Below are positions 1-64,000 of a stretch of DNA of 64,000 bases, piece after piece (position 1 is the first letter of the stretch; each line of letters opens with the position of its first letter). Position numbers and translations under genes: made by a program. The notes below the pieces were generated by a model. It saw only the letters and a program-made list of their open reading frames with translations, was not told where the DNA came from and did no database searches. Location: assembly GCF_008151785.1 (NCBI RefSeq), contig NZ_CP036523.1, positions 1,550,001-1,614,000 of the forward strand, read 5' to 3'. This DNA comes from Peptacetobacter hiranonis (GTDB taxonomy: Bacteria > Bacillota > Clostridia > Peptostreptococcales > Peptostreptococcaceae).

Positions 1-190
1 CGTAATCAACACTTAGAGGGAAGAAATCTATTCCATCTCTTGGTTCTGCTGATTTTGTTGTGTTTACCATAACTACACTGTCACCGTATTTTACTATACA
101 GTTACCATTAGTCATTTCACATATTTTTCCTACTTCTACAGAAAGCTCTCTACCAGCAAATTCTGTAGTATATATCTTATGTTCAACCAT
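1..190 (-). CDS. pnp: Polyribonucleotide nucleotidyltransferase (PNPase), N-terminal fragment
   Basis: The 63 visible codons read MVEHKIYTTEFAGRELSVEV and continue with a short stretch containing KYGDSVVMVNTT and RDGIDFFPLSVDY. This is the start of the first RNase PH-like domain of PNPase (compare AGRTLTVEIGQ, RYGDTAVL and DFFPLTV in the family). PNPase degrades RNA 3' to 5' by phosphorolysis in the cytoplasm. The ATG at 188-190 follows a GGAGGA ribosome site. The gene runs off the left edge, so the stop, the second core domain and the KH/S1 domains cannot be seen. In many firmicutes pnp directly follows rpsO; here a degV gene lies between them. The identification is firm from the motifs, but completeness cannot be judged. 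Confidence 0.93.
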   Translation of the reverse strand, partial: MVEHKIYTTEFAGRELSVEVGKICEMTNGNCIVKYGDSVVMVNTTKSAEPRDGIDFFPLSVDY

Positions 191-236
191 AATCTATTTT
201 TCCTCCTAATCCTTCCGTTTTCTCGTCTCAATTAAT

Positions 237-265
237 ATATTATCAAAAATATCAAACTTCTACAA
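237..265 (-). promoter_or_regulatory. Promoter for pnp
   Basis: On the minus strand TTGTAG (260-265) and TAATAT (237-242) are separated by 17 bp, about 45 bp upstream of the pnp start. This is a sigma-A type match read from sequence only. It suggests pnp can be transcribed independently of degV and rpsO. Confidence 0.45.
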
Positions 266-288
266 TATATTTAATCATTCCTTAATGT

Positions 289-1131
289 TTAAAGAGAACT
301 GCTTAAAGCAATTATATCTGGTCCAGTATGAGAACATATGCACACTCCACCTCTTGTAAACATTACTTTTCTCGCTTTTATTCTTTTTCTAACTTCTTCT
401 TCAAGACCTTTCATCTCGTCGTAATTAGCTCCACATCCTATTGTAACTATTTTATCTTCCAGATTACCGTCGTTCATATCTAACAGTACATCAACCATTG
501 TGTGAGGAACTTTTTTAGCCCCTCTTATCTTTTCTAACATTTTTATATCCCCATTTTCAACGTAGAATAATGGCTGAACATGAAGAAGATTTCCTATTGT
601 TGCTGTAGCGCTTGGGACTCTACCACTTTTCTTTAAATAAGTAAGAGTAGATGGTACAAATAATAAATGCACACTTTCCCTAATATTATCTAATTCCTCT
701 AGCACTTCTTCATAATTTTTCCCTTCATCTATCAATTCACATGCTTTTATAACATACTGTCCACTTCCCAGAGAAAGGTTTAGTGTATCGAATACAAATA
801 TTTCTCCATTTTCGCAATCTTCTTTTGCAAGTGTGGCACTCTGATAGGTTCCGGATGATTTTGAAGAGCCTGTTATACATATAATTTTTTTACCCTCAGA
901 AGTATACTTATCAAATGCTTCTCTAAACTCTATATATGTCGCTTGAGAAGTTTTAGGTATTTCTCCAGTAGATTTTACCCTTTTGTAAAACTCCTCTTTA
1001 CTTATGTCGATTCCCTCTCTAAATTCCTCATTATCGAACATTACTGTTAATGGGATAACCTCTAAATAAGGTTTAGCTGCTATCTCATCCGGTATATCGC
1101 ATAAACTGTCGCATAATAGCTGAATATTCAT
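289..1131 (-). CDS. DegV family fatty acid-binding protein
   Basis: This 280-residue protein has DegV family features: an N-terminal CDSLCDIP, the TSQAT segment at residues 61-65, the TGSSKSSGTYQSA loop at about 87-99, and a C-terminal GPDIIAL. DegV/FakB proteins bind a fatty acid in the cytoplasm and in several firmicutes present it to the kinase FakA to make acyl-phosphate for phospholipid synthesis. No fakA is in this window, so the partner and fatty acid specificity are unknown. The ATG is preceded by AGGAGG at 1138-1143. The gene sits alone between rpsO and pnp, two genes that are usually adjacent, and is separated from rpsO by a terminator. Length is normal for the family. The role in lipid phosphorylation is inferred from the family. 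Confidence 0.9.
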   Translation of the reverse strand: MNIQLLCDSLCDIPDEIAAKPYLEVIPLTVMFDNEEFREGIDISKEEFYKRVKSTGEIPKTSQATYIEFREAFDKYTSEGKKIICITGSSKSSGTYQSATLAKEDCENGEIFVFDTLNLSLGSGQYVIKACELIDEGKNYEEVLEELDNIRESVHLLFVPSTLTYLKKSGRVPSATATIGNLLHVQPLFYVENGDIKMLEKIRGAKKVPHTMVDVLLDMNDGNLEDKIVTIGCGANYDEMKGLEEEVRKRIKARKVMFTRGGVCICSHTGPDIIALSSSL

Positions 1132-1218
1132 ATTATACCTCCTTGTGCTGTTATTGAATTTTAAAACAGAGTAAAATCAAATATATTTACACTGCTATTA
1201 TATTTCTATTTGAAAAAA

Positions 1219-1238
1219 GCAGGTAATTATATACCTGC
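1219..1238 (-). terminator. Intrinsic terminator after rpsO
   Basis: A perfect 7-bp stem, GCAGGTA/TACCTGC with a short AT loop, is followed on the minus strand by six T. It lies 20 bp past the rpsO stop. The plus strand also has a T-rich tail, so it may work in both directions. Confidence 0.85.
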
Positions 1239-1257
1239 TTTTTACTGATAAATAAAA

Positions 1258-1518
1258 TTATTTTCTTAAACCTAATTTTGCTATTAAAGCTCTGTATCCT
1301 TCTAGGTCGTTTTCTTTTAAGTAAGAAAGTAAGTTTCTTCTTTTACCAACCATTTTTAATAGACCTCTTCTTGAGTGATGGTCTTTTTTGTGAACTTTTA
1401 AGTGTTCGTTTAATTCGTTTATTCTAGCTGTTAATATAGCTATCTGTACTTCTGGAGAACCAGTATCTCCTTCTTTTCTTCCGAATTCTTTGATTATTTC
1501 TGCTTTGTTTGCTAACAT
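1258..1518 (-). CDS. rpsO: 30S ribosomal protein S15
   Basis: The 86-residue product contains the S15 signature: [17 protein letters not shown] near the N-terminus, then [19 protein letters not shown] and a [12 protein letters not shown] end. S15 is a primary binder of 16S rRNA and organises the central domain of the 30S subunit. A longer reading starting at 1533 is possible, but the GGAGG ribosome site (1527-1531) lies inside that extension. The ATG at 1516-1518 has 8-nt spacing and gives the usual S15 length, so it is chosen. An upstream -10 and a structured leader suggest its own promoter and autoregulation, and a strong terminator follows. Confidence 0.97.
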
Positions 1519-1602
1519 TTGTTTTTCCTCCATGTATTTATTTTTAATCGCCCTTCACTAGGCAGTGATCGGAGTGTTCAACTGCTGAGTGTGGGTTAAT
1601 CA
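1519..1602 (-). promoter_or_regulatory. rpsO 5' leader, possible S15 autoregulatory RNA
   Basis: A TATAAT (1608-1613, minus strand) places the transcript start near 1600, leaving an untranslated leader of roughly 80 nt. In it GCAGT can pair with a downstream ACTGC, while an overlapping TCACT-GCCT-AGTGA hairpin competes for the same bases, followed by GGGCG. Ribosomal protein S15 represses its own mRNA through leader structures in several bacteria. The match here is by position and by the presence of alternative pairings, not by a recognised consensus. Confidence 0.45.
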
Positions 1603-1646
1603 CCTTAATTATATTAACATATCTTAAAAGTATTTGCAAATATTTT

Positions 1647-2585
1647 TTAGTCATTTATTTTTTCATTTGACATATACTTTTGTCTTACAAATCCAGTATC
1701 TAAATCTAACTGCTTTCTTAGCTCATCAAGCGATTCAAATTTTTTCTCATCTCTAATTTTTTCTAAAAACTCAATTCTAACTCTTTTTCCATATATATCT
1801 TCATTAAAATCTAATATATTTGTTTCTATTGAAAGATACTTTCCATTAACTGTTGGATTCATACCAACATTAGTAGCTCCAAAATATTTCTTTCCATCTA
1901 TAATCACTCTTGAAGCATAAATTCCGTTCTTAGGATTTATAATTTGATCCTTTAAACTTATATTAGCCGTTGGATATCCCATCTTTCTTCCATTTGCTTT
2001 TCCATGAATTATCTCGCCTTCAATTACATAATGAGTTCCCAGGTACTGAGGTATCTCATCAACACGACCTTCAGAGATTAATTCTCTTATAAATGTACTA
2101 CTTACTCTTATTCCATTTATTTTTATAGGCTGAACTATTTCAACCTCTATGCCGTATTCATGTCCCATATCTCTCAATACATCTGCATTTCCCTCTTTAT
2201 TTCTAGCAAATGTAAAATCATGACCTACAACTATCTTTTTAGCATGAATTTTATCTTTTAATATCTTTACAATAAATTGCTCTGCTGATATTTGAGTCAT
2301 AGCCTTATCAAATGGTATATCTATAAGATAATCTATCCCAAAGCTCTCTATCAGTCTTTCTTTTTCTTTTTCATCAAATATATTCTTAACTTTTTCTGGA
2401 ACAAAGTAATTTATTGGATGATTTAAAAAGGTAAAAACAGCACTTTTAATACCTCTCGCTTTAGCATAAGCCGCAGTTTTTTCAATAAGTACCTGATGAC
2501 CCTTATGCACACCATCAAAGTTTCCTATTGTAACAACTGTATCAAATTCAATATCTATATCTTTTATAGCTTTAATAACTTTCAT
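1647..2585 (-). CDS. ribF: Bifunctional riboflavin kinase / FAD synthetase
   Basis: RibF phosphorylates riboflavin to FMN and adenylylates FMN to FAD in the cytoplasm. The 312-residue protein has the FAD synthetase nucleotidyltransferase motif GNFDGVHKGH at residues 21-30, the VGHDFTFARN segment near 120-129, and STFIRELI near 163. The C-terminal flavokinase domain carries GYPTANI at 203-209. Length is normal. It lies at the end of the rimP-nusA-infB-truB cluster, the usual firmicute position, about 60 bp downstream of truB. No riboflavin riboswitch was seen upstream; expression probably comes from the cluster's transcript. Confidence 0.95.
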   Translation of the reverse strand: MKVIKAIKDIDIEFDTVVTIGNFDGVHKGHQVLIEKTAAYAKARGIKSAVFTFLNHPINYFVPEKVKNIFDEKEKERLIESFGIDYLIDIPFDKAMTQISAEQFIVKILKDKIHAKKIVVGHDFTFARNKEGNADVLRDMGHEYGIEVEIVQPIKINGIRVSSTFIRELISEGRVDEIPQYLGTHYVIEGEIIHGKANGRKMGYPTANISLKDQIINPKNGIYASRVIIDGKKYFGATNVGMNPTVNGKYLSIETNILDFNEDIYGKRVRIEFLEKIRDEKKFESLDELRKQLDLDTGFVRQKYMSNEKIND

Positions 2586-2649
2586 ATTAATACTCCGGTA
2601 GTTTTAATAGAATTTATTTTTATATCATATAAACATACAAAATCATATA

Positions 2650-3558
2650 TTATACAAAGATTTTGTCACTCTTCACACTGATTTTTCCATTTTCTCTTAT
2701 TAATCTTCCAACTCCGATAAATCTTTCATGGCTATAAACTCTTACATACTCATCTTTATCTGTATAGTTTTTTTCATCAAATCTATAAGACTCTATTATT
2801 CCACCGTTTGAATAGTACTTAACAGCATTATCTCTAAGAACTATCTTTGGATATGAATCCAAAGTGTAGTCTATATCAAATGCGTGTTCCTCAACAGTTC
2901 CCTCTTCAACAAATTTTTCTAACTCATCTAATGTTATAGAATTTTCTAGATTAAACTTGCCTGAAGAAGTTCTAAGTAGGAAAGACATATGTCCTCCACA
3001 TCCTAAAATTTCACCAACATCATAGCATATACTTCTTATATATGTCCCCTTTGAACATTCAACATAGAATCTAACTTTATTATTATCTATGCTAAGTATT
3101 TCTAGATTTTTTATAGTAACTTTTCTAGGTTTTAGGACTATCTCATCTTCTCTTCCACTTCTAACTAAATCGCACATTCTTTTGCCATTCACCTTTAAAG
3201 CAGAATACTTAGGTGGATACTGCTCGATATCACCCATCTGAGATTCAAATGCCTTTCTTATTGCATCTTCTGCATATTCAAAATCATCTGGTGCTTTGAA
3301 TAATATTTCTCCTGATGAATCATAAGTATCTGTAGATGCTCCAAGAGTTAATTCACATAAATACGATTTTTCTTTATTTAAAATAAGCTCGCTTACCTTT
3401 GTAGCTCTCCCTATACAAATAGGAAGTACTCCAGCAGCATCTGGATCTAGTGTTCCAGTGTGTCCTATTTTTTTTATCTTTAAAATTTTTCTAGCTTTTC
3501 CAACAACATCATTTGATGTCATTCCAGTAGGTTTTAAAATACTTATTATCTTATCCAT
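2650..3558 (-). CDS. truB: tRNA pseudouridine(55) synthase
   Basis: TruB makes pseudouridine 55 in the T-loop of tRNAs. The N-terminus MDKIISILKPTGMTSNDVV is followed by GHTGTLDPDAAGVLP, where D38 is the expected catalytic aspartate. KGTYIRSICYDVG and a C-terminal PUA-like region also fit. The 302-residue length is normal. It lies 10 bp downstream of the DHH phosphoesterase gene, clearly in the same operon. The start is the ATG giving the canonical N-terminus. Confidence 0.96.
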   Translation of the reverse strand: MDKIISILKPTGMTSNDVVGKARKILKIKKIGHTGTLDPDAAGVLPICIGRATKVSELILNKEKSYLCELTLGASTDTYDSSGEILFKAPDDFEYAEDAIRKAFESQMGDIEQYPPKYSALKVNGKRMCDLVRSGREDEIVLKPRKVTIKNLEILSIDNNKVRFYVECSKGTYIRSICYDVGEILGCGGHMSFLLRTSSGKFNLENSITLDELEKFVEEGTVEEHAFDIDYTLDSYPKIVLRDNAVKYYSNGGIIESYRFDEKNYTDKDEYVRVYSHERFIGVGRLIRENGKISVKSDKIFV

Positions 3559-3568
3559 ATAGTTAATC

Positions 3569-4567
3569 CTAAAAAGCCCTTAAAACCCGCTCTTTTATAA
3601 TTTTTTCTGCATTTTCAATTGTATCATTGATTGTGCATCCAGCGGCTCTAACATGCCCACCACCGTTAAATTGCATAGCAATTTTACTTACATCTATATC
3701 ATTTTTTGAGCGTAGGCTTATTTTTATTTCGCCCTTTCTTTTTTCTTTTAGGAATATTCCTACTTCTACATTTTCTATATCTCTAGTGTATGTTGTAATT
3801 CCGTCTATATCATTGTAACCTATAGAATGTTTTTTCATCATATCTATAGAAACACATATAGAAGCTACTAACTGTCCATTAGGTGCTTCGGCTATACTTA
3901 AAGTATTAAGCGCATCACCTAATAATCTATAATAGTTTGGAGAATTACTCTGATATAATTTCTGTATAATCATATCTCTTTCAGCGCCATGCTCTAATAA
4001 TACCTTAGCCATTTCAAAGCTAGATGGTGCTGTAGATGAGTACTGGAAGTTTCCTGTATCTGTTGATAACCCAGTATATAATCTTGAAGCAATTACCTCA
4101 TCTATATAGTCCTCTGATTTTAAATCTCCATATCTTCTTATTATATTATATACAAGCTCACATGTAGATGATGCTTTACTATCTATATAGTTTATCTCAC
4201 AGAAACTTGCATCATTGCTAGCATGGTGGTCTATACAAACTCTAACACTAGCATTTCTCTTAACATCGTCACTTGTACAAATTCTCTTCTCGTCTCCACA
4301 GTCAAGAGCTAACATTACATAATTTTCTTCATTTATAGTAGAAGTTATTTTTTCTACTTCCTTAGAAAGAAATACTAGATTAGAAGGAATATCATCATCT
4401 AGTACATGATATACCTTCTTACCTATTTTTTCTAAAAATCTATGCATTCCAAGAGTAGAACCTATATTATCTCCATCAGGACTGACATGTGAAGTAACGA
4501 CGAAAACATCATTGTCCTCGATACATTTTATTACACTGTCCATCTGTGGGATAAATTTACTCTTCAT
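3569..4567 (-). CDS. nrnA: DHH/DHHA1 phosphoesterase, NrnA-type oligoribonuclease
   Basis: This 332-residue protein has the DHH phosphoesterase motifs: HVSPDGDNIGS (27-37), ALDCGD with D89, and CIDHHASN (112-119). A C-terminal DHHA1 domain is marked by GGGHVRAAG. NrnA enzymes hydrolyse very short RNAs (nanoRNAs) and in some species pAp or pGpG, completing RNA turnover. Its position between rbfA and truB is typical. The start overlaps the end of rbfA by 11 nt, indicating translational coupling. Substrate preference among the NrnA activities cannot be told from sequence alone. Confidence 0.92.
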   Translation of the reverse strand: MKSKFIPQMDSVIKCIEDNDVFVVTSHVSPDGDNIGSTLGMHRFLEKIGKKVYHVLDDDIPSNLVFLSKEVEKITSTINEENYVMLALDCGDEKRICTSDDVKRNASVRVCIDHHASNDASFCEINYIDSKASSTCELVYNIIRRYGDLKSEDYIDEVIASRLYTGLSTDTGNFQYSSTAPSSFEMAKVLLEHGAERDMIIQKLYQSNSPNYYRLLGDALNTLSIAEAPNGQLVASICVSIDMMKKHSIGYNDIDGITTYTRDIENVEVGIFLKEKRKGEIKISLRSKNDIDVSKIAMQFNGGGHVRAAGCTINDTIENAEKIIKERVLRAF

Positions 4568-4940
4568 CTTCTTCTACCTCTTTGCTGTTTTCCATATCGT
4601 GTTCCTGAACTTTTTTAATCAGACTATCCATATACATACCTCTTTCTATAGAGTCATCTACTTTAAACATTATTTCAGGTATGTATCTAAGTTTTACTTT
4701 TTTACCAACTTCTCTTCTTATATAGCCTGCTGCACTTTTTAATCCAGCAAGAGATTCTTCTTCATTTCCACCTAATAAACTAACATATACAAACGCATAT
4801 CTTAAGTCATTAGTAACATCTACATCTGTAACACTTATCATAGATGTTATTCTAGGGTCTTTTATTCCGTTTATTAACATCTGCCCTATTATTTTTTTTA
4901 TTTCTTCTGATATTCTTCTTGTTCTATTATATGATGTCAT
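4557..4940 (-). CDS. rbfA: 30S ribosome-binding factor A
   Basis: The 127-residue protein begins MTSYNRTRRISEEIKKII and contains KDPRITSMISVTDVDVTNDL and the YIRREVGKKVKLRYIPEI segment, all typical of RbfA. RbfA binds the 30S subunit during maturation of the 16S 5' end and is needed for growth at low temperature. The acidic tail EEVEEDEE extends past the conserved KH-like fold. It lies downstream of infB, with a 94-bp gap holding a weak AT-rich hairpin, and overlaps nrnA. Confidence 0.95.
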   Translation of the reverse strand: MTSYNRTRRISEEIKKIIGQMLINGIKDPRITSMISVTDVDVTNDLRYAFVYVSLLGGNEEESLAGLKSAAGYIRREVGKKVKLRYIPEIMFKVDDSIERGMYMDSLIKKVQEHDMENSKEVEEDEE

Positions 4941-5034
4941 ATCTTCGACCTCTTTCCTTTTATAATTTTTAAATTAGCAGCCGACTTAAATATGTTTAAT
5001 CTCCTAAAAATTAAGAGAAACATCTTATTATCTA

Positions 5035-6966
5035 TTATAATGTTCTTTCAACCTCTTTAGTTATGTATGCTTCTACTATATCTCCTTCTTTTATGTCGTT
5101 ATAGTTTACGAAGCTCATACCACATTCATATCCTTCTGCAACTTCTTTAACATCGTCTTTGAATCTTCTAAGAGCAGCTAATTCACATTCATGAACTATT
5201 ATACCGTCTCTTACTATTCTAGCTTTACAGTTTCTGTATATTTTACCGTTTGTTACGTAACATCCAGCAACTGTACCAACACCAGATATTCTATAAGTTT
5301 CTCTTATTTCTGCTTTACCTGTGTCTTCATCAACTATATCTGGATCAAGCATACCACACATAGCAGCCTGTATATCTTCTATAGCTTTGTATATTATTGT
5401 GTATGTTCTCATATCTACGTTTTCTTTTTCAGCTAGTGATTCAGCACCAGATACTGGTCTAACGTTGAATCCTATTATTATTGCATTAGATGCAGCTGCA
5501 AGAAGTACGTCTGTTTCAGTTATTGCACCAACACCACCGTGTATAGCTTTAACCTGTACTTCATCATTAGATAATCTTTCTAATGACTGTTTAACTGCCT
5601 GAACAGAACCCTGAACGTCTGCTTTTATAACTATATTTAATTCTTTTAATCCATCATTCATCTGGTTGAATAAATCATCAAGAGATAATCTCTGGCTTGA
5701 TTTTAACATTTCTTCTCTCTGCTGCTGCTGTCTTTTTTCTGCTATACTTCTAGCAACTTTATCACTTGGAACCTCAACGAACTGGTCTCCACCCTGTGGA
5801 ACATCAGAAAGTCCAAGTATTTCAACTGCAGTAGATGGTCCAGCAACTTTAACTCTCTTACCTTTTGAGTTTATCATTGCTCTAACTTTACCACTTGCAA
5901 CACCTGCTACTATTGGATCTCCAACTCTTAGAGTACCACCCTGAACAAGTACTGTAGCAACTGGTCCTCTACCTTTATCAAGCTGTGCTTCTATTACTGT
6001 ACCAACAGCTCTCTTATCTGGGTTAGCTTTTAATTCTTCCATTTCTGCAACTAATAGAACCATTTCTAGTAAGTGGTCTATTCCTATATTTTTCTTAGCT
6101 GAAACTGGAACTGCTATAACATCTCCACCCCAGTCTTCAACAAGAAGTCCATGTTCAGATAATTCCTGTTTAACTCTATCTGGGTTTGCTCCGTCTTTAT
6201 CTATTTTGTTTATAGCAACTATTAGTGGAACTTCTGCTGCTTTAGCATGGTTTATTGCTTCTACTGTCTGAGGCATTATACCGTCATCTGCTGCAACAAC
6301 TAGTATAGCTATATCTGTAACCTGAGCACCTCTTGCTCTCATTGATGTGAAAGCTTCGTGCCCTGGTGTATCTAAGAATACTATTTTCTGTCCGTTTATT
6401 TTAACTTCTGAAGCCCCTATGTGCTGAGTTATACCACCGGCTTCACCTTTTGTTACGTTTGTTTTTCTTATTGCATCTAGTAAAGAAGTTTTACCGTGGT
6501 CAACGTGTCCCATAACTGTTACAACTGGTGGTCTAGGTTTTAAATCTTCCTCTTTATCTTCTTCTATTTCCATTAATTTTTCTATTTCATCTTCTGTTTC
6601 ACTATCATCTGCTGTAGTTAATTCAAATCCGAATTTAGTAGCAACTAATGATGCTATTTCGAAGCTTATTTCCTGGTTTATTGTTGCCATTGTACCCATC
6701 ATCATAAGCTCTTTTATTACTTCTGATACAGTTTTACCCATTTCATTAGCTAAATCCTGTACAGTTATTTTTCCGCTAAGAGATATTACATTTCCTCTTT
6801 CAGCTATTACTTCTTCTTTTATCATTTCGTAAGCAAGTTCAAACTCTTCTCCTTCAAGAACATCTTCTTCACTTGTTACTTCTATATCGAAAGCTTTTAA
6901 TTTATTTATAAGCTCCTCATTCGATATTTTTAATTCCTTTGCTAACTGGTCTACTCTTGTTGACAC
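5035..6966 (-). CDS. infB: Translation initiation factor IF-2
   Basis: IF-2 is the GTPase that delivers initiator tRNA to the 30S subunit. In this 643-residue protein the G1 motif GHVDHGKT is at 153-160, G3 DTPGH at 199-203 and G4 NKID at 253-256, followed by the beta-barrel and C-terminal domains. Two short IF2_N-type modules occupy the first about 110 residues. The N-terminal region is short compared with enteric IF-2, as expected for clostridial forms. The gene is 16 bp downstream of ylxQ. A run of four Gln codons near 5720-5735 is written entirely as CAG, showing the host's Gln codon preference. Confidence 0.98.
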
Positions 6967-6982
6967 AAGACCACCCCCTATA

Positions 6983-7300
6983 TTAAATTTCTTCTATCAA
7001 TTCTACTATCTTCTTCGCAAAACCTTTATCCTCTATACCTATAACAGCACGAAAATCTTTACCTATTGCGCTTCCAATTTCTTCCTTTGTTCCGTATTCA
7101 ACCATCTTAATATTTCTAAAAGATGATTTATCTCTAAAAAGCTTTTTAGTATTGTCTGATGCATCAGTAGCAACAATAACTAAATCTACTTTTCCTTTTT
7201 TTAAATCTTGAAGAGTCGTATCATCTCCTGATACAACCTTTCTAGCTCTAGTAGCTAGACCTAATAGTGACATTACTCTTTTTTTAGACATATTATTCAT
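6983..7300 (-). CDS. ylxQ: L7Ae-family K-turn RNA-binding protein YlxQ
   Basis: The 105-residue protein contains [36 protein letters not shown] and [16 protein letters not shown], the pattern of bacterial L7Ae/L30e-like proteins encoded between ylxR and infB. Such proteins bind kink-turn RNA, but the physiological role of YlxQ is not settled. The start overlaps the ylxR stop by 8 nt. A second ATG three codons in is also possible, as both share the same GGAG upstream. Confidence 0.88.
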
Positions 7301-7565
7301 AATCTTCTAACTCCGTAAGTAATCTTTCATATACTTCTTGTGGTACTTCCATTTTAAAAGCTTTATTTAGCGCTTTACTTTTTATAGCTTTTTTAAGGCA
7401 CTCGGCACTTTTGCAAATATAAGCTCCTCTACCATTTGCCTTACCTGTTGGATCTAAAAATATTTCGCCTTCTTTATTTTTAACTATTCTTATAAGACCT
7501 TTTTTAGAATCTCTTTCCTGACAAGCTATACATTTTCTCTGAGGTACTTTTTTTACTTTCTGCAA
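7293..7565 (-). CDS. ylxR: YlxR (RnpM) RNA-binding protein
   Basis: This 90-residue basic protein has the YlxR signature: VPQRKCIACQERDSKKGLIR near the N-terminus and GKANGRGAYIC at about 42-52. The fold binds RNA, and the Bacillus homologue has been reported to bind and modulate RNase P. It lies between nusA and ylxQ, the standard order, 20 bp after nusA and overlapping ylxQ. Identification is strong; the exact role here is inferred from the family. Confidence 0.9.
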   Translation of the reverse strand: MQKVKKVPQRKCIACQERDSKKGLIRIVKNKEGEIFLDPTGKANGRGAYICKSAECLKKAIKSKALNKAFKMEVPQEVYERLLTELEDYE

Positions 7566-7585
7566 AACAATCCCTCCTAACTCAT

Positions 7586-8758
7586 CTATTCTTCTACAGT
7601 TTCTTCTTTTTCTTCTATATCATCTGCGAATAAATCTTCATCTGAGAAATCTGCAAATTCATCATTGAATTCTAATTCGCTTTCTTCTTTTTTATCGTAT
7701 ACACCATTTGCTAAATCTTCTTCATACTGAGATTCGCTTTTTATATCTATTTTCCATCCAGTAAGTTTAGCTGCTAATCTAGCATTCTGTCCATCTTTAC
7801 CTATTGCTAATGAAAGCTGGTAATCTGGTACAACTACTAATGCAGATTTTTCTTCTTCATTAACTTCTACTTTAACAACTTTTGATGGGCTTAGTGATGC
7901 AGATATATATTCAGCAAAATCATCGCTGTATTTTATTATATCTATTTTTTCATCGCCAAGTTCATCTACTATATTTTTAACTCTTGATCCTTTAGGTCCT
8001 ACACAAGCTCCTATTGGATCTATTTTATCATCTAATGATTTAACAGCCATTTTAGTTCTTGAACCAGCTTCTCTAGCTATAGATTTTATCTGAACTATTC
8101 CCTGTTCTATTTCTGGAACTTCAAGCTCGAATAATCTTCCAACAAGACCTTTATTGCTTCTTGATACTATTATTTGAGGTCCTTTGCTTCCTTTTTTAAC
8201 TTCCACAACGTAAACTTTTATTCTCTGTCCTTCTTTGTATGTTTCGTTGTCTATTTTTTCGCTCCGTGGCATAACACCTTCTATTTTACCAAGGTCTACG
8301 TATACAACGCTTGGAGTAGCTCTAGTTATTTCACCATCAACTATTTCACTTTCTCTTTCCATAAATTCGTTGTAAACTATTTCTCTTTCTGCTTCTCTTA
8401 ATCTCTGAACAACAACCTGTTTAGCTGTCTGAGCTGCTATTCTACCAAAGTTACTTGGAGTTACTTCATTTCTTATAACATCTCCTATTTCGTAGCTTGG
8501 GCTTATTTTTCTAGCTTCTGAAAGTTCTATTTCTAAGAAACTGTCATAGTAGTCAGATTCATCAACTACAGTTCTAGTAGAGTATACTTTTATATCTCCA
8601 TTATCTCTGTCAAATTCTACTTCAACATTCCGCGCCTGTCCAAAGTTTTTCTTATAAGCTGTTAAAAGAGCCTGTTCGATAGTATCTATAAGTACTTCTT
8701 TGTCTATGCCTTTAGTTTCTACTATCTCGTTTAATGCGTTTAAAAATTCCTGATTCAT
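7586..8758 (-). CDS. nusA: Transcription termination/antitermination factor NusA
   Basis: NusA binds RNA polymerase and nascent RNA and influences pausing, intrinsic termination and antitermination. The 390-residue protein shows an N-terminal polymerase-binding domain, an S1 domain ([18 protein letters not shown]), and KH domains with [18 protein letters not shown] and [19 protein letters not shown]. The acidic tail is firmicute-like, and the long C-terminal repeats of enteric NusA are absent, as is normal for this phylum. It lies 23 bp downstream of rimP in the nusA-infB operon. Confidence 0.97.
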
Positions 8759-8781
8759 TTTTCCTCCTTGTGCATCTAAGA

Positions 8782-9246
8782 TTAGAATTTTATAGCTAAT
8801 CTTATTATTGCAACGTCCTTTCTATTGAATTTCATTTCTTCATTATTTATGATAACAACTATATTATTTTCTTCATCTAAACCTACTAGTTCTCCTTCGA
8901 ACTGTTTAACACCATCTATAGCTTTATAAAGCTTTATTTCCACATCTCTTCCTTTGTATTTAACAAATTCTTTGTCTCTTTTTAGTGCTCTATCAATTCC
9001 AGGAGAAGATACTTCAAGATAATAATTTTCTTCTATAAAATCATTTTCGTCAAGTTTTGGACTTAATTCTCTACTTACCTCTTCACATTCGTTAAGAGAT
9101 ATTCCACCTTCTTTGTCAACAACTACTCTTAAATAGAACTGTCCTGCTTCTTTAACATACTCAACATCTACCGTTTCGTAGCCTTTTTCGTCTGTTATAG
9201 CAGTTACCATTTTCTCAACTCTATCCACTATTTCACTTTTTTTCAT
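8782..9246 (-). CDS. rimP: Ribosome maturation factor RimP
   Basis: The 154-residue protein contains VDVEYVKEAGQFYLRVVVDK, ISLNECEEVSRELSPKLDE and YYLEVSSPGIDRALK, all characteristic of RimP. RimP assists assembly of the 30S subunit. It is the first gene of the nusA-infB operon. The ATG has AGGAGG upstream. A terminator 55 bp further upstream separates it from polC, so the operon promoter must lie in or near that short gap, but no convincing -35/-10 pair was found. Confidence 0.95.
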   Translation of the reverse strand: MKKSEIVDRVEKMVTAITDEKGYETVDVEYVKEAGQFYLRVVVDKEGGISLNECEEVSRELSPKLDENDFIEENYYLEVSSPGIDRALKRDKEFVKYKGRDVEIKLYKAIDGVKQFEGELVGLDEENNIVVIINNEEMKFNRKDVAIIRLAIKF

Positions 9247-9298
9247 TATTATCTATCCTCCTTATTCAATTGTAATTTTTCGTTCTTTTTCCATAAAA

Positions 9299-9325
9299 AA
9301 GAGTGAGAACAACTGCCTCACTCTT
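9299..9325 (-). terminator. Intrinsic terminator after polC
   Basis: The minus strand reads GAGTGAG, a 9-nt loop, CTCACTC and then a run of T. It lies between the polC stop and rimP and isolates the nusA operon from polC. Confidence 0.85.
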
Positions 9326-9455
9326 CCTTTCCTTGTAAAAGATAAACTGTATTAATTTATATATTAGCATACATTTCCCATGTTTGCAAGATTTGACAAT
9401 AATAAATTCGAATAATTACGACATTGTCATATCTTCTAAAACTTTGATTTTATTT

Positions 9456-12400
9456 TTAGAATAGAGAAAGCTGATTTTTATCACTCATACTTCCAAGAGA
9501 GCCATGTTTATCTAATGTTTCAACAACAGTTCTCGAAATCTTTGTTCTCTTTCTAAAATCTTCCTTAGAAATAAACTCTCCATTTTCTCTTTCCTCTACA
9601 ATATGTATCGCTGCATTTTCTCCAACTCCCTGAAGTGCTGTCATAGGTGGTCTTAAAAGTCCAGGTCCTATCACTTCAAATTCAGTTGCAGATGACTTAT
9701 AAATATCAACAGGCGCAATTTTTATTCCCCTAGCATACATTTCCTGTGCAACTTCTAAAATTATATACATTCCCTTTTCTTTCTGAGTTGCATCATTTCC
9801 AAGCTCTTCTATTTCTTTTTTCTTTGCCTTTATCGCATCGTATCCTTTTATAATAAGATCCGCATCAAAATCCTCTACTTTAGTAGTAAAGTATGTAGCA
9901 TAGAATGCCTCTGGATAATGCACCTTACAATACGCAAGTCTGAAAGAAGTCATAACATATGCAACCGCATGTGCTTTAGGGAACATGTATTTTATTTTCT
10001 TACAAGAATTTATATACCAATCTGGAACATTATTTTCTATCATCGCAGCCTCATGCTCTGGTTTTAATCCTCTACCTTTTCTAACACTCTCCATTATTGT
10101 GAAACTCATCTTAGGCTGAAGACCTTTAAATATCAAGTAGTTCATTATATCGTCTCGTGTAGATATAACTTCTTTTAATCCAACTATATTTTCTCTAACC
10201 AAATCCTGTGCATTGTTTACCCAAACATCTGTCCCATGAGAAAGCCCAGATATTCTGACAAGCTCGGCAAATGTAGTAGGCTTAGTATCTAAAAGCATCT
10301 GTCTAACGAATTTTGTCCCGAATTCTGGAATTGCAAGACATCCTATTTCACAATCTATTTCCTCAGGAGTTACCCCAAGTGCTTCAGTTGAAGTAAATAG
10401 TGACATTGTAGCAGGGTCATCAAGAGGAATATCAGTTATTGTTATTCCTGTTATATCTTCAAGCATTCTTATAATGGTCGGACCATCGTGCCCAAGTATG
10501 TCTAGCTTCAGAATTCTACCACTTATAGAATGATAATCGAAGTGAGTAGTTATAACTCCACAGTTTACATCATTAGCTGGATACTGAATTGGAGTAAAAT
10601 CATAAACATCCTTGTAATCTGGTATAACCATTACCCCACCAGGATGCTGCCCTGATGTTCTCTTAACACCTGTGCATCCCTCAGCTAGTCTGAGCACCTC
10701 AGCTGATGGAACTTCTATATCATTTTCTTCAACGTATTTCTTTGCATAACCAAATGCAGTTTTTTCCGCAACAGTACCAATTGTACCTGCTCTGTAGACG
10801 TGACCTTCACCAAATAGCTCCTCAGTATACTTATGTATAACTGGCTGATATGAACCAGAGAAGTTAAGGTCTATATCTGGTTCTTTATCCCCTTCAAATC
10901 CTAAGAAAACTTCAAAAGGTATATCATGCCCATTCTTTATAAGTTTTTCACCACATTTTGGACAAACTTTATCCGGTAAATCTATTCCAGATCCCCATTC
11001 ACCTATAGCATAGAAGTACGAATACTTACACTCTTTATTCGGACAAACATAATGAGCTGGAAGTGGGTTAACCTCTGTTATATCACTCATTGTAGCTGCA
11101 AATGAAGAACCAACAGAACCCCTTGAACCAACAAGGTATCCATCTGAAAGTGATTTTGCAACTAGCTTCTGTGCAATTATATACATCACCGCATAACCAT
11201 TACCGATTATAGAGTTTAGCTCTCTATTAAGCCTTTTTTCTACTATCTCTGGAAGTGGATCTCCATAAATATCCACAGCCTTTTTAAAGCACATCTCTCT
11301 AAGTTCGACATCTGAACCTTCAATTACTGGTGGATAAGTTTCATCTGGTATCGGTTTAACATCCTCTACCATATCAGCTATAAGGTTTGTATTTTCTACA
11401 ACAACCTCATAAGCAAGTTCTTCTCCTAAATAAGAAAACTCGTCTAACATCTCGTCAGTAGTTCTAAAATGGAGATAAGTTTCCTCATCATCTAACTTAA
11501 ATCCTTGAGAGAATTTAAGCACCCTTCTAAGTACCGCATCGTGTTTATCTAAGAAATGAACATCTCCAGTAGCTACAGGAATTTTGCCAAATTTCTTGGC
11601 AGTTTCTACAACTCTTTTGTTGATTTCCTTTAACTCATCTTCGTCCTCAACATCTCCATTATCTATCATAAATCTATTATTATCTATCGGCATTACTTCA
11701 ATATAGTCATATGGAGCTATAATCTTTTCCATTTCTTCATCTGGAAGTCTTTTCTTAACAGCATCGTATACAACTCCTGCTTCACAAGCAGATCCTACAA
11801 TAATTCCCTCTCTATATTCATCTAATACACTTTGAAGGATTCTCGGTGCTCTGTAAAAATGATTAACATGCGCATCAGATACAATCTTATAAAGATTTTT
11901 GATACCAGTCTGATTCTTTGCAATCAATGTTATATGATGAGTCTTTAGTTTTGTATAATCAACCTTTCCAAGTACTGTATTTACATCGGATAATTTTTCA
12001 ACACCTTGTTTTTTTAACATTCCAAGGAATTTTATAAATATATTTGCAGTTGCCTCGGCATCATCTACAGCCCTATGGTGGTTAAGTAACTGCACGCCGA
12101 CCTCTTTTGCAACCTTGTCTAGCTTATATCTTTTTAAATTAGGAAGCATAATTCTAGCAAGCATCAGTGTATCTACCTTTTTATTCTTATACTCCAATCC
12201 CTGCTCCTTACACTTCTGCATAATAAATCCTGTATCGAAGTCCGCATTATGAGCAACCAATACATCATCTCCCACAAACTCCATAAACTTAGGAAGTATT
12301 TCTTCAATTGTAGGCTTGTCTTTTACCATTTCATTTGTAATTCCTGTAAGCTCTTGCACTCTATAAGATATATCCTTTTCTGGATTTACAAGCTCACTAA

Positions 12401-13757
12401 ATCTATCCACAATCTCAAAGTCTCTTATCTTAACAGCACCTATTTCTGTTATCTTATCGTTTATATTTGAAAAACCTGTGGTTTCCAAATCGAATACTAC
12501 AAACTCCTGAGATAAACTCTTATCATTTGCATCCTCTATGGCGTCTTTATTATCCTCTGTTAGATAACCTTCAACCCCATAAAGCACCTTTATCCCTTCT
12601 TTTTTAGCTGCATTCATAGCATCTGGGAATCCCTGTACAACACCGTGGTCAGTTATTGCAATAGCAGGATGTCCCCATTTTGCAGCACGAGATACAAGTC
12701 CTTTAACTGAGCAAATTGCGTCCATTGAGGACATCTGAGTATGTGCGTGTAGTTCCACTCTTTTCTTCTCAGCAGTATCTTTTCTTTCTTCTCTTTCTTC
12801 CTTTCTCATACCGCTGATTGTCATACTTATCTCTCTCTGGAATGTATCATAAAGCACATCTCCCTTTATCTTTATATACATACCCTTGCTTATTTTTCCA
12901 AGTACCCAATCTTTATTAGTATCAGTAAGGAATATTTTACAAGTTATAGAACTTGTGTAGTCTGTAACCATAAGCATTAGAAGGATTTTACCATTTCTAA
13001 GCTCTTTTATTTCTATATTAAATATAGTTCCCTCTATACCTACAGTTCCAGAATTGCTATCTAGGTTTTCTATTTTTTCTGTAAGGACGTTTACATTTTC
13101 TCCATAAATCATATTTTCGTCCTTCTCATCTTTTATAACATATCCGCTTTCTTCTTCGGACTCACTAGTTTTATTTCTATTTTCTTTTTCGAGAATCATA
13201 ATCTTTTCATTGAATTCTCTATCTATTTTTTCAACTAATTTCTTTCTATCAACCTTTTCATCGACTGCGCTCTCGATTTCAATATCCATATCAATTCCAA
13301 ACTCCTCGCTTATTGTATGCTTTAGAGTTGTAGTGATATTCTTATTCATAATTCTTTGATAAAATATCCCCTTTGGAATCTTTATCTTGAGCTTATTATC
13401 TATGCATAAATACTCAATCTCTTTCTGCCACCCAGATATAGATGGGCAGATACTCTTTAGTATATATACTATATTCGGCCAATATTTTTTCATTATATCT
13501 TTTTCTGTTTTTCTCTCAAAGCCTGTATACTCTATCTTAAATTTTATCTCTTTAAAGTATTTATTCTTAGCCTTTATCTCCCTTTGAGCTCTTTCTAAAT
13601 ACTCATATGGAACAACGTCTTTAGAAGATAGATAAAAATATACAGTTTTATTTTCTTTAAAGTAGATAACTTTCTTTATATAAACATCTTCCATCTTTTT
13701 TATAAGAGAAGTATTGCTTATATCCATTTTTATCATACATTCCTTTAAGCTCTCCAA
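9456..13757 (-). CDS. polC: DNA polymerase III alpha subunit, PolC type (Gram-positive)
   Basis: PolC is the replicative polymerase of low-GC Gram-positive bacteria with built-in proofreading. In 1433 residues the sequence shows an N-terminal region, an OB-fold segment near 240-320, and a PHP domain beginning VELHAHT at 334-340. This is split by the DEDD exonuclease with FDLETTGF at 422-429. The polymerase core follows, with VGSRGSVGSSFAA, EPDIDLNFSG and RTSGQHPGGVM. A four-cysteine zinc site (CPNKECKY...CPKCGEK) lies between. The first codon in this reading is TTG. An ATG seven codons later (13736) preceded by AAAGG is an equally plausible start and does not affect any domain. Confidence 0.97.
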   Translation of the reverse strand: MESLKECMIKMDISNTSLIKKMEDVYIKKVIYFKENKTVYFYLSSKDVVPYEYLERAQREIKAKNKYFKEIKFKIEYTGFERKTEKDIMKKYWPNIVYILKSICPSISGWQKEIEYLCIDNKLKIKIPKGIFYQRIMNKNITTTLKHTISEEFGIDMDIEIESAVDEKVDRKKLVEKIDREFNEKIMILEKENRNKTSESEEESGYVIKDEKDENMIYGENVNVLTEKIENLDSNSGTVGIEGTIFNIEIKELRNGKILLMLMVTDYTSSITCKIFLTDTNKDWVLGKISKGMYIKIKGDVLYDTFQREISMTISGMRKEEREERKDTAEKKRVELHAHTQMSSMDAICSVKGLVSRAAKWGHPAIAITDHGVVQGFPDAMNAAKKEGIKVLYGVEGYLTEDNKDAIEDANDKSLSQEFVVFDLETTGFSNINDKITEIGAVKIRDFEIVDRFSELVNPEKDISYRVQELTGITNEMVKDKPTIEEILPKFMEFVGDDVLVAHNADFDTGFIMQKCKEQGLEYKNKKVDTLMLARIMLPNLKRYKLDKVAKEVGVQLLNHHRAVDDAEATANIFIKFLGMLKKQGVEKLSDVNTVLGKVDYTKLKTHHITLIAKNQTGIKNLYKIVSDAHVNHFYRAPRILQSVLDEYREGIIVGSACEAGVVYDAVKKRLPDEEMEKIIAPYDYIEVMPIDNNRFMIDNGDVEDEDELKEINKRVVETAKKFGKIPVATGDVHFLDKHDAVLRRVLKFSQGFKLDDEETYLHFRTTDEMLDEFSYLGEELAYEVVVENTNLIADMVEDVKPIPDETYPPVIEGSDVELREMCFKKAVDIYGDPLPEIVEKRLNRELNSIIGNGYAVMYIIAQKLVAKSLSDGYLVGSRGSVGSSFAATMSDITEVNPLPAHYVCPNKECKYSYFYAIGEWGSGIDLPDKVCPKCGEKLIKNGHDIPFEVFLGFEGDKEPDIDLNFSGSYQPVIHKYTEELFGEGHVYRAGTIGTVAEKTAFGYAKKYVEENDIEVPSAEVLRLAEGCTGVKRTSGQHPGGVMVIPDYKDVYDFTPIQYPANDVNCGVITTHFDYHSISGRILKLDILGHDGPTIIRMLEDITGITITDIPLDDPATMSLFTSTEALGVTPEEIDCEIGCLAIPEFGTKFVRQMLLDTKPTTFAELVRISGLSHGTDVWVNNAQDLVRENIVGLKEVISTRDDIMNYLIFKGLQPKMSFTIMESVRKGRGLKPEHEAAMIENNVPDWYINSCKKIKYMFPKAHAVAYVMTSFRLAYCKVHYPEAFYATYFTTKVEDFDADLIIKGYDAIKAKKKEIEELGNDATQKEKGMYIILEVAQEMYARGIKIAPVDIYKSSATEFEVIGPGLLRPPMTALQGVGENAAIHIVEERENGEFISKEDFRKRTKISRTVVETLDKHGSLGSMSDKNQLSLF

Positions 13758-13840
13758 CCTTTTTTCTCTCCCAACAGTATTTAAAATTTATAAACAACAA
13801 TCATATTCGTTTTCAAATTTACATTTCCTATGTAAATAAA

Positions 13841-13870
13841 GAATCATGTACAAATTATCGCACATGATTC
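13841..13870 (-). terminator. Intrinsic terminator after the SH3b-glucosaminidase gene
   Basis: The minus strand has GAATCATGT paired with ACATGATTC around a 12-nt loop, followed by TTTATTT. It lies about 20 bp past the stop of the upstream gene and before polC. Confidence 0.75.
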
Positions 13871-13892
13871 CATATATCTTATCGATTTATTT

Positions 13893-15497
13893 TTAATATT
13901 TATATTCCGGAATATCTATTAAAAGATTTTTACCATTTCCATATCTTGTCATAAGCGATGACATCATCTTTGATATTCCATTAGCCCAGTTTACATCTGT
14001 CGCATACTGATGCCAAGTATATTCATAGCACCATCTCATAGAATAAACTGTATTCTGTTTATATTTAGAGTTATGTATATATCCATCAGAAATCCATTTT
14101 GCAGCTCCGTCTATACCTTTTTCAACAGTAGTCCAACCATTTTTGTAAGCAGTCATTTTACCGCCTTCAAGTGCATTTCCATCTGTAGCTCCTATTCCAA
14201 AGAAGTTGTAAACTGTTACAGGTGTTTCAAGAGGTACTCCGTCTACACTTGTTACAAGCTGTCCTTGTGCTAATTTAGATTTACCATTACCTGTTTCCCA
14301 CATAGCATGAGATACAAAATAAAGTACATCTATATTGTATTTTTTAGCTGCATCAATAAATGCCTGTCCTTTTCCATTAAATATACATTCTGAGCCTCTA
14401 GATTCAAAGTAATTGTTTAATGATTTTGCAGTTATAGAGTCAGTGTATCTATCAAGTCTTACAAACTGCATTATACCATCTTTATAGCTAGTGAAGTTTG
14501 ATGGATCTAGGTAATATTCTAGCTCTTCTTTTGTAGGTGCGCCATATGCTCTAGTATCTTTTCTCATAAGATATGTTGTAAATGAGCTTTCTTGTGGGTT
14601 TAATATATCGCTAAGTCTATTTGTCTGTCTTGATATTAAATTTCCACCACTCTGCCCTTTTATATACTGAGCTTCTACCATATCCTCTAAAGAGTAATCC
14701 TTCTGACTTCTCTGAGTGTATGCGCCCTGTATTATATCAGAAGCTGTACCATTTATATCAGTGCTATCATCATCTATTTTATCTGATACATATTTTAAAT
14801 AGATAGATGATACATATCCATTTTTCCCGTCATATTCTACCTTAGCCCAGTTATTTTCAATGCTTGAAACAACTACCTTATCACCTTTATGAAGTGTATC
14901 TATCTTTGTATACTGACCACCGGCTCCATTTCTAACATGTAATAGAGAAGATGTTACTTCCTGTATAGTTTTTTTTGTTCCTTGAGAATTACCTGTAATT
15001 CCAGAATTATTATTATCTGTAGTTGTAGCTTTTAGGTATTCTGAAGAAACATATCCTACTTTTGATCCAAATTGAATCTTAGACCATCCATTAGATTCTG
15101 ATATCACATCTACTTCATTGTTTTTATATAATTTACCTATTGAAGTATATGATGTATCTGGTCCACTTCTTACATTTAATGTTGTCGCTGTTACTATCTT
15201 TTTTATGCCTCTAGTATCTTTTCTAATAGCATCGGCTTTCAATGATATATATTTTGAAACAACCCAACCTGTTTTACCAGTAGCTGTCTTAATCTTGTAC
15301 CAACCATTTTTTTCACCAATTACAGTTACCTTATTTCCTTTTTTTAGTACTAACTGTAATTTTGCTGATGCTGAAGGAGAATATCTTACATTTAAATACG
15401 CTGAACTAACAATCCCTGTCTTAATATTTTCTGCATTTACATTCATCGTAAGCATAGGAATCATTGCCAGAGATGCAGCTGCCATTCTTTTTTTCAT
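13893..15497 (-). CDS. Secreted SH3b-domain N-acetylglucosaminidase (peptidoglycan hydrolase)
   Basis: The 534-residue product starts with a signal peptide (MKKRMAAASLAMIPMLTMNV, cleavage likely after NVNA). Three bacterial SH3 repeats follow, recognisable by LNVRYSPSASA, LNVRSGPDTSY and LHVRNGAGGQY, each with a KVGYVSSEYL-like end. The C-terminal part (YFVSHAMWETGNGKSKLAQG, VYNFFGIGATDGNA, KYKQNTVYSMRW) matches glucosaminidase domains of the GH73-like type that cleave cell wall glycan. The likely catalytic glutamate is in MWETGNG. A TTG-initiated reading at 15515 is rejected because the AAGGAG ribosome site falls inside it. The gene is single, with its own promoter and terminator. A role in wall turnover or daughter cell separation is inferred. 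Confidence 0.88.
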   Translation of the reverse strand: MKKRMAAASLAMIPMLTMNVNAENIKTGIVSSAYLNVRYSPSASAKLQLVLKKGNKVTVIGEKNGWYKIKTATGKTGWVVSKYISLKADAIRKDTRGIKKIVTATTLNVRSGPDTSYTSIGKLYKNNEVDVISESNGWSKIQFGSKVGYVSSEYLKATTTDNNNSGITGNSQGTKKTIQEVTSSLLHVRNGAGGQYTKIDTLHKGDKVVVSSIENNWAKVEYDGKNGYVSSIYLKYVSDKIDDDSTDINGTASDIIQGAYTQRSQKDYSLEDMVEAQYIKGQSGGNLISRQTNRLSDILNPQESSFTTYLMRKDTRAYGAPTKEELEYYLDPSNFTSYKDGIMQFVRLDRYTDSITAKSLNNYFESRGSECIFNGKGQAFIDAAKKYNIDVLYFVSHAMWETGNGKSKLAQGQLVTSVDGVPLETPVTVYNFFGIGATDGNALEGGKMTAYKNGWTTVEKGIDGAAKWISDGYIHNSKYKQNTVYSMRWCYEYTWHQYATDVNWANGISKMMSSLMTRYGNGKNLLIDIPEYKY

Positions 15498-15532
15498 TTT
15501 AAAATCTCCTTTCAATTTCCTTAGTTAATATA

Positions 15533-15562
15533 ATTATAATCTATTTTTGCAATATAAGTAAA
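15533..15562 (-). promoter_or_regulatory. Promoter for the glucosaminidase gene
   Basis: On the minus strand TTTACT (15557-15562) and TATAAT (15533-15538) are 18 bp apart, about 35 bp upstream of the start codon. It lies in the divergent region shared with the sirtuin gene. Confidence 0.5.
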
Positions 15563-15644
15563 GACGATATATTTTTTGCGATACGATTACATTTTTATTT
15601 TTTTGTAGTAATATAATAATATAAAATAAAAGGAGATGATTGTT

Positions 15645-16391
15645 TTGTTCGAAAATGAAGTAAATGAATTAAAAAAATTAATAGATTCACACAATAACAT
15701 CGTATTCTTTGGAGGGGCTGGAGTTTCTACAGAATCAAATATACCCGATTTTAGAAGCTCTAATGGTTTATTCAATCAAAAATTAAATAGACGCTTCACT
15801 CCTGAAGAAGTTGTATCTTATTCATTCTTTGTAAGATATCCAGAATATTTCTATGAATTCTACAAAGATAAACTTATCTATCAAGATGCAGAGCCAAATA
15901 ACGCACATAAGGCTCTTGCTTATTTAGAAGAGATTGGAAAATTAAAGGCTGTTATAACTCAGAATATAGATGGTCTTCATCAAAAGGCCGGAAGTAAAAA
16001 TGTATTTGAGCTTCATGGCTCTGTCCAGAGAAACTACTGTACAAAATGTCATAAATTCTTTGACTTAGAGGATATGCTTGAACTAGATGGAACTATTCCA
16101 AAATGCGATGTATGTGGTGGAATTGTAAAGCCGGATGTTGTTCTATATGAAGAAGCATTGGATGAAAACACTATAAACGGCGCTGTAAAAGCTATTAAAA
16201 ATGCCGATCTTTTAATAATAGGTGGAACATCTCTTGTAGTTTATCCTGCTGCTAGTTTCATAAACTATTACAGAGGAAAAGATTTAGTGCTTATAAACAA
16301 AAGCTCTACTTCTATGGATGGAAAAGCTACATTAAAAATAAATGCACCTATAGGAAAAATATTATACGATACTGTTTTAGCAGACAAATAA
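15645..16391 (+). CDS. cobB: NAD-dependent protein deacylase, sirtuin family
   Basis: Sirtuins remove acyl groups from lysines using NAD. The protein shows GGAGVSTESNIPDFRS (NAD site), TQNIDGLHQKAG, the catalytic histidine in ELHGS, and a four-cysteine zinc site (CTKCH and CDVCGG), then GGTSLVVYPAA. An ATG at 15636 abuts AGGAG with no spacing. The TTG at 15645 has 9-nt spacing from the same AGGAG and gives the start MFENEVNELKK, so TTG is preferred. It is one of few plus-strand genes here, flanked by divergent and convergent neighbours, and so is probably monocistronic. Substrates are unknown. Confidence 0.93.
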   Translation: MFENEVNELKKLIDSHNNIVFFGGAGVSTESNIPDFRSSNGLFNQKLNRRFTPEEVVSYSFFVRYPEYFYEFYKDKLIYQDAEPNNAHKALAYLEEIGKLKAVITQNIDGLHQKAGSKNVFELHGSVQRNYCTKCHKFFDLEDMLELDGTIPKCDVCGGIVKPDVVLYEEALDENTINGAVKAIKNADLLIIGGTSLVVYPAASFINYYRGKDLVLINKSSTSMDGKATLKINAPIGKILYDTVLADK

Positions 16392-16452
16392 AAAAAGGAA
16401 AGAATTTTCATAACAACCACAAGTCTTGTATATGAGAATTCTTTCCTTTTTT
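16391..16452. terminator. Bidirectional terminator between sirtuin and marR genes
   Basis: A long inverted repeat (AAAAAAGGAAAGAATT with AATTCTTTCCTTTTTT) lies between two convergent genes. A-runs and T-runs flank both sides, so it can terminate both transcripts. Confidence 0.8.
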
Positions 16453-16457
16453 ATTTT

Positions 16458-16901
16458 CTAATTATTAAGTGTTCCTATTAGAGTATCAAATACTAAGTCT
16501 AGAGCTTTGTATAAATCTTCTCTTTTATCTTCGTCTATTAACTCTATTTTTTTATTTATTATTTTTAGTATATCCGCTTTTTCTATTTCTAAAACTTCAC
16601 TACCTTTTTCAGTTATTCCATAGAATGTATTTCTTCTGTCCTTTTTATCCTCTTCTCTATAAACATATCCCTGTTCAACAAGTTTATTTAGAAGGATACA
16701 TAGACTTGAAGTAGATACATGTAATACCTTGCTTAAATTTTTCAGCTCCATTTTGTCTATTTCCGCCATCTTCTTTAATGCAAAGAACTGTCTTTCTGTA
16801 AGTATTCTACTTTCATTTCTCTCACTAACTATTACTTTAACTATACTGTGGAATACATGTATGTTTTTAAGTAACATTATTGATAAATCTCTGTCTTCCA
16901 T
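16458..16901 (-). CDS. MarR family transcriptional regulator
   Basis: The 147-residue protein has the MarR winged helix layout: RILTERQFFALKKMAEID, LKNLSKVLHVSTSSLCILLN (recognition helix region), YVYREEDKKDRRNTFYGITEKG (wing) and a C-terminal dimerisation helix. Such proteins are usually ligand-responsive repressors. The start at 16901 is chosen because GGAGG precedes it; the longer TTG reading includes that ribosome site. It follows scpB by about 50 bp on the same strand and may be co-transcribed with scpAB. Neither its target nor its ligand can be inferred. Confidence 0.85.
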   Translation of the reverse strand: MEDRDLSIMLLKNIHVFHSIVKVIVSERNESRILTERQFFALKKMAEIDKMELKNLSKVLHVSTSSLCILLNKLVEQGYVYREEDKKDRRNTFYGITEKGSEVLEIEKADILKIINKKIELIDEDKREDLYKALDLVFDTLIGTLNN

Positions 16902-16951
16902 TTTTATTTCCTCCGTTCCACATTTAACTAGCAATCCACAAATTTCCCACT

Positions 16952-17482
16952 TTAATTATTTTCTTCTATCTCCTCTATCTTAGGTAGCTCATCTATAGAT
17001 TCTATATTGAGTAATTTTAAAAATTCATCACTAGTTTTATATATTATAGGTTTCCCTATTTTATTCAATCTTCCAGCCTCTACAATCAATTCATTTTCCT
17101 GAAGTGTTTTAAGAGCCTTATCGCATTTGACACCTCTTATATTTTCTATTTCTAATTTTGTAACCGGCTGCTTATATGCAATTATAGTAAGTGTTTCAAG
17201 AGTTGCCTGGCTTAGAGTTTTTTTCTTTTTAGGCTCAAGAACCATTTTTATATAATCAGCATATTTTTCATTTGTACACATCTGGTACTTGTTTTCAAGT
17301 CTTATAATCTGAATACCTCTATCATTATCTTTATACTCAGTTATAAGCGCATCCATCATAAACTCTATTTCCTTATGAGAAAGGTCTTTATTTATAATAG
17401 CATTTAATTCTTTTATGCTTATAGGCTCTCCATATGCAAACATAATAGCCTCTATTATATTTTTTATATCTTCTCTCTTCAT
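16952..17482 (-). CDS. scpB: Segregation and condensation protein B
   Basis: ScpB is the paired winged-helix subunit that dimerises and binds the kleisin ScpA in the SMC condensin complex. The 176-residue sequence contains IIEAIMFAYGEPIS, KTLSQATLETLTIIAYKQPVTK and IRGVKCDKALKTLQENELI, all typical. It begins one base after the scpA stop, and its ribosome site overlaps the scpA C-terminal codons, so the two are coupled. The partner smc gene is at the right edge of this window. Confidence 0.96.
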   Translation of the reverse strand: MKREDIKNIIEAIMFAYGEPISIKELNAIINKDLSHKEIEFMMDALITEYKDNDRGIQIIRLENKYQMCTNEKYADYIKMVLEPKKKKTLSQATLETLTIIAYKQPVTKLEIENIRGVKCDKALKTLQENELIVEAGRLNKIGKPIIYKTSDEFLKLLNIESIDELPKIEEIEENN

Positions 17483-17483
17483 A

Positions 17484-18233
17484 CTAATTCTCCTCAGAAT
17501 ATTCTAGCATCTTATCCGTTCTTTTAACTATTACTATATCTTCAAAAAAGTCATCTTGTGTAACAATTATCTCTTTTTCTTTTATCATCTCTAAGACACA
17601 TAAAAACGATGCTATGATATCACCTCTGTCACTCTGGTCTACAGTTTCTAAAAAGCTTATTTTATCTTTTGTAGCCAACGTTCTTCTCAATGATACTATT
17701 TTTTCCTCTACAGAGATAATTTTTCTATTTACTAGCCTTTCTAGCGCATCATTTTTAGGTTCTTCTTCCTTTTTGTCAATATTTTTCAACAATTTAGGAA
17801 GCAGTTCCATCATTTTTGCTATAGAAACATCTTCTAGACTAAGCTCATCTTCTATTATTACCTCTTCTTTTTTTCTAAAGAATCTTTCATGTTCTTCGTC
17901 TGCTTTTTCCTTTAATTCTTTAGAAATCTGCTTATATTTTTTATATTCTTTTAATCTTTCAACAAGCTCAATTCTTGGATCCTCTTCTTCAGAATCCTCT
18001 CTCTGAAGATAAAGTAAATATCTCGATTTTATTTCGACCAATTTTGACGCCATTGTTATAAAGTCACTAGTTATTTCCATATCCATAGCTTCCATAGCAT
18101 CTAGATAATCTAAGTACTGCTTAGTTATTTCTGAAATAGCTATATCCTTTATATCTATCTTGTGCTTTGTAACAAGGTCGTACAAAAGATCCATCGGCCC
18201 TTCATATACCTTTAATTGTACATTATACTTCAT
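17484..18233 (-). CDS. scpA: Segregation and condensation protein A (kleisin)
   Basis: ScpA bridges the SMC heads and ScpB to form the bacterial condensin ring that organises and segregates chromosomes. The 249-residue protein contains LKVYEGPMDLLYDLVTKHKI, ITSDFITMASKLVEIKSRYL and a C-terminal winged helix (FLETVDQSDRGDIIASFLCVLEM). It precedes scpB with a 1-bp gap and follows a site-2 protease homologue, an order seen in many clostridia. Length and motifs are normal. Confidence 0.96.
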   Translation of the reverse strand: MKYNVQLKVYEGPMDLLYDLVTKHKIDIKDIAISEITKQYLDYLDAMEAMDMEITSDFITMASKLVEIKSRYLLYLQREDSEEEDPRIELVERLKEYKKYKQISKELKEKADEEHERFFRKKEEVIIEDELSLEDVSIAKMMELLPKLLKNIDKKEEEPKNDALERLVNRKIISVEEKIVSLRRTLATKDKISFLETVDQSDRGDIIASFLCVLEMIKEKEIIVTQDDFFEDIVIVKRTDKMLEYSEEN

Positions 18234-18296
18234 ATAATCTCCTCTTTAAGTAGCTAATATTTTTGTATCATTACTTAAATTATTTTTAATTAATTA

Positions 18297-18887
18297 TTAA
18301 AACATAAACATTTGAACTATTGATGCAAATAGTCCATGTATAGGATTTATTATTATTCTATAAGCACCAGTTATAAGAAGTAATATTAATACAAATCCAC
18401 TTATTCTTTCAAATTTGTACGCATATTCTCTCCACTGATATGGTATGAATGTTTCTATTGCTCCCCAACCATCTAACGGTGGTACTGGAAGTAAGTTAAA
18501 TGCAGCAAACCCTATATTATATATTATACATGTATATGTTAAAACCTGTACTCCATATATAGGAACATTTTTATAAATTATTGCACATACTATAGCCGTA
18601 AGTAAATTACAACATACTCCTGCAATAGATACTATAAAATTGCCAACTTTATAATTTTTATAGTTCATTGGGTTTACTGGTACTGGTTTAGCCCAACCTA
18701 TGTGGAATATTATCATCGCCAATAATCCAAGTGGATCTACGTGCTTTATTGGATTTAATGTCATCCTTCCATATAATTTTGCTGTATCATCTCCTAAAAG
18801 ATGTGCTGAATAAGCATGCCCAAATTCGTGTACTGATATTGCGATTGCTATACCCGCAGCAGTCGCTACTATATTTGCTATATCCAT
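18297..18887 (-). CDS. Site-2 protease family (M50) membrane metalloprotease
   Basis: The 196-residue integral membrane protein has the zinc protease motif HEFGH at residues 20-24 in the first membrane segment and a second metal-binding motif FNLLPVPPLDGW near the middle. Several hydrophobic helices follow, ending in IVQMFMF. This is the short SpoIVFB/RseP-like M50 class without a PDZ domain. The start at 18887 follows a GAAAGGAA ribosome site, and an 11-codon longer reading is less likely. It leads the operon with scpA, scpB and probably marR. Substrates are unknown. Confidence 0.88.
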   Translation of the reverse strand: MDIANIVATAAGIAIAISVHEFGHAYSAHLLGDDTAKLYGRMTLNPIKHVDPLGLLAMIIFHIGWAKPVPVNPMNYKNYKVGNFIVSIAGVCCNLLTAIVCAIIYKNVPIYGVQVLTYTCIIYNIGFAAFNLLPVPPLDGWGAIETFIPYQWREYAYKFERISGFVLILLLITGAYRIIINPIHGLFASIVQMFMF

Positions 18888-18944
18888 AAAATCTTTTCCT
18901 TTCAAAATAATTTTAATCATTATATATTATATTAATTATTATAT

Positions 18945-18973
18945 ATTATAACTAATATGTTAAAATTTATCAA
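18945..18973 (-). promoter_or_regulatory. Promoter for the site-2 protease-scpAB operon
   Basis: On the minus strand TTGATA (18968-18973) and TATAAT (18945-18950) are 17 bp apart, roughly 60 bp upstream of the first gene. The surrounding region is very AT-rich, so other -10-like sequences exist nearby. Confidence 0.5.
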
Positions 18974-19053
18974 ATTAGGTTTTGTGAATATTTTTAAATT
19001 TTTATCTTTATTTTTCAAAAATATTTCTATATTTTATTATCTTCATAAAAAAT

Positions 19054-19093
19054 ACTGCCACAGAACACCTTTAAAAGGTGTTCTTGTGACAGT
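19054..19093 (-). terminator. Terminal hairpin of IS copy 1
   Basis: An imperfect 40-nt inverted repeat has core GAACACCTTT/AAAAGGTGTTC and outer arms ACTGcCACA/TGTGaCAGT, followed on the minus strand by TATTTTTTATG and the element end. It could terminate transcription out of the IS and may also be the origin/terminus hairpin used in rolling-circle transposition. Confidence 0.6.
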
Positions 19094-19108
19094 ACCTTTA
19101 ACTGACAC

Positions 19109-19336
19109 CTAACGGTCGTCAGTTTTTTTGTATTCAAATTTAGCTCCACAATTAGGACAAATTAATTCTGGCATATTTTTTTCATTTAGCGAAGCTATCG
19201 CTCCCAATGAAAAGAATGCATCTTGTCTTAGTTCTTCTAATATAAATTCTGGTACTCCTTTTTCAAATCCACAAGACTTACATTCATAATTGTATAACTT
19301 TTGTCCTTTACTCATTTCTTCTAATTCTTTTAGCAT
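19109..19336 (-). CDS. IS-associated zinc-ribbon protein (copy 1)
   Basis: This 75-residue protein was not recognised as a named family. It has two CxxC knuckles, C19/C22 (YECKSCGF) and C60/C63 (ICPNCGAKF), about 38 residues apart, which suggests one structural zinc ribbon. A hydrophobic and acidic helix-like middle separates them. It starts with AGGAG upstream of the ATG and lies 88 bp downstream of the transposase stop, inside the element. An identical copy exists at 44954-45181, so it moves with the IS. A stem-loop, ACTGAC...GTCAGT, spans its stop codon. A DNA-binding or regulatory role in transposition is only a guess. Confidence 0.75.
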   Translation of the reverse strand: MLKELEEMSKGQKLYNYECKSCGFEKGVPEFILEELRQDAFFSLGAIASLNEKNMPELICPNCGAKFEYKKTDDR

Positions 19337-19367
19337 ACTATTTCTCCTAATAATTTTAATTACACTA

Positions 19368-19373
19368 ATTATA
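19368..19373 (-). promoter_or_regulatory. Possible -10 for the zinc-ribbon gene
   Basis: TATAAT preceded by GTG lies on the minus strand 32 bp before the ATG of the zinc-ribbon gene. No good -35 is seen at 16-18 bp. It hints at expression separate from the transposase. Confidence 0.3.
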
Positions 19374-19423
19374 CACTATTATTTATATTTGAGTATAGCA
19401 AAGCTAGCCTATTTAATAGACTT

Positions 19424-20698
19424 TTAAAATAATTCTATTTGTGTTGTTGTATTCAAAGAAATTTCTTTTTCTATAATTTCTTCGTAGATTATTCTTTTAT
19501 AATTTGATTTATCTAGTACATTATATATTAATCCATATTTATAATGCCATATTTCCCATAGAATCATGTCTTTTCCACACTTTTTACAAATATAAGGATT
19601 TACTCCAAATGATTCTATCAATCTATCTTTAAAATTTTTCTTTACTGTATTCTTCTTTTTTATCAGCTTAGATATATTTCTGTGTCTCATAAAATTATAT
19701 AATTTCAATATTTCTATGCTTAATTTATTTTTTACTCTTGAATATAGACCGTATCTTCTTGCAACTCTAAAACCCTTCGGGTGAATATGTTGGGTTATTT
19801 TACCTATAAATTCTAATACATTTACAGTTATTTCTCTTTTTCCCTTAGGTTTTTTGTTTTCATACCAGTAAGTTACATTTTTCCCATCGTAATTAATTAT
19901 TCTATACTCAGCGATAGCTGGTCTAGCCAAATATCTACCTATATATTGAGTTGCCTGTTTTATATTAGTTAAACGTCTTTCTGCATTTACATAGAATTCT
20001 TTCTTATATAACTTATTTATCAAATTTCTAGTTTTTCTATCTCTAAAGTTGTTTTTTATTATATCTAGTACCAACTTTCGCCATACTTTTTTCATATATG
20101 TATACGGTATGAAATCTAATTTTTTAAACCACTTATTATTTCTATCTATTCCACCTTCGGTGTATAAGGCATGTATGTGAGGATTCCATTTTAAATCTCC
20201 ACCAAAAGTGTGTACTACAGCAATTACCCCTAATTCATAATCTCCATTTGTTTTCTTTTTATGAAAACTATCTAATACCTTATATGTAGCATCTTGTAAA
20301 TCTTTTAAAAGCTCTCGCTTTCTGTAGAAATAGACTCTTAACTCCTCTGGAATTGTGAAAACTGCATGTCTATGAGAAACATCAAGAATATTTTCTACCT
20401 GTTTTTCTGCCCATTCCATAGAATATTTTCTTCCACACTTTGTGCAAAACTTACTTTTACAAGTGAACCCTTGAATATACTCCTCTCCACAGTCTATACA
20501 TTTATGTTTTATATATCCTTTTTCTATATTTCCACAATTTAAAGCCTTTATTACAGTATTTTCTATCTGATCCCTCATTTCTCTTCTAACTTTATTCCAA
20601 TATTTTAGTTTGAATTCTTCAAAGTGATTTTTTAATATTTTCTTAATGATTTTTTCATCTTTTTGTTTTTTCAATACATTCATATTACTATTGTACAT
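19424..20698 (-). CDS. IS91 family (Y2 HUH) transposase, copy 1
   Basis: The 424-residue protein has the N-terminal zinc-binding region of IS91-type transposases (C67, C70, C80, C85, C88), then the HUH motif NPHIHALYTEGG with H174 and H176. The two catalytic tyrosines Y252 and Y256 are in QYIGRYLARP, and KGFRVARRYGLYS and a CKKCGKDM knuckle near the C-terminus complete the pattern. These enzymes nick and rejoin single-stranded DNA for rolling-circle transposition. The frame is intact and identical to copy 2, so it is probably active or recently so. Several Gln codons are CAA, unlike the CAG-rich host genes. A TATAAT lies about 20 bp before the start without a -35, so transcription may depend on read-through. 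Confidence 0.93.
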   Translation of the reverse strand: MYNSNMNVLKKQKDEKIIKKILKNHFEEFKLKYWNKVRREMRDQIENTVIKALNCGNIEKGYIKHKCIDCGEEYIQGFTCKSKFCTKCGRKYSMEWAEKQVENILDVSHRHAVFTIPEELRVYFYRKRELLKDLQDATYKVLDSFHKKKTNGDYELGVIAVVHTFGGDLKWNPHIHALYTEGGIDRNNKWFKKLDFIPYTYMKKVWRKLVLDIIKNNFRDRKTRNLINKLYKKEFYVNAERRLTNIKQATQYIGRYLARPAIAEYRIINYDGKNVTYWYENKKPKGKREITVNVLEFIGKITQHIHPKGFRVARRYGLYSRVKNKLSIEILKLYNFMRHRNISKLIKKKNTVKKNFKDRLIESFGVNPYICKKCGKDMILWEIWHYKYGLIYNVLDKSNYKRIIYEEIIEKEISLNTTTQIELF

Positions 20699-20744
20699 AA
20701 GTTTTCCACAGTTTTAAATTATTATAATTTCCTTAGGAATAAAA

Positions 20745-20771
20745 AAAGATGCCTCTATCAGAGACATCTTT
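20745..20771 (-). terminator. Intrinsic terminator after pgi, abutting the IS
   Basis: The minus strand reads AAAGATGTCTC, a 5-nt loop and GAGGCATCTTT, followed by a T-run that merges with the end of IS copy 1. It lies 16 bp past the pgi stop. Confidence 0.85.
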
Positions 20772-20786
20772 AATAAATATATTATA

Positions 20787-22061
20787 TTAGTTTTTTCCTA
20801 ATAATTTAAACATGTTCTTTTTGTATACTTCAACACCTGGCTGGTTGAATGGATTTATGTCTAACATGTAGCAAGTCATTGCACAAGCTCTGAAGAAGAA
20901 GTAGCATAAGTATCCAAAGCTCTTAGCACTCATATCATCTACAGTTATTAAAAGGTTTGGTACTCCACCTGTATTTTCGTGAGCATCTAATGTACCCTGC
21001 ATTGCCATTTTATTTATCCAGTCTACATTTTTACCAGCTAAGTAGTTCATTCCGTCCATATTTTCTTCATCTGAAGGGAATATAACATCTTCTATTGGTT
21101 TTTCAAATAATACTAATGTTTCAAATAAACATTTAGTTCCATCCTGAACAAACTGTCCTAATGAGTGAAGGTCTGTTGAGAATGTAGCACTACATGGTAA
21201 TACACCTTTTCCATCTTTACCTTCTGATTCACCGAATAACTGTTTCCACCATTCAGCAAGCATTGTTGTATTTAAGTCGTAAGTTACGAACATTTCTGCA
21301 TTTTTACCTTTACCTTCTAAAACTCTTCTAGCTACTGCATATGCGTAAGCTGGGTTTTTAGTAAGGTCTGGATCAGCTAAATCATTGTAAGCTTCTTCAA
21401 CACCTGCCATTAAATCATCTATGCTTATTCCTGCAACTGCTATTGGTAATAAACCAACTGGAGTTATAACAGAGTATCTACCACCTATATCATCTGGTAT
21501 TACGAAAGTAGTATAACCTTCTTTATCAGCCATAGCTCTTAATGTACCTCTTGATTTATCAGTTGTAGCAAATATTCTATTTTTAGCTTCGTCTTTTCCG
21601 TATTTCTTTTCCATAAACTGTTTTAATAAACGGAATGCTAAAGCTGTTTCAGTTGTTGTTCCTGATTTAGATATTACGTTTACACAAACTTCTTTGTTTT
21701 CTATATATTTCATAACCTGTGCTATGTATGTAGAAGAGAATGTGTTACCAACGAATATTATTTCTGGTTTTTTGTCAGCGTATAATCCGTTTATCATTTC
21801 TATAGCTGCACGAGCACCTAAGTATGATCCACCTATACCACAAACAAGGAATACATCACAATTTTCTCTTATGTATTTAGCACTTTCTTTTACTTTTTCA
21901 AATTCTTCTTTATCGTAGTTTTTGTACCAGTCTACCCATCCTAAGAAATCATTTCCTGTTCCTGTTTTTTCTACTATTTCTTTGTGAAGAGCATTAACTC
22001 TGTCCTGATGAGCTAATATTTCTTCCATTTTACATGCATGTGAAGCATCAAATTTTATCAT
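20787..22061 (-). CDS. pgi: Glucose-6-phosphate isomerase
   Basis: PGI interconverts glucose 6-phosphate and fructose 6-phosphate in glycolysis and gluconeogenesis. Motifs include VCGIGGSYLGARAAIE, ISKSGTTTETALAFR (sugar phosphate loop), TDKSRGTLR, DDIGGRYSVITPVGLLP, and the C-terminal NPFNQPGVEVYKKNMF with the catalytic lysine. At 424 residues it is slightly shorter than the usual 440-450 of firmicute enzymes, but no motif is missing. The gene is single, with its own extended -10 promoter and terminator, and the IS insertion just past the terminator leaves it intact. Confidence 0.97.
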   Translation of the reverse strand: MIKFDASHACKMEEILAHQDRVNALHKEIVEKTGTGNDFLGWVDWYKNYDKEEFEKVKESAKYIRENCDVFLVCGIGGSYLGARAAIEMINGLYADKKPEIIFVGNTFSSTYIAQVMKYIENKEVCVNVISKSGTTTETALAFRLLKQFMEKKYGKDEAKNRIFATTDKSRGTLRAMADKEGYTTFVIPDDIGGRYSVITPVGLLPIAVAGISIDDLMAGVEEAYNDLADPDLTKNPAYAYAVARRVLEGKGKNAEMFVTYDLNTTMLAEWWKQLFGESEGKDGKGVLPCSATFSTDLHSLGQFVQDGTKCLFETLVLFEKPIEDVIFPSDEENMDGMNYLAGKNVDWINKMAMQGTLDAHENTGGVPNLLITVDDMSAKSFGYLCYFFFRACAMTCYMLDINPFNQPGVEVYKKNMFKLLGKN

Positions 22062-22133
22062 AATATTTTTCTCCTTTGTATTTATTTTATATAGCTTTTC
22101 CCACCTTAAAATATATACACTTTATACAGATAT

Positions 22134-22142
22134 ATTATACCA
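22134..22142 (-). promoter_or_regulatory. Extended -10 promoter for pgi
   Basis: TGGTATAAT on the minus strand is an extended -10 element about 75 bp upstream of the pgi ATG. The -35 region is weak, as is common with extended -10 promoters. Confidence 0.5.
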
Positions 22143-22252
22143 ATTTTTTGCTTTAGTAAAGGGCTACTTTTGGCTATATTACTTTATTTCAAGCTTTTTA
22201 ACCCAAGAAATCGTTTTTTCTATTATATTCAATTATTTTTAAAATTATTTTT

Positions 22253-22459
22253 TTATTTATTTTTTGAAGCCTCTTCCTTTTTCATATCAGATATTCTCTT
22301 TAATTCATAAATAGACACAGCTAAACACCCTGCTGCACTTATAAGTGTCATTGTAGATTTATCAATTCCACTAAAATAAACATACATACACGCTACTGTT
22401 AAAAAAGCAAATCCTGCAGCAGCTCCAAATCTAGTCTTTGTTGTAATCTTTTTTCTCAA
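22253..22459 (-). CDS. Small two-helix membrane protein, unknown function
   Basis: This 68-residue protein was not recognised. A basic N-terminus (MRKKITTKTRFG) leads into a hydrophobic segment of about 20 residues, then a short loop (FSGIDKSTM), a second hydrophobic segment, and a lysine-rich tail (ELKRISDMKKEEASKNK). It probably has two membrane helices with both ends inside the cell. GGAG lies upstream of the ATG. It sits between rnj and pgi on the same strand, separated from rnj by a terminator. The ordered hydrophobic pattern and ribosome site favour a real gene. Confidence 0.6.
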   Translation of the reverse strand: MRKKITTKTRFGAAAGFAFLTVACMYVYFSGIDKSTMTLISAAGCLAVSIYELKRISDMKKEEASKNK

Positions 22460-22504
22460 TTTAAACTCTCCTAACTCTAAAATTTAAACTTATATATATA
22501 AAAA

Positions 22505-22523
22505 GCCGGAATAGAATTCCGGC
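22505..22523 (-). terminator. Intrinsic terminator after rnj
   Basis: A perfect 8-bp stem GCCGGAAT/ATTCCGGC with a 3-nt loop is followed by TTTTTATA on the minus strand, 24 bp past the rnj stop. Confidence 0.9.
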
Positions 22524-22546
22524 CATTTATTTCTATTATACAAATC

Positions 22547-24214
22547 CTAAACTTCCATTATTATAGGTAGTATCATTGGATTTCTCTTTGTCTTCTGGTA
22601 AAGATATTCTTTTAACTGTTCTTTTATATTGTTCTTTAGATATGCCCATTCTTTTATGTTGTGTTCTTCACATTCACTTAGCACATCTCTAACTATCTGT
22701 TTAGCTCCATCCATAAGGTCTTCAGATTCTCTTACATATACAAATCCTCTTGATATTATGTCTGGACCTGCAAGCACTCTTCCTTCTTCTTTAGATATTG
22801 TTACAACTATTGTCATAAGTCCATCTTCAGAAAGGTGTTTTCTATCTCTAAGTACTATGTTTCCAACATCCCCAACACCTAGTCCATCTACTAGTATATT
22901 TCCTGTTGCAACCTTACCTTTTATAGATGCTTCATCTTTTCCAACTTCTAATATATCTCCGTTATTTATAACGAATATATCTTCTTTGTTCATTCCTAGA
23001 CTTCTAGCAAGCTCAGCATGTTTTTTAAGCATTCTGTACTCACCATGAGCTGGTAGGAAGAATTTAGGTTTAACTAATCTAAGCATTAGTTTTAATTCCT
23101 GCTGACATGCATGTCCTGAAACGTGTATGTCTGCTATTTCACTCGAAACAACTTCAGCGCCTTTTTCAAGTAAGAAGTTTATTACCTTAGATATCAGTTT
23201 TTCATTACCTGGAATTGGATGAGCTGATATTATAACAAGGTCACCTTCTTTTATTTCTATTTTCTTGTGTTCTGAATTTGCCATTCTTGCAAGTGCTGAC
23301 ATAGGTTCTCCCTGTGAACCAGTAGTTATTATTACTAGTTCTTTGTCTTCATAGTTACCTACATCATTTAAATCTATTATCATATCGTCTTCTATTTCAA
23401 GATATCCAAGCTCTTTTGCTACGTTTACAACATTTAGCATAGATCTTCCTGAAACAGTTACTTTTCTACCATGTTTTTTAGCTGCGTCTACAACCTGCTG
23501 TAGTCTATGTATATTAGATGCGAATGTCGCAACTATTATTCTACTGTCACCAGCTTTAGTAAATAAATCATCTAATCCTACACCAACTTTTTTCTCTGAT
23601 TTAGTATATCCTGGTCTTTCTGCATTAGTACTATCAGAAAGCATTAAGATTACTCCTTCTTCACTTAATTCACATATTCTCCGGAAATCCATTACATCTC
23701 CGTCTATTGGTGTTAAGTCTACTTTAAAGTCTCCTGTATGGAATATTACCCCCTGGTCAGTATGTATTGCTATAGAATACGAATCTGGTATACTATGAGT
23801 AGTCTTTACGAACTCTACTTCCATATTTCTAAGTTTTATAACTTCACGTGGTTTTATTATGTGAAGCTCTACATTTTCTAGTTTATGTTCTTTTAATTTA
23901 ACCTCTAAAAGACCCATGCTTAATCTTGAACCGTATACTGGTATATTTATCTTCTTTAATAGATAAGGTAAAGCACCTATGTGGTCCTCATGGCCGTGTG
24001 TTATAAATATCCCTTTTATTTTATCCCTATTTTTTACTAAGTAAGTTATATCTGGTATAACTATATCTATACCTAACATTTCGTCTTCTGGGAAGCTCAG
24101 ACCTGCATCGATTATTATTATCTCGTCTCTATACTCGATAACAGTCATGTTCTTTCCTATTTCGTTCATCCCACCAAGAGGAATGACCTTTATCTGTTCA
24201 TCGTTTTTAAACAA
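22547..24214 (-). CDS. rnj: Ribonuclease J
   Basis: RNase J is a metallo-beta-lactamase/beta-CASP enzyme with 5' exonuclease and endonuclease activity in mRNA decay and rRNA maturation. The sequence shows VIPLGGMNEIGKN, the zinc motif THGHEDHIGALPYLL, HTGDFKVDLTP, SDSTNAERPG, the beta-CASP segments TTGSQGEP and ISAHPIPGNE, and HVSGHACQQEL. The C-terminal domain follows. An ATG at 24223 touches the AAGGAG ribosome site; the TTG at 24212-24214 has 9-nt spacing and gives MFKNDEQIKVIP, so TTG is preferred. Only one RNase J is in the window. A structured element lies about 150 bp upstream. Confidence 0.96.
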   Translation of the reverse strand: MFKNDEQIKVIPLGGMNEIGKNMTVIEYRDEIIIIDAGLSFPEDEMLGIDIVIPDITYLVKNRDKIKGIFITHGHEDHIGALPYLLKKINIPVYGSRLSMGLLEVKLKEHKLENVELHIIKPREVIKLRNMEVEFVKTTHSIPDSYSIAIHTDQGVIFHTGDFKVDLTPIDGDVMDFRRICELSEEGVILMLSDSTNAERPGYTKSEKKVGVGLDDLFTKAGDSRIIVATFASNIHRLQQVVDAAKKHGRKVTVSGRSMLNVVNVAKELGYLEIEDDMIIDLNDVGNYEDKELVIITTGSQGEPMSALARMANSEHKKIEIKEGDLVIISAHPIPGNEKLISKVINFLLEKGAEVVSSEIADIHVSGHACQQELKLMLRLVKPKFFLPAHGEYRMLKKHAELARSLGMNKEDIFVINNGDILEVGKDEASIKGKVATGNILVDGLGVGDVGNIVLRDRKHLSEDGLMTIVVTISKEEGRVLAGPDIISRGFVYVRESEDLMDGAKQIVRDVLSECEEHNIKEWAYLKNNIKEQLKEYLYQKTKRNPMILPIIMEV

Positions 24215-24223
24215 TAACATCAT

Positions 24224-24731
24224 CTCCTTCTATTTATTTTTTATATTTTTCATTCAATTATAATCCTTTAAAATAATTTAAAACTCTAATCATTTTAGTG
24301 TATATATACGCTCTCCCTAAACTTATATCCAAATCTATATACACCTTATACCTACAAAAATATATCCGGTAAAACAGGATTCCTCCGCAATAAAATCCTA
24401 GTTATCTGCTACCGGAAATTTTTGTTTTACAGATTAAATTTTTAATAATTCTTCACGACCACTTTACCAGTTAATATTATTGTAACATATATTACATTAT
24501 AATTTAAGATTTATTTATATTTCTAAATTATTTAACATTACTCTGTTTAACACGAATTCTGTATATTTCAATATCCTTGTTGAATTTTTTAGATTTTTCT
24601 TAATAAAAAATTCAGATATTTTTCATAATTATTTTTTATCTTTAAACTATATTTTCTTAAACAATATGATATAATTAATTGTAATTTATAGAAACACACG
24701 TTCTGTAAAAATATTATTTTGGAGGTAAAAA
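24224..24731. other. 508-bp AT-rich divergent intergenic region
   Basis: This region separates rnj (minus) from the DUF457 gene (plus). It holds the 52-nt hairpin element at 24365-24416 and a TATAAT at 24670-24675 that could serve the plus-strand gene, with no clear -35. No open frame with a ribosome site was seen. Confidence 0.6.
24365..24416. ncRNA. Compact structured element upstream of rnj, unassigned
   Basis: A perfect 7-bp outer stem TCCGGTA/TACCGGA encloses an asymmetric internal loop (GCAGAT against T on the minus strand). An inner stem, AACtAGGATT/AATCCTGTT, closes a 12-nt loop, TTATTGCGGAGG. On the plus strand the element is followed by AATTTTTG. It could be part of the rnj 5' leader, a plus-strand terminator or a regulatory RNA. 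It matches no riboswitch consensus I know. Confidence 0.4.
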
Positions 24732-25469
24732 ATGCGAGGTAAAACTCATTGTGCTGTAGGAATTATAGCCGGTATTCAGTTATCCTTAGTATTGTCACAA
24801 CCTATAACACCTACTAGTATTCTGACTTCTGCTGTATTTTCTACACTCCCAGATTTAGATAAATCCAACTCTATAATAGCTGGGACAATTTTTAGAAAGA
24901 AATTTTCAAAGTTTTTATATAAGTTGCTTATTTTTTCGCTGAATCTTTTTATATTTTTCCTATCTATAAAAGTCAGCAGTAGCTTTTTTATAAGCGCAGT
25001 TATTACATTTTTTGCAATAGCATTTTTAGAAAAAAAGCTCACCCATTACAATATGAGAAAATCTCTTATTACAGCTACCTTGCTTCTTTTAGCATTGGTT
25101 TTAATAATTTCTAAAGTAGATATATCTTTTGTCATACCTATTTTAGTATTTTCGGTATTTCCATGGCTAAAGCATAGAAACTTTTCTCATAGTATTTTAA
25201 TGGTTTTAATAGTTTATATAATTATGAATCCACTAGGAGAGTTTTTTAACTACGATTCATTAGGACTTATGGCTTCCTCTATGTATCTACTTCATATAAT
25301 TTGCGATATGTTCACAAAACGGGGTGTAGCTATCTTCTACCCATTCTCAAAAAATATGATTTCTGTGGGATATATAAGAGTTGGTGGAAGATTTAGTAAT
25401 ATAATAGAAAATCTATTAGTCTTTGTTTTAATTTTATTTACAATATATCTTGTTTTTAAATTTGTATAA
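24732..25469 (+). CDS. DUF457/YdjM-like membrane-bound metal-dependent hydrolase
   Basis: The 245-residue protein begins MRGKTHCAVGIIAG and contains LPDLDKSNS, KHRNFSHSILM and LHIICDMFTKRGVAIFYPF. These histidine and aspartate motifs, set among several hydrophobic helices, define the YdjM (DUF457) family of predicted membrane-bound metal-dependent hydrolases. The substrate is not known; some members are linked to stress or phospholipid metabolism. The ATG at 24732 has a GGAGG ribosome site. It is a plus-strand single gene, divergent from rnj and convergent with fur. Confidence 0.85.
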   Translation: MRGKTHCAVGIIAGIQLSLVLSQPITPTSILTSAVFSTLPDLDKSNSIIAGTIFRKKFSKFLYKLLIFSLNLFIFFLSIKVSSSFFISAVITFFAIAFLEKKLTHYNMRKSLITATLLLLALVLIISKVDISFVIPILVFSVFPWLKHRNFSHSILMVLIVYIIMNPLGEFFNYDSLGLMASSMYLLHIICDMFTKRGVAIFYPFSKNMISVGYIRVGGRFSNIIENLLVFVLILFTIYLVFKFV

Positions 25470-25470
25470 A

Positions 25471-25539
25471 AGACAATAAAAAAAGAACTATTTATAAATC
25501 TTTTGTTTATGATTTATATATAGTTCTTTATTATTGTCT
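25471..25539. terminator. Bidirectional terminator between the DUF457 gene and fur
   Basis: A long inverted repeat (GACAATAA...AAAGAACTATTTATAAATC with its complement) lies between convergent genes, with A-rich and T-rich flanks on both sides. Confidence 0.75.
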
Positions 25540-25560
25540 AATTTTTTTATTTTTGTATAT

Positions 25561-26016
25561 TTATTTATCTTTTTTCATCTCTCTATAACAGTCTTCACAA
25601 TATCCATCGAATTTAAGATCATGATTAACTACATGGAATTTGTAGTTCTCCTGAATTTTCATTTCTATATCTTTAAGAAGATCTTCTTCCACACCAATTA
25701 TTTTTCCACAGTTTTTACATACTAAATGATGATGATTGTGTCCTTCATTATCAAGGTCTATTTCATATCTTATACAGCCATCATCTAAATTTAACTTTGA
25801 TATAGCTCCTATTTCGTCTAATAGCTGCATCGTTCTATATACTGTTGCTAAACCTATTTCTGGGCAATTTTCTCTTACTTTATCGTATATTTCCTCACTG
25901 CTAAGATGATAGTATCGATTTTCAAGAAGAACTTCTATTATAGCTCTCCTTTGTGGAGTAATCTTAAAGCCTGTCTTTTTTAGTTTTTCTTTTAAAAGAT
26001 CCATTCCATTATTCAT
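25561..26016 (-). CDS. fur: Ferric uptake regulator family protein, probably Fur
   Basis: The 151-residue protein has the Fur winged helix (KKTGFKITPQRRAIIEVLLE, SSEEIYDKVRENCPEIGLATVYRTMQLL as two adjoining segments) and the metal site GHNHHHLVCKNCGKI. A second cysteine pair (YCEDCYRE) lies near the C-terminus. Fur represses iron acquisition genes with Fe2+ as corepressor. A Zur or PerR assignment cannot be fully excluded from sequence, but the LEENRYYHLSSEEIY-like region and the genomic position after DUF1292 match clostridial Fur. The start at 26016 follows an AAAGGTG ribosome site; a reading seven codons longer is less likely. Confidence 0.88.
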   Translation of the reverse strand: MNNGMDLLKEKLKKTGFKITPQRRAIIEVLLENRYYHLSSEEIYDKVRENCPEIGLATVYRTMQLLDEIGAISKLNLDDGCIRYEIDLDNEGHNHHHLVCKNCGKIIGVEEDLLKDIEMKIQENYKFHVVNHDLKFDGYCEDCYREMKKDK

Positions 26017-26063
26017 ATTTACCACACCTTTTCTCATTTATTAATCAATATAAGTTAAAATAA

Positions 26064-26096
26064 ATGCTGTAATAGAGCTTAACTCTACTACAGCAT
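26064..26096 (-). terminator. Intrinsic terminator between DUF1292 gene and fur
   Basis: The minus strand has TGCTGTAGTAGAG, a short loop and CTCTATTACAGCA, then TTTATTTT. It separates the DUF1292 gene from fur, so fur has its own promoter or relies on read-through. Confidence 0.8.
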
Positions 26097-26112
26097 TATA
26101 TAATTTTACTTA

Positions 26113-26388
26113 TTATTCATCAAAGTTAAGACCTTCTTCTTCCATTAAAGCTTCGTAAACAGCTACAACAGTTGAATACTCATTGTCGTCTTCTAATGGA
26201 ACTAGCATTTCTCCCTGTTCGTCTTCATCTATTCTATATATATATGCTTCTTCGTCTTCGTTGTCTTCTAGAGGCATTAATATAGCGTACTCTTTTTCTT
26301 CTGCTTCTAAAGTTAATATTATCTCAAAAGGTACTTCTTCTCCATTTTCATCAATTAGGTTTACTACATTTTCATTCATTTCTTCCAT
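26113..26388 (-). CDS. DUF1292 family protein
   Basis: This 91-residue acidic protein (NVVNLIDENGEEVPFEIILT, DEEAYIYRIDEDEQGEMLVP) has the DUF1292 pattern of beta-strands rich in Glu and Asp. Family members sit beside ruvX/yqgF, ireB and alaS throughout the firmicutes; the function is unknown. The ATG at 26388 is preceded by GAGGTG. A GTG start three codons earlier would overlap that ribosome site. Confidence 0.88.
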   Translation of the reverse strand: MEEMNENVVNLIDENGEEVPFEIILTLEAEEKEYAILMPLEDNEDEEAYIYRIDEDEQGEMLVPLEDDNEYSTVVAVYEALMEEEGLNFDE

Positions 26389-26420
26389 TGGTTTCACCTC
26401 ATTACCTATTATTTGATTTT

Positions 26421-26449
26421 ATTATATAACAAATTTTATATAATAACAA
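26421..26449 (-). promoter_or_regulatory. Promoter for the DUF1292 gene
   Basis: On the minus strand TTGTTA (26444-26449) and TATAAT (26421-26426) are 17 bp apart, 33 bp before the gene start. Two overlapping AT-rich dyads lie further upstream (26481-26519). Confidence 0.55.
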
Positions 26450-26552
26450 TTATATTTTCTTACTTATTAATCTCTTCCATATGAAAATCAATTAATTATC
26501 ATCTATTCTATATGATAATACCCAAATTTTCATACTTTATTCAATTTTTTTG

Positions 26553-26975
26553 TTATTTAACTTTAAAATCTAAATATCCTTGAAGAATTAATACCGCTGC
26601 CATCATGTCTATTACATTTTTTCTTTTCTTTCTGCTTACGTCTGCAGTTATAAGAGTTTTTTCAGCAGCAACTGTAGTAAGTCTTTCATCCCAAAATTCT
26701 ATTTCTAGTCCTGTTTCTTCTTTTATTAATTCACAGAATTTCTGTACTTTTTCGCCCTGAGGACCAACAGTACCGTTCATATTTTTAGGAAGACCAGATA
26801 CTATTAGATTTACCTGTTTTTCTTTTATTATCTGTTTTATTTCTTCTATATCGTTCTTTTTGCTAGTTCTTTTTATAGTCTTGATACCCTGAGCTGTCAT
26901 TCCCATAAGATCACTTACTGCAACACCTATAGTTTTATCTCCTATATCAAGTCCCATTATTCTACCTGTTAGCAT
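26553..26975 (-). CDS. ruvX: YqgF/RuvX family RNase H-like nuclease (pre-16S rRNA processing)
   Basis: The 140-residue protein has the RNase H-like fold motifs [47 protein letters not shown] and [17 protein letters not shown], with the acidic catalytic residues in LDIGD, DERLT and IDMMAA. YqgF/RuvX trims the 5' end of pre-16S rRNA. Its start overlaps the 3' end of the preceding membrane protein gene by 14 bp, and the ribosome site AAGGAG lies in that gene's last codons, so the two are translationally coupled. Confidence 0.95.
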
Positions 26976-29181
26976 CTATTTTCTCCTTTTTATCCTCGTT
27001 TAAAATCATATTTATAGTTATTATCATCACTGGTATAAGGATATATATAGATGCAGTAGAGGCTGCTACTATACCAGAGTCGTTTACTAGTAGAGTTATT
27101 ATACAACCAACCATAGCTGCAACAAATCCTCTAAATACCATAGGATATTTACCTGCTATTACTCTAAAGTGTTTATTTGGTTTGAATATTAATGCTGCGA
27201 TTATAACTATTCCAACTATTAATATATTAACCCATACACTAGTCTGCGCTAATTTAACATTCATCTGGATTTTTCTAGTAAATGTAAGAACTATTTCACC
27301 TGGTCCATTTAACATTATCTGCTGAACAAATAGTCCTAAGTGAGATGGACTTCCTGAAGATAAATCCATAAATGCAAATACTCCAACTACAGCTACAACT
27401 GCAAGACCTATTCCTACAATCTTTTTCCAGTCAACTTTAACATTGTACATAAGAAGTACAAATAGTAAATATGCAGCACATTCAGATATCGCACCACCAA
27501 CATTTGCACCCATAGATGGATATGCACTAGTTATTAAAATCACACCAAATGAAGCTGCAGCAACCCATTTTGGTATTTTTTTGTAGTATAGAAGTACTGC
27601 AAATGCAAATACCGCACTTCCTATAGTAACACCTTCATATTCATTTCCTATACCGTAATATCTAGCACCTACCATAGCATCATAACTCATTATGTTATTT
27701 TTCATAAGATATGTTCCAAATACAGCATCTACGGCAATCAGAACTATAGTAACAAGTGCTATGAATCCCATCTGTTTTAGATCATCATCTTTAAACATAG
27801 CCTTAGCTATGAAGTAAATCAAGAATGTCACACCTATTACAGCTAAAGACATACTTACCTGTCCACTGAAATTAAATATTGGAGCTACCATAAATGATAA
27901 CGGCATTATTATACCGAATTTAATAAGCTCTTTAAGTATAGTAAACAGTTTATCTTTATATTTTGGAGCAATTCTCTTAGCTAAAAGTACTGCTATTAAG
28001 CCTATTACCCAAGACGCAGACACTACTCCTACAAAAGTATTTACAACACCAGCTCTTATTAAAGCTGCTGAATTTATTTTTGAGTATTCTTTCTGAAGAA
28101 ACTTTATATTATTTTCTTTTTCAACATTAGAGATAGTTCTACCTATCATCATTTCATTAGATAAACCAAAATGGTTAAGTATGTCTACACCTATATCCAT
28201 ATTTGCTATTATCCCATCTCTTCTTGTTGTAGCAGAAGTTAATACTCCCTTTCCAGAAACTCCTTTAGAGAATTTCATAACTGGAGAAAGTCTTTTCTTA
28301 TTGCTGTAATCTAAATTGCTAGGGAATGCACTTACTATATAAACTGTGTCGTTTTCACCTACCATAGAAAATACTTCTTTTAAGTAAGAATTTATTCTGC
28401 TGTATGTTCTAGCTTTCATCTTAGCATAAGTATTTTCATTTAGATTCATTTTATACTCATCTAGTCTATATGTATCCCCTAGGTCTACATATATAGCATC
28501 AGTGTTCTTGTAAAGTTCTTTTGTTTCAGCTTTAAGTTTTTTATAATCTGTAGAGATTCCAAATGGCATACTATTATCTTTTATATTGATATCGTCTATA
28601 TTACCATCATCAACTCTTCCATAATTATCCATAGCTGCAAATGCTATATTTCTATTTTTTACAAGCTGTCCATCAAAATCAACATAATCTGCATTACCGA
28701 TTACTGATGTTTTGTATCCATTTTCTGAAAGAATCTGACCTACCATACCAAGAGTAGATTCAAATTCTCCTTTTTCAATATTTTCATTAGAAGACCTATT
28801 TGCCTCCATATTGACTATTTTTTTAGCTTTTTTGCCTGTAGAAGCTTCATATTCCTTAGCTTCGGCTACATTTGGCTGTACAAAATCTACTGCAACTTTT
28901 TTATCAAACTGAGCTATTGTAGATCTCCCTGTAGCTCCCATAGTAGCTAAACTTCTTGCGTCGTCGTTACCTTGGTCACCCTTGATATTCATCAATCCTA
29001 CATAGCCTTCTTTTTCAACTCTATTTCCAATCTCTTTTATGTTCATCATATTTTCAAGACTAGTTCTACTCATATTTATAAATATAACTTTTCCTCTTGC
29101 TGATTCTGCATTTACAGTAGAAAAAGCAGAACTAAAAATTATAAATAGAGATGCAAGTATTGATATAAACTTTCTGAACAT
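26962..29181 (-). CDS. Large polytopic membrane protein with N-terminal exported domain, unknown function
   Basis: I do not recognise this 739-residue protein as a named family. It has a signal-like N-terminus ([20 protein letters not shown], then VNAES). An exported region of about 340 residues follows, then 10 or more hydrophobic helices from about residue 375 to near the end, and a charged tail. The exported part has [41 protein letters not shown] and [14 protein letters not shown], which recall an alkaline phosphatase-like fold, but no catalytic residue can be assigned. A loop among the helices reads [13 protein letters not shown]. It lies 4 bp after ireB and overlaps ruvX, so it belongs to the alaS operon. 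An envelope role is inferred. Confidence 0.8.
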
Positions 29182-29185
29182 TTAT

Positions 29186-29443
29186 TTACCTACTTTCCTC
29201 TAGATATTTAGTTATAACCTCTTCAAGAATTTCATCTCTTTCAAATCTTCTGATTATCCCTCTTGCGTCCTTATAACTAGTTATATAACTAGAATCTCCT
29301 GATAGGAGATATCCTATTATTTGGTTTACGGGGTTATACCCTTTTTCTTTAAGGGCCCCGTAAACTATTTTCATCGCTTCTTCAACAGTCATTTTTTCCT
29401 GCTGTGCTCCTTCAAATTTCATAGTGAAATCCATATTATCCAT
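29186..29443 (-). CDS. ireB: IreB family regulatory phosphoprotein (DUF965)
   Basis: The 85-residue protein reads FTMKFEGAQQEKMTVEEAMK, then YGALKEKGYNPVNQIIGYLLSGDSSYITSY split over adjoining segments, the highly conserved IreB/DUF965 sequence. IreB is a small negative regulator acting with the Ser/Thr kinase IreK in Enterococcus, where it is phosphorylated on threonines. The kinase is not in this window. It follows alaS by 29 bp with a GAGGAGG ribosome site and precedes the unknown membrane protein by 4 bp. Confidence 0.93.
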   Translation of the reverse strand: MDNMDFTMKFEGAQQEKMTVEEAMKIVYGALKEKGYNPVNQIIGYLLSGDSSYITSYKDARGIIRRFERDEILEEVITKYLEESR

Positions 29444-29472
29444 TTATCTCATTCCTCCTCTTTTTAGAGAAA

Positions 29473-32109
29473 TTATTTTACCTGAGATTCTATAACTTCC
29501 TTAGCATAATTTAAAGCTTCGTCAACTTTTGCTGGTTCTGTAGCACCTGCCTGAGCCATATTAGGTCTACCTCCACCTTTTCCGCCAGCTATCTTAGCTA
29601 CTTCTCTTACTATATTTCCTGAATGAACACCTTTTTCTATAACATCTTTAGTTGCAGTAACAACAAAGTTTACTTTTCCATCAGCAACATTTGCTAATAC
29701 AACTACACCGCTTTCCATTTTATCCCTTAAATTATCAGCAGTATCTCTTAAAGTATTCATATCCATATTTTCATATTTATTAGTAACTAGGCTAACACCT
29801 TTTACTTCTACTTTTGAATCTAAAGCAGAGTCAGCTGACTGCATACTTATTTGAGTTTTTAAATTATGTAATTCTTTCTCTAAGTTTTTATTTTCCTCTA
29901 ATACATTTTCTACTCTGTGTAAAAGTCCATCTTCTTTAGCTTTTATTGTAGCACAAACTTTGGCAATTAACTCATCCTTTTTGTTCATATATTCATAAAC
30001 TGCTTTTCCAGTTACTGCTTCTATTCTTCTAACACCTGCAGCTACACCACCTTCAGATATTATTTTGAACATTCCAGCCTGTGCAGTATTTGAAATGTGG
30101 GCACCTCCACAAAGTTCCATTGAGTAATCTCCCATAGAAACTACTCTAACTTCATTTCCGTATTTTTCACCGAATAATGCTGCAGCTCCTTTTGCTTTAG
30201 CAGCATTTATATCCATTGTTTCAGCTACTACATCATAAGCATTGAATATAGCATTGTTTACTTTTTCTTCTATTGTTTTTAATTCTTCTTTTGTAACTGC
30301 TTCAAAGTGAGTAAAGTCGAATCTTAATCTATCTGCAGTAACTAATGAACCTGCCTGGTTTGCATGATCTCCTAATACTTCTTTTAATGCTTTGTGTAAT
30401 AAGTGAGTTGCAGTATGGTTTCTTGAACATGCCATTCTGTTTTCTCTATCTACCTCACAAGTTAAAACATCCCCAGCTTTTAATTCACCTGCTACTACTG
30501 TACCAAAGTGTTTTATACTTCCTGCCGGACCTTTTTTAGTATTTTTAACAGCTACTGCACAATTATCATTTTTAAGAACGCCGCAGTCTCCTGCCTGTCC
30601 ACCACCTTCTGGATAGAAGTTAGTTTTGTCTAATACTACAACAACATCTTTACCTTCAGATGCTGATTCTACTATTTCAGAATCTTCAACTATAGCTAAT
30701 ACTTTACCTTCACCTGTTAATTCAACGTATCCTACAAATTCAGATTCTACATTTTCTTCTTTAGCAAGAGGATCTTCTTTCCAGCTTTCACCGTCCATGT
30801 TTCCTCTAGCTGTTCTAGCTCTTTCTTTCTGTTTTTCCATTTCTTCGCTGAATTCTTCTTCATTAACAGAAAGACCTTCTTCTCTTAATATTTCAACTGT
30901 TAAATCTAGTGGGAATCCATAAGTGTCATAAAGCTTAAATGCTATTTCTCCGCTAAGAACTGTTTTTCCTTCTTTTTTAAGTTCTTCTTTATAAGAATTT
31001 AACATTTCCATTCCCTGGTCTATTGTTTCATTGAATTTTTCTTCTTCTATTTTTATAACTTTTTTGATGTAATCTTCTTTTTCTACTAATTCTGGATAAG
31101 CATCTCCACTAACTTTTATAACTTCATCAACTAATCCATTTAAGAATGTTCCTTTTATTCCAAGAAGTTTACCATGTCTAGCAGCTCTTCTTAATAATCT
31201 TCTTAATATATATCCTCTACCTTCATTTGATGGTAATACTCCATCTGCTATAAGGAATGATACGGCTCTTATGTGGTCAGTTATTATTCTTATAGATTTA
31301 TCATTTGCTTTGTCTTTTCCGTATTCTACACCTGCAACTTTAGAAACAGCTTCTAAAACTGAATGTATAGTATCTACTTCGAATATATTGTCAACACCCT
31401 GCATTATACAAGCTATTCTTTCCAGTCCCATACCTGTATCTATGTTTTTATTTTCTAATTCGCTGTAGCTTCCGTCTTCTTCTTTAGAGAACTGAGTGAA
31501 TACGTGGTTCCAGAATTCTAAGAATCTATCACAGTCACATCCTGGTTTACAATCAGGGCTATCACATCCGTATTCTTCTCCTCTATCGAAGTATATTTCT
31601 GAACAAGGTCCACATGGTCCAAGACCTATTTCCCAGAAGTTGTCGTCTTTTCCAAGTCTAACTATTCTTTCTTCAGGGAATCCCATTTCTTTTGACCATA
31701 TATCAAATGCTTCATCATCTTTTTCATATACAGTAACCCATATTTTTTCTTCTGGTATGTTTAGCCATTTAGTCGCAAATTCCCATCCCCAAGCTAATGA
31801 TTCTCTTTTAAAGTAATCTCCAAATGAGAAGTTCCCTAGCATTTCAAAGAATGTAGCGTGTCTAGCTGTAACACCGACATTTTCTATATCTCCTGTTCTT
31901 ATACATTTCTGACAAGTAGCCATTCTGTTCTTTGGTGGAACTTCTACTCCTGAGAAATAGTTTTTAAGAGGAGCCATACCAGCATTTATTAAAAGTAAAC
32001 TCTTGTCGTTATTTGGTACAAGAGGATAACTAGCTCCTACATAATGATCTTTAGTTTTGAAGAACTCTAAAAATTTACTTCTTATTTCGTTTAAACCCAT
32101 TTTTTCCAT
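29473..32109 (-). CDS. alaS: Alanyl-tRNA synthetase
   Basis: AlaRS charges tRNA(Ala) and clears mischarged serine and glycine. The 878-residue product begins MEKMGLNEIRSKFLEFF and shows the class II catalytic core (NAGMAPLKNYF, TRHATFFEMLGNFSFGDYF). The editing domain has RNHTATHLLHKALKEVLG and CGGAHISNTAQAG, and the C-Ala domain has GGKGGGRPNMAQAG. A reading 33 codons longer exists, but the GGGAGG ribosome site sits directly before the ATG at 32109, which also gives the usual length. A complete T-box leader precedes it. It is the first gene of the alaS-ireB-membrane protein-ruvX operon. Confidence 0.98.
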   Translation of the reverse strand: MEKMGLNEIRSKFLEFFKTKDHYVGASYPLVPNNDKSLLLINAGMAPLKNYFSGVEVPPKNRMATCQKCIRTGDIENVGVTARHATFFEMLGNFSFGDYFKRESLAWGWEFATKWLNIPEEKIWVTVYEKDDEAFDIWSKEMGFPEERIVRLGKDDNFWEIGLGPCGPCSEIYFDRGEEYGCDSPDCKPGCDCDRFLEFWNHVFTQFSKEEDGSYSELENKNIDTGMGLERIACIMQGVDNIFEVDTIHSVLEAVSKVAGVEYGKDKANDKSIRIITDHIRAVSFLIADGVLPSNEGRGYILRRLLRRAARHGKLLGIKGTFLNGLVDEVIKVSGDAYPELVEKEDYIKKVIKIEEEKFNETIDQGMEMLNSYKEELKKEGKTVLSGEIAFKLYDTYGFPLDLTVEILREEGLSVNEEEFSEEMEKQKERARTARGNMDGESWKEDPLAKEENVESEFVGYVELTGEGKVLAIVEDSEIVESASEGKDVVVVLDKTNFYPEGGGQAGDCGVLKNDNCAVAVKNTKKGPAGSIKHFGTVVAGELKAGDVLTCEVDRENRMACSRNHTATHLLHKALKEVLGDHANQAGSLVTADRLRFDFTHFEAVTKEELKTIEEKVNNAIFNAYDVVAETMDINAAKAKGAAALFGEKYGNEVRVVSMGDYSMELCGGAHISNTAQAGMFKIISEGGVAAGVRRIEAVTGKAVYEYMNKKDELIAKVCATIKAKEDGLLHRVENVLEENKNLEKELHNLKTQISMQSADSALDSKVEVKGVSLVTNKYENMDMNTLRDTADNLRDKMESGVVVLANVADGKVNFVVTATKDVIEKGVHSGNIVREVAKIAGGKGGGRPNMAQAGATEPAKVDEALNYAKEVIESQVK

Positions 32110-32157
32110 AACATTTGCCTCCCAATTTTTATATTTTTTCATTTCGGAAAATAAAAA

Positions 32158-32425
32158 AAACTCGCTCCCTATGATAAACATAGGGGCGAGTATTATTCGC
32201 GGTACCACCCTAATTTACAGATAAAATCTGCTTCTCCGGTAATCCTTAGCTATAACGTCGCTACCGTAAATCTCTAATAGTAAAATACGTTCAAGATTTA
32301 TGCTCCAAGACTGCTTCAATCTGCCTATTCCAAGGGGTCTCAGCTATTCCCTCTCTCTGTGCAAAATCAGTAGATTTACTCCTTCTTTTCTTTGCATTTG
32401 ATAAATATTTTTATTTATTCATATA
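32158..32425 (-). promoter_or_regulatory. T-box riboswitch of alaS
   Basis: On the minus strand the leader contains the T-box sequence AGGGTGGTACCGCG (32198-32211), which pairs with the free acceptor end of uncharged tRNA. A strong terminator follows, ACTCGCCCC...GGGAGCGAGT plus eight T (about 32160-32191). Further upstream the Stem I region holds AGAGAG-type elements and candidate GCA triplets for an alanine specifier. Uncharged tRNA(Ala) is expected to stabilise the antiterminator and allow alaS expression. The specifier codon was not fixed with certainty. Confidence 0.93.
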
Positions 32426-32431
32426 TTTAAT

Positions 32432-32460
32432 ATGATACTCGATTATTTTGACATTTTCAA
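32432..32460 (-). promoter_or_regulatory. Promoter of the alaS T-box transcript
   Basis: On the minus strand TTGAAA (32455-32460) and TATCAT (32432-32437) are 17 bp apart, just upstream of the T-box leader. Confidence 0.6.
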
Positions 32461-32488
32461 GTTTTTTTTAAATATGCAAAAATTTTTT

Positions 32489-33562
32489 TTATAGTATATC
32501 GTCGATAATTCCTCCACCGACTAATATATCTCCATCGTACATAACTAAAGACTGTCCTTTAGTTATCGCTCTCTGTGCTTCTTCAAATACAACCTTAGCT
32601 GTATTGTCAGATAGTTTAGTTACAGTAGCTAGAGATGGTTTTGCTGCGTATCTAACTTTTGCATATACTTTAAACTCATCTACATCTGCAAAATCAAACG
32701 GAATTGTATTTACGTCTTTTATAACGAGTTCTTTTTTGAATAGATCGTCATTGCTTCCAAGTACTACTCTATTTTTCTTTGCATTTATATCAACTACAAA
32801 CATAGGCTTACCAAAAGCTATTCCAAGCCCTTTTCTCTGTCCTATTGTGTAATTTATAATTCCATTGTGTTTTCCTAGTACTGTTCCATCAGCTTCTACA
32901 AATTCCCCCGTTTTGATTTTTATATCTGAGTTTTCTTTTAAATATCTTACATAGTCGTTGTCTTTTATAAAGCATATTTCCTGACTATCCTTCTTGTTGT
33001 GGACATCAAGACCTATTTTCTTAGCTATTTCTCTTACTGTATCCTTTTCATAGTTTCCTATAGGAAGTAGTATTCTTTCTAGCTGTTCCTGTTTTATATT
33101 GTAAAGATTGTATGTCTGGTCTTTTTTAGCAGATTCCCCTTTTTTAAGAACTAGTCTGCCAGTTTTTTCATCTCTTTCAACTCTAGCATAATGTCCAGTA
33201 GCTACATAGTCGCAGCCAAATTTTTCTGCAACGTCAAAAAATAGACCGAACTTTATAAACTTATTACATACTATACAAGGATTAGGAGTTCTACCTTCTG
33301 CATACTCTTTTATAAAATCGTCTATTACCTTTTCTTTAAATTCTCTTCTAAAATCTAGTACATGTAGTGGAATATCTAGCTTTTCAGCTACTCTTCTCGC
33401 ATCTCTTATACTATCTTCTGTCATTCTTTTTTCTTCTTCAGTATTATCATTGGAAAGCATCATATTGACACCAATCACATCATAACCCTGTTCCTTTAAA
33501 AGATATGCAGCGACGGAGCTATCAACTCCGCCGCTCATACCTAGCATAACTTTCTTCTTCAT
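32489..33562 (-). CDS. mnmA: tRNA-specific 2-thiouridylase
   Basis: MnmA puts sulfur on U34 of tRNAs for Lys, Glu and Gln. The 357-residue protein has the PP-loop GMSGGVDSS at 8-16, GRTPNPCIVCNKFIKF with the catalytic cysteine, KKDSQEICFI with the second cysteine, and YTIGQRKGLGIA. It follows iscU by 35 bp. The cysteine desulfurase IscS two genes upstream is the expected sulfur donor, so the iscR-iscS-iscU-mnmA cluster links Fe-S assembly and tRNA thiolation. Confidence 0.97.
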   Translation of the reverse strand: MKKKVMLGMSGGVDSSVAAYLLKEQGYDVIGVNMMLSNDNTEEEKRMTEDSIRDARRVAEKLDIPLHVLDFRREFKEKVIDDFIKEYAEGRTPNPCIVCNKFIKFGLFFDVAEKFGCDYVATGHYARVERDEKTGRLVLKKGESAKKDQTYNLYNIKQEQLERILLPIGNYEKDTVREIAKKIGLDVHNKKDSQEICFIKDNDYVRYLKENSDIKIKTGEFVEADGTVLGKHNGIINYTIGQRKGLGIAFGKPMFVVDINAKKNRVVLGSNDDLFKKELVIKDVNTIPFDFADVDEFKVYAKVRYAAKPSLATVTKLSDNTAKVVFEEAQRAITKGQSLVMYDGDILVGGGIIDDIL

Positions 33563-33597
33563 CTATTTAACACCTCTAATGTTTTCCGAATTAATTG

Positions 33598-34038
33598 CTA
33601 GTCTTCTTCTATTTCTTCATGTTCATGCGCATCAGTTATTTCGTATCCTTCAAGCTCTGGTATAACTATGTTATGTTTCTGAGCATAATCTATAAGAGCT
33701 GCTTTTACTGCCTGTTCTGCAAGTACTGAACAGTGCATTTTTACTGGTGGTAGTCCATCTAATGCTTCAGCAACTGCTTTATTTGTTAACTGAAGAGCTT
33801 CGTGTATGCTCTTTCCTTTTATCATTTCTGTTGCCATTGATGAACTTGCTATAGCACTTCCACATCCGAAAGTCTTGAATTTAACGTCTTTTATTATATC
33901 ATCTTCTATATCAAGATATATTTTCATTATATCTCCACAAGTTGGGTTACCAACTTCTCCAACTCCACTTGCGTCCTCTATTGATCCCATGTTTCTTGGG
34001 TTCATGAAATGATCCATAACTTTATCACTATACTGCAT
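33598..34038 (-). CDS. iscU: Fe-S cluster assembly scaffold IscU/NifU-like
   Basis: The 146-residue protein has the three scaffold cysteines in NPTCGDIMK, FGCGSAIASS and MHCSVLAEQA, on which [2Fe-2S] clusters are built from sulfur given by IscS. The start MQYSDKVMDHFMNPRNMG is canonical. GGAGG lies just upstream at 8-nt spacing, so a five-codon longer reading is rejected. The acidic tail HEHEEIEED is a small extension. It lies about 100 bp after iscS. Confidence 0.95.
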   Translation of the reverse strand: MQYSDKVMDHFMNPRNMGSIEDASGVGEVGNPTCGDIMKIYLDIEDDIIKDVKFKTFGCGSAIASSSMATEMIKGKSIHEALQLTNKAVAEALDGLPPVKMHCSVLAEQAVKAALIDYAQKHNIVIPELEGYEITDAHEHEEIEED

Positions 34039-34137
34039 AATAATTTCCTCCATAATTTCGATTATATTTTTTCCGATTCTTTAATTTGTTTATTTTGATT
34101 TACTTTTTTTCTTTTTACTTTTGTTTATAAATATTTC

Positions 34138-35334
34138 TTATTTTCCTTCAGCCTGTAAAGCTTCTTCATATAAAGGAGACATACTTCTTAATCTTTCTAT
34201 TACCTTAGGTAATACTTCTAATATGTAGTCTATATCTTCGTCAGTTGTAAAATCTCCAACTGTTAATCTTAATGATCCATGAGCTATTTCGTGTGGTAAT
34301 CCTATTGCTAAAAGTACATGTGATGGATCTAATGATCCTGATGTACAAGCTGAACCACTTGATCCAGATATTCCAGCGTGGTTAAGAAGTAATAATATTC
34401 CTTCACCTTCTATAAACTTAAATGCAAAGTTTGCATTTCCTGGAAGTCTATCTTCTAAGCTTCCGTTTATTCTAGTATAAGGTATTCTTTCTTTAACACC
34501 TTCTATAAGTTTATTTCTAAGTCTTGTAAGCTCTTTTATATGGTTGTCCATATTAGCTTTAGCAAGTTCTGCTGCTTTACCATATCCTACTATTGCAGGT
34601 ATGTTTTCTGTACCAGCTCTTCTTCTTTTTTCCTGAGCTCCACCGTGAACAAGATTGTCAAATCTAAGTCCTCTTCTTATGAATAAAGCCCCTACTCCTT
34701 TAGGTCCGTATATCTTATGAGATGACATACTTACCATATCTACACCAAGTTCTTTAACATCTACTGGTATATTTCCTGCTGCCTGAACAGCATCTGTGTG
34801 GAATAGTATTTTGTGTTTTTTAGCAACTTCTACTAATTCTTTTATAGGTTCTACTGTACCTATTTCGTTATTTGCAAACATTATACTTATTAGTATTGTG
34901 TTGTCTTTTATTGCATTTTCTAAAGCTTCTGGGCTAACTTTACCTTCTTCATCTACATCAAGATAAGTAACTTCAAATCCGAAGTTCTTTTCTAAGTATT
35001 CGCAAGTATGTAGTATCGCGTGATGTTCTATTTTTGAAGTTATTATGTGGTTTCCTTTACCTTTTCTCTGAAGGTCAAAGGCAACTCCTTTTATCGCCCA
35101 GTTATCACTTTCTGATCCACCAGCAGTGAAGTATATTTCATTTGGCTCTGCATTTATAAGAGCTGCAACTCTAGTTCTAGCTAGTTCTAAAGCTTCTTTA
35201 GCTTCATGACCATAGCTATAAAAACTAGATGCATTTCCAAATCCTTCGTTAAAATATGGAAGCATTTCATCTAACACTTCTTTTTTAACAGGTGTTGTTG
35301 CAGAATAGTCCATATAAATTCTTTTGTTTTCCAT
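34138..35334 (-). CDS. iscS: Cysteine desulfurase IscS/NifS
   Basis: This PLP enzyme takes sulfur from cysteine for Fe-S clusters and tRNA thiolation. The 398-residue protein begins MENKRIYMDYSATTPV. The PLP lysine lies in SMSSHKIYGPKG and the catalytic cysteine loop is SSGSACTSGSLDPSHVL. HTDAVQAAGNIPVDV and the QEKRRRAGTENIPAIVG segment also match the family. The ATG at 35334 has AAGGGG upstream; an eight-codon longer reading overlaps that ribosome site. It lies between iscR and iscU. Confidence 0.97.
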   Translation of the reverse strand: MENKRIYMDYSATTPVKKEVLDEMLPYFNEGFGNASSFYSYGHEAKEALELARTRVAALINAEPNEIYFTAGGSESDNWAIKGVAFDLQRKGKGNHIITSKIEHHAILHTCEYLEKNFGFEVTYLDVDEEGKVSPEALENAIKDNTILISIMFANNEIGTVEPIKELVEVAKKHKILFHTDAVQAAGNIPVDVKELGVDMVSMSSHKIYGPKGVGALFIRRGLRFDNLVHGGAQEKRRRAGTENIPAIVGYGKAAELAKANMDNHIKELTRLRNKLIEGVKERIPYTRINGSLEDRLPGNANFAFKFIEGEGILLLLNHAGISGSSGSACTSGSLDPSHVLLAIGLPHEIAHGSLRLTVGDFTTDEDIDYILEVLPKVIERLRSMSPLYEEALQAEGK

Positions 35335-35451
35335 AGTTTTTCCCCTTCCATTTGCCATTTTGCAAATTTCAAATATATTTTAAACTAAAACTTAATTCCA
35401 TTTGATTCATATTATTATTTATATCCTAAATTTAACATTTCAACCATTTTT

Positions 35452-35919
35452 TTATTGTTTGTTTAAATCTATTTTATAAATATCTTTTTCATTACTAGAC
35501 AATCCATTGTCACCTATCCGATCGTCTACCATATCTTGTAAAAAAGTAGTGTTTACAACATCGTCTATTGCATTCTTCATCTTTTTCCATACTAGTCTAG
35601 TAGCACATTTATCTGAGTTGCTACAGACACCTTCTTCTTTTAGACAATCTGATATAGTTATAGGACCTTCTAGTACAGTTAATATATCTCCAACAGAAAT
35701 CTCATCTGGCTTTCTAGCTAAGAAATATCCTCCTTGAGAGCCTCTTATACTTTTTACAAGGCCTGCTTTTTTTAATTTTGAGAATATCTGCTCCAAATAC
35801 CGCTCTGAAACATTCTGCTTTTCAGATATATATTTTATAGATATAGGTTCTTCGCCATAGTTTAACGCTAGTTCAAACATTGCCTTTAATCCATATCTAC
35901 CCTTTGTTGAAAGCTTCAC
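35452..35919 (-). CDS. iscR: Rrf2 family regulator IscR
   Basis: IscR represses iron-sulfur genes when carrying a [2Fe-2S] cluster. The 155-residue protein has the Rrf2 winged helix (MKLSTKGRYGLKAMFELAL, EKQNVSERYLEQIFSKLKKA, RGSQGGYFLARKP). The cysteine triad is in CLKEEGVCSNSDKC, spaced as expected for cluster ligation. It is the first gene of iscR-iscS-iscU-mnmA. A strong promoter flanked by repeated operator-like sequences lies upstream, so autoregulation is likely. The start codon is GTG in a GAAGGTGATAAAGTG context. Confidence 0.93.
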   Translation of the reverse strand: MKLSTKGRYGLKAMFELALNYGEEPISIKYISEKQNVSERYLEQIFSKLKKAGLVKSIRGSQGGYFLARKPDEISVGDILTVLEGPITISDCLKEEGVCSNSDKCATRLVWKKMKNAIDDVVNTTFLQDMVDDRIGDNGLSSNEKDIYKIDLNKQ

Positions 35920-35937
35920 TTTATCACCTTCTTTTAA

Positions 35938-36017
35938 TTCCTACTGTTTTACTATGGTTTAATGATATTATATCCGACTATTTTTGTCAAGTATTATTTC
36001 CTACTATTTTAGTATGA
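35938..36017 (-). promoter_or_regulatory. iscR promoter with two flanking operator-like repeats
   Basis: On the minus strand TTGACA (35985-35990) and TATCAT (35962-35967) are 17 bp apart, a near-ideal promoter. Two copies of a repeat (plus strand TTCCTACTRTTTTASTATGR, at 35938-35957 and 35998-36017) lie exactly 60 bp apart, one at the transcription start and one just upstream of -35. The inner part, TACTAAAATAGTA, is itself a dyad. These are candidate IscR sites. The upstream copy overlaps the end of rarA. Confidence 0.65.
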
Positions 36018-37301
36018 TTTGTTTTTTCTATTTTCTTTTACCTGTTTCCAATAAGAATCATAAGCTTTTTCGTTTTTATTTTCTCCTGGAGTATAGTAAG
36101 TTTTTCCATTTAATTCACCAGGAAGATACTGTTGCTCTATCCAATGATTAGGATAATTGTGAGGATATTTATACTCTACTCCTCTTCCCAATTTTTCTGC
36201 TCCTGCATAATGTGCATCTTTTAAATGATCTGGTATATCACCTATATCAGAATTTTCTACATCGTACATAGCTTTCTCTATCGCATCTATTACAGAGTTT
36301 GATTTTGGACATTGAGCTAAATATATAGTAGCCTGTGCAAGTGGCAATCTCGCCTCAGGAAAACCTAGTTGAAGCGCCGACGATACACATGCATATGTTA
36401 TAGACACTGCATTGGGCACAGCTAATCCTACGTCCTCTGACGCCACACAAAGCAACCTTCTAGTTATATTCTGCATATCCTCTGCTTTTATAAGTCTTGC
36501 TAAATAGTGAAGGGCTGCATCTACATCAGATCCCCTTAGAGATTTATGAAATGCGGATAGAATAGAATATCCATCATCGCCTTTTCTGTCGTAACTCAAA
36601 GATTTTGCTGTAGAGCTATCTAAAACATTTTGTAATGTTATATCTACCACTCCAGTAGCTATATTTATACCTAAATTAAATGCAAGTTCTAATCTATTTA
36701 TAGCTGTTCTCATATCGCCGTTACTTATCCGAGCTATATGTTCTAAAGCTTCATCTTCAACATTTCCAATTGTATAAGTTTTATTGTCTTTTAATTTTTC
36801 TACACAATTTTTTAATCCTTCTACAACATCTTCTTTTTCAATAGGCTTAAATTCAAATACAACACTTCTGCTAAGTATCGCCTTGTATATTACAAAATAC
36901 GGATTATCCGCCGTACTAGCTATCAATGTAACTGAACCCTCTTCTATAACTTCAAGAAGCGACTGTTGTTGCTTCCTATTTAATGCCTGGATTTCGTCTA
37001 GCATCAGAATTATTCCATTAAATGAAAATAAATTTTCTCTCTTAGAAGATTCTATGACCTCTTTTATCTCCTTAACACCACAGTTTACTGCATTTAGTTT
37101 TACATATTTTTTTCCTGTTGCGTTGGCTATAATATTTGCCAATGTAGTTTTTCCAGTTCCAGGTGGTCCATAAAATATCATATTTGGAATATTTCCACTC
37201 TGTATTATTCTATTCATAACCTTATTTTCACCGATTATATGACTTTGACCTACCATATCCTCAATTTTACTCGGTCTAAATCTATCAGCAAATGGCTGCA
37301 T
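36009..37301 (-). CDS. rarA: Replication-associated recombination protein A (RarA/MgsA AAA+ ATPase)
   Basis: RarA is a clamp-loader-like AAA+ ATPase that acts at stalled replication forks. The 430-residue protein shows QPFADRFRPSKIEDMVGQSH, Walker A GPPGTGKTTLA, Walker B ILMLDEIQALN, sensor TADNPYF, SRSVVFEFKPI and a C-terminal tetramerisation region with EDVGLAVPNA and YPHNYPNHWIEQQYLP. The ATG at 37301 has GAGGGTGA upstream; an 8-codon longer reading spans that site. The gene lies between codY (separated by a terminator) and the isc cluster. Confidence 0.95.
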   Translation of the reverse strand: MQPFADRFRPSKIEDMVGQSHIIGENKVMNRIIQSGNIPNMIFYGPPGTGKTTLANIIANATGKKYVKLNAVNCGVKEIKEVIESSKRENLFSFNGIILMLDEIQALNRKQQQSLLEVIEEGSVTLIASTADNPYFVIYKAILSRSVVFEFKPIEKEDVVEGLKNCVEKLKDNKTYTIGNVEDEALEHIARISNGDMRTAINRLELAFNLGINIATGVVDITLQNVLDSSTAKSLSYDRKGDDGYSILSAFHKSLRGSDVDAALHYLARLIKAEDMQNITRRLLCVASEDVGLAVPNAVSITYACVSSALQLGFPEARLPLAQATIYLAQCPKSNSVIDAIEKAMYDVENSDIGDIPDHLKDAHYAGAEKLGRGVEYKYPHNYPNHWIEQQYLPGELNGKTYYTPGENKNEKAYDSYWKQVKENRKNKSY

Positions 37302-37336
37302 AATCTCACCCTCTTTAAATTGCATTGTATTAAAAA

Positions 37337-37360
37337 AGGGATACCAATTCTGATATCCCT
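37337..37360 (-). terminator. Intrinsic terminator after codY
   Basis: The minus strand reads AGGGATATC, a short loop, GGTATCCCT and a T-run. It separates the dprA-topA-codY group from rarA. Confidence 0.85.
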
Positions 37361-37396
37361 CTTACTTTTTAATTCATATTTTTTAACAGAAATAAA

Positions 37397-38182
37397 TTAT
37401 CTGTTTTCTTTTGTTTTAGCAAGTTCTTCTAATAACTTGTCATTTAATATTCTTATATGTGTTCCCTTCATTCCAAGAGATCTAGACTCTATAACACCAG
37501 CACTTTCGAATTTTCTAAGGGCATTAACTATAACTGATCTAGTTATACCAACTCTATCAGCTATTTTACTAGCTACTAAAAGACCTTCTTTTCCGTCAAG
37601 CTCAGCAAATATATGCTCAACAGCTTCAAGTTCTGAATATGAAAGAGTTCCTATAGCCATCTGAACAACAGCTTTCTTTCTCATTTCTTCTTCCATTTCT
37701 TCACTTATAGCTCTTAATATTTCAAGACCAACAACTGTAGCTGAATATTCAGCAACAACTAAATCTTCATCGTTGAAGTCTTTTTCATATCTAGTTATTA
37801 TTAATGTTCCTAATCTTTCTCCACTGCCGTGAATTGGAACTACTATTGTTTTTTTGTTTAATCTACCATGTTCATAAGGGAATATTTTTAGCATTTCTTC
37901 GCCAGTTATATTTTCCTTAGTATCTTCTATTTTTAATAGATTTTTAGTATATTCTTCTGGGAACCATTTCTGTTTTGTTATTTCATCTTCTATAACAGAA
38001 CTATCAGCTTCATCAGTTAAATGAAGTCCTAATACCTTTCCTTTTGCGCTTATTATGTAAGTATTAGATTCTAAAACATCACCTAGTACTCCCGCAAGTA
38101 GGTTGAAAGATATATTACTACCACCGCTAGTCTGTAAAGTTTTGTTTATTTTTCTTGTTTTCTGTAATAATTCACTTACCAT
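37397..38182 (-). CDS. codY: GTP- and branched-chain amino acid-sensing pleiotropic repressor CodY
   Basis: CodY binds GTP and Ile/Leu/Val and represses nutrient-limitation genes, often including amino acid transport. The 261-residue protein begins [16 protein letters not shown], has the GAF domain ([20 protein letters not shown]) and ends with a winged helix ([40 protein letters not shown]). The ATG at 38182 is chosen; the ATG four codons earlier touches the AAGGAG ribosome site. It follows topA, the normal clostridial order, with its own candidate promoter. The BrnQ genes in this window are plausible targets. Confidence 0.97.
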
Positions 38183-38248
38183 ATCGAAATTCATCTCCTT
38201 GTCAAACTGTTCTACAAAATAAATAAAGTAGTTTGATTAATTATAATA

Positions 38249-38277
38249 ATTTTACCATTTTTTTGATTTTTCCACAA
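38249..38277 (-). promoter_or_regulatory. Possible codY promoter
   Basis: On the minus strand TTGTGG (38272-38277) and TAAAAT (38249-38254) are 17 bp apart, and the -10 is preceded by TGG, giving an extended -10. It lies in the AT-rich 300-bp gap between topA and codY. Confidence 0.35.
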
Positions 38278-38486
38278 AATCTCATTTTTCTTTCTATACT
38301 ACTAAAAAGATTATCACAACTTGAGTTTGATTTCAATATAATTTTGTTACTTTTTTTAATTTTCAATATTTTATATACTATTTTTAATTTTAATTTATTT
38401 CGGAATTGTTCGATTTTGAGCGACAATTCAAAAAGATTTCCACTCAAAGTCATTTTACACTTAAATTAATTAATTTTTTCTTCTTT

Positions 38487-40562
38487 TTATTCTTCTATAG
38501 TTTTCTCGAATCCGCATTCTTTGTTTGAGCAAATATGTTTCTTTCCTTTTTTAGATACTTTCTCTGTCATGTAAGAACCACATTCTGGACACACTTCCTC
38601 CACAGGTTTGTTCCATTCTATAAAGTCACAGTCTGGGTATTTACTGCATCCATAGAACGCTCTTCCTTTTTTAGTTTTTCTTACAATTATTTCGCCTTCT
38701 CCACATTTAGGACATTTTACACCTATTTTATTTACTATAGGTTTAGTGTTCTTGCATTCTGGATAGTTTTTACAAGCCATAAATTTACCAAATCTACCGT
38801 ATTTTATAACCATATTTGATCCACATAACTCGCAAATTTCATCAGTTTCTACATCCATATTTACTTTTTCTATATTTTCAAGTGCTTCTTTTATAGCTTC
38901 TTCAAATGGCTCGTAAGATTCTTTTACAACTTCTTTCCAATTAGCTTCACCTTCTTCAATTGTATCAAGCTCATTTTCAAGTTTAGCTGTGAAATCTACA
39001 TCCATAAGTTTTGCAAAGTTAGCTTCAAGTATTTCAGTTACTAATATTCCTAGCTCTGTTGGCTGAAGACTTGATCCACTCTTTTCTACATATTCTCTAT
39101 TTAATATAGTAGCTATTGTAGGTGCATATGTACTAGGTCTACCTATTCCAAGCTCTTCAAGTGTTTTTACTAAGCTAGCCTCTGTATATCTAGCAGGTGG
39201 CTGAGTAAAGTGCTGCTCTGGGAATATTCCATTGACCTTTAAATCGTCTCCTTCTGATATTTCAGGAAGCATTCTATCTTCTCTATCGTAGAAGTTATAT
39301 ACTTTTGTATAACCATCAAATATCATTTTAGAGCCAGTAGCCTTAAATGTATAGTTTTCTATCTGACACTCTACATTCATAAGTTCAAATTCAGAATCGC
39401 TCATCTGGCTAGCAACAAATCTTCTCCATATTAGGTTGTAAAGTTTGTACTGATCTTTACTTAAAGAGTCTTTTATACTATCTGGAGTTCTATCTACAGA
39501 TGTAGGTCTTATTGCCTCGTGTGCATCCTGAACCTTTTTAGAACTTTTCTTTTCTGAAGATTTCTTTTCTTCTTTATAGTATTCATTTCCTAAAGTTTCT
39601 TTTATAAATACTTCTGCCTTACCTTTTGCTTCTTCTGATATTCTATTAGAGTCTGTTCTTATGTAAGAAATTAACCCTACAGTTCCTTCACCTTTTACAT
39701 CTATACCTTCATATAATTCCTGGGCAATCATCATAGTTTTCTTAGTTGAGAATCCTAATCTATTAACCCCTTCCTGCTGAAGTACACTTGTTGTAAATGG
39801 TTTTGGAGCAGATTTTTTTCTCTTTTTAGACTCAATTTTTACTACATGTAAGTCTTTATTTTCTATTATTTCTAATATTTTATTTACTTCTTCTTCATTG
39901 TGTATTTCGGCTTTTTTACCGTCTATAGCAGATAGTTTGAAGTCTATATCCTCACCTGTTTTAGACTCAGATTTTGCATCTATTGTCCAATATTCCACTG
40001 GTTCAAATGCATTTATTTCTTTTTCTCTATCACAGATTAATTTTGTTGTAACAGACTGCACTCTACCAGCACTAAGTCCTTTTCTAAGTTTCTGCCAAAG
40101 AACTGGACTTATCTGATAACCTAACAATCTATCTATAACTCTTCTAGCCTGCTGAGCATCAACTAAATCTAAGTTAATTTTTCTAGGGTTTTTTATAGCT
40201 TTTCTTATAGCATCTTTTGTTATTTCGTTAAATTCTATTCTACAAGGCTCGTCGTTTTCTATGCCTAGTATATGTTCAAGATGCCAAGAAATTGCTTCTC
40301 CTTCTCTATCGGGGTCGGTTGCAAGATAAACCTTGCTAGCTTTTTTAGCTGATTTCTTTAAATCTTTTATAAGATCCCCTTTACCTCTTATATTTATATA
40401 TCCTGGTTCAAAGTTATTTTCTATATCAATTCCTAATTTACTCTTAGGAAGATCTCTAACATGACCAACAGATGCTTTTACTGTGTAATGGCTTTTACCA
40501 AGGAATTTTTCGATTGTTTTCGCCTTTGCTGGCGACTCGACTATAACTAATATTTTTGCCAA
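38487..40562 (-). CDS. topA: DNA topoisomerase I
   Basis: Type IA topoisomerase relaxes negative supercoils. The 691-residue protein begins with a TTG codon, LAKILVIVESPAKAKTIEKF (first residue Met in the protein). The TOPRIM domain has ATDPDREGEAISWHL, and the active-site tyrosine region is GLISYIRTDSNRIS. Three C-terminal zinc fingers follow (CELCGSNM...CKNYPEC, CPKCGEGE...CSKYPDC, CPECGSYM...CSNKEC). The TTG at 40560-40562 is preceded at 6 nt by GGAGGTG. An ATG six codons earlier lies inside or before the ribosome site and is rejected. It lies 28 bp after dprA. Confidence 0.97.
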   Translation of the reverse strand: MAKILVIVESPAKAKTIEKFLGKSHYTVKASVGHVRDLPKSKLGIDIENNFEPGYINIRGKGDLIKDLKKSAKKASKVYLATDPDREGEAISWHLEHILGIENDEPCRIEFNEITKDAIRKAIKNPRKINLDLVDAQQARRVIDRLLGYQISPVLWQKLRKGLSAGRVQSVTTKLICDREKEINAFEPVEYWTIDAKSESKTGEDIDFKLSAIDGKKAEIHNEEEVNKILEIIENKDLHVVKIESKKRKKSAPKPFTTSVLQQEGVNRLGFSTKKTMMIAQELYEGIDVKGEGTVGLISYIRTDSNRISEEAKGKAEVFIKETLGNEYYKEEKKSSEKKSSKKVQDAHEAIRPTSVDRTPDSIKDSLSKDQYKLYNLIWRRFVASQMSDSEFELMNVECQIENYTFKATGSKMIFDGYTKVYNFYDREDRMLPEISEGDDLKVNGIFPEQHFTQPPARYTEASLVKTLEELGIGRPSTYAPTIATILNREYVEKSGSSLQPTELGILVTEILEANFAKLMDVDFTAKLENELDTIEEGEANWKEVVKESYEPFEEAIKEALENIEKVNMDVETDEICELCGSNMVIKYGRFGKFMACKNYPECKNTKPIVNKIGVKCPKCGEGEIIVRKTKKGRAFYGCSKYPDCDFIEWNKPVEEVCPECGSYMTEKVSKKGKKHICSNKECGFEKTIEE

Positions 40563-40590
40563 AAAACACACCTCCGTCATTAAATTATTC

Positions 40591-41712
40591 TTATATTTTC
40601 ATACTGTAGACCCCCTTTTCAATTTCGAAAATAAGATCATACAGTTTTAATTTTTCTACAATTGGATTTATTTTTTCAATGCCAAATTTAGTTTTTAAAC
40701 ATAGAGAATCCATATCTATACTACCATTTTTTCTGATAATATCAACTAAAATATTCTCATCATCTTCTAAATCCGCATTTATATCGGCTTTTTCTATAGT
40801 ATCATATTTTATTTCTTTTTCAAGTGTTTTAAACTTAAATACTTCAAATTCCTCTAAAACATCATCTATATTTTCAGTTAATTTTGCACCTTCTTTAATA
40901 AGCCTATGACATCCTTTGCTGTTTTCTGAGAATATACTTCCAGGTACAGCAAATACCGACCTTCCTTGCTCTGCTGCAAATTCTGCTGTTATTAAAGCAC
41001 CACTTTTTTTAGCAGCTTCTACTATAATAACACCATCACTAAGACCACTTATTATTCTATTTCTATTTGCAAAATAATGTGGATGAACTTTTTTGTTTAT
41101 TCCATGCTCTGATATCACAGCTCCACCAGAATCAACAATCTTATTCATCAGCCATATATTCGTCTTTGGGAGAGGATTATCTATTCCAGATCCTAAAACA
41201 CCAAAAGTCTTTCCCTTACCTAAAAGGGATGCTTCATGACTTATGGCATCTACTCCTATTGCAAGCCCACTTATTATATCAGCTCCATAATCTGAAAGCT
41301 CTCTAGCAAGCTTTTTAGTACACTCTGCTCCATAAACAGTAGGCTTTCTAGAACCTACTATTCCAATCGAAAAATGTTTGCCTAGTGCAGACAAGTTTCC
41401 TTTGTAGAATAATACTTTTGGAGCATCGTATATATTAGCCAGTTTATATGGGTAATCATCATCTCCAATAACCGAATATTTTACATTCTTTTTATAAAGA
41501 AGTTCTTTATAGTCATCTACGTTCATATTATTTTTATAATTAATGATACTACTCTTAACTTTATCATTTACTCTTTCAAGATTATATATTGTTTTCTCTG
41601 AAAAATCAAATATATCTTTTGTCCCCGGCATTTCTCTTTCAATTTTGTCTATAGTCAAATTATTACAACCAACAACACCATATAACCATAAATACGCATC
41701 TCTTTTATCCAT
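40591..41712 (-). CDS. dprA: DNA processing protein DprA
   Basis: DprA binds incoming single-stranded DNA and loads RecA during natural transformation. The 373-residue protein has a SAM-like N-terminal region, then the Rossmann fold (GIVGSRKPTVYG, ISGLAIGVDAISHEASL, GVLGSGIDNPLPKTN, ISEHGINKKVHPHYFANRNR within two segments, GALITAEFAAEQGR). A C-terminal winged helix completes it. The ATG at 41712 follows AAAGGG; a six-codon longer reading overlaps that site. It sits with comM and yraN, as in many firmicutes, but competence machinery itself is not in the window. Confidence 0.94.
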   Translation of the reverse strand: MDKRDAYLWLYGVVGCNNLTIDKIEREMPGTKDIFDFSEKTIYNLERVNDKVKSSIINYKNNMNVDDYKELLYKKNVKYSVIGDDDYPYKLANIYDAPKVLFYKGNLSALGKHFSIGIVGSRKPTVYGAECTKKLARELSDYGADIISGLAIGVDAISHEASLLGKGKTFGVLGSGIDNPLPKTNIWLMNKIVDSGGAVISEHGINKKVHPHYFANRNRIISGLSDGVIIVEAAKKSGALITAEFAAEQGRSVFAVPGSIFSENSKGCHRLIKEGAKLTENIDDVLEEFEVFKFKTLEKEIKYDTIEKADINADLEDDENILVDIIRKNGSIDMDSLCLKTKFGIEKINPIVEKLKLYDLIFEIEKGVYSMKI

Positions 41713-41764
41713 TTTAAAATTCCCTTTCATTCATTATAATCACTTTTTAATTGCAATATATATA

Positions 41765-43321
41765 CTAATCATTCAATCTAGAAAAATATGTATAATACGT
41801 CCTTCTCATAGAAAACGCCTCTAATATATCACTTTCTTTAATATTTTCCCTCTGATCTAAATCTGCTATTGTCCTCGCTACTTTTAAAAGTTTTATATAA
41901 CTTCTATTACTCAATCTATACTTATTAAAAATCATCTCCAAAACTTTTTCGCTATTTTCATCTATCTTACAGTACTCATCTATATCAGAACTATTCATAT
42001 CTCTATTAAGTTTTCCTGTATTTCCATTGAACCTCTTGTACTGCATATTTCTCGCATTCTCAACTCTTTTTTTAATTTCTTCTGATGATTCATTTTTCAT
42101 TTTAGAATTAATCTCATCAAATGAAACTGATTTCACTTCAGTGAAAATATCAATTCTGTCCAAAAATGGTCCCGATAACTTTCCAAGATATCTTTCTATA
42201 TTGTATCTCCTACATCTACATTCAATATTAGACCTATAATATCCACATGGACATGGGTTCATAGCTGCAACCAAAATAAAATCACTTGGATATGTTACAC
42301 TATATTTTAATCTAGATATGTTCACACTTTTTTCCTCTATTGGTTGTCTCAAAGATTCTAGAGTTTTTCTATTAAATTCTGCAACCTCATCTAAAAACAA
42401 AATTCCTTTATGAGCCAATGTTATCTCTCCAGCCTTTGCATCAGTTCCACCGCCGATTAATGATATTCCTGTAGATGTATGGTGTGGCGCTCTAAAAGGC
42501 CTTCTTTCTATAAGCCCACTTCTCTCAACTGAATTTGAGCAAACACTGTATATTCTACTAACTTCAAGCATCTCATCCCTAGTCATATCTGGCAAAATAG
42601 TAGTCATTCTCTTTGCTAAGAATGATTTTCCAGATCCTGGAGGACCTATCATCAACATATTATGCCCTCCTGCAACAGCTATCTCGGCACATCTTTTTAC
42701 GTAAGTATTACCTTTTATATAGCTAAAGTCTATTTTTTCATCTTCTGTATGATTCTGTTCTTCATCTTTTAATATCTCTGACTTTACACCTTCTATTTCC
42801 AGCTTTGTAATTCCACCATTTAATATAGATATACAGTTTTTTAAACTATTTACAGGTACTATTTCTATATCATCTATGAAGCTACACTCTTTAAAATTAT
42901 CTCTTGGTATAAATATTTTTTCGTATCCATTTTCTTTTGCTCCTATCACAATAGGAAGTATTCCTTTTATAGACTTAACCGTTCCATCAAGCGATAATTC
43001 TCCAACAAATACTGAATTCGTCATTTCTTTATCTTTTGCACGAATTTTATCCCTTAATATCCCCAAACTTATCGGTAAATCTAAAAATGAGCCCTGTTTT
43101 TTCATATCTGCAGGAGATAAATTTACAACTATTCTAGCATTTGGAAATCTGTACCCACTGTTTGTTATAGCTGACTTTACTCTTTCTCTAGCTTCTTTAA
43201 TCTCTGTACTAGCAAGACCTACTATATTAAACGTCGGCATTCCCTTTCCTATATCCACCTCTACTTTTATATCGCAGCTGTCTATTCCTATTATATTTCT
43301 CGAATTTATAGAACTTATCAT
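41765..43321 (-). CDS. comM: YifB/ComM family Mg-chelatase-like AAA+ ATPase
   Basis: The 518-residue protein has an N-terminal Lon-protease-like fold (VEVDIGKGMPTFNIVGLAST), then an AAA+ core with Walker A IGPPGSGKSFLAKR, Walker B GILFLDEVAEF and the sensor MNPCPCGYY. A cysteine-containing CRCRR segment is followed by a C-terminal Mg-chelatase-related domain. ComM is a hexameric helicase that promotes branch migration during transformation in Haemophilus and Vibrio; in clostridia the role is inferred. It lies 12 bp after yraN and about 50 bp before dprA. Confidence 0.94.
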   Translation of the reverse strand: MISSINSRNIIGIDSCDIKVEVDIGKGMPTFNIVGLASTEIKEARERVKSAITNSGYRFPNARIVVNLSPADMKKQGSFLDLPISLGILRDKIRAKDKEMTNSVFVGELSLDGTVKSIKGILPIVIGAKENGYEKIFIPRDNFKECSFIDDIEIVPVNSLKNCISILNGGITKLEIEGVKSEILKDEEQNHTEDEKIDFSYIKGNTYVKRCAEIAVAGGHNMLMIGPPGSGKSFLAKRMTTILPDMTRDEMLEVSRIYSVCSNSVERSGLIERRPFRAPHHTSTGISLIGGGTDAKAGEITLAHKGILFLDEVAEFNRKTLESLRQPIEEKSVNISRLKYSVTYPSDFILVAAMNPCPCGYYRSNIECRCRRYNIERYLGKLSGPFLDRIDIFTEVKSVSFDEINSKMKNESSEEIKKRVENARNMQYKRFNGNTGKLNRDMNSSDIDEYCKIDENSEKVLEMIFNKYRLSNRSYIKLLKVARTIADLDQRENIKESDILEAFSMRRTYYTYFSRLND

Positions 43322-43333
43322 AACTTTCCTCCA

Positions 43334-43681
43334 TCAAAACGCATTGACTATATGTCTAATTTTTTTATCATTCATATATATCTCCACAACATCAAATCGT
43401 ATCGAAACCCTATGTAAATTATTCTTCATTATATATTCTTCTGCTGTTTTCCTTATCTTATTTTGCTTGCTTTTACCCACAGCCTCTGCTGGAAAACCAT
43501 ATCTACAACTACTTCTGCTTTTAACCTCTATAAAAACTATTTCTGTTGTATTAAAAAAGGCTATTATATCGATTTCACCAAATCTTCCTCTAAAATTTCT
43601 TTCTTTTATAGTAGCTCCCTTCTTTTTTAAAAATTCTAAAGCTATATCTTCTCCAATTTTTCCTTTTTCTACATTGTTCAT
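43334..43681 (-). CDS. yraN: YraN/UPF0102 family nuclease-like protein
   Basis: The 115-residue protein has the UPF0102 pattern: KGKIGEDIALEFLKKKGATI, RNFRGRFGEIDIIAF and VFIEVKSRSSCRYGFPAEAV. The E-GEID-(E/Q)xK arrangement matches a restriction endonuclease-like fold. The biological role is not established. It starts the yraN-comM-dprA-topA group, its usual neighbours. Confidence 0.9.
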   Translation of the reverse strand: MNNVEKGKIGEDIALEFLKKKGATIKERNFRGRFGEIDIIAFFNTTEIVFIEVKSRSSCRYGFPAEAVGKSKQNKIRKTAEEYIMKNNLHRVSIRFDVVEIYMNDKKIRHIVNAF

Positions 43682-43847
43682 CTAGTTTTAAACCTCCAAT
43701 CTCTCTCCTATTTTTATTATTTTCATAGAACATATTTTTTATACTTTTCTTTTGAATTTTAATATTTTTATTTGATTTTATCTTTTGTATTTGTGATATT
43801 ATATTTATAGAAGTTTTAATATTTTATGTTTTAAAGGGGGCTTTTCT

Positions 43848-44354
43848 ATGTTAAAAAAAATAGATCCAAAGGAATTAAATGCAAACCCATTCACTCTTTT
43901 AGATAATGATTGGGCACTTCTTATGGCAGGAGATAAAAATTCTTTCAATTCTATGACTGTCAGCTGGGGTGGTGTAGGAGTTCTTTGGAGAAAAAATGTT
44001 ACTACTGTATATGTTAGACAGAGTAGATACACTAAAGAATTTATGGATAATAGCGATTATTATACACTTACTTTCTTAAAAGATGGATTCAAGGATAAAT
44101 TATCTCTTCTTGGTACAAAATCTGGCAAGGAAATAGATAAGATGAATGTAGAAGGGTTAAATCTTGTAGAATTAGAAAATGGTTTTGGCTATGAAGAGTC
44201 AAAGCTAGTATTTGTTTGTAAGAAGTTATTTAAGAATGATTTAAAGGAATCTCAGTTCCTAGTTGATGGATTATTTGACGAATGTTACCCAGACAAAGAT
44301 GACTTCCACACAATGTATATCGGTGAAATAGTTGGATGCTATATAAATGAATAA
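43848..44354 (+). CDS. Flavin reductase-like FMN-binding protein
   Basis: The 168-residue protein (NPFTLLDNDWALLMAGDKNS, FNSMTVSWGGVGVLWRKNVT, TVYVRQSRYTKEFMDNSDYY, YTLTFL, LLGTKSGKEIDK) has the split-barrel fold of flavin reductase/FMN-binding proteins found in anaerobes. It probably binds FMN and transfers electrons; the partner is unknown. A strong AAAGGGGG ribosome site precedes the ATG. It is a single plus-strand gene, divergent from yraN, with a terminator downstream. Confidence 0.85.
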   Translation: MLKKIDPKELNANPFTLLDNDWALLMAGDKNSFNSMTVSWGGVGVLWRKNVTTVYVRQSRYTKEFMDNSDYYTLTFLKDGFKDKLSLLGTKSGKEIDKMNVEGLNLVELENGFGYEESKLVFVCKKLFKNDLKESQFLVDGLFDECYPDKDDFHTMYIGEIVGCYINE

Positions 44355-44393
44355 ATTTATTTATCTCGCATTTATTCTTAAATAAAATAAAAA

Positions 44394-44423
44394 GTGCTAC
44401 CATAATATTTTTTATGATAGCAC
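44394..44423. terminator. Terminator after the flavin reductase gene
   Basis: GTGCTACCATA pairs with TATGATAGCAC around a short T-rich loop and is followed by CTATTTTTG on the plus strand. The other side is A-rich, so it may also serve the convergent small gene. Confidence 0.75.
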
Positions 44424-44471
44424 CTATTTTTGATATTAAGTAGAATTTTTAAGTATTTTGTAAGCTAAAGT

Positions 44472-44717
44472 TTATTGCATTTCTTCTATTTTTTCTTTTA
44501 CACACATGTAATAGTCTTTAGCTTCTAAGATTTGTGCTTCTAGCATGTCTATTAATTCCTGCTGCCAGTCAGCACATTTGTCTTTTAGTTCCATAGGAAG
44601 GGTTCTGTCTGCAATATATCTGTCTATCCAGTCACCAGCAGATTTTATGATCTCTTCTCTTTCTTTTACAAATTTTTCAATTTCCTTTAGTACTGTATCA
44701 TAATTTCTTTCAGTCAT
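44472..44717 (-). CDS. Small helical protein of unknown function
   Basis: This 81-residue protein was not recognised. It is highly charged and probably all helical (YDTVLKEIEKFVKEREEIIK, then ELIDMLEAQILEAKDYYMCV), with a short middle containing WIDRYIADRTLP. A GGAGGGAAG ribosome site precedes the ATG, codon use resembles neighbouring host genes, and a terminator lies beyond its end. These points favour a real gene. It is located between the flavin reductase gene and IS copy 2. No functional motif was seen. Confidence 0.65.
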   Translation of the reverse strand: MTERNYDTVLKEIEKFVKEREEIIKSAGDWIDRYIADRTLPMELKDKCADWQQELIDMLEAQILEAKDYYMCVKEKIEEMQ

Positions 44718-44898
44718 CTGACTTCCCTCCTTATTTATTTGTATATATTATAATTCTATATTAAAACCTTTATTACCTTCTTTTTCTAAAAAATATTTTA
44801 TTATTTTTATACTATTATTATCTTTTTTAAATTTTAATAAATCTAAGCCTTAAAAAGTTAACTTCATACGCTAACTTTTGTTTTTAGGCATAAAAAAT

Positions 44899-44938
44899 AC
44901 TGCCACAGAACACCTTTAAAAGGTGTTCTTGTGACAGT
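44899..44938 (-). terminator. Terminal hairpin of IS copy 2
   Basis: The same 40-nt imperfect hairpin and T-run as in copy 1 lie at the element end beyond the zinc-ribbon gene. It is a candidate terminator and transposition hairpin. Confidence 0.6.
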
Positions 44939-44953
44939 ACCTTTAACTGACAC

Positions 44954-45181
44954 CTAACGGTCGTCAGTTTTTTTGTATTCAAATTTAGCTCCACAATTAG
45001 GACAAATTAATTCTGGCATATTTTTTTCATTTAGCGAAGCTATCGCTCCCAATGAAAAGAATGCATCTTGTCTTAGTTCTTCTAATATAAATTCTGGTAC
45101 TCCTTTTTCAAATCCACAAGACTTACATTCATAATTGTATAACTTTTGTCCTTTACTCATTTCTTCTAATTCTTTTAGCAT
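44954..45181 (-). CDS. IS-associated zinc-ribbon protein (copy 2)
   Basis: This is identical in sequence to the 75-residue protein at 19109-19336, with CxxC pairs at C19/C22 and C60/C63. Its preservation in both copies, with its own ribosome site and -10-like sequence, argues that it is a working part of the element rather than chance cargo. Function is unknown; a role in controlling transposase expression or binding element ends is speculative. Confidence 0.75.
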   Translation of the reverse strand: MLKELEEMSKGQKLYNYECKSCGFEKGVPEFILEELRQDAFFSLGAIASLNEKNMPELICPNCGAKFEYKKTDDR

Positions 45182-45268
45182 ACTATTTCTCCTAATAATT
45201 TTAATTACACTAATTATACACTATTATTTATATTTGAGTATAGCAAAGCTAGCCTATTTAATAGACTT

Positions 45269-46543
45269 TTAAAATAATTCTATTTGTGTTGTTGTATTCA
45301 AAGAAATTTCTTTTTCTATAATTTCTTCGTAGATTATTCTTTTATAATTTGATTTATCTAGTACATTATATATTAATCCATATTTATAATGCCATATTTC
45401 CCATAGAATCATGTCTTTTCCACACTTTTTACAAATATAAGGATTTACTCCAAATGATTCTATCAATCTATCTTTAAAATTTTTCTTTACTGTATTCTTC
45501 TTTTTTATCAGCTTAGATATATTTCTGTGTCTCATAAAATTATATAATTTCAATATTTCTATGCTTAATTTATTTTTTACTCTTGAATATAGACCGTATC
45601 TTCTTGCAACTCTAAAACCCTTCGGGTGAATATGTTGGGTTATTTTACCTATAAATTCTAATACATTTACAGTTATTTCTCTTTTTCCCTTAGGTTTTTT
45701 GTTTTCATACCAGTAAGTTACATTTTTCCCATCGTAATTAATTATTCTATACTCAGCGATAGCTGGTCTAGCCAAATATCTACCTATATATTGAGTTGCC
45801 TGTTTTATATTAGTTAAACGTCTTTCTGCATTTACATAGAATTCTTTCTTATATAACTTATTTATCAAATTTCTAGTTTTTCTATCTCTAAAGTTGTTTT
45901 TTATTATATCTAGTACCAACTTTCGCCATACTTTTTTCATATATGTATACGGTATGAAATCTAATTTTTTAAACCACTTATTATTTCTATCTATTCCACC
46001 TTCGGTGTATAAGGCATGTATGTGAGGATTCCATTTTAAATCTCCACCAAAAGTGTGTACTACAGCAATTACCCCTAATTCATAATCTCCATTTGTTTTC
46101 TTTTTATGAAAACTATCTAATACCTTATATGTAGCATCTTGTAAATCTTTTAAAAGCTCTCGCTTTCTGTAGAAATAGACTCTTAACTCCTCTGGAATTG
46201 TGAAAACTGCATGTCTATGAGAAACATCAAGAATATTTTCTACCTGTTTTTCTGCCCATTCCATAGAATATTTTCTTCCACACTTTGTGCAAAACTTACT
46301 TTTACAAGTGAACCCTTGAATATACTCCTCTCCACAGTCTATACATTTATGTTTTATATATCCTTTTTCTATATTTCCACAATTTAAAGCCTTTATTACA
46401 GTATTTTCTATCTGATCCCTCATTTCTCTTCTAACTTTATTCCAATATTTTAGTTTGAATTCTTCAAAGTGATTTTTTAATATTTTCTTAATGATTTTTT
46501 CATCTTTTTGTTTTTTCAATACATTCATATTACTATTGTACAT
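45269..46543 (-). CDS. IS91 family (Y2 HUH) transposase, copy 2
   Basis: This is identical to the 424-residue transposase of copy 1, with the cysteine-rich N-terminus, HUH histidines H174/H176 and catalytic tyrosines Y252/Y256 intact. The reading frame is complete, so this copy is also likely functional. Only about 47 bp separate its start codon from the element end. A TATAAT is present but no -35, so transcription leaking through the adjacent host terminator may drive it. Confidence 0.93.
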   Translation of the reverse strand: MYNSNMNVLKKQKDEKIIKKILKNHFEEFKLKYWNKVRREMRDQIENTVIKALNCGNIEKGYIKHKCIDCGEEYIQGFTCKSKFCTKCGRKYSMEWAEKQVENILDVSHRHAVFTIPEELRVYFYRKRELLKDLQDATYKVLDSFHKKKTNGDYELGVIAVVHTFGGDLKWNPHIHALYTEGGIDRNNKWFKKLDFIPYTYMKKVWRKLVLDIIKNNFRDRKTRNLINKLYKKEFYVNAERRLTNIKQATQYIGRYLARPAIAEYRIINYDGKNVTYWYENKKPKGKREITVNVLEFIGKITQHIHPKGFRVARRYGLYSRVKNKLSIEILKLYNFMRHRNISKLIKKKNTVKKNFKDRLIESFGVNPYICKKCGKDMILWEIWHYKYGLIYNVLDKSNYKRIIYEEIIEKEISLNTTTQIELF

Positions 46544-46590
46544 AAGTTTTCCACAGTTTTAAATTATTATAATTTCCTTAGGAATAAAAA

Positions 46591-46618
46591 GAGGCTGTTA
46601 CAAAATTGCAACAACCTC
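46591..46618 (-). terminator. Intrinsic terminator after the FMN dehydrogenase gene, abutting the IS
   Basis: The minus strand has GAGGTTGTTGCAA, a short T loop and TGTAACAGCCTC, then TTTTT running straight into IS copy 2. It is 8 bp past the gene's stop. Confidence 0.85.
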
Positions 46619-46626
46619 ATAAAATC

Positions 46627-47643
46627 TTATCTATATATTACTTTTTCATCTATTTCAGATATGTTTGAACATCCTGTTAGTATCATAGCACCTTTTATTT
46701 CAGATTTTATTTTATTAACATAAGTTTCAACACCATCTGTAGCTCCTCCAAATGAAGCTGTTACAAATGGTCTACCTATTAATACCGCATCTGCTCCAAG
46801 TCCTATCATTTTAACAACATCAACACCTGTTCTTACTCCACCATCTACAAGTATTTTTATCTTTCCTTTTACAGCTTTAGCTATTTCAGGAAGAACATCT
46901 GCAGAACCTGGTGTAAAGTCTAATACTCTACCACCATGGTTAGATACTACTATTGCATCTGCTCCGGCTTCTACAGCCATTAAAGCGTCTTCTACAGTCA
47001 TTATACCTTTTAGTATAAATGGTAGCTCAGTTGATTTAACTAATTCTTTTATCTGTTCTAAATCCTTAGGAACAACTGGTTTTCCATGTAAAGATAGAGT
47101 AACTAATCCGCAAGCATCTATATCAACACCCACAGCAAAAGCCCCCGCTTCTTCAGCTAATCTTATTTTTTTGATTATATTTTCATTGTCCCAAGGTTTT
47201 ATAAATACTATACCATTTCCATCATGACATTTTAAAACATCTAAGTTTTCTATAAGGAATGCGTCAACTGCAGTATCTCCAACCATAGCATATATTCCAG
47301 CATTAGCACATCCTTCTACAACTGGTTCTATGTATTCTCTTTCTGTTAACTGTCCACCCATATTAAGAGTTGTTCCAGTTATTGGAGCTGCAAATATAGG
47401 AGCATCCATTTTTTTACCAAATAATTCTATAGAAGTGTCTGGATCAGCTGCATTATGGATAACTCTCATATTTAATTTAACTCTTTCAAGAGCTCTTACG
47501 TTTTCTATGAAAGCCTGTCCACTTCCTTTTCCACCCATACCAGGAACTTCTCCTGCACAAGCTACACCGTTGCAAGCCTTACATACCTTACAACTTCCAT
47601 TTAATTTTTCTCTAGCATTTTTTAGCATTTCATTGTAATCCAT
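46627..47643 (-). CDS. FMN-dependent alpha-hydroxy-acid dehydrogenase family protein
   Basis: The 338-residue protein has the TIM-barrel of the lactate oxidase/glycolate oxidase family: MDAPIFAAPITGTTLNMGG, PFILKGIMTVEDALMA, ADAIVVSNHGGRVLDF with the catalytic histidine, and ILVDGGVRTGVDVVKMIGLG followed by DAVLIGRPF. It probably oxidises a 2-hydroxy acid using FMN, but the substrate is unclear. The N-terminus has C18, C21, C24 and C29 (CKVCKACNGVACAG), suggesting an iron-sulfur or metal site not found in classical lactate oxidases. It appears monocistronic, with a dyad operator over its promoter and its terminator touched by IS copy 2. Confidence 0.88.
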   Translation of the reverse strand: MDYNEMLKNAREKLNGSCKVCKACNGVACAGEVPGMGGKGSGQAFIENVRALERVKLNMRVIHNAADPDTSIELFGKKMDAPIFAAPITGTTLNMGGQLTEREYIEPVVEGCANAGIYAMVGDTAVDAFLIENLDVLKCHDGNGIVFIKPWDNENIIKKIRLAEEAGAFAVGVDIDACGLVTLSLHGKPVVPKDLEQIKELVKSTELPFILKGIMTVEDALMAVEAGADAIVVSNHGGRVLDFTPGSADVLPEIAKAVKGKIKILVDGGVRTGVDVVKMIGLGADAVLIGRPFVTASFGGATDGVETYVNKIKSEIKGAMILTGCSNISEIDEKVIYR

Positions 47644-47692
47644 TTTTTATCCCCCAGATTTAAAAAATTTTCAGACTATTATGCCTTATTTC

Positions 47693-47716
47693 ATTATAAC
47701 ACAATAACTGTGTTAT
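47693..47716 (-). promoter_or_regulatory. Promoter -10 overlapped by a perfect dyad operator
   Basis: TATAAT (47693-47698 on the minus strand) is overlapped by an inverted repeat with 8-bp perfect arms, ATAACACA-N5-TGTGTTAT (47696-47716), about 55 bp upstream of the FMN dehydrogenase start. No good -35 is visible, which suits an activator-dependent or tightly repressed promoter. Confidence 0.55.
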
Positions 47717-47737
47717 TTTCTTATTTTATTCATTTAA

Positions 47738-48508
47738 TTAATATATAACATTCTTTAAGAAGCTTTTTCTATGTATTGGAGTTATTCCATTTTCATCTAT
47801 AGCTTTATAATGCTCTGCTGTTCCATACCCTTTATGGTGAGCAAATCCGTACTCAGGGTATATTTCATCATACTGGTACATTAAAGAGTCCCTAGTTACC
47901 TTTGCTAGTATACTTGCAGCAGCTATTGATATAGACTTAGCATCCCCTTTTATTATAGAATTCTGTTCTATATCTACATCTGGAATATGTACAGCATCTG
48001 CTAATATGTAATCTGGCTGTTTTTTTAGACAGTTTAAGGCCTTTCTCATAGCCATATAAGTAGCATTTAATATGTTATACTCGTCTATTTCCTCATTTCC
48101 AACTATTCCTATTCCATAGTCAAGAGCCTCCTCTTTAATTATATCAAATAGCTCATTTCTTTTATCTTCACTTAATTTTTTAGAATCGTTTATTCCAGGA
48201 ATTTTAGTTCCCTGTTTTAATACCACAACTGCAGCTACAACAGGTCCTGCAAGTGGTCCTCTTCCAGCTTCATCAACTCCAGCTATATATGTATATCCTT
48301 TTTCATATCCTTCATTTTCATAGGCATTTATTCTTTCTAGTCTTTCTTCTTCTAGTCTTATCTTGTCTAATTTCTTAGCTAAACTAATAGCTATTTTGTT
48401 TACAGATTTTCTTTCGTCCCCTTTTAATTCTTCTATAAACTCTAAATATTTATCTTCACTTAGATTATCTGCTATTTCTTTTATCTCTTTTACACTCTTA
48501 TCTCTCAT
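47738..48508 (-). CDS. rnhB: Ribonuclease HII
   Basis: RNase HII removes ribonucleotides from DNA and RNA primers. The 256-residue protein has IAGVDEAGRGPLAGPVVAAV (catalytic Asp-Glu), NDSKKLSEDKR, ILADAVHIPD, KGDAKSISIAAASILAKVTR and HKGYGTAEHYKAI. An N-terminal extension of about 70 residues precedes the catalytic domain, as in Bacillus RnhB. It is in the rbgA-rnhB-yraN neighbourhood, but here it is separated from rbgA by three transporter genes. Confidence 0.96.
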   Translation of the reverse strand: MRDKSVKEIKEIADNLSEDKYLEFIEELKGDERKSVNKIAISLAKKLDKIRLEEERLERINAYENEGYEKGYTYIAGVDEAGRGPLAGPVVAAVVVLKQGTKIPGINDSKKLSEDKRNELFDIIKEEALDYGIGIVGNEEIDEYNILNATYMAMRKALNCLKKQPDYILADAVHIPDVDIEQNSIIKGDAKSISIAAASILAKVTRDSLMYQYDEIYPEYGFAHHKGYGTAEHYKAIDENGITPIHRKSFLKNVIY

Positions 48509-48594
48509 AGTATTCTCCTATTCTTTAATTAATTTGATTTTAGTCTATAAATATAATTATACATTAAAAGAAGCTTTTATTCAGCAAAATAAAA

Positions 48595-48617
48595 GACCGT
48601 CAGTAAAACCGACGGCC
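48595..48617 (-). terminator. Intrinsic terminator after the first brnQ gene
   Basis: The minus strand has GGCCGTC, a loop containing TTTTA, and GACGGTC, followed by TTTTATTTT. It lies just after the stop of the BrnQ gene at 48655. Confidence 0.85.
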
Positions 48618-48654
48618 ATTTTATTGGAATATAATTATTTTTTAATTTCAATTA

Positions 48655-49926
48655 TTATGCTGCTTTTTTTGAAGGTATAAAGTTACCTATTATAGCTGCT
48701 GCTGCAACTGGTAGTATCCAGTTAAATCCAAACTGATAACCAGGTAGTGTAACTATAAATTCAACACCTGCTATTGTAAGTACACTTATTACTAATGCCA
48801 TGTATGTTGCACATTTGAATACATTGTCATTTTTAATTTTGTGTCCGAATAATGATAATATGATTAATGTTATTGTAGCTGGATATACTATGCTTAGTAT
48901 TGGAGCAGAGAATTTTATTATTGTACTAACACCGAAGTTAGATATTACTGCTGAGAATACACATACAGCTACTACTATATGTTCATATTTTAATTTTCCA
49001 TTTGTTAATCCTGAGAAGTATCTTCCTGCTGCTGAAGTTAATCCTATAGAAGTTGTTAAACATGCTAGAGCAACTATTATAGCTAGAAGTATTTTACCAG
49101 TCTGTCCTAATAATGCTTCAGTTATTGCAACTATTAATGCAGTCTGTTCTACGTCTATTCCGTACTGAGTAGAAACTGTTGCTCCTACGTAGCAAAGTCC
49201 ACCGTATACAAGACCCATACCTATAACTGCTATTGCACCTGCACCTATAGTAGCTTTTACCATAAGTTTTTCATCATCGTATCCTTTTTCCATTATAGAT
49301 ACTATAACTATTGTAGAGAATACTGTTGCAGCTAATGTATCCATTGTCTGATATCCCTGGTTAACACCTTCTGCGAATACTGATGGAACTAATGTATCTG
49401 GTCTTATTTCTCCAAGTGGAGTTATTACACCTTTAACTATTAATATAGCAAGAGCTATTAATAATGCTGGTGTTAAGAACTGACCTACTATATCTACAAC
49501 TTTTGAAGGTTTTATTGTTAATACTAATGTTAATGCGAAGAATATTACTGAGAATAATATTGCATTGAATCCAGGTCCTATTGTTGGTAATATACCCATT
49601 TCATATGTTGTAGCAGCTGTTCTAGGTATTGCTAGAAGTGGCCCTATACATATTACTATTGCTGAACCTAATAAAACGCTTAGCTTATGCCCAGCTCTGT
49701 CAAACATTTTTGACGTATCTCCTCTAAATCTTGTAGCTGCGATTACTGCTAATAACGCTAAACCACCATCTGCAAATAAGAATCCTGCAAATCCTGTAAA
49801 CCAACTAGATCCTGATTCTACTCCAAGATAAGGTGGGAAAATTAAGTTACCAGCTCCGAAGAACATTGCGAATAATGCGAATCCAACTACCATTAAATCC
49901 TTAACTTCTATTTTCTGTTTACCCAT
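48655..49926 (-). CDS. brnQ: Branched-chain amino acid transport system II carrier protein BrnQ (paralogue 1)
   Basis: BrnQ imports Leu, Ile and Val by cation symport. The 423-residue protein has about 12 membrane helices with the family N-terminus VGFALFAMFFGAGNLIFPPY, the GPLLAIPRTAATTYEMGI segment and TLTIKPSKVVDIVGQFLTPA-type sequences. The ATG has GGAGGTG upstream. It is the most divergent of the three tandem copies, with its own sigma-A promoter and terminator, so it is a separate transcription unit. Substrate preference relative to the other two is unknown. Confidence 0.94.
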   Translation of the reverse strand: MGKQKIEVKDLMVVGFALFAMFFGAGNLIFPPYLGVESGSSWFTGFAGFLFADGGLALLAVIAATRFRGDTSKMFDRAGHKLSVLLGSAIVICIGPLLAIPRTAATTYEMGILPTIGPGFNAILFSVIFFALTLVLTIKPSKVVDIVGQFLTPALLIALAILIVKGVITPLGEIRPDTLVPSVFAEGVNQGYQTMDTLAATVFSTIVIVSIMEKGYDDEKLMVKATIGAGAIAVIGMGLVYGGLCYVGATVSTQYGIDVEQTALIVAITEALLGQTGKILLAIIVALACLTTSIGLTSAAGRYFSGLTNGKLKYEHIVVAVCVFSAVISNFGVSTIIKFSAPILSIVYPATITLIILSLFGHKIKNDNVFKCATYMALVISVLTIAGVEFIVTLPGYQFGFNWILPVAAAAIIGNFIPSKKAA

Positions 49927-50023
49927 TTTGGCACCTCCGTATTTGACTTATAATTCCTTAAGATTAATTAGTTATTATTTTTTTATTATTCCAAAAATTT
50001 CAATAATTACTTAACTTGGCTTT

Positions 50024-50053
50024 ATTATACATTTTAAATAATGCGTGTGTCAA
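50024..50053 (-). promoter_or_regulatory. Promoter for brnQ paralogue 1
   Basis: On the minus strand TTGACA (50048-50053) and TATAAT (50024-50029), both perfect hexamers, are 18 bp apart. The untranslated leader would be about 90 nt. Confidence 0.7.
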
Positions 50054-50101
50054 TATATTTTTTTAATTTATAAAATTTTCACAAAATTTATAAAATAAAA
50101 G

Positions 50102-50134
50102 AAAACGCTGTACTAGTTAAAAATACAGCGTTTT
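50102..50134 (-). terminator. Intrinsic terminator after brnQ paralogue 2
   Basis: The minus strand reads AAAACGCTGTA, an 11-nt loop and TACAGCGTTTT, followed by CTTTTATTT. It lies about 200 bp after the stop codon, so the 3' UTR is long. Confidence 0.7.
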
Positions 50135-50332
50135 TCATTTTAAAACTTTTTATTAATTTTTATTTTAATTTGGTAAAAAAATTATATACTATACATACAA
50201 TTTATTTATTTTATTTTATAAAATTTAAACAAATTAATTATCGACATATATCTTTTTCATAATTCAAAATTTATATATATCAATTTGTTTAATTCTTAAC
50301 CATTACTATTTTTGTAAAATTTCCTACTATTA

Positions 50333-51616
50333 TTAGCAAGCTTTTTTAGGTTTTACAAAGTTTCCTATTATACCAGCTATTATTACTGGAACTACCCAGT
50401 TAAATCCTAGTGGTGCAAATGGAAGTGAGTTTATAAACGGTACATTTACTCCATAGCTCTGTAATACTGTTAATGTACTTATTATTAATGACATATATGT
50501 AGCAAATTTGTATACATTGTCATTTTCTATTTTTTCAGTGAAGAATGCAAGCACTATAAGTACTATTGTTGGAGGATATACTATACTTAGTATTGGTGAT
50601 GCAAATTTGATTATTGCTCCAACACCTATAGATGCCATACAAGCTGAGAATATACATACAGCTAATACTATTTTTCCATAAGAGATCTTACCTTTAGTTA
50701 GGTTAGCGAAGTACTGTCCTGTTGCTGATGTAAGACCTATTGAAGTTGTTAAACAAGCTAGTGCAACTGCTACTGCTAGAACTGTTTTACCAACATTTCC
50801 AAGTAATCCCTGAGTTATATTAACTATAACCTGAGTCTGAACAGCATTTACATCGTTGAATGTAGAAACTGTTGCTCCTAAGTAGCAAAGTCCTCCGTAT
50901 ACTAATGCTAGACCTACACAAGCTAATGCTCCAGCTTTTATTATAGCTTTTAATTTATCACTAGTTTCTGTATAACCTTTTTCATTCATAGATACTATAA
51001 GAACTGATGCAAGCGCTATTGCTGCAAAGGCATCCATTGTCTGATAACCCTGTGCTATACCTTCTGCTACAACACCTTCTATCATAGGTTCTTTTATGAT
51101 TGGTCCAAGTGGTGATATAACACCTTTAACTATTATAACTGCTAGAGCTATTAATAATGCTGGTGTTAAGAACTGTCCAACTATATCTATAACTTTTGAT
51201 GGTTTTATTGTTAATATGTAAGTTATTACGAAGAATACTATACAGAATAGAACAACTGGTATTTTATCACCAAATATTGGCATTATACCCATTTCGTAAG
51301 TTGTTGCTCCTGTTCTTGGTATAGCTAGAAGTGGTCCTATACAAAGTATATCTGCACATCCTATCGCTATTCCTAGTTTTTCTCCTGCTCTAGAGAACAT
51401 CTTATTAAGATCTCCCTCGAATTTTGTTGCAGCCATAACTGCTAATAATGCAAGTCCTGCATCTGCAAATGTGAACCCTATAAATGATATTAACCATTTA
51501 GGTCCTGTTATTATTCCTAAATATGGTGGGAATATTAAGTTCCCTGCTCCAAAGAACATTGCAAATAATGCAAACCCAAAGACTATAATGTCCTTACTAC
51601 TCTTTTTGTGTTCCAT
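50333..51616 (-). CDS. brnQ: Branched-chain amino acid transport system II carrier protein BrnQ (paralogue 2)
   Basis: The 427-residue polytopic protein (FGFALFAMFFGAGNLIFPPY, GPLLAIPRTGATTYEMGIMP, CLTTSIGLTSATGQYF) is a BrnQ carrier closely similar to paralogue 3. The start at 51616 (MEHKKSSKDIIVFG) is used; a 31-codon upstream extension contains a Leu/Phe/Lys stretch unlike the family and lies before the AAGGGGG ribosome site. A strong promoter and a cre-like palindrome precede it, so it may respond to both amino acid and carbon status. Confidence 0.94.
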   Translation of the reverse strand: MEHKKSSKDIIVFGFALFAMFFGAGNLIFPPYLGIITGPKWLISFIGFTFADAGLALLAVMAATKFEGDLNKMFSRAGEKLGIAIGCADILCIGPLLAIPRTGATTYEMGIMPIFGDKIPVVLFCIVFFVITYILTIKPSKVIDIVGQFLTPALLIALAVIIVKGVISPLGPIIKEPMIEGVVAEGIAQGYQTMDAFAAIALASVLIVSMNEKGYTETSDKLKAIIKAGALACVGLALVYGGLCYLGATVSTFNDVNAVQTQVIVNITQGLLGNVGKTVLAVAVALACLTTSIGLTSATGQYFANLTKGKISYGKIVLAVCIFSACMASIGVGAIIKFASPILSIVYPPTIVLIVLAFFTEKIENDNVYKFATYMSLIISTLTVLQSYGVNVPFINSLPFAPLGFNWVVPVIIAGIIGNFVKPKKAC

Positions 51617-51691
51617 TTTCCTACTTCCCCCTTGAGTAAATAACTCTTTTAAATTTTTTAATTTTTTCCCTTTAAATAAAAAAATAAATAT

Positions 51692-51711
51692 GATTGCTAA
51701 CGTTTGCAATC
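51692..51711 (-). promoter_or_regulatory. cre-like operator (CcpA/LacI type) upstream of brnQ paralogue 2
   Basis: The palindrome GATTGCAAACGTTAGCAATC contains TTGCAAACGTTAGCA, which fits the cre consensus WTGNAANCGNWNNCW at every position. It lies about 25-45 bp downstream of the predicted transcription start, a position suited to roadblock repression. Binding by CcpA is inferred; another LacI-family protein is possible. Confidence 0.6.
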
Positions 51712-51743
51712 TATAAAAAATAAACTTTCAAAATACGATTTTA

Positions 51744-51772
51744 ATTATATATTTGAGGAAAACATATGTCAA
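51744..51772 (-). promoter_or_regulatory. Promoter for brnQ paralogue 2
   Basis: On the minus strand TTGACA (51767-51772) and TATAAT (51744-51749) are 17 bp apart, a perfect sigma-A arrangement. The leader is about 120 nt. Confidence 0.75.
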
Positions 51773-52189
51773 TAATATAAAAAATAGTCTTATTTTTTAG
51801 AATTTTCAAATGCATTTTTTTGTCTTATATTTATCACTTATCTTCTACAAATGTTACTATATAGCCATTTCAAGTGACATTTAGATTAATTTTTATAATC
51901 TAATCTACTTTTGATACATTTAAATTGTTATGAATATTAAAGTTCAATAATCAGATTATTCATTCTATTTTCTTTTTTCTCTATAATATTGATTTTTCAA
52001 TAATTACTTTATTTTCACATAGTAATTTATTAATTTTTTTCTTCTTGTCAATTTATTATTTTTTCATTTTACAGAATATTTTGTATTGTATGCCCATTTA
52101 GCTATTTCGCCGTTATTTTGTATACAGATATTTTATTGTATATCAACAGTTTTATACGTTAAAAAATAAACCTCTTTTTAGATATAAAA

Positions 52190-52222
52190 AAACCGAGAAA
52201 TTTTTGAATAATTCCTCGGTTT
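52190..52222 (-). terminator. Intrinsic terminator after brnQ paralogue 3
   Basis: AAACCGAG and CTCGGTTT pair around an AT-rich loop that can extend the stem, followed on the minus strand by TTTTATA. It lies about 45 bp after the stop. Confidence 0.8.
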
Positions 52223-52268
52223 TGTAGATTATTTTTTATTATTTTTAATATGGATCAATATTATTTGT

Positions 52269-53567
52269 TTATGCATTTTCTAATTCAGAGTTTTTACCTG
52301 GAACAAAGTGTCCTATTACTCCTGCTATTAATACAGGTACTACCCAGTTAAATCCAAATTCTTTTAATGGAAGGTAGTCAAGGAATGGCATTGCCACACC
52401 GTAGCTCTGAATTACTGTTAATATACTTACTATTAAAGAAGTATATACTGCGAATTTGTATACGTTGTCATTCTGTATTTTTTCAGTGAAGAATGCAAGT
52501 ATTACTAGTACTATTGTAGGTGGGTAAACTATGCTTAATACTGGTGATGCAACTTTGATTATTCCACCAACACCTATAGATGCCATACAAGCTGAGAATA
52601 TACATACAGCTAGTACTACAGTTTTATATTTTAATTTTCCACCAGATAGTTTTTCAAAGAACTGACCTGTTGCAGAAGTAAGACCTATTGAAGTTGTTAA
52701 ACAAGCTAGTGCAACACATACTGCAAGTATAACTTTACCAGTCTGTCCTAAAAGACCTTCTGTTATATTAACTATTACCTGTGACTGCTGAGCATCTACA
52801 CCATACATAGTAGAAACTGTTGCTCCTAAGAAGCAAAGACCACCGTATACTAATGCTAGACCTACACAAGCTAAAACTCCAGATTTCATTATAGCTTTTA
52901 ATTTGTCGCTAACTGTATTGTATCCTTTTTCATTAAGAGATACTATAAGAACTGATGCAAGTGCTATTGCTGCAAAGGCATCCATTGTCTGGTAACCCTG
53001 AGCTATACCTTCACCTACAACACCCTGGATCATTGGTTCTTCAACTATTGGTCCAAGTGGTGATATAACACCTTTAACTATTATAACTGCTAATGCTATT
53101 AATAATGCTGGTGTAAGAACCCGTCCTACTATATCTACAACCTTTGAAGGTTTTATTGTTAATATATAAGTAAGTATAAAGAATATTGCTGCGAATACTG
53201 CTATTGGAATAGCATCTCCTAATAATGGCATTATACCCATTTCATAAGTTGTTGCACCTGTTCTTGGTATTGCTAAGAATGGCCCTATACAAAGTATATC
53301 TGCACATCCAAGAACTATTGCAAGTTTTCCACCTGCTCTTCTAAATAATGCTATAACGTCACCGTCATATTTAGCTGTTGCCATAACTGCTAGAAGTGCT
53401 AGACCTGCATCTGCAAATGTGAATCCGCCGAATGCTGTTAACCATTCTGGACCAGTTATTATTCCTAAGTAAGGTGGGAATATTAAGTTACCTGCTCCGA
53501 AGAACATTGCGAATAACGCGAATCCAAATACTATAACGTCTTTGAAATTACCTTTCTGTTGAATCAT
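52269..53567 (-). CDS. brnQ: Branched-chain amino acid transport system II carrier protein BrnQ (paralogue 3)
   Basis: The 432-residue polytopic carrier shares long stretches with paralogue 2 (VIVFGFALFAMFFGAGNLIF, IVKGVISPLGPI, YTYGVAMPF-type C-terminal loops differ). About 12 helices are expected. The ATG has GGGGAGG upstream. A -35-like TTGACC lies at 53626-53631 without a clear -10. The high similarity and tandem placement point to gene duplication; regulation appears separate because a terminator follows each copy. Confidence 0.94.
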   Translation of the reverse strand: MIQQKGNFKDVIVFGFALFAMFFGAGNLIFPPYLGIITGPEWLTAFGGFTFADAGLALLAVMATAKYDGDVIALFRRAGGKLAIVLGCADILCIGPFLAIPRTGATTYEMGIMPLLGDAIPIAVFAAIFFILTYILTIKPSKVVDIVGRVLTPALLIALAVIIVKGVISPLGPIVEEPMIQGVVGEGIAQGYQTMDAFAAIALASVLIVSLNEKGYNTVSDKLKAIMKSGVLACVGLALVYGGLCFLGATVSTMYGVDAQQSQVIVNITEGLLGQTGKVILAVCVALACLTTSIGLTSATGQFFEKLSGGKLKYKTVVLAVCIFSACMASIGVGGIIKVASPVLSIVYPPTIVLVILAFFTEKIQNDNVYKFAVYTSLIVSILTVIQSYGVAMPFLDYLPLKEFGFNWVVPVLIAGVIGHFVPGKNSELENA

Positions 53568-54235
53568 AAGTTTTTCCTCCCCAAAATATAGACTTAAATA
53601 AGATAACCTGAAAACATTTTCCCTTGGTCAATGTTTTTGTTTTCCTTTACAAATTTAATTTTATATTTCATTTCTTTCGATGTCAATAACTTTTTTCTAA
53701 ATTTTTATACACTTCTGAATAATTAAAAAATATCGTTTCTATTTTATCAAAATATTTTTTATTTTTTATTTCTTCAAATAATTTTAAGCTAATTTTTTTG
53801 TATATTTTTTATCTATAAAAATAATTTCATTTGCTAAACTATTTCTTTTGATTTTTTCTATAATTTCATTTATATAAACTATGATATTTTAGATACCTTG
53901 AAATTACTTGTTTTTTACATTTTATTTCATTATATTTTTAATTCCAAAATTAGTATCATTATTTAATTTTGCACCATAAAAAAATTTGTATATAGATATA
54001 CCTCGATTTCTTTTATATTTTTGTCACATTTTATACCTTTTCAATCGCTTTCTTTTTTCTCGATCCAAGTAAATTTTTCAGAAAATTCTATTTACTAGTT
54101 AATAAAAAATCAATATTTTTTATGCCCTTTTTATTCGTTTTTATTATAAATCAACTAAAATATATTGCAAAAAAAGAGTATATTATAGATATTTTTCAAT
54201 CTACAATATACTCCTTTATACATTCTAAAATATTT
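53568..54235. other. 668-bp AT-rich intergenic region between brnQ paralogue 3 and rbgA
   Basis: It includes the upstream region of the third brnQ (a TTGACC at 53626-53631 and a GAAAA-TG-TTTTC inverted repeat nearby) and the rbgA terminator (54176-54213). The central 500 bp are extremely AT-rich, with no open frame carrying a ribosome site, no tRNA and no convincing structure. Confidence 0.6.
54176..54213 (-). terminator. Intrinsic terminator after rbgA
   Basis: The minus strand has GAGTATATTGTAGAT, a short loop and ATCTATAATATACTC, followed by seven T. The stem is long but AT-rich. Confidence 0.8.
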
Positions 54236-55129
54236 TTATTTTATATCTTCTGGAACTTCTAGTGTTATATTTCCTAATTTACCAGTTCTAAACTCATTAA
54301 GAACTGTTGTAGCTGTTCTTGTGTAGTCTATTTCTTTTCTACCAGTTATAAATCCTCTCTTCTGAGCTATCATATCCATTGTTTCTATTCCTGACTCGCC
54401 AAGCTCATCTAATTTATATCTAGCAGCTAATTTTTCTGGCTCTATTACCATAAGTTTTTCTATTAATCTAAGCGCTAATGTTTCTACATCTAGTATTTCG
54501 TCTTTTATCGCTCTTGTAAATGCTAAGTTTAGTGCTACATCCTGATCTTCAAACTTAGGCCATAGTATACCAGGAGTATCTAGTAATTCTAAGTTTCCTC
54601 TAAGTTTAACCCACTGTTTACCTTTAGTTACACCAGGTCTATCTCCTGTCTGTGTACTTCTTCTACCAGTAAGTTTGTTTATTAAAGAAGATTTACCAAC
54701 ATTAGGAACACCAACTATCATTATTCTTATAGCACGTTCTTTTCTTCCCTTTTCTTTTAAAGAATCCATCTTATCTTTTACCGCATTTTTACATTCGTCA
54801 ACTATTCTATTAACTCCTGTTCCCTTCATAGCATCTATAGGGATAGCTTTTATTCCCTGTTCTTTATAGTAGTTTATCCATTTATTTAATTTTGCTCTAT
54901 CAGAGATATCACTCTTATTTAAAAGCACTACTCTTGGTTTTCCAGCCATTAATGTATCTATATCAGGGTTTTTACTACTATATGGTATTCTTGAATCTAA
55001 AAGCTCTACTACAACGTCTACAAGCTTTAAATTAGCTTTCATAAGGTCCTTAGTTTTTTTCATATGCCCTGGATACCAGTTTATATTAAGATTATCGTCT
55101 CTTAGGTAATCATATTCTTTATCGCTCAT
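54236..55129 (-). CDS. rbgA: Ribosome biogenesis GTPase RbgA (YlqF)
   Basis: RbgA is a circularly permuted GTPase needed for late 50S subunit assembly. In 297 residues, the G4 motif LLNKSD appears before G1 GVPNVGKSSLINKL and G3 LDTPGILWP, the permuted order. The start INWYPGHMKKTKDLMKANL and the C-terminal RNA-binding domain fit. It follows rplS after a terminator, as in many firmicutes. Confidence 0.96.
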   Translation of the reverse strand: MSDKEYDYLRDDNLNINWYPGHMKKTKDLMKANLKLVDVVVELLDSRIPYSSKNPDIDTLMAGKPRVVLLNKSDISDRAKLNKWINYYKEQGIKAIPIDAMKGTGVNRIVDECKNAVKDKMDSLKEKGRKERAIRIMIVGVPNVGKSSLINKLTGRRSTQTGDRPGVTKGKQWVKLRGNLELLDTPGILWPKFEDQDVALNLAFTRAIKDEILDVETLALRLIEKLMVIEPEKLAARYKLDELGESGIETMDMIAQKRGFITGRKEIDYTRTATTVLNEFRTGKLGNITLEVPEDIK

Positions 55130-55195
55130 TCTTTCTTCCTCCTTTGCTAAAATAATTATTTATTTTAATTATTATTTTTTCATATTATAGAAAAA

Positions 55196-55216
55196 GGACT
55201 GATAGTGTATCAGTCC
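55196..55216 (-). terminator. Intrinsic terminator after rplS
   Basis: A perfect 9-bp stem GGACTGATA/TATCAGTCC with a 3-nt loop is followed by TTTTT on the minus strand. Confidence 0.92.
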
Positions 55217-55241
55217 CTGTTCTCTCATATTAAATCAGATC

Positions 55242-55595
55242 TTATTTGTATCCTTTTGCTTCTTTAACTTTAGCAGCTTTACCAACTCTAGATCTTAAGT
55301 ATCCTAGTTTAGCTCTTCTTACTTTACCTCTTCTAGTTACTTCTATTTTTTCTACTTTTGGTGAATGTACTGGGAAAGTTCTTTCTACACCGCAGTTGAA
55401 AGACATTTTTCTAACAGTGAAAGTTTCTCTAGCTCCTCCACCCTGTCTTTTTAATACTACACCTTCGAATACCTGTATTCTTTCTCTTTTACCTTCCACG
55501 ATTTTAACGTGTACTTTTACTGTGTCCCCAGGTCCAAAGTTAGGAACTTCATTTTTTAACTGTTCGTTTTCGATTGCTCTTATTATTTCGTTCAT
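55242..55595 (-). CDS. rplS: 50S ribosomal protein L19
   Basis: L19 lies at the 30S-50S interface. The 117-residue protein has the L19 pattern: [60 protein letters not shown] and [20 protein letters not shown]. The ATG at 55595 is preceded by AGGAGG; a six-codon longer reading contains that ribosome site and is rejected. It has its own promoter and leader after trmD and a strong terminator. Confidence 0.97.
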
Positions 55596-55666
55596 ATTTC
55601 CTCCTAAGTTCATAGACGTTCATTAATGCTTGACCGGTGCACAGAGGAACGCCCGTATTTTCAACA
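55596..55666 (-). promoter_or_regulatory. Probable L19 ribosomal protein leader
   Basis: A leader of about 70 nt precedes rplS. It contains the GGGCGTTCCTCTG and CACCGGTCAAGCATTAATGA blocks, with ATTAATGAACG near its end, consistent with the firmicute L19 leader RNA thought to mediate autoregulation. Assignment rests on position and recollection of the motif, not on a covariance search. Confidence 0.5.
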
Positions 55667-55672
55667 AGTTAT

Positions 55673-55701
55673 ATTATACTATAAAAAAAATCAATTTACA
55701 A
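55673..55701 (-). promoter_or_regulatory. Promoter for rplS
   Basis: On the minus strand TTGTAA (55696-55701) and TATAAT (55673-55678) are 17 bp apart, between trmD and rplS. The -35 lies 13 bp past the trmD stop. Confidence 0.6.
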
Positions 55702-55713
55702 GATTTTTTTTTA

Positions 55714-56400
55714 CTATTTTTTGTCCAAAAGATCTGGTCTTCTTTCCTTAGTTATCTTTATAGATTCTTCTCTTCTCCATTCATCTATTTTTTTATGATT
55801 TCCAGAAAGAAGAACTTCTGGTACTTCCATTCCTTCATACACTCTAGGTCTAGTGTACTGAGGATATTCTAATAGATTATTTTCAAAAGATTCATCTTCA
55901 AAAGATTCATTCTGACCAAGAACTCCTGGAATAAGTCTAGAAATAGAGTCTATAACTACTAATGCAGCCAATTCTCCACCTGTAAGGACATAATCTCCTA
56001 TAGATATCTCATCAGTAACAATCATATCTATTACTCTCTGATCTATACCTTCATAATGTCCACAAAGAAGTATTACATCTTCCTCTATAGATAGTTTTTT
56101 TGCTATTTCCTGACAATGCACTTTCCCCTTTGGAGTAAGGTATATTACTCTAGGGTTTTCAATTTTATTTGTTTCTACTATATGTTTGTATGTATCAATT
56201 ATAGGCTGAGGAGTCATTACCATACCTGCCCCTCCACCAAATGGATAATCATCTACTTTTTTATGTTTATTCTCAGAAAAATCTCTTATATTATATACTT
56301 TACAATCTATTATCCCTTTTTCTATCGCTCTTTTCATTATACTTTCATTCATATAAGAATTAAATATTTCGGGAAATAGAGTCATTATGTGAAATCTCAT
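55714..56400 (-). CDS. trmD: tRNA (guanine-N1-)-methyltransferase
   Basis: TrmD methylates G37 of tRNAs reading CNN codons, preventing frameshifts. The 228-residue protein has the trefoil-knot motifs: MRFHIMTLFPEIFNSYM, DDYPFGGGAGMVM, LLCGHYEGIDQRVID, EISIGDYVLTGGELAALVVI and LEYPQYTRPRVYEGMEVPEV. The start at 56400 follows AGGTGA; a GTG three codons earlier is part of that site. It begins 9 bp after the rimM stop, in the same operon. Confidence 0.97.
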   Translation of the reverse strand: MRFHIMTLFPEIFNSYMNESIMKRAIEKGIIDCKVYNIRDFSENKHKKVDDYPFGGGAGMVMTPQPIIDTYKHIVETNKIENPRVIYLTPKGKVHCQEIAKKLSIEEDVILLCGHYEGIDQRVIDMIVTDEISIGDYVLTGGELAALVVIDSISRLIPGVLGQNESFEDESFENNLLEYPQYTRPRVYEGMEVPEVLLSGNHKKIDEWRREESIKITKERRPDLLDKK

Positions 56401-56409
56401 ATCAATCAC

Positions 56410-56928
56410 CTAGTCGTCAAGCATACCTTTTATAGGGTCTATTATCATTTTATCTTCTTCTATATCTATTTCTGGTACAAATTTCATAACAGCCGGTATA
56501 AGATATTCTTTTCCTTCTTCATTTTTTATAACATAAACATCATTAGCTGAATACTGAAGTACTTCTTTTAAAACACCTACTTTTTCGCCTGAAACAGTAT
56601 ATACATCCATACCTATCATATCAGCTATAAAGAATTCCCCTTCTTCAAGCTCAAATGATTCATCTCTAGATACATATATATCTTTTCCTACAAGCTTTTC
56701 AGCTTCTTCAACCCTATCTATTCCTTTTATTTTCATTATGACAAGGTTGCCTTTGTATCTAACATCTTCAACTTCCCAAGGATTTTCTCTATCTTTTCCT
56801 ACATAAAATTCTTCAAGGTAGTCAAATCTGTATATATCATCTGTTGTAGGATAAACTCTTACATCACCTTTTAGGCCCTGTGTTTTTACTATTTTACCAA
56901 CCTTAAAATGAGTTACTTTTTTTGCCAT
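56410..56928 (-). CDS. rimM: 16S rRNA-processing protein RimM
   Basis: RimM assists maturation of the 30S head and binds S19. The 172-residue protein shows VGKIVKTQGLKGDVRVYPTT, EFYVGKDRENPWEVEDVRYK, RVEEAEKLVGKDIYV and the PRC-barrel end YLIPAVMKFVPEIDIEEDKM with IDPIKGML. The ATG at 56928 follows AGGTGG; a GTG start three codons upstream overlaps that site. It is coupled with trmD. Confidence 0.95.
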   Translation of the reverse strand: MAKKVTHFKVGKIVKTQGLKGDVRVYPTTDDIYRFDYLEEFYVGKDRENPWEVEDVRYKGNLVIMKIKGIDRVEEAEKLVGKDIYVSRDESFELEEGEFFIADMIGMDVYTVSGEKVGVLKEVLQYSANDVYVIKNEEGKEYLIPAVMKFVPEIDIEEDKMIIDPIKGMLDD

Positions 56929-56992
56929 AATATCCACCTTAATCTTTTTGTAAGTTCTAGTTTGTTTTGCTATTATAAAAGGTTATTAAAAA

Positions 56993-57016
56993 GGATTAGG
57001 CCATAAGACCTAATCC
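56993..57016 (-). terminator. Intrinsic terminator after khpA
   Basis: The minus strand has GGATTAGG, an 8-nt loop, CCTAATCC and TTTTT. It separates the ylxM-ffh-rpsP-khpA group from rimM-trmD. Confidence 0.88.
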
Positions 57017-57019
57017 AAC

Positions 57020-57250
57020 TTATACTATTTCAAGAGATACTTTTATTTTCTCTTTATTTGCAACGGATCTAACTACAGTTCTGATAGCTTTTGCTATTCT
57101 TCCCTGTTTTCCGATAACCTTTCCCATATCGTCTGGAGCAACAGTAAGTTTTAGGATTATTTCATCCTTTTCTTCTGAAACACTTACTACTACTTCATCT
57201 GGGTTATCAACTAGAGCCTTAGCTATATCTACAACTAGCTCTTTTATCAT
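57020..57250 (-). CDS. khpA: KH-domain RNA-binding protein KhpA
   Basis: The 76-residue protein is a single KH domain with the GxxG loop in VIGKQGRIAKAIRTVVRSVA. KhpA pairs with KhpB (Jag/EloR) in Gram-positive bacteria and binds many RNAs, affecting cell elongation and division in pneumococcus. It sits between rpsP and rimM, its conserved place. The partner gene is not in this window. Confidence 0.93.
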   Translation of the reverse strand: MIKELVVDIAKALVDNPDEVVVSVSEEKDEIILKLTVAPDDMGKVIGKQGRIAKAIRTVVRSVANKEKIKVSLEIV

Positions 57251-57270
57251 AGTTTTACATCTCCCGTTTA

Positions 57271-57522
57271 TTATTTAGAAGTTTTAACACCGTTCTGTTC
57301 TAATAATTTTTTAACAGTTTCTGTTGGCTGAGCACCTGTAGCTAACCATTTTTCAGCGCTTTCGTTGTTTATTTTTAATACTTTTGGTTCTACTACTGGG
57401 TTGTAGTATCCTATTTCTTCTATGAATTTACCATCTCTTGGAGCTCTAGAGTCTGCTACTACTATTCTGTAGAAAGGTTTTTTGTTTGCTCCCATTCTTT
57501 TTAATCTTATTTTAACTGCCAT
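57271..57522 (-). CDS. rpsP: 30S ribosomal protein S16
   Basis: The 83-residue protein has the S16 sequence: [43 protein letters not shown] and an [14 protein letters not shown] end. S16 helps fold the 5' and central domains of 16S rRNA. The ATG at 57522 has GGAGGTG upstream; a GTG three codons earlier lies within that site. It is between ffh and khpA. Confidence 0.97.
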
Positions 57523-57561
57523 TACAGCCACCTCCGAAAATTTTTCTATTTTTATTTTTTA

Positions 57562-58923
57562 TTATTTAAAAAAAGGTAATCCGGCAAAACCGCCCCTTTT
57601 CTTTTTACCCTTGCCTTGTGTCATTCCAGTAAACATCTTCATCATTTTCTTCATTTCATTTAACTGTTTTATTAATCTGTTTACTTCCTGCACTGATGTT
57701 CCGCTTCCTTTTGCTATTCTTTTCTTTCTAGAAGCATTTAATATTGAAGGATTTCTTCTCTCCTCCACTGTCATCGACTGAATTATAGCCATACTTCTCT
57801 TCATATCTTTGTTGTTCTGTAAGTCTACATCGCCGATTTGATTTTTCATGTTTGCCATTCCTGGCATCATGCCTAATAACTTATCCATTGAACCCATTTT
57901 TTTAAGCTGCTCAAACTGGTCTAATAAATCTTCAAAGTCAAATTCCTGTTTTCTCATTTTCTTTTCAAGTTCTTTGGCTTTTTCGATATCTACAGCTTCT
58001 TGAGCTTTTTCAATCAGACTTAAAACATCACCCATACCAAGTATTCTTGATGCCATTCTATCTGGATGGAAAGGTTCTAAATCTTCTAATTTTTCACCCA
58101 TCCCGATGAATTTAATAGGTTTCTTTGTGACAGCTCTTATTGATAATGCTGCCCCACCTCTTGTATCACCATCTAGCTTAGTAAGTACTACACCATCTAT
58201 ACCTAATGCATCATTAAAACTTTCAGCTACATTTACCGCATCCTGTCCTGTCATTGCATCTACAGTAAGAAGTATCTCATGAGGTCTTACTTCTGATTTT
58301 ATATTTTTAAGTTCTTCCATAAGAACTTCGTCAACATGAAGTCTACCAGCTGTATCTATTATAACCATGTCATTTCCATTTTTCTGAGCATGACTTAGAC
58401 CTGCTTTTGCTATATTTACTGGATTTTCTTTATCTCCCATAGCAAATACTGGTATATCTAATTTTTCTCCTACAACCTGTAACTGTTTTATAGCTGCTGG
58501 TCTATAAACGTCACACGCAACTAATAAAGGTTTTTTACCCTGTTTTTTGAAGTATCCACCTAATTTACCAGCTGTAGTAGTTTTACCTGCCCCCTGAAGA
58601 CCAACCATCATTATAACTGTTGGCGGTTTTGATGATATCATTATCTTACTCTGAACATCACCCATTAAAGCAGTTAACTCTTCATTGACTATTTTTATTA
58701 CATGCTGTCCAGGAGTAAGACTCTTCATAACTTCCTGACCAACACATCTTTCTTGAACTTTTTTAATAAAGTCTTTTACGACTTTGAAGTTAACATCGGC
58801 TTCTAATAAAGCTAACTTAACTTCTCTCATTGCATCTTTTACATCTTTTTCAGTAAGTTTACCTTTTGATCTAAGCTTACTAAAAGTATTTTGTAATTTA
58901 TCAGATAATCCTTCAAATATCAT
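57562..58923 (-). CDS. ffh: Signal recognition particle protein Ffh
   Basis: Ffh is the SRP GTPase that recognises signal sequences and delivers ribosomes to FtsY. The 453-residue protein has the NG domain (VGLQGAGKTTTAGKLGGYF, DVYRPAAIKQL, DTAGRLHVDEVLMEE, LTKLDGDTRGGAALS). The methionine-rich M domain includes LLGMMPGMANMKNQIGD and RIAKGSGTSVQEVNRLIKQ, ending GGFAGLPFFK. It overlaps ylxM by 4 bp (ATGA), so the two are coupled. Its receptor ftsY is just upstream. Confidence 0.98.
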   Translation of the reverse strand: MIFEGLSDKLQNTFSKLRSKGKLTEKDVKDAMREVKLALLEADVNFKVVKDFIKKVQERCVGQEVMKSLTPGQHVIKIVNEELTALMGDVQSKIMISSKPPTVIMMVGLQGAGKTTTAGKLGGYFKKQGKKPLLVACDVYRPAAIKQLQVVGEKLDIPVFAMGDKENPVNIAKAGLSHAQKNGNDMVIIDTAGRLHVDEVLMEELKNIKSEVRPHEILLTVDAMTGQDAVNVAESFNDALGIDGVVLTKLDGDTRGGAALSIRAVTKKPIKFIGMGEKLEDLEPFHPDRMASRILGMGDVLSLIEKAQEAVDIEKAKELEKKMRKQEFDFEDLLDQFEQLKKMGSMDKLLGMMPGMANMKNQIGDVDLQNNKDMKRSMAIIQSMTVEERRNPSILNASRKKRIAKGSGTSVQEVNRLIKQLNEMKKMMKMFTGMTQGKGKKKRGGFAGLPFFK

Positions 58924-59288
58924 TCTATTATCCCCCTACATAAGTCTTCTATTTCATCTAGCTTAGGGATTAAATCGACACAATCTATATTGTGCAATAA
59001 ATCTTGTTTAATGTCAACAATTTTTTCTATTATATTCTTGACTGTTTCTTCTTTTTTCTGAAGTTCTGACAAAAGGTGAAGTTTCTGTTCATAATCTTTC
59101 ATTACTTTCTCAGCTCTTTTAAGAGTATCGTACACACCTTGTCTCGATACATTCAGATTTTCACTAATTTCTCCAAGCGAATAATCTTCTTCATAATAAA
59201 GAGAAACTATTTCTTTTTGCTTGTCTGTAAGAAGGTCTTTATAAACCTCGAACAGTTGTCCAACTTCTATCATCTTCTCCAAATTCAT
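58920..59288 (-). CDS. ylxM: YlxM family SRP-associated DNA/RNA-binding protein
   Basis: The 122-residue protein has a sigma-70 region 4-like helix-turn-helix: LTDKQKEIVSLYYEEDYSLG, EISENLNVSRQGVYDTLKRA. YlxM proteins are encoded before ffh in Gram-positives and modulate SRP activity in Streptococcus. The start MNLEKMIEVGQLFEVYKDLL at 59288 follows AGGAAGTG; an 11-codon longer reading contains that site. Its promoter lies within a large inverted repeat. Confidence 0.92.
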   Translation of the reverse strand: MNLEKMIEVGQLFEVYKDLLTDKQKEIVSLYYEEDYSLGEISENLNVSRQGVYDTLKRAEKVMKDYEQKLHLLSELQKKEETVKNIIEKIVDIKQDLLHNIDCVDLIPKLDEIEDLCRGIIE

Positions 59289-59327
59289 TCTTTTCACTTC
59301 CTGAATAATTGTTAAGTTCACGAATAA

Positions 59328-59413
59328 GGTCTTATAATTATTAAATACAAACCATTTTGTATCTGTAAAGGTTAAGTACTTTACACTACTATTGTATTTT
59401 ATATTATAAGACC
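59328..59413. repeat. 22-bp inverted repeat enclosing the ylxM-ffh promoter
   Basis: The left arm (59328-59350, GGTCTTATAAT then AAATACAA with a small internal difference) and the right arm (59392-59413) are complementary except for one indel region. An inner GTAAAG/CTTTAC dyad lies between them. The right arm contains the promoter -10. The whole could form a cruciform or be bound by a dimeric protein. Confidence 0.7.
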
Positions 59414-59424
59414 TCTCTTGTCAA
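59396..59424 (-). promoter_or_regulatory. Promoter for ylxM-ffh-rpsP-khpA
   Basis: On the minus strand TTGACA (59419-59424) and TAAAAT (59396-59401) are 17 bp apart. The transcript leader would be about 100 nt and would include most of the inverted-repeat loop and left arm. Confidence 0.65.
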
Positions 59425-59509
59425 CGGTTTTTATTGAAATTTTGACATTTTTATACAGTATTTTTTATCTTATAATTTATTAGTAATTCTTTTTTGTTTA
59501 TCACAAAAA

Positions 59510-60862
59510 TTAATTACCAAATAAAGCTGCTGTAAATTCTCTAGCATCGAAATCTTGAAGATCTTCTGCTTTTTCTCCAACACCGATTAATTTTACTGGA
59601 ACATCTACTTCTGATTTAACAGCTAAGACAACTCCACCTTTTGCAGTTCCATCTAATTTAGTAAGAACTATTCCTGTTATATCAGCAACTTCTTTAAAGC
59701 TCTTAGCCTGAACTACCGCATTCTGTCCTGTAGTAGCATCTACAACTAAAAGTACTTCTTTTTTAGCTTCTGGGAATTCCTTATCTATTATTTTGAATAT
59801 CTTACCTAACTCGTTCATTAAATTAGCTTTATTATGAAGTCTTCCTGCAGTATCGCATATAAGTACATCTGTCTTTCTAGCCTTAGCTGCTTTTATAGCA
59901 TCAAATACTACGGCACCTGGATCTGCACCTTCATGATGTTTTACTATTTCTGTGTTAGTTCTCTTAGCCCATATATCAAGCTGTTCTGTAGCAGCTGCTC
60001 TAAATGTATCTGCTGCAGCTAGCATAACTTTCTTACCTTCAGATTTATATCTAAGGGCTAACTTACCTATAGTAGTAGTTTTACCAACACCATTTACACC
60101 AACCATTATTATAATCGCTGGAGAAGGCTCTACATCTAATTTAGAATTTCCTTTAGATAAAATTTCTTCTACTATTTCTTTTAATTCCTCTCTAACAGCC
60201 ATAGGATCTGTTATTTTTTTACTTCTAACTCTATCATTTAAGTCATCTATTATCTGCATAGTAGTATTAACACCAACATCTGCAGTTATAAGAACTTCCT
60301 CAAGATCTTCAAATAACTCTTCATCTACACTAGTATAAGATTTTAAAACCTCATCTATTCTATCAGTTATTCCCTGTTTAGCCTTTGTAAGTCCCCGTTT
60401 TAATCTAGCAAATAAACCTTCTTTTTTAGCAACTGGTTTTTCTCTACCTTCATTGTTACTTTCCTCTGGTACAATTTCTTCTACTTCTACAGCAGGTTCT
60501 GCTATTTCTTCAACTTCTTCCTCTACTATTTCTTCTACAGATTCAGAAGCTTCTTCTAAAGTATCTTCCTCTACTTCAGCTACAGTTTCTTCAAATATAG
60601 AAACACCTTCCTCATCTAAGACAACATTTACTTCTTCACATTCATCAGATTCTTCTTCTGACTTTGTTTCCACTACTATTTCCTCTTCAACAACTACTTC
60701 ATCTGCCTTAGCTTCGTCTTTAGTATTTTCTTTTTCTGACTCTAAATTTTCTAAAAATCTTTCGTCATCTTCTTTAACTTCTTCTTTTTCAACATCAGAA
60801 ACAACTTCTTCTACTTTTGTTTCTTCTTTTTTCTTTCCAAAACCAAATAACTTCTTAAACAA
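59510..60862 (-). CDS. ftsY: Signal recognition particle receptor FtsY
   Basis: FtsY is the membrane-associated SRP receptor GTPase. The 450-residue protein starts MFKKLFGFGKKKEETK, has an acidic, Glu/Val-rich N-terminal region to about residue 145, then an N domain (LFARLKRGLTKAKQGITDRI). The G domain follows with GVNGVGKTTTIGKLALRY, DTFRAAATEQLDIWAKR, CDTAGRLHNKANLMNEL and LTKLDGTAKGG. The A region is long and highly acidic, as in several firmicutes. It lies 23 bp after smc and probably shares its transcript. Confidence 0.97.
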   Translation of the reverse strand: MFKKLFGFGKKKEETKVEEVVSDVEKEEVKEDDERFLENLESEKENTKDEAKADEVVVEEEIVVETKSEEESDECEEVNVVLDEEGVSIFEETVAEVEEDTLEEASESVEEIVEEEVEEIAEPAVEVEEIVPEESNNEGREKPVAKKEGLFARLKRGLTKAKQGITDRIDEVLKSYTSVDEELFEDLEEVLITADVGVNTTMQIIDDLNDRVRSKKITDPMAVREELKEIVEEILSKGNSKLDVEPSPAIIIMVGVNGVGKTTTIGKLALRYKSEGKKVMLAAADTFRAAATEQLDIWAKRTNTEIVKHHEGADPGAVVFDAIKAAKARKTDVLICDTAGRLHNKANLMNELGKIFKIIDKEFPEAKKEVLLVVDATTGQNAVVQAKSFKEVADITGIVLTKLDGTAKGGVVLAVKSEVDVPVKLIGVGEKAEDLQDFDAREFTAALFGN

Positions 60863-60885
60863 TTTACCGCCTCCATCTCTAAAGC

Positions 60886-63800
60886 TTATATAATTCCAGC
60901 AAATTTTTCAGCTTCCTGAAGCTTTAGACTTATTATTTTTGATATTGCTCTTTCTTGCATAGTAACTCCGTAAATATATTCCGCTGCCTCCATAGTACCT
61001 CTTCTATGTGTAACGGCTATGAACTGAGTATCCTGTGAAAGTTCTTTTAAAAATTCACCAAATCTATATACATTTATATCATCAAGTGGTGCTTCAATTT
61101 CGTCTAGTATACAGAATGGTGTAGGTCTAGAGATAATTATCGCAAACAGTATACAAATTGCTGTAAGCGCCTTTTCTCCACCTGATAAAAGATTTATATT
61201 CTTCATTTTTTTACCTGGTGGCTGAGCTGTTATAATTATATCGCTTTCAAGTATATTTTCCTTGTCAGCTATAGTTAACTCTCCAGTTCCTCCTCCAAAT
61301 AATTTCTTGTAGACATTCTTGAAATTATTTGAAATCTCTTCAAATTTTTCAACAAATTCTATCTTCATATTATGCTCTAGCTCTTTTATAAGCTTAGTTA
61401 TACCTGCTATAGACTCCTCTAAATCAGCCTTTTGACTACTGTAAAGGTCGTATCTTTCCTTAGTTTCTTTATATTCTTCTATTGAATCCAAATTAACGCT
61501 TCCTATAGCTCTCTTTTCTCTTTTTAAAGAATCTATTTCTTTTTTACTTATTTGAAGCTCATCATCTCTAAGCTCTGATGCCTGCATGAATGTCATATCG
61601 TACTGCTCAAACATCTTATTTAAATAGCCTTCTCTATTAGACTTAAATCTCTCTAACTTAGAATTAGTCTTATAATGTTCTTCTCTAAGCTCTAACACTT
61701 CTCTTTCATTTCTTTTAATTTCTTTTGATTTTTCGTCTAAGTTATTTTTAAACTCTGTTCTTTTAATTTTCTTATCTTCTAGTATTCTATTGGCTTCTAA
61801 ATGTTCCTTTTGTAAATTAGATTTTTCTAATTCTTCAGCCTTTATATTTTCTCCAAATAGTTCAACTTCTTTTAAGTCGACTTCTATTTCCTTTTTCATA
61901 CCTTCAATTCTTATAACAGTATTTTCATTTTCCATAGAAATTCTACTTGTATTTGAATTCAGAGATTTTAAATCATTATTTAGATTTATTAACTCTATAT
62001 TTAAGGCCTCAAATTCTTTTCTATCTTTATCGTAAATATTTTTACTTTCTTCAAGAACTTTATTTAACCTCTCAACTTCTTCTCTAGTTTCTTCTGATTT
62101 TTTATCTATTTCTTCTATTTTTTCATTTGCAGCTTTTAACTTAGATATAGTGTATTCCATATTAGAACTAATACTTTCTTTTTCTCTTTCTAATTTATCG
62201 ATATTAGTTTTATACTCTGAAATTTTTTCCTCTAATTTTTTAATTTCTGCTTTTTTAAGAAGTATATTTTTTTCTATTGAGTTCTTTTCTGAAACAAGCT
62301 TATCCTTTTCTGCATATAGCTTAGTTTTATCTTCTTTTAACTGTTTAAGTTCTGAGTCTTCTTTTTCTATACTTGCAGAAAGCTCATCTATTTTTTCTGA
62401 ATACTCGCTTATAATTCTCTTTCTTGATAGTAGATTTGCACTATTTCTTACACTACCACCTGTTATAGATCCACCAGGTTTTAATATTTCTCCATCGAGA
62501 GTAGCAATTTTTATCTTATATTTAGTATCTCTTGCGAACTGTATAGCCTGGTCTATATCCTCTATTACAACAGTTTTACCAAGTAAACCTTCTACTACAT
62601 TTCTGTATTTTTCATCAAATTCTAATAGTTCTGATGCTACTCCTATAGGCTCGATTTTAGATTTTACATCTTTTAAATCTATCAAATTAGGAGTAACTAC
62701 ATTTAATGGAAGGAATGTAACTCTACCGCTCTCTGTTTTCTTTAAGAATTCTATCGCTTCTTTAGCACATTCTTCATCTTCTGTTATTATATTCTGCATA
62801 GCAGCTGCAAGTGATGCCTCTATTGCCTTTTCGTATTTCTCAGAAACAGAAATAACTTGAGCCACAGCCCCATCTATCCCTCTAAGTTTTTTATTTTTTA
62901 ATACTTCTTTTACTCCACGATTGAAACCATCGTACTGATTTTCCATCTCTACGTAGATTTTTTTCTTAGATTCAAATTCATTTAATTTGTACTTGTTATC
63001 AGTTATATTTTTTTCTAAATCCGATATTTTATTAGATACTTCTTCTATCTTATTAGTATTATCAGCTATTTTTTTACCTATATTTTCAAATTCAGAATCT
63101 ATAACCCCAAGTTCTTCTTTTTCCTTTTCAATTGACTTAGAAGTATTTTTTATATTTTTCTCATTTTCATCTGTAGATTCATCTATTGTCCGCCATCTTT
63201 GATTCATATTATCTCGATTGGCCTCAAGAGAAGATACGTTGTTCGATATAGACTGTTTTTCATTTAATAGATTAATTCTATTATCTTTTAATTCATCTAT
63301 TTTTTTCTCGACATTATCTATATTTTCCTTTTGTTCTTTGTTTTTAGCTCCACTTTTCTCTAAAGCGGCTTCAAGTTCTTCTTTTTTAGAACTTAAAATT
63401 TCTATCTTCTGAAGAATTTCTTTTTTATCTTCGTCGTTCTTTTCAGATAGATTGCTAAGTTTTTCTATTTCTTCTTTTTTTCTATCTATTTCTCTTTTCT
63501 TGTTATTGCTCTTTTCTGTTATAAGATTTATATCTGACTCTTTCTGTGCAATTACCTCTTTTATTGAAGATATGTACTCATTTCCCTTTTCAATTTCTTC
63601 ATCTAAAACTTCAGACTCTAGTTTTAAATCTTCATATTCCTTTTCTAAAGTTTTACTTTTTTCTTCGCCAGTATTTATCTTATTTTCGCTTTCTTCTAAA
63701 GCAAGTTTTATTTCCCCAGCTTCTTTGTCTATCTTGTTTATTTCCCTTAAAAAGCTATTTACCTCTAGCTCTTTAAGTCTTCCAGATATTTCCAAGAATT

Positions 63801-64000
63801 TCTCAGCCTTTTCCTTTTGATTTTTCAATGGATTAATCTGTTTTTCTATTTCTATATAAATATCATTTATTCTCTCTAGATTTTCAGATGTATTTTTAAG
63901 ATTTCTTTCGGCCTCTTGTTTTTTATATCTGTATTTAGCTATTCCACAGGCTTCATCAAATACTTTTCTTCTAACACCAGGATTATTGCTCAGTATTTCG
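60886..64000 (-). CDS. smc: Chromosome segregation protein SMC, C-terminal 1037 codons (5' end outside window)
   Basis: SMC is the ATPase core of bacterial condensin, acting with ScpA and ScpB (genes at 16952-18233). The frame stays open to the right edge: the last visible N-terminal residues read EILSNNPGVRRKVFDEACGI, then AKYRYKKQEAE, the conserved end of the N-terminal head. So the apparent start at 63828 is internal. Two long coiled-coil arms flank a hinge (LRGIDGAVAQVISVSEKYEK, ATLDGEILKPGGSITGGS). The C-terminal head has the signature LLSGGEKALTAICILFAI and Walker B CILDEIEAPLDDINV. Where most relatives have FEEAAGI, this one has FDEACGI. Confidence 0.97.
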   Translation of the reverse strand, partial: EILSNNPGVRRKVFDEACGIAKYRYKKQEAERNLKNTSENLERINDIYIEIEKQINPLKNQKEKAEKFLEISGRLKELEVNSFLREINKIDKEAGEIKLALEESENKINTGEEKSKTLEKEYEDLKLESEVLDEEIEKGNEYISSIKEVIAQKESDINLITEKSNNKKREIDRKKEEIEKLSNLSEKNDEDKKEILQKIEILSSKKEELEAALEKSGAKNKEQKENIDNVEKKIDELKDNRINLLNEKQSISNNVSSLEANRDNMNQRWRTIDESTDENEKNIKNTSKSIEKEKEELGVIDSEFENIGKKIADNTNKIEEVSNKISDLEKNITDNKYKLNEFESKKKIYVEMENQYDGFNRGVKEVLKNKKLRGIDGAVAQVISVSEKYEKAIEASLAAAMQNIITEDEECAKEAIEFLKKTESGRVTFLPLNVVTPNLIDLKDVKSKIEPIGVASELLEFDEKYRNVVEGLLGKTVVIEDIDQAIQFARDTKYKIKIATLDGEILKPGGSITGGSVRNSANLLSRKRIISEYSEKIDELSASIEKEDSELKQLKEDKTKLYAEKDKLVSEKNSIEKNILLKKAEIKKLEEKISEYKTNIDKLEREKESISSNMEYTISKLKAANEKIEEIDKKSEETREEVERLNKVLEESKNIYDKDRKEFEALNIELINLNNDLKSLNSNTSRISMENENTVIRIEGMKKEIEVDLKEVELFGENIKAEELEKSNLQKEHLEANRILEDKKIKRTEFKNNLDEKSKEIKRNEREVLELREEHYKTNSKLERFKSNREGYLNKMFEQYDMTFMQASELRDDELQISKKEIDSLKREKRAIGSVNLDSIEEYKETKERYDLYSSQKADLEESIAGITKLIKELEHNMKIEFVEKFEEISNNFKNVYKKLFGGGTGELTIADKENILESDIIITAQPPGKKMKNINLLSGGEKALTAICILFAIIISRPTPFCILDEIEAPLDDINVYRFGEFLKELSQDTQFIAVTHRRGTMEAAEYIYGVTMQERAISKIISLKLQEAEKFAGII

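Follow-up and report, generated by a model that had tools for sequence, protein, structure and literature searches.

The window, by which we mean the whole stretch of 64,000 nucleotides analyzed here, carries on its minus strand an operon for the signal recognition particle (SRP), which directs newly made proteins to the cell membrane; ftsY is located upstream of this operon. The gene ylxM sits directly 5' of ffh, and its promoter reads TTGACA-17-TAAAAT on the minus strand (59424-59396), with 11 of 12 consensus matches. An initial annotation of this DNA had located the -10 of that promoter in the right arm of a 22-bp inverted repeat and had noticed a smaller GTAAAG/CTTTAC dyad between the two arms. 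Both observations were borne out, the dyad lying at 59365-59384. The features of the region are the following:

55714-57531, minus strand: ORFs forming the remainder of the operon, which we take from their protein sequences to be rpsP, khpA, rimM and trmD
57562-58923, minus strand: ffh (SRP GTPase), the ORF after ylxM
58920-59288, minus strand: ylxM (PF04297, UPF0122), 122 aa, the proposed autoregulator, from ORF, profile match and structure model
59316-59350, unstranded: outer arm in the leader, a drifting inverted copy of the promoter
59364-59385, unstranded: predicted operator TGTAAAG-N8-CTTTACA, the inner dyad, defined by conservation, with half-sites at 59379-59385 and 59364-59370
59388-59390, minus strand: predicted +1 region, about 59389, placed from the -10 spacing
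59392-59425, unstranded: outer arm that is the promoter itself, from the -35 to just beyond the -10, from the arm alignment
59396-59401, minus strand: -10 box TAAAAT of the ylxM promoter, from a promoter scan, kept in the family loci
59419-59424, minus strand: -35 box TTGACA of the same promoter, from the same scan, also kept in the family loci

Elsewhere, the window holds a T-box leader at 32179-32401 (minus strand, 120.9 bits).

The outer inverted repeat

Without gaps, the outer arms pair as 59339-59350 with 59392-59403 (92%) and 59316-59338 with 59403-59425 (78%); a gapped alignment joins 59316-59350 and 59392-59425 into one imperfect inverted repeat that reaches the -35. Its score was attained by none of 500 Markov shuffles, and the single-strand DNA fold of the repeat region (z = -4.39) was matched in stability by none of 200 shuffles. 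The complementary arms of about 22 bp are thus real and above chance. They contain one mismatch and one extra base, not the single irregularity first described, and the repeat is longer than had been claimed, with further irregularities beyond the 22 bp. We also agree that the two arms cannot both be in one mRNA, since the predicted +1, deduced from the -10, is at about 59389.

We compared the region among three genomes of the genus and 30 loci of the family. Only G000 (L002) and G001 (L003) carry the inverted copy, with scores of 21 and 22 that none of 200 shuffles equalled; no copy was detected in the other 28 family loci, G002 included, where scores of 4-8 were equalled by 45-200 of 200 shuffles. 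The promoter side, taken up to the middle of the operator, differs between G000 and G001 at three positions, two in the arm and one in the operator spacer, and the leader copy shows more substitutions and gaps than this. Neither of the two arm changes is mirrored in the leader copy, whose -35 is degraded. The distance from the dyad to the ATG is 96 nt in G000 and 101 nt in G001, and 43-65 nt in the other 28 family loci. The repeat is thus not conserved in close relatives, a situation that the initial annotation had itself named as speaking against its repeat. From the restriction to two family loci and the unmirrored drift, we conclude that the outer repeat probably arose recently as an inverted duplication of the promoter, confined to a sub-lineage and neutral.

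Several roles for the arms were considered and discarded. Scattered copies of the arm, which had been raised as a possibility, were not found: a 146-bp query matches only itself in the genome (E <= 0.001), and a mobile palindromic repeat was rejected on account of this single copy. An invertible promoter of the phase-variation type was rejected on the imperfect arms, which diverge between G000 and G001, and an operator made of the outer arms on their lineage-specific and drifting nature.

Conservation and placement of the inner dyad

In full, the predicted operator reads TGTAAAG-TACTTAAC-CTTTACA; it lies between the outer arms and follows closely on the -10, spanning about +5 to +26 relative to the predicted +1, and TGTAAAG-N8-CTTTACA has no other exact match in the 2.52-Mb genome. 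The 146-base promoter region matched 28 of 61 genomes including its own, and most of these matches span the -10 and the dyad. An exact GTAAAG-N8-CTTTAC was found upstream of ylxM in all 30 family loci. Beyond the family, the core loosens to GTnAAG-N7/8-CTTnAC. It is present upstream of ylxM in 101 of 106 class loci (85 exact, 16 with one mismatch) and in 76 of 77 phylum loci (63 exact, 13 with one mismatch), for Markov control expectations of 0 and 0.04 exact sites and of 1.18 and 1.0 sites with one mismatch, respectively. Taken together, 177 of the 183 loci have the core with at most one mismatch and 148 have it exactly, in a set that is not a random draw and consists of the 30 top-scoring loci per search plus at most two per family (class) or one per family (phylum). 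Among the six loci lacking the core, L294 and L312 bear variant dyads.

A set of named loci, which overlaps the genomes of the other sets, gave a similar picture: 79 of 80 had enough upstream sequence, and 73 of these had the core, exactly in 72 (59 with N8 and 13 with N7) and with one mismatch in one. It was missing upstream of ylxM in the other six, all Aerococcaceae. In 163 N8 sites from 116 families, a flanking T (92%) and A (90%), neither of which had been used for site selection, are conserved and extend the motif to TGTnAAG-N8-CTTnACA; the conservation of the fixed positions is partly by construction, the sites having been selected at no more than one mismatch. The relaxed core also takes the form TGTCAAG-N7-CTTGACA in Tissierella creatinophila, T. 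simiarum and others, and an apparent absence of the site in Tissierella was dismissed as an artefact of the strict GTAAAG-N8-CTTTAC pattern. Longer palindromes were noticed at L120, L124, L131, L144, L196 and L202, one example being AATACCAATGTAAAG..CTTTACATTGGTATT; their outer arms vary between genomes yet remain complementary.

The site is also specific genome-wide. In 37 relatives, TGTnAAGN8CTTnACA gave 35 matches in 33 genomes, 33 of the 35 being just upstream of ylxM, and a reversed control pattern gave six matches. In 249 genomes of the phylum, 172 had a match, with 212 sites against 34 for the control as summed from our table. Among the 75 phylum matches listed, 39 lie within 250 bp of ylxM, 19 lie elsewhere and the remaining 17 belong to genomes without a listed ylxM place; six of these 17 were checked, of which five proved to be upstream of ylxM. 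The placed phylum sites (n = 64) thus divide into 44 at ylxM and 20 that are not. Five of the latter are at rpsP or rplS: a site is found at the rpsP promoter of the Bacilli-like G667, G720 and G696, and G768, which has no site at ylxM, has a site at rpsP and another at a gene whose product begins with MNPLIE, read as rplS from these first six residues only. The other 15 possibly include some excess over the chance rate of the control. All four Bacilli-like genomes viewed thus have an operator-like site at the rpsP promoter (L425-L427 and L429, the sites of L429 being at G768:C36:150182 and 152131); the labels "Bacilli-like" and "Lactobacillales-type" rest here on resemblance of the YlxM protein.

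We then placed 210 sites relative to promoters, using strict criteria and predicted promoters and starts. In 129 of them, the site lies over the +1, just downstream of a predicted -10, against 0.9 with shuffled flanks. In 47 others, the -35 of the promoter itself serves as the right half-site and a -10 follows after 16-18 nt, against 2.7 with shuffled flanks; this strict test replaced a looser one for the -35 type (9 of 12 matches) whose chance expectation was 30.4. Eight sites fit both placements and 26 neither. At least two sites are present in 32 of the 183 loci; by chance, one site or more is expected in 1.8 of the 183. In 23 of these 32 loci the first two centres are 49-53 bp apart, that is about five helical turns, bracketing the promoter. 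A dyad-symmetric site overlapping a predicted promoter, as found here, is what is expected of an operator. Sites of the -35 type would be outside the mRNA made from that promoter, which argues that the site acts as DNA and not as RNA; we regard this as very probable.

Altogether, these comparisons indicate that the inner dyad, and not the outer arms, is the conserved signal. The earlier suggestion of a DNA-level signal at the promoter is retained in so far as a DNA-level operator is most likely, with the inner dyad and not the 22-bp arms as its element. This operator is almost certainly real and functional.

YlxM as the candidate binding protein

A YlxM match was found in 233 of 249 sampled Firmicutes genomes. 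The start of Ffh follows ylxM in 183 of 183 loci, and since the two genes are never apart in this set, gene order does not tell whether the site belongs to YlxM or to ffh. Twenty genomes were searched for loss of ylxM and the 13 with a clear Ffh were used, G042, G047, G421, G511, G549, G641 and G770 being dropped; G042 and G047 were rejected as ylxM losses, having no full Ffh match either. In all 13 genomes with Ffh and without a YlxM match, the 300 nt preceding ffh contain no core, exact or with one mismatch; the four matches that these genomes do have are all on other contigs than ffh. Seven of the 13 (G578, G616, G651, G706, G730, G681 and G754) come from a single family, f129, and the 13 cases do not represent as many independent losses. 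The site is thus absent at ffh in all sampled genomes without a YlxM match, and the converse does not hold in some lineages that keep ylxM. Indeed, ylxM is kept without an upstream site in six Aerococcaceae (L116, L118, L126, L128, L133 and L140), in both f27 loci and in L296. The same is true of the Lactobacillales-type locus L211, where the recognition helix is the usual one and whose genome has sites at rpsP and likely rplS instead.

The 122-aa YlxM matches PF04297 with 101 bits for a cut-off of 22.7, and Sigma70_r4 as well; no match to sigma region 2 is present among the seven Pfam families listed for it. In its AlphaFold model (mean pLDDT 87.4), residues 8-70 resemble the -35-binding domain of Mycobacterium tuberculosis SigD (Z 10.6) and residues 4-72 resemble region 4 of E. 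coli sigma-E on -35 DNA (Z 10.3). The UPF0122 structure 1xsv gave a Z of 7.8, and the other rows listed are sigma factors or polymerase complexes. The match concerns mainly residues 1-72, and a Z near 10 in such a small helical domain may reflect a common arrangement only; a true relation of the N-terminal domain to sigma region 4 is nevertheless likely because of the independent Sigma70_r4 profile match. The -35 consensus is part of the half-site CTTGACA.

The putative recognition helix is nearly invariant, with R49 in 176 of 183 loci (K in the other seven), Q50 in 179 and D or E at position 54 in 180. L312 (f58) has K at position 54 and a swap of the inner base in each half-site (GTAAAC/GTTTAC), and L294 has N there, with C/A as inner bases. 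On the other hand, L378 has F at this position with the usual bases, which is a counter-example to covariation, and eight loci with D at 54 deviate from the site or lack it. The association between residue 54 and the inner base has a Fisher p of 0.008 with two supporting cases, uncorrected for kinship, and this apparent covariation is a hint and not a proof.

On this basis, YlxM probably binds the operator. Another protein, encoded elsewhere and dedicated to the SRP operon, could bind the palindrome in its place, and such a reading would draw on the fact that YlxM binding is predicted only and on the seven loci (the six Aerococcaceae and L211) that keep ylxM without an upstream site. We consider it unlikely, given the missing site at ffh in every one of the YlxM-less genomes (seven from a single family), the near-single-target specificity that suits a self-encoded regulator, and a half-site resembling what the domain class of YlxM reads.

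Alternatively, the start of the mRNA could fold into an RNA hairpin, GUnAAG-N8-CUUnAC, that stabilizes the transcript or serves as a protein target, possibly for YlxM with its reported binding of SRP RNA. This would agree with the large group of sites (129 of 210) where transcription, by prediction, takes in the palindrome from about +1, and with an A-rich, loop-like spacer. Positions 3 and 18 are also complementary in 105 of 177 sites against 73 expected, a result not used to decide because it fits DNA and RNA alike; the mismatched pairs at these positions are A/G (22), A/A (14) and C/T (10), which does not favor pairing in RNA. Against a hairpin are also the 47 sites overlapping a predicted -35, which would fall outside the transcript of that promoter, and the extended arms of L124, L131 and L144, which take in part of the -10. 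A hairpin in the window leader was tried and rejected, folding being no better than that of shuffles (z -0.36), and an Rfam scan, which covers described families, gave no match above the gathering score at the leader. A role in RNA appears very unlikely. Least plausible of all is a function for the outer 22-bp arms, whether as operator, cruciform, mirrored promoter or invertible promoter: the repeat is well above chance and its inverted copy covers the whole promoter, but it is present in two of 30 family loci, and the copy, its -35 degraded, drifts while the promoter arm shows no corresponding changes. Our preferred reading is that TGTnAAG-N7/8-CTTnACA is the operator of the ylxM-ffh operon, most likely bound by YlxM, and we regard this explanation as a whole as probable.

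A proposed SRP-sensing loop and its relation to known systems

We propose that the N-terminal helix-turn-helix of YlxM, of the sigma region 4 type, would read each -35-like half-site (CTTGACA/CTTTACA), the two forming a mirrored pair. YlxM would block RNA polymerase from a position at the +1, from one over the -35, or from the two together with about 50 bp between them; we infer repression because the site overlies the +1 or the -35. YlxM that is free of SRP would bind its own operator and shut the ylxM promoter, and newly made SRP RNA and Ffh would draw it off, relieving the block. In Streptococcus mutans, YlxM is reported to bind Ffh and SRP RNA as well (PMC8546722), so that the free protein would signal how far YlxM exceeds SRP and the loop would be closed. 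Such autoregulation would keep the level of YlxM in check. For the titration of YlxM by SRP, we see about equal chances of its being right or wrong. The same even weight goes to the general hypothesis that a YlxM dimer is both an SRP subunit and a repressor with a -35-reading domain, which would sense SRP assembly and set the transcription of SRP genes, and in Bacilli also of those for S16 and L19, across most Firmicutes. A candidate regulator of this kind would bear on how the SRP level is set in Gram-positives and why most sampled Firmicutes keep YlxM. If true, the known repressors would gain one with the same fold as the part of sigma factors that reads promoters.

As far as we found, the regulator family, the operator and the mirrored reading of the -35 are new, whereas an autoregulated operon is known as a kind. 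The initial annotation knew of no regulator with such a site for ffh, and we found none named in the CC-licensed PMC literature; that literature also yielded no report of a YlxM operator or of YlxM autoregulation, and an earlier report elsewhere is possible.

The SRP accessory protein YlxM of S. mutans belongs to the same protein family (UPF0122, PF04297) as that of the window. The sections of PMC8546722 drawn on here give it a role in SRP itself and describe no DNA target or autoregulation. None of the seven Lactobacillales-type loci seen has the palindrome upstream of ylxM. A parallel can also be drawn with B. subtilis, whose ylxM-rplS operon has promoters P1, P2 and P3 (PMC10100781): the sites at ylxM, rpsP and likely rplS of Bacilli-like genomes match these promoters in place, the B. 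subtilis side being taken from the paper alone, and in the sections of this paper drawn on here no operator or regulator is named for P1-P3.

With sigma-70 region 4, the YlxM system shares the fold, the Pfam match and a half-site like the -35 TTGACA. It differs from a sigma factor in that YlxM has 122 aa and no region 2 match, and in that its predicted site is made of two -35-like hexamers in inverted orientation. Finally, in the feedback known from ribosomal proteins, an excess assembly component limits its own operon. The loop proposed for YlxM would follow the same logic; ribosomal-protein feedback acts via a site in the mRNA, whereas YlxM would act on DNA, by way of a palindromic operator.
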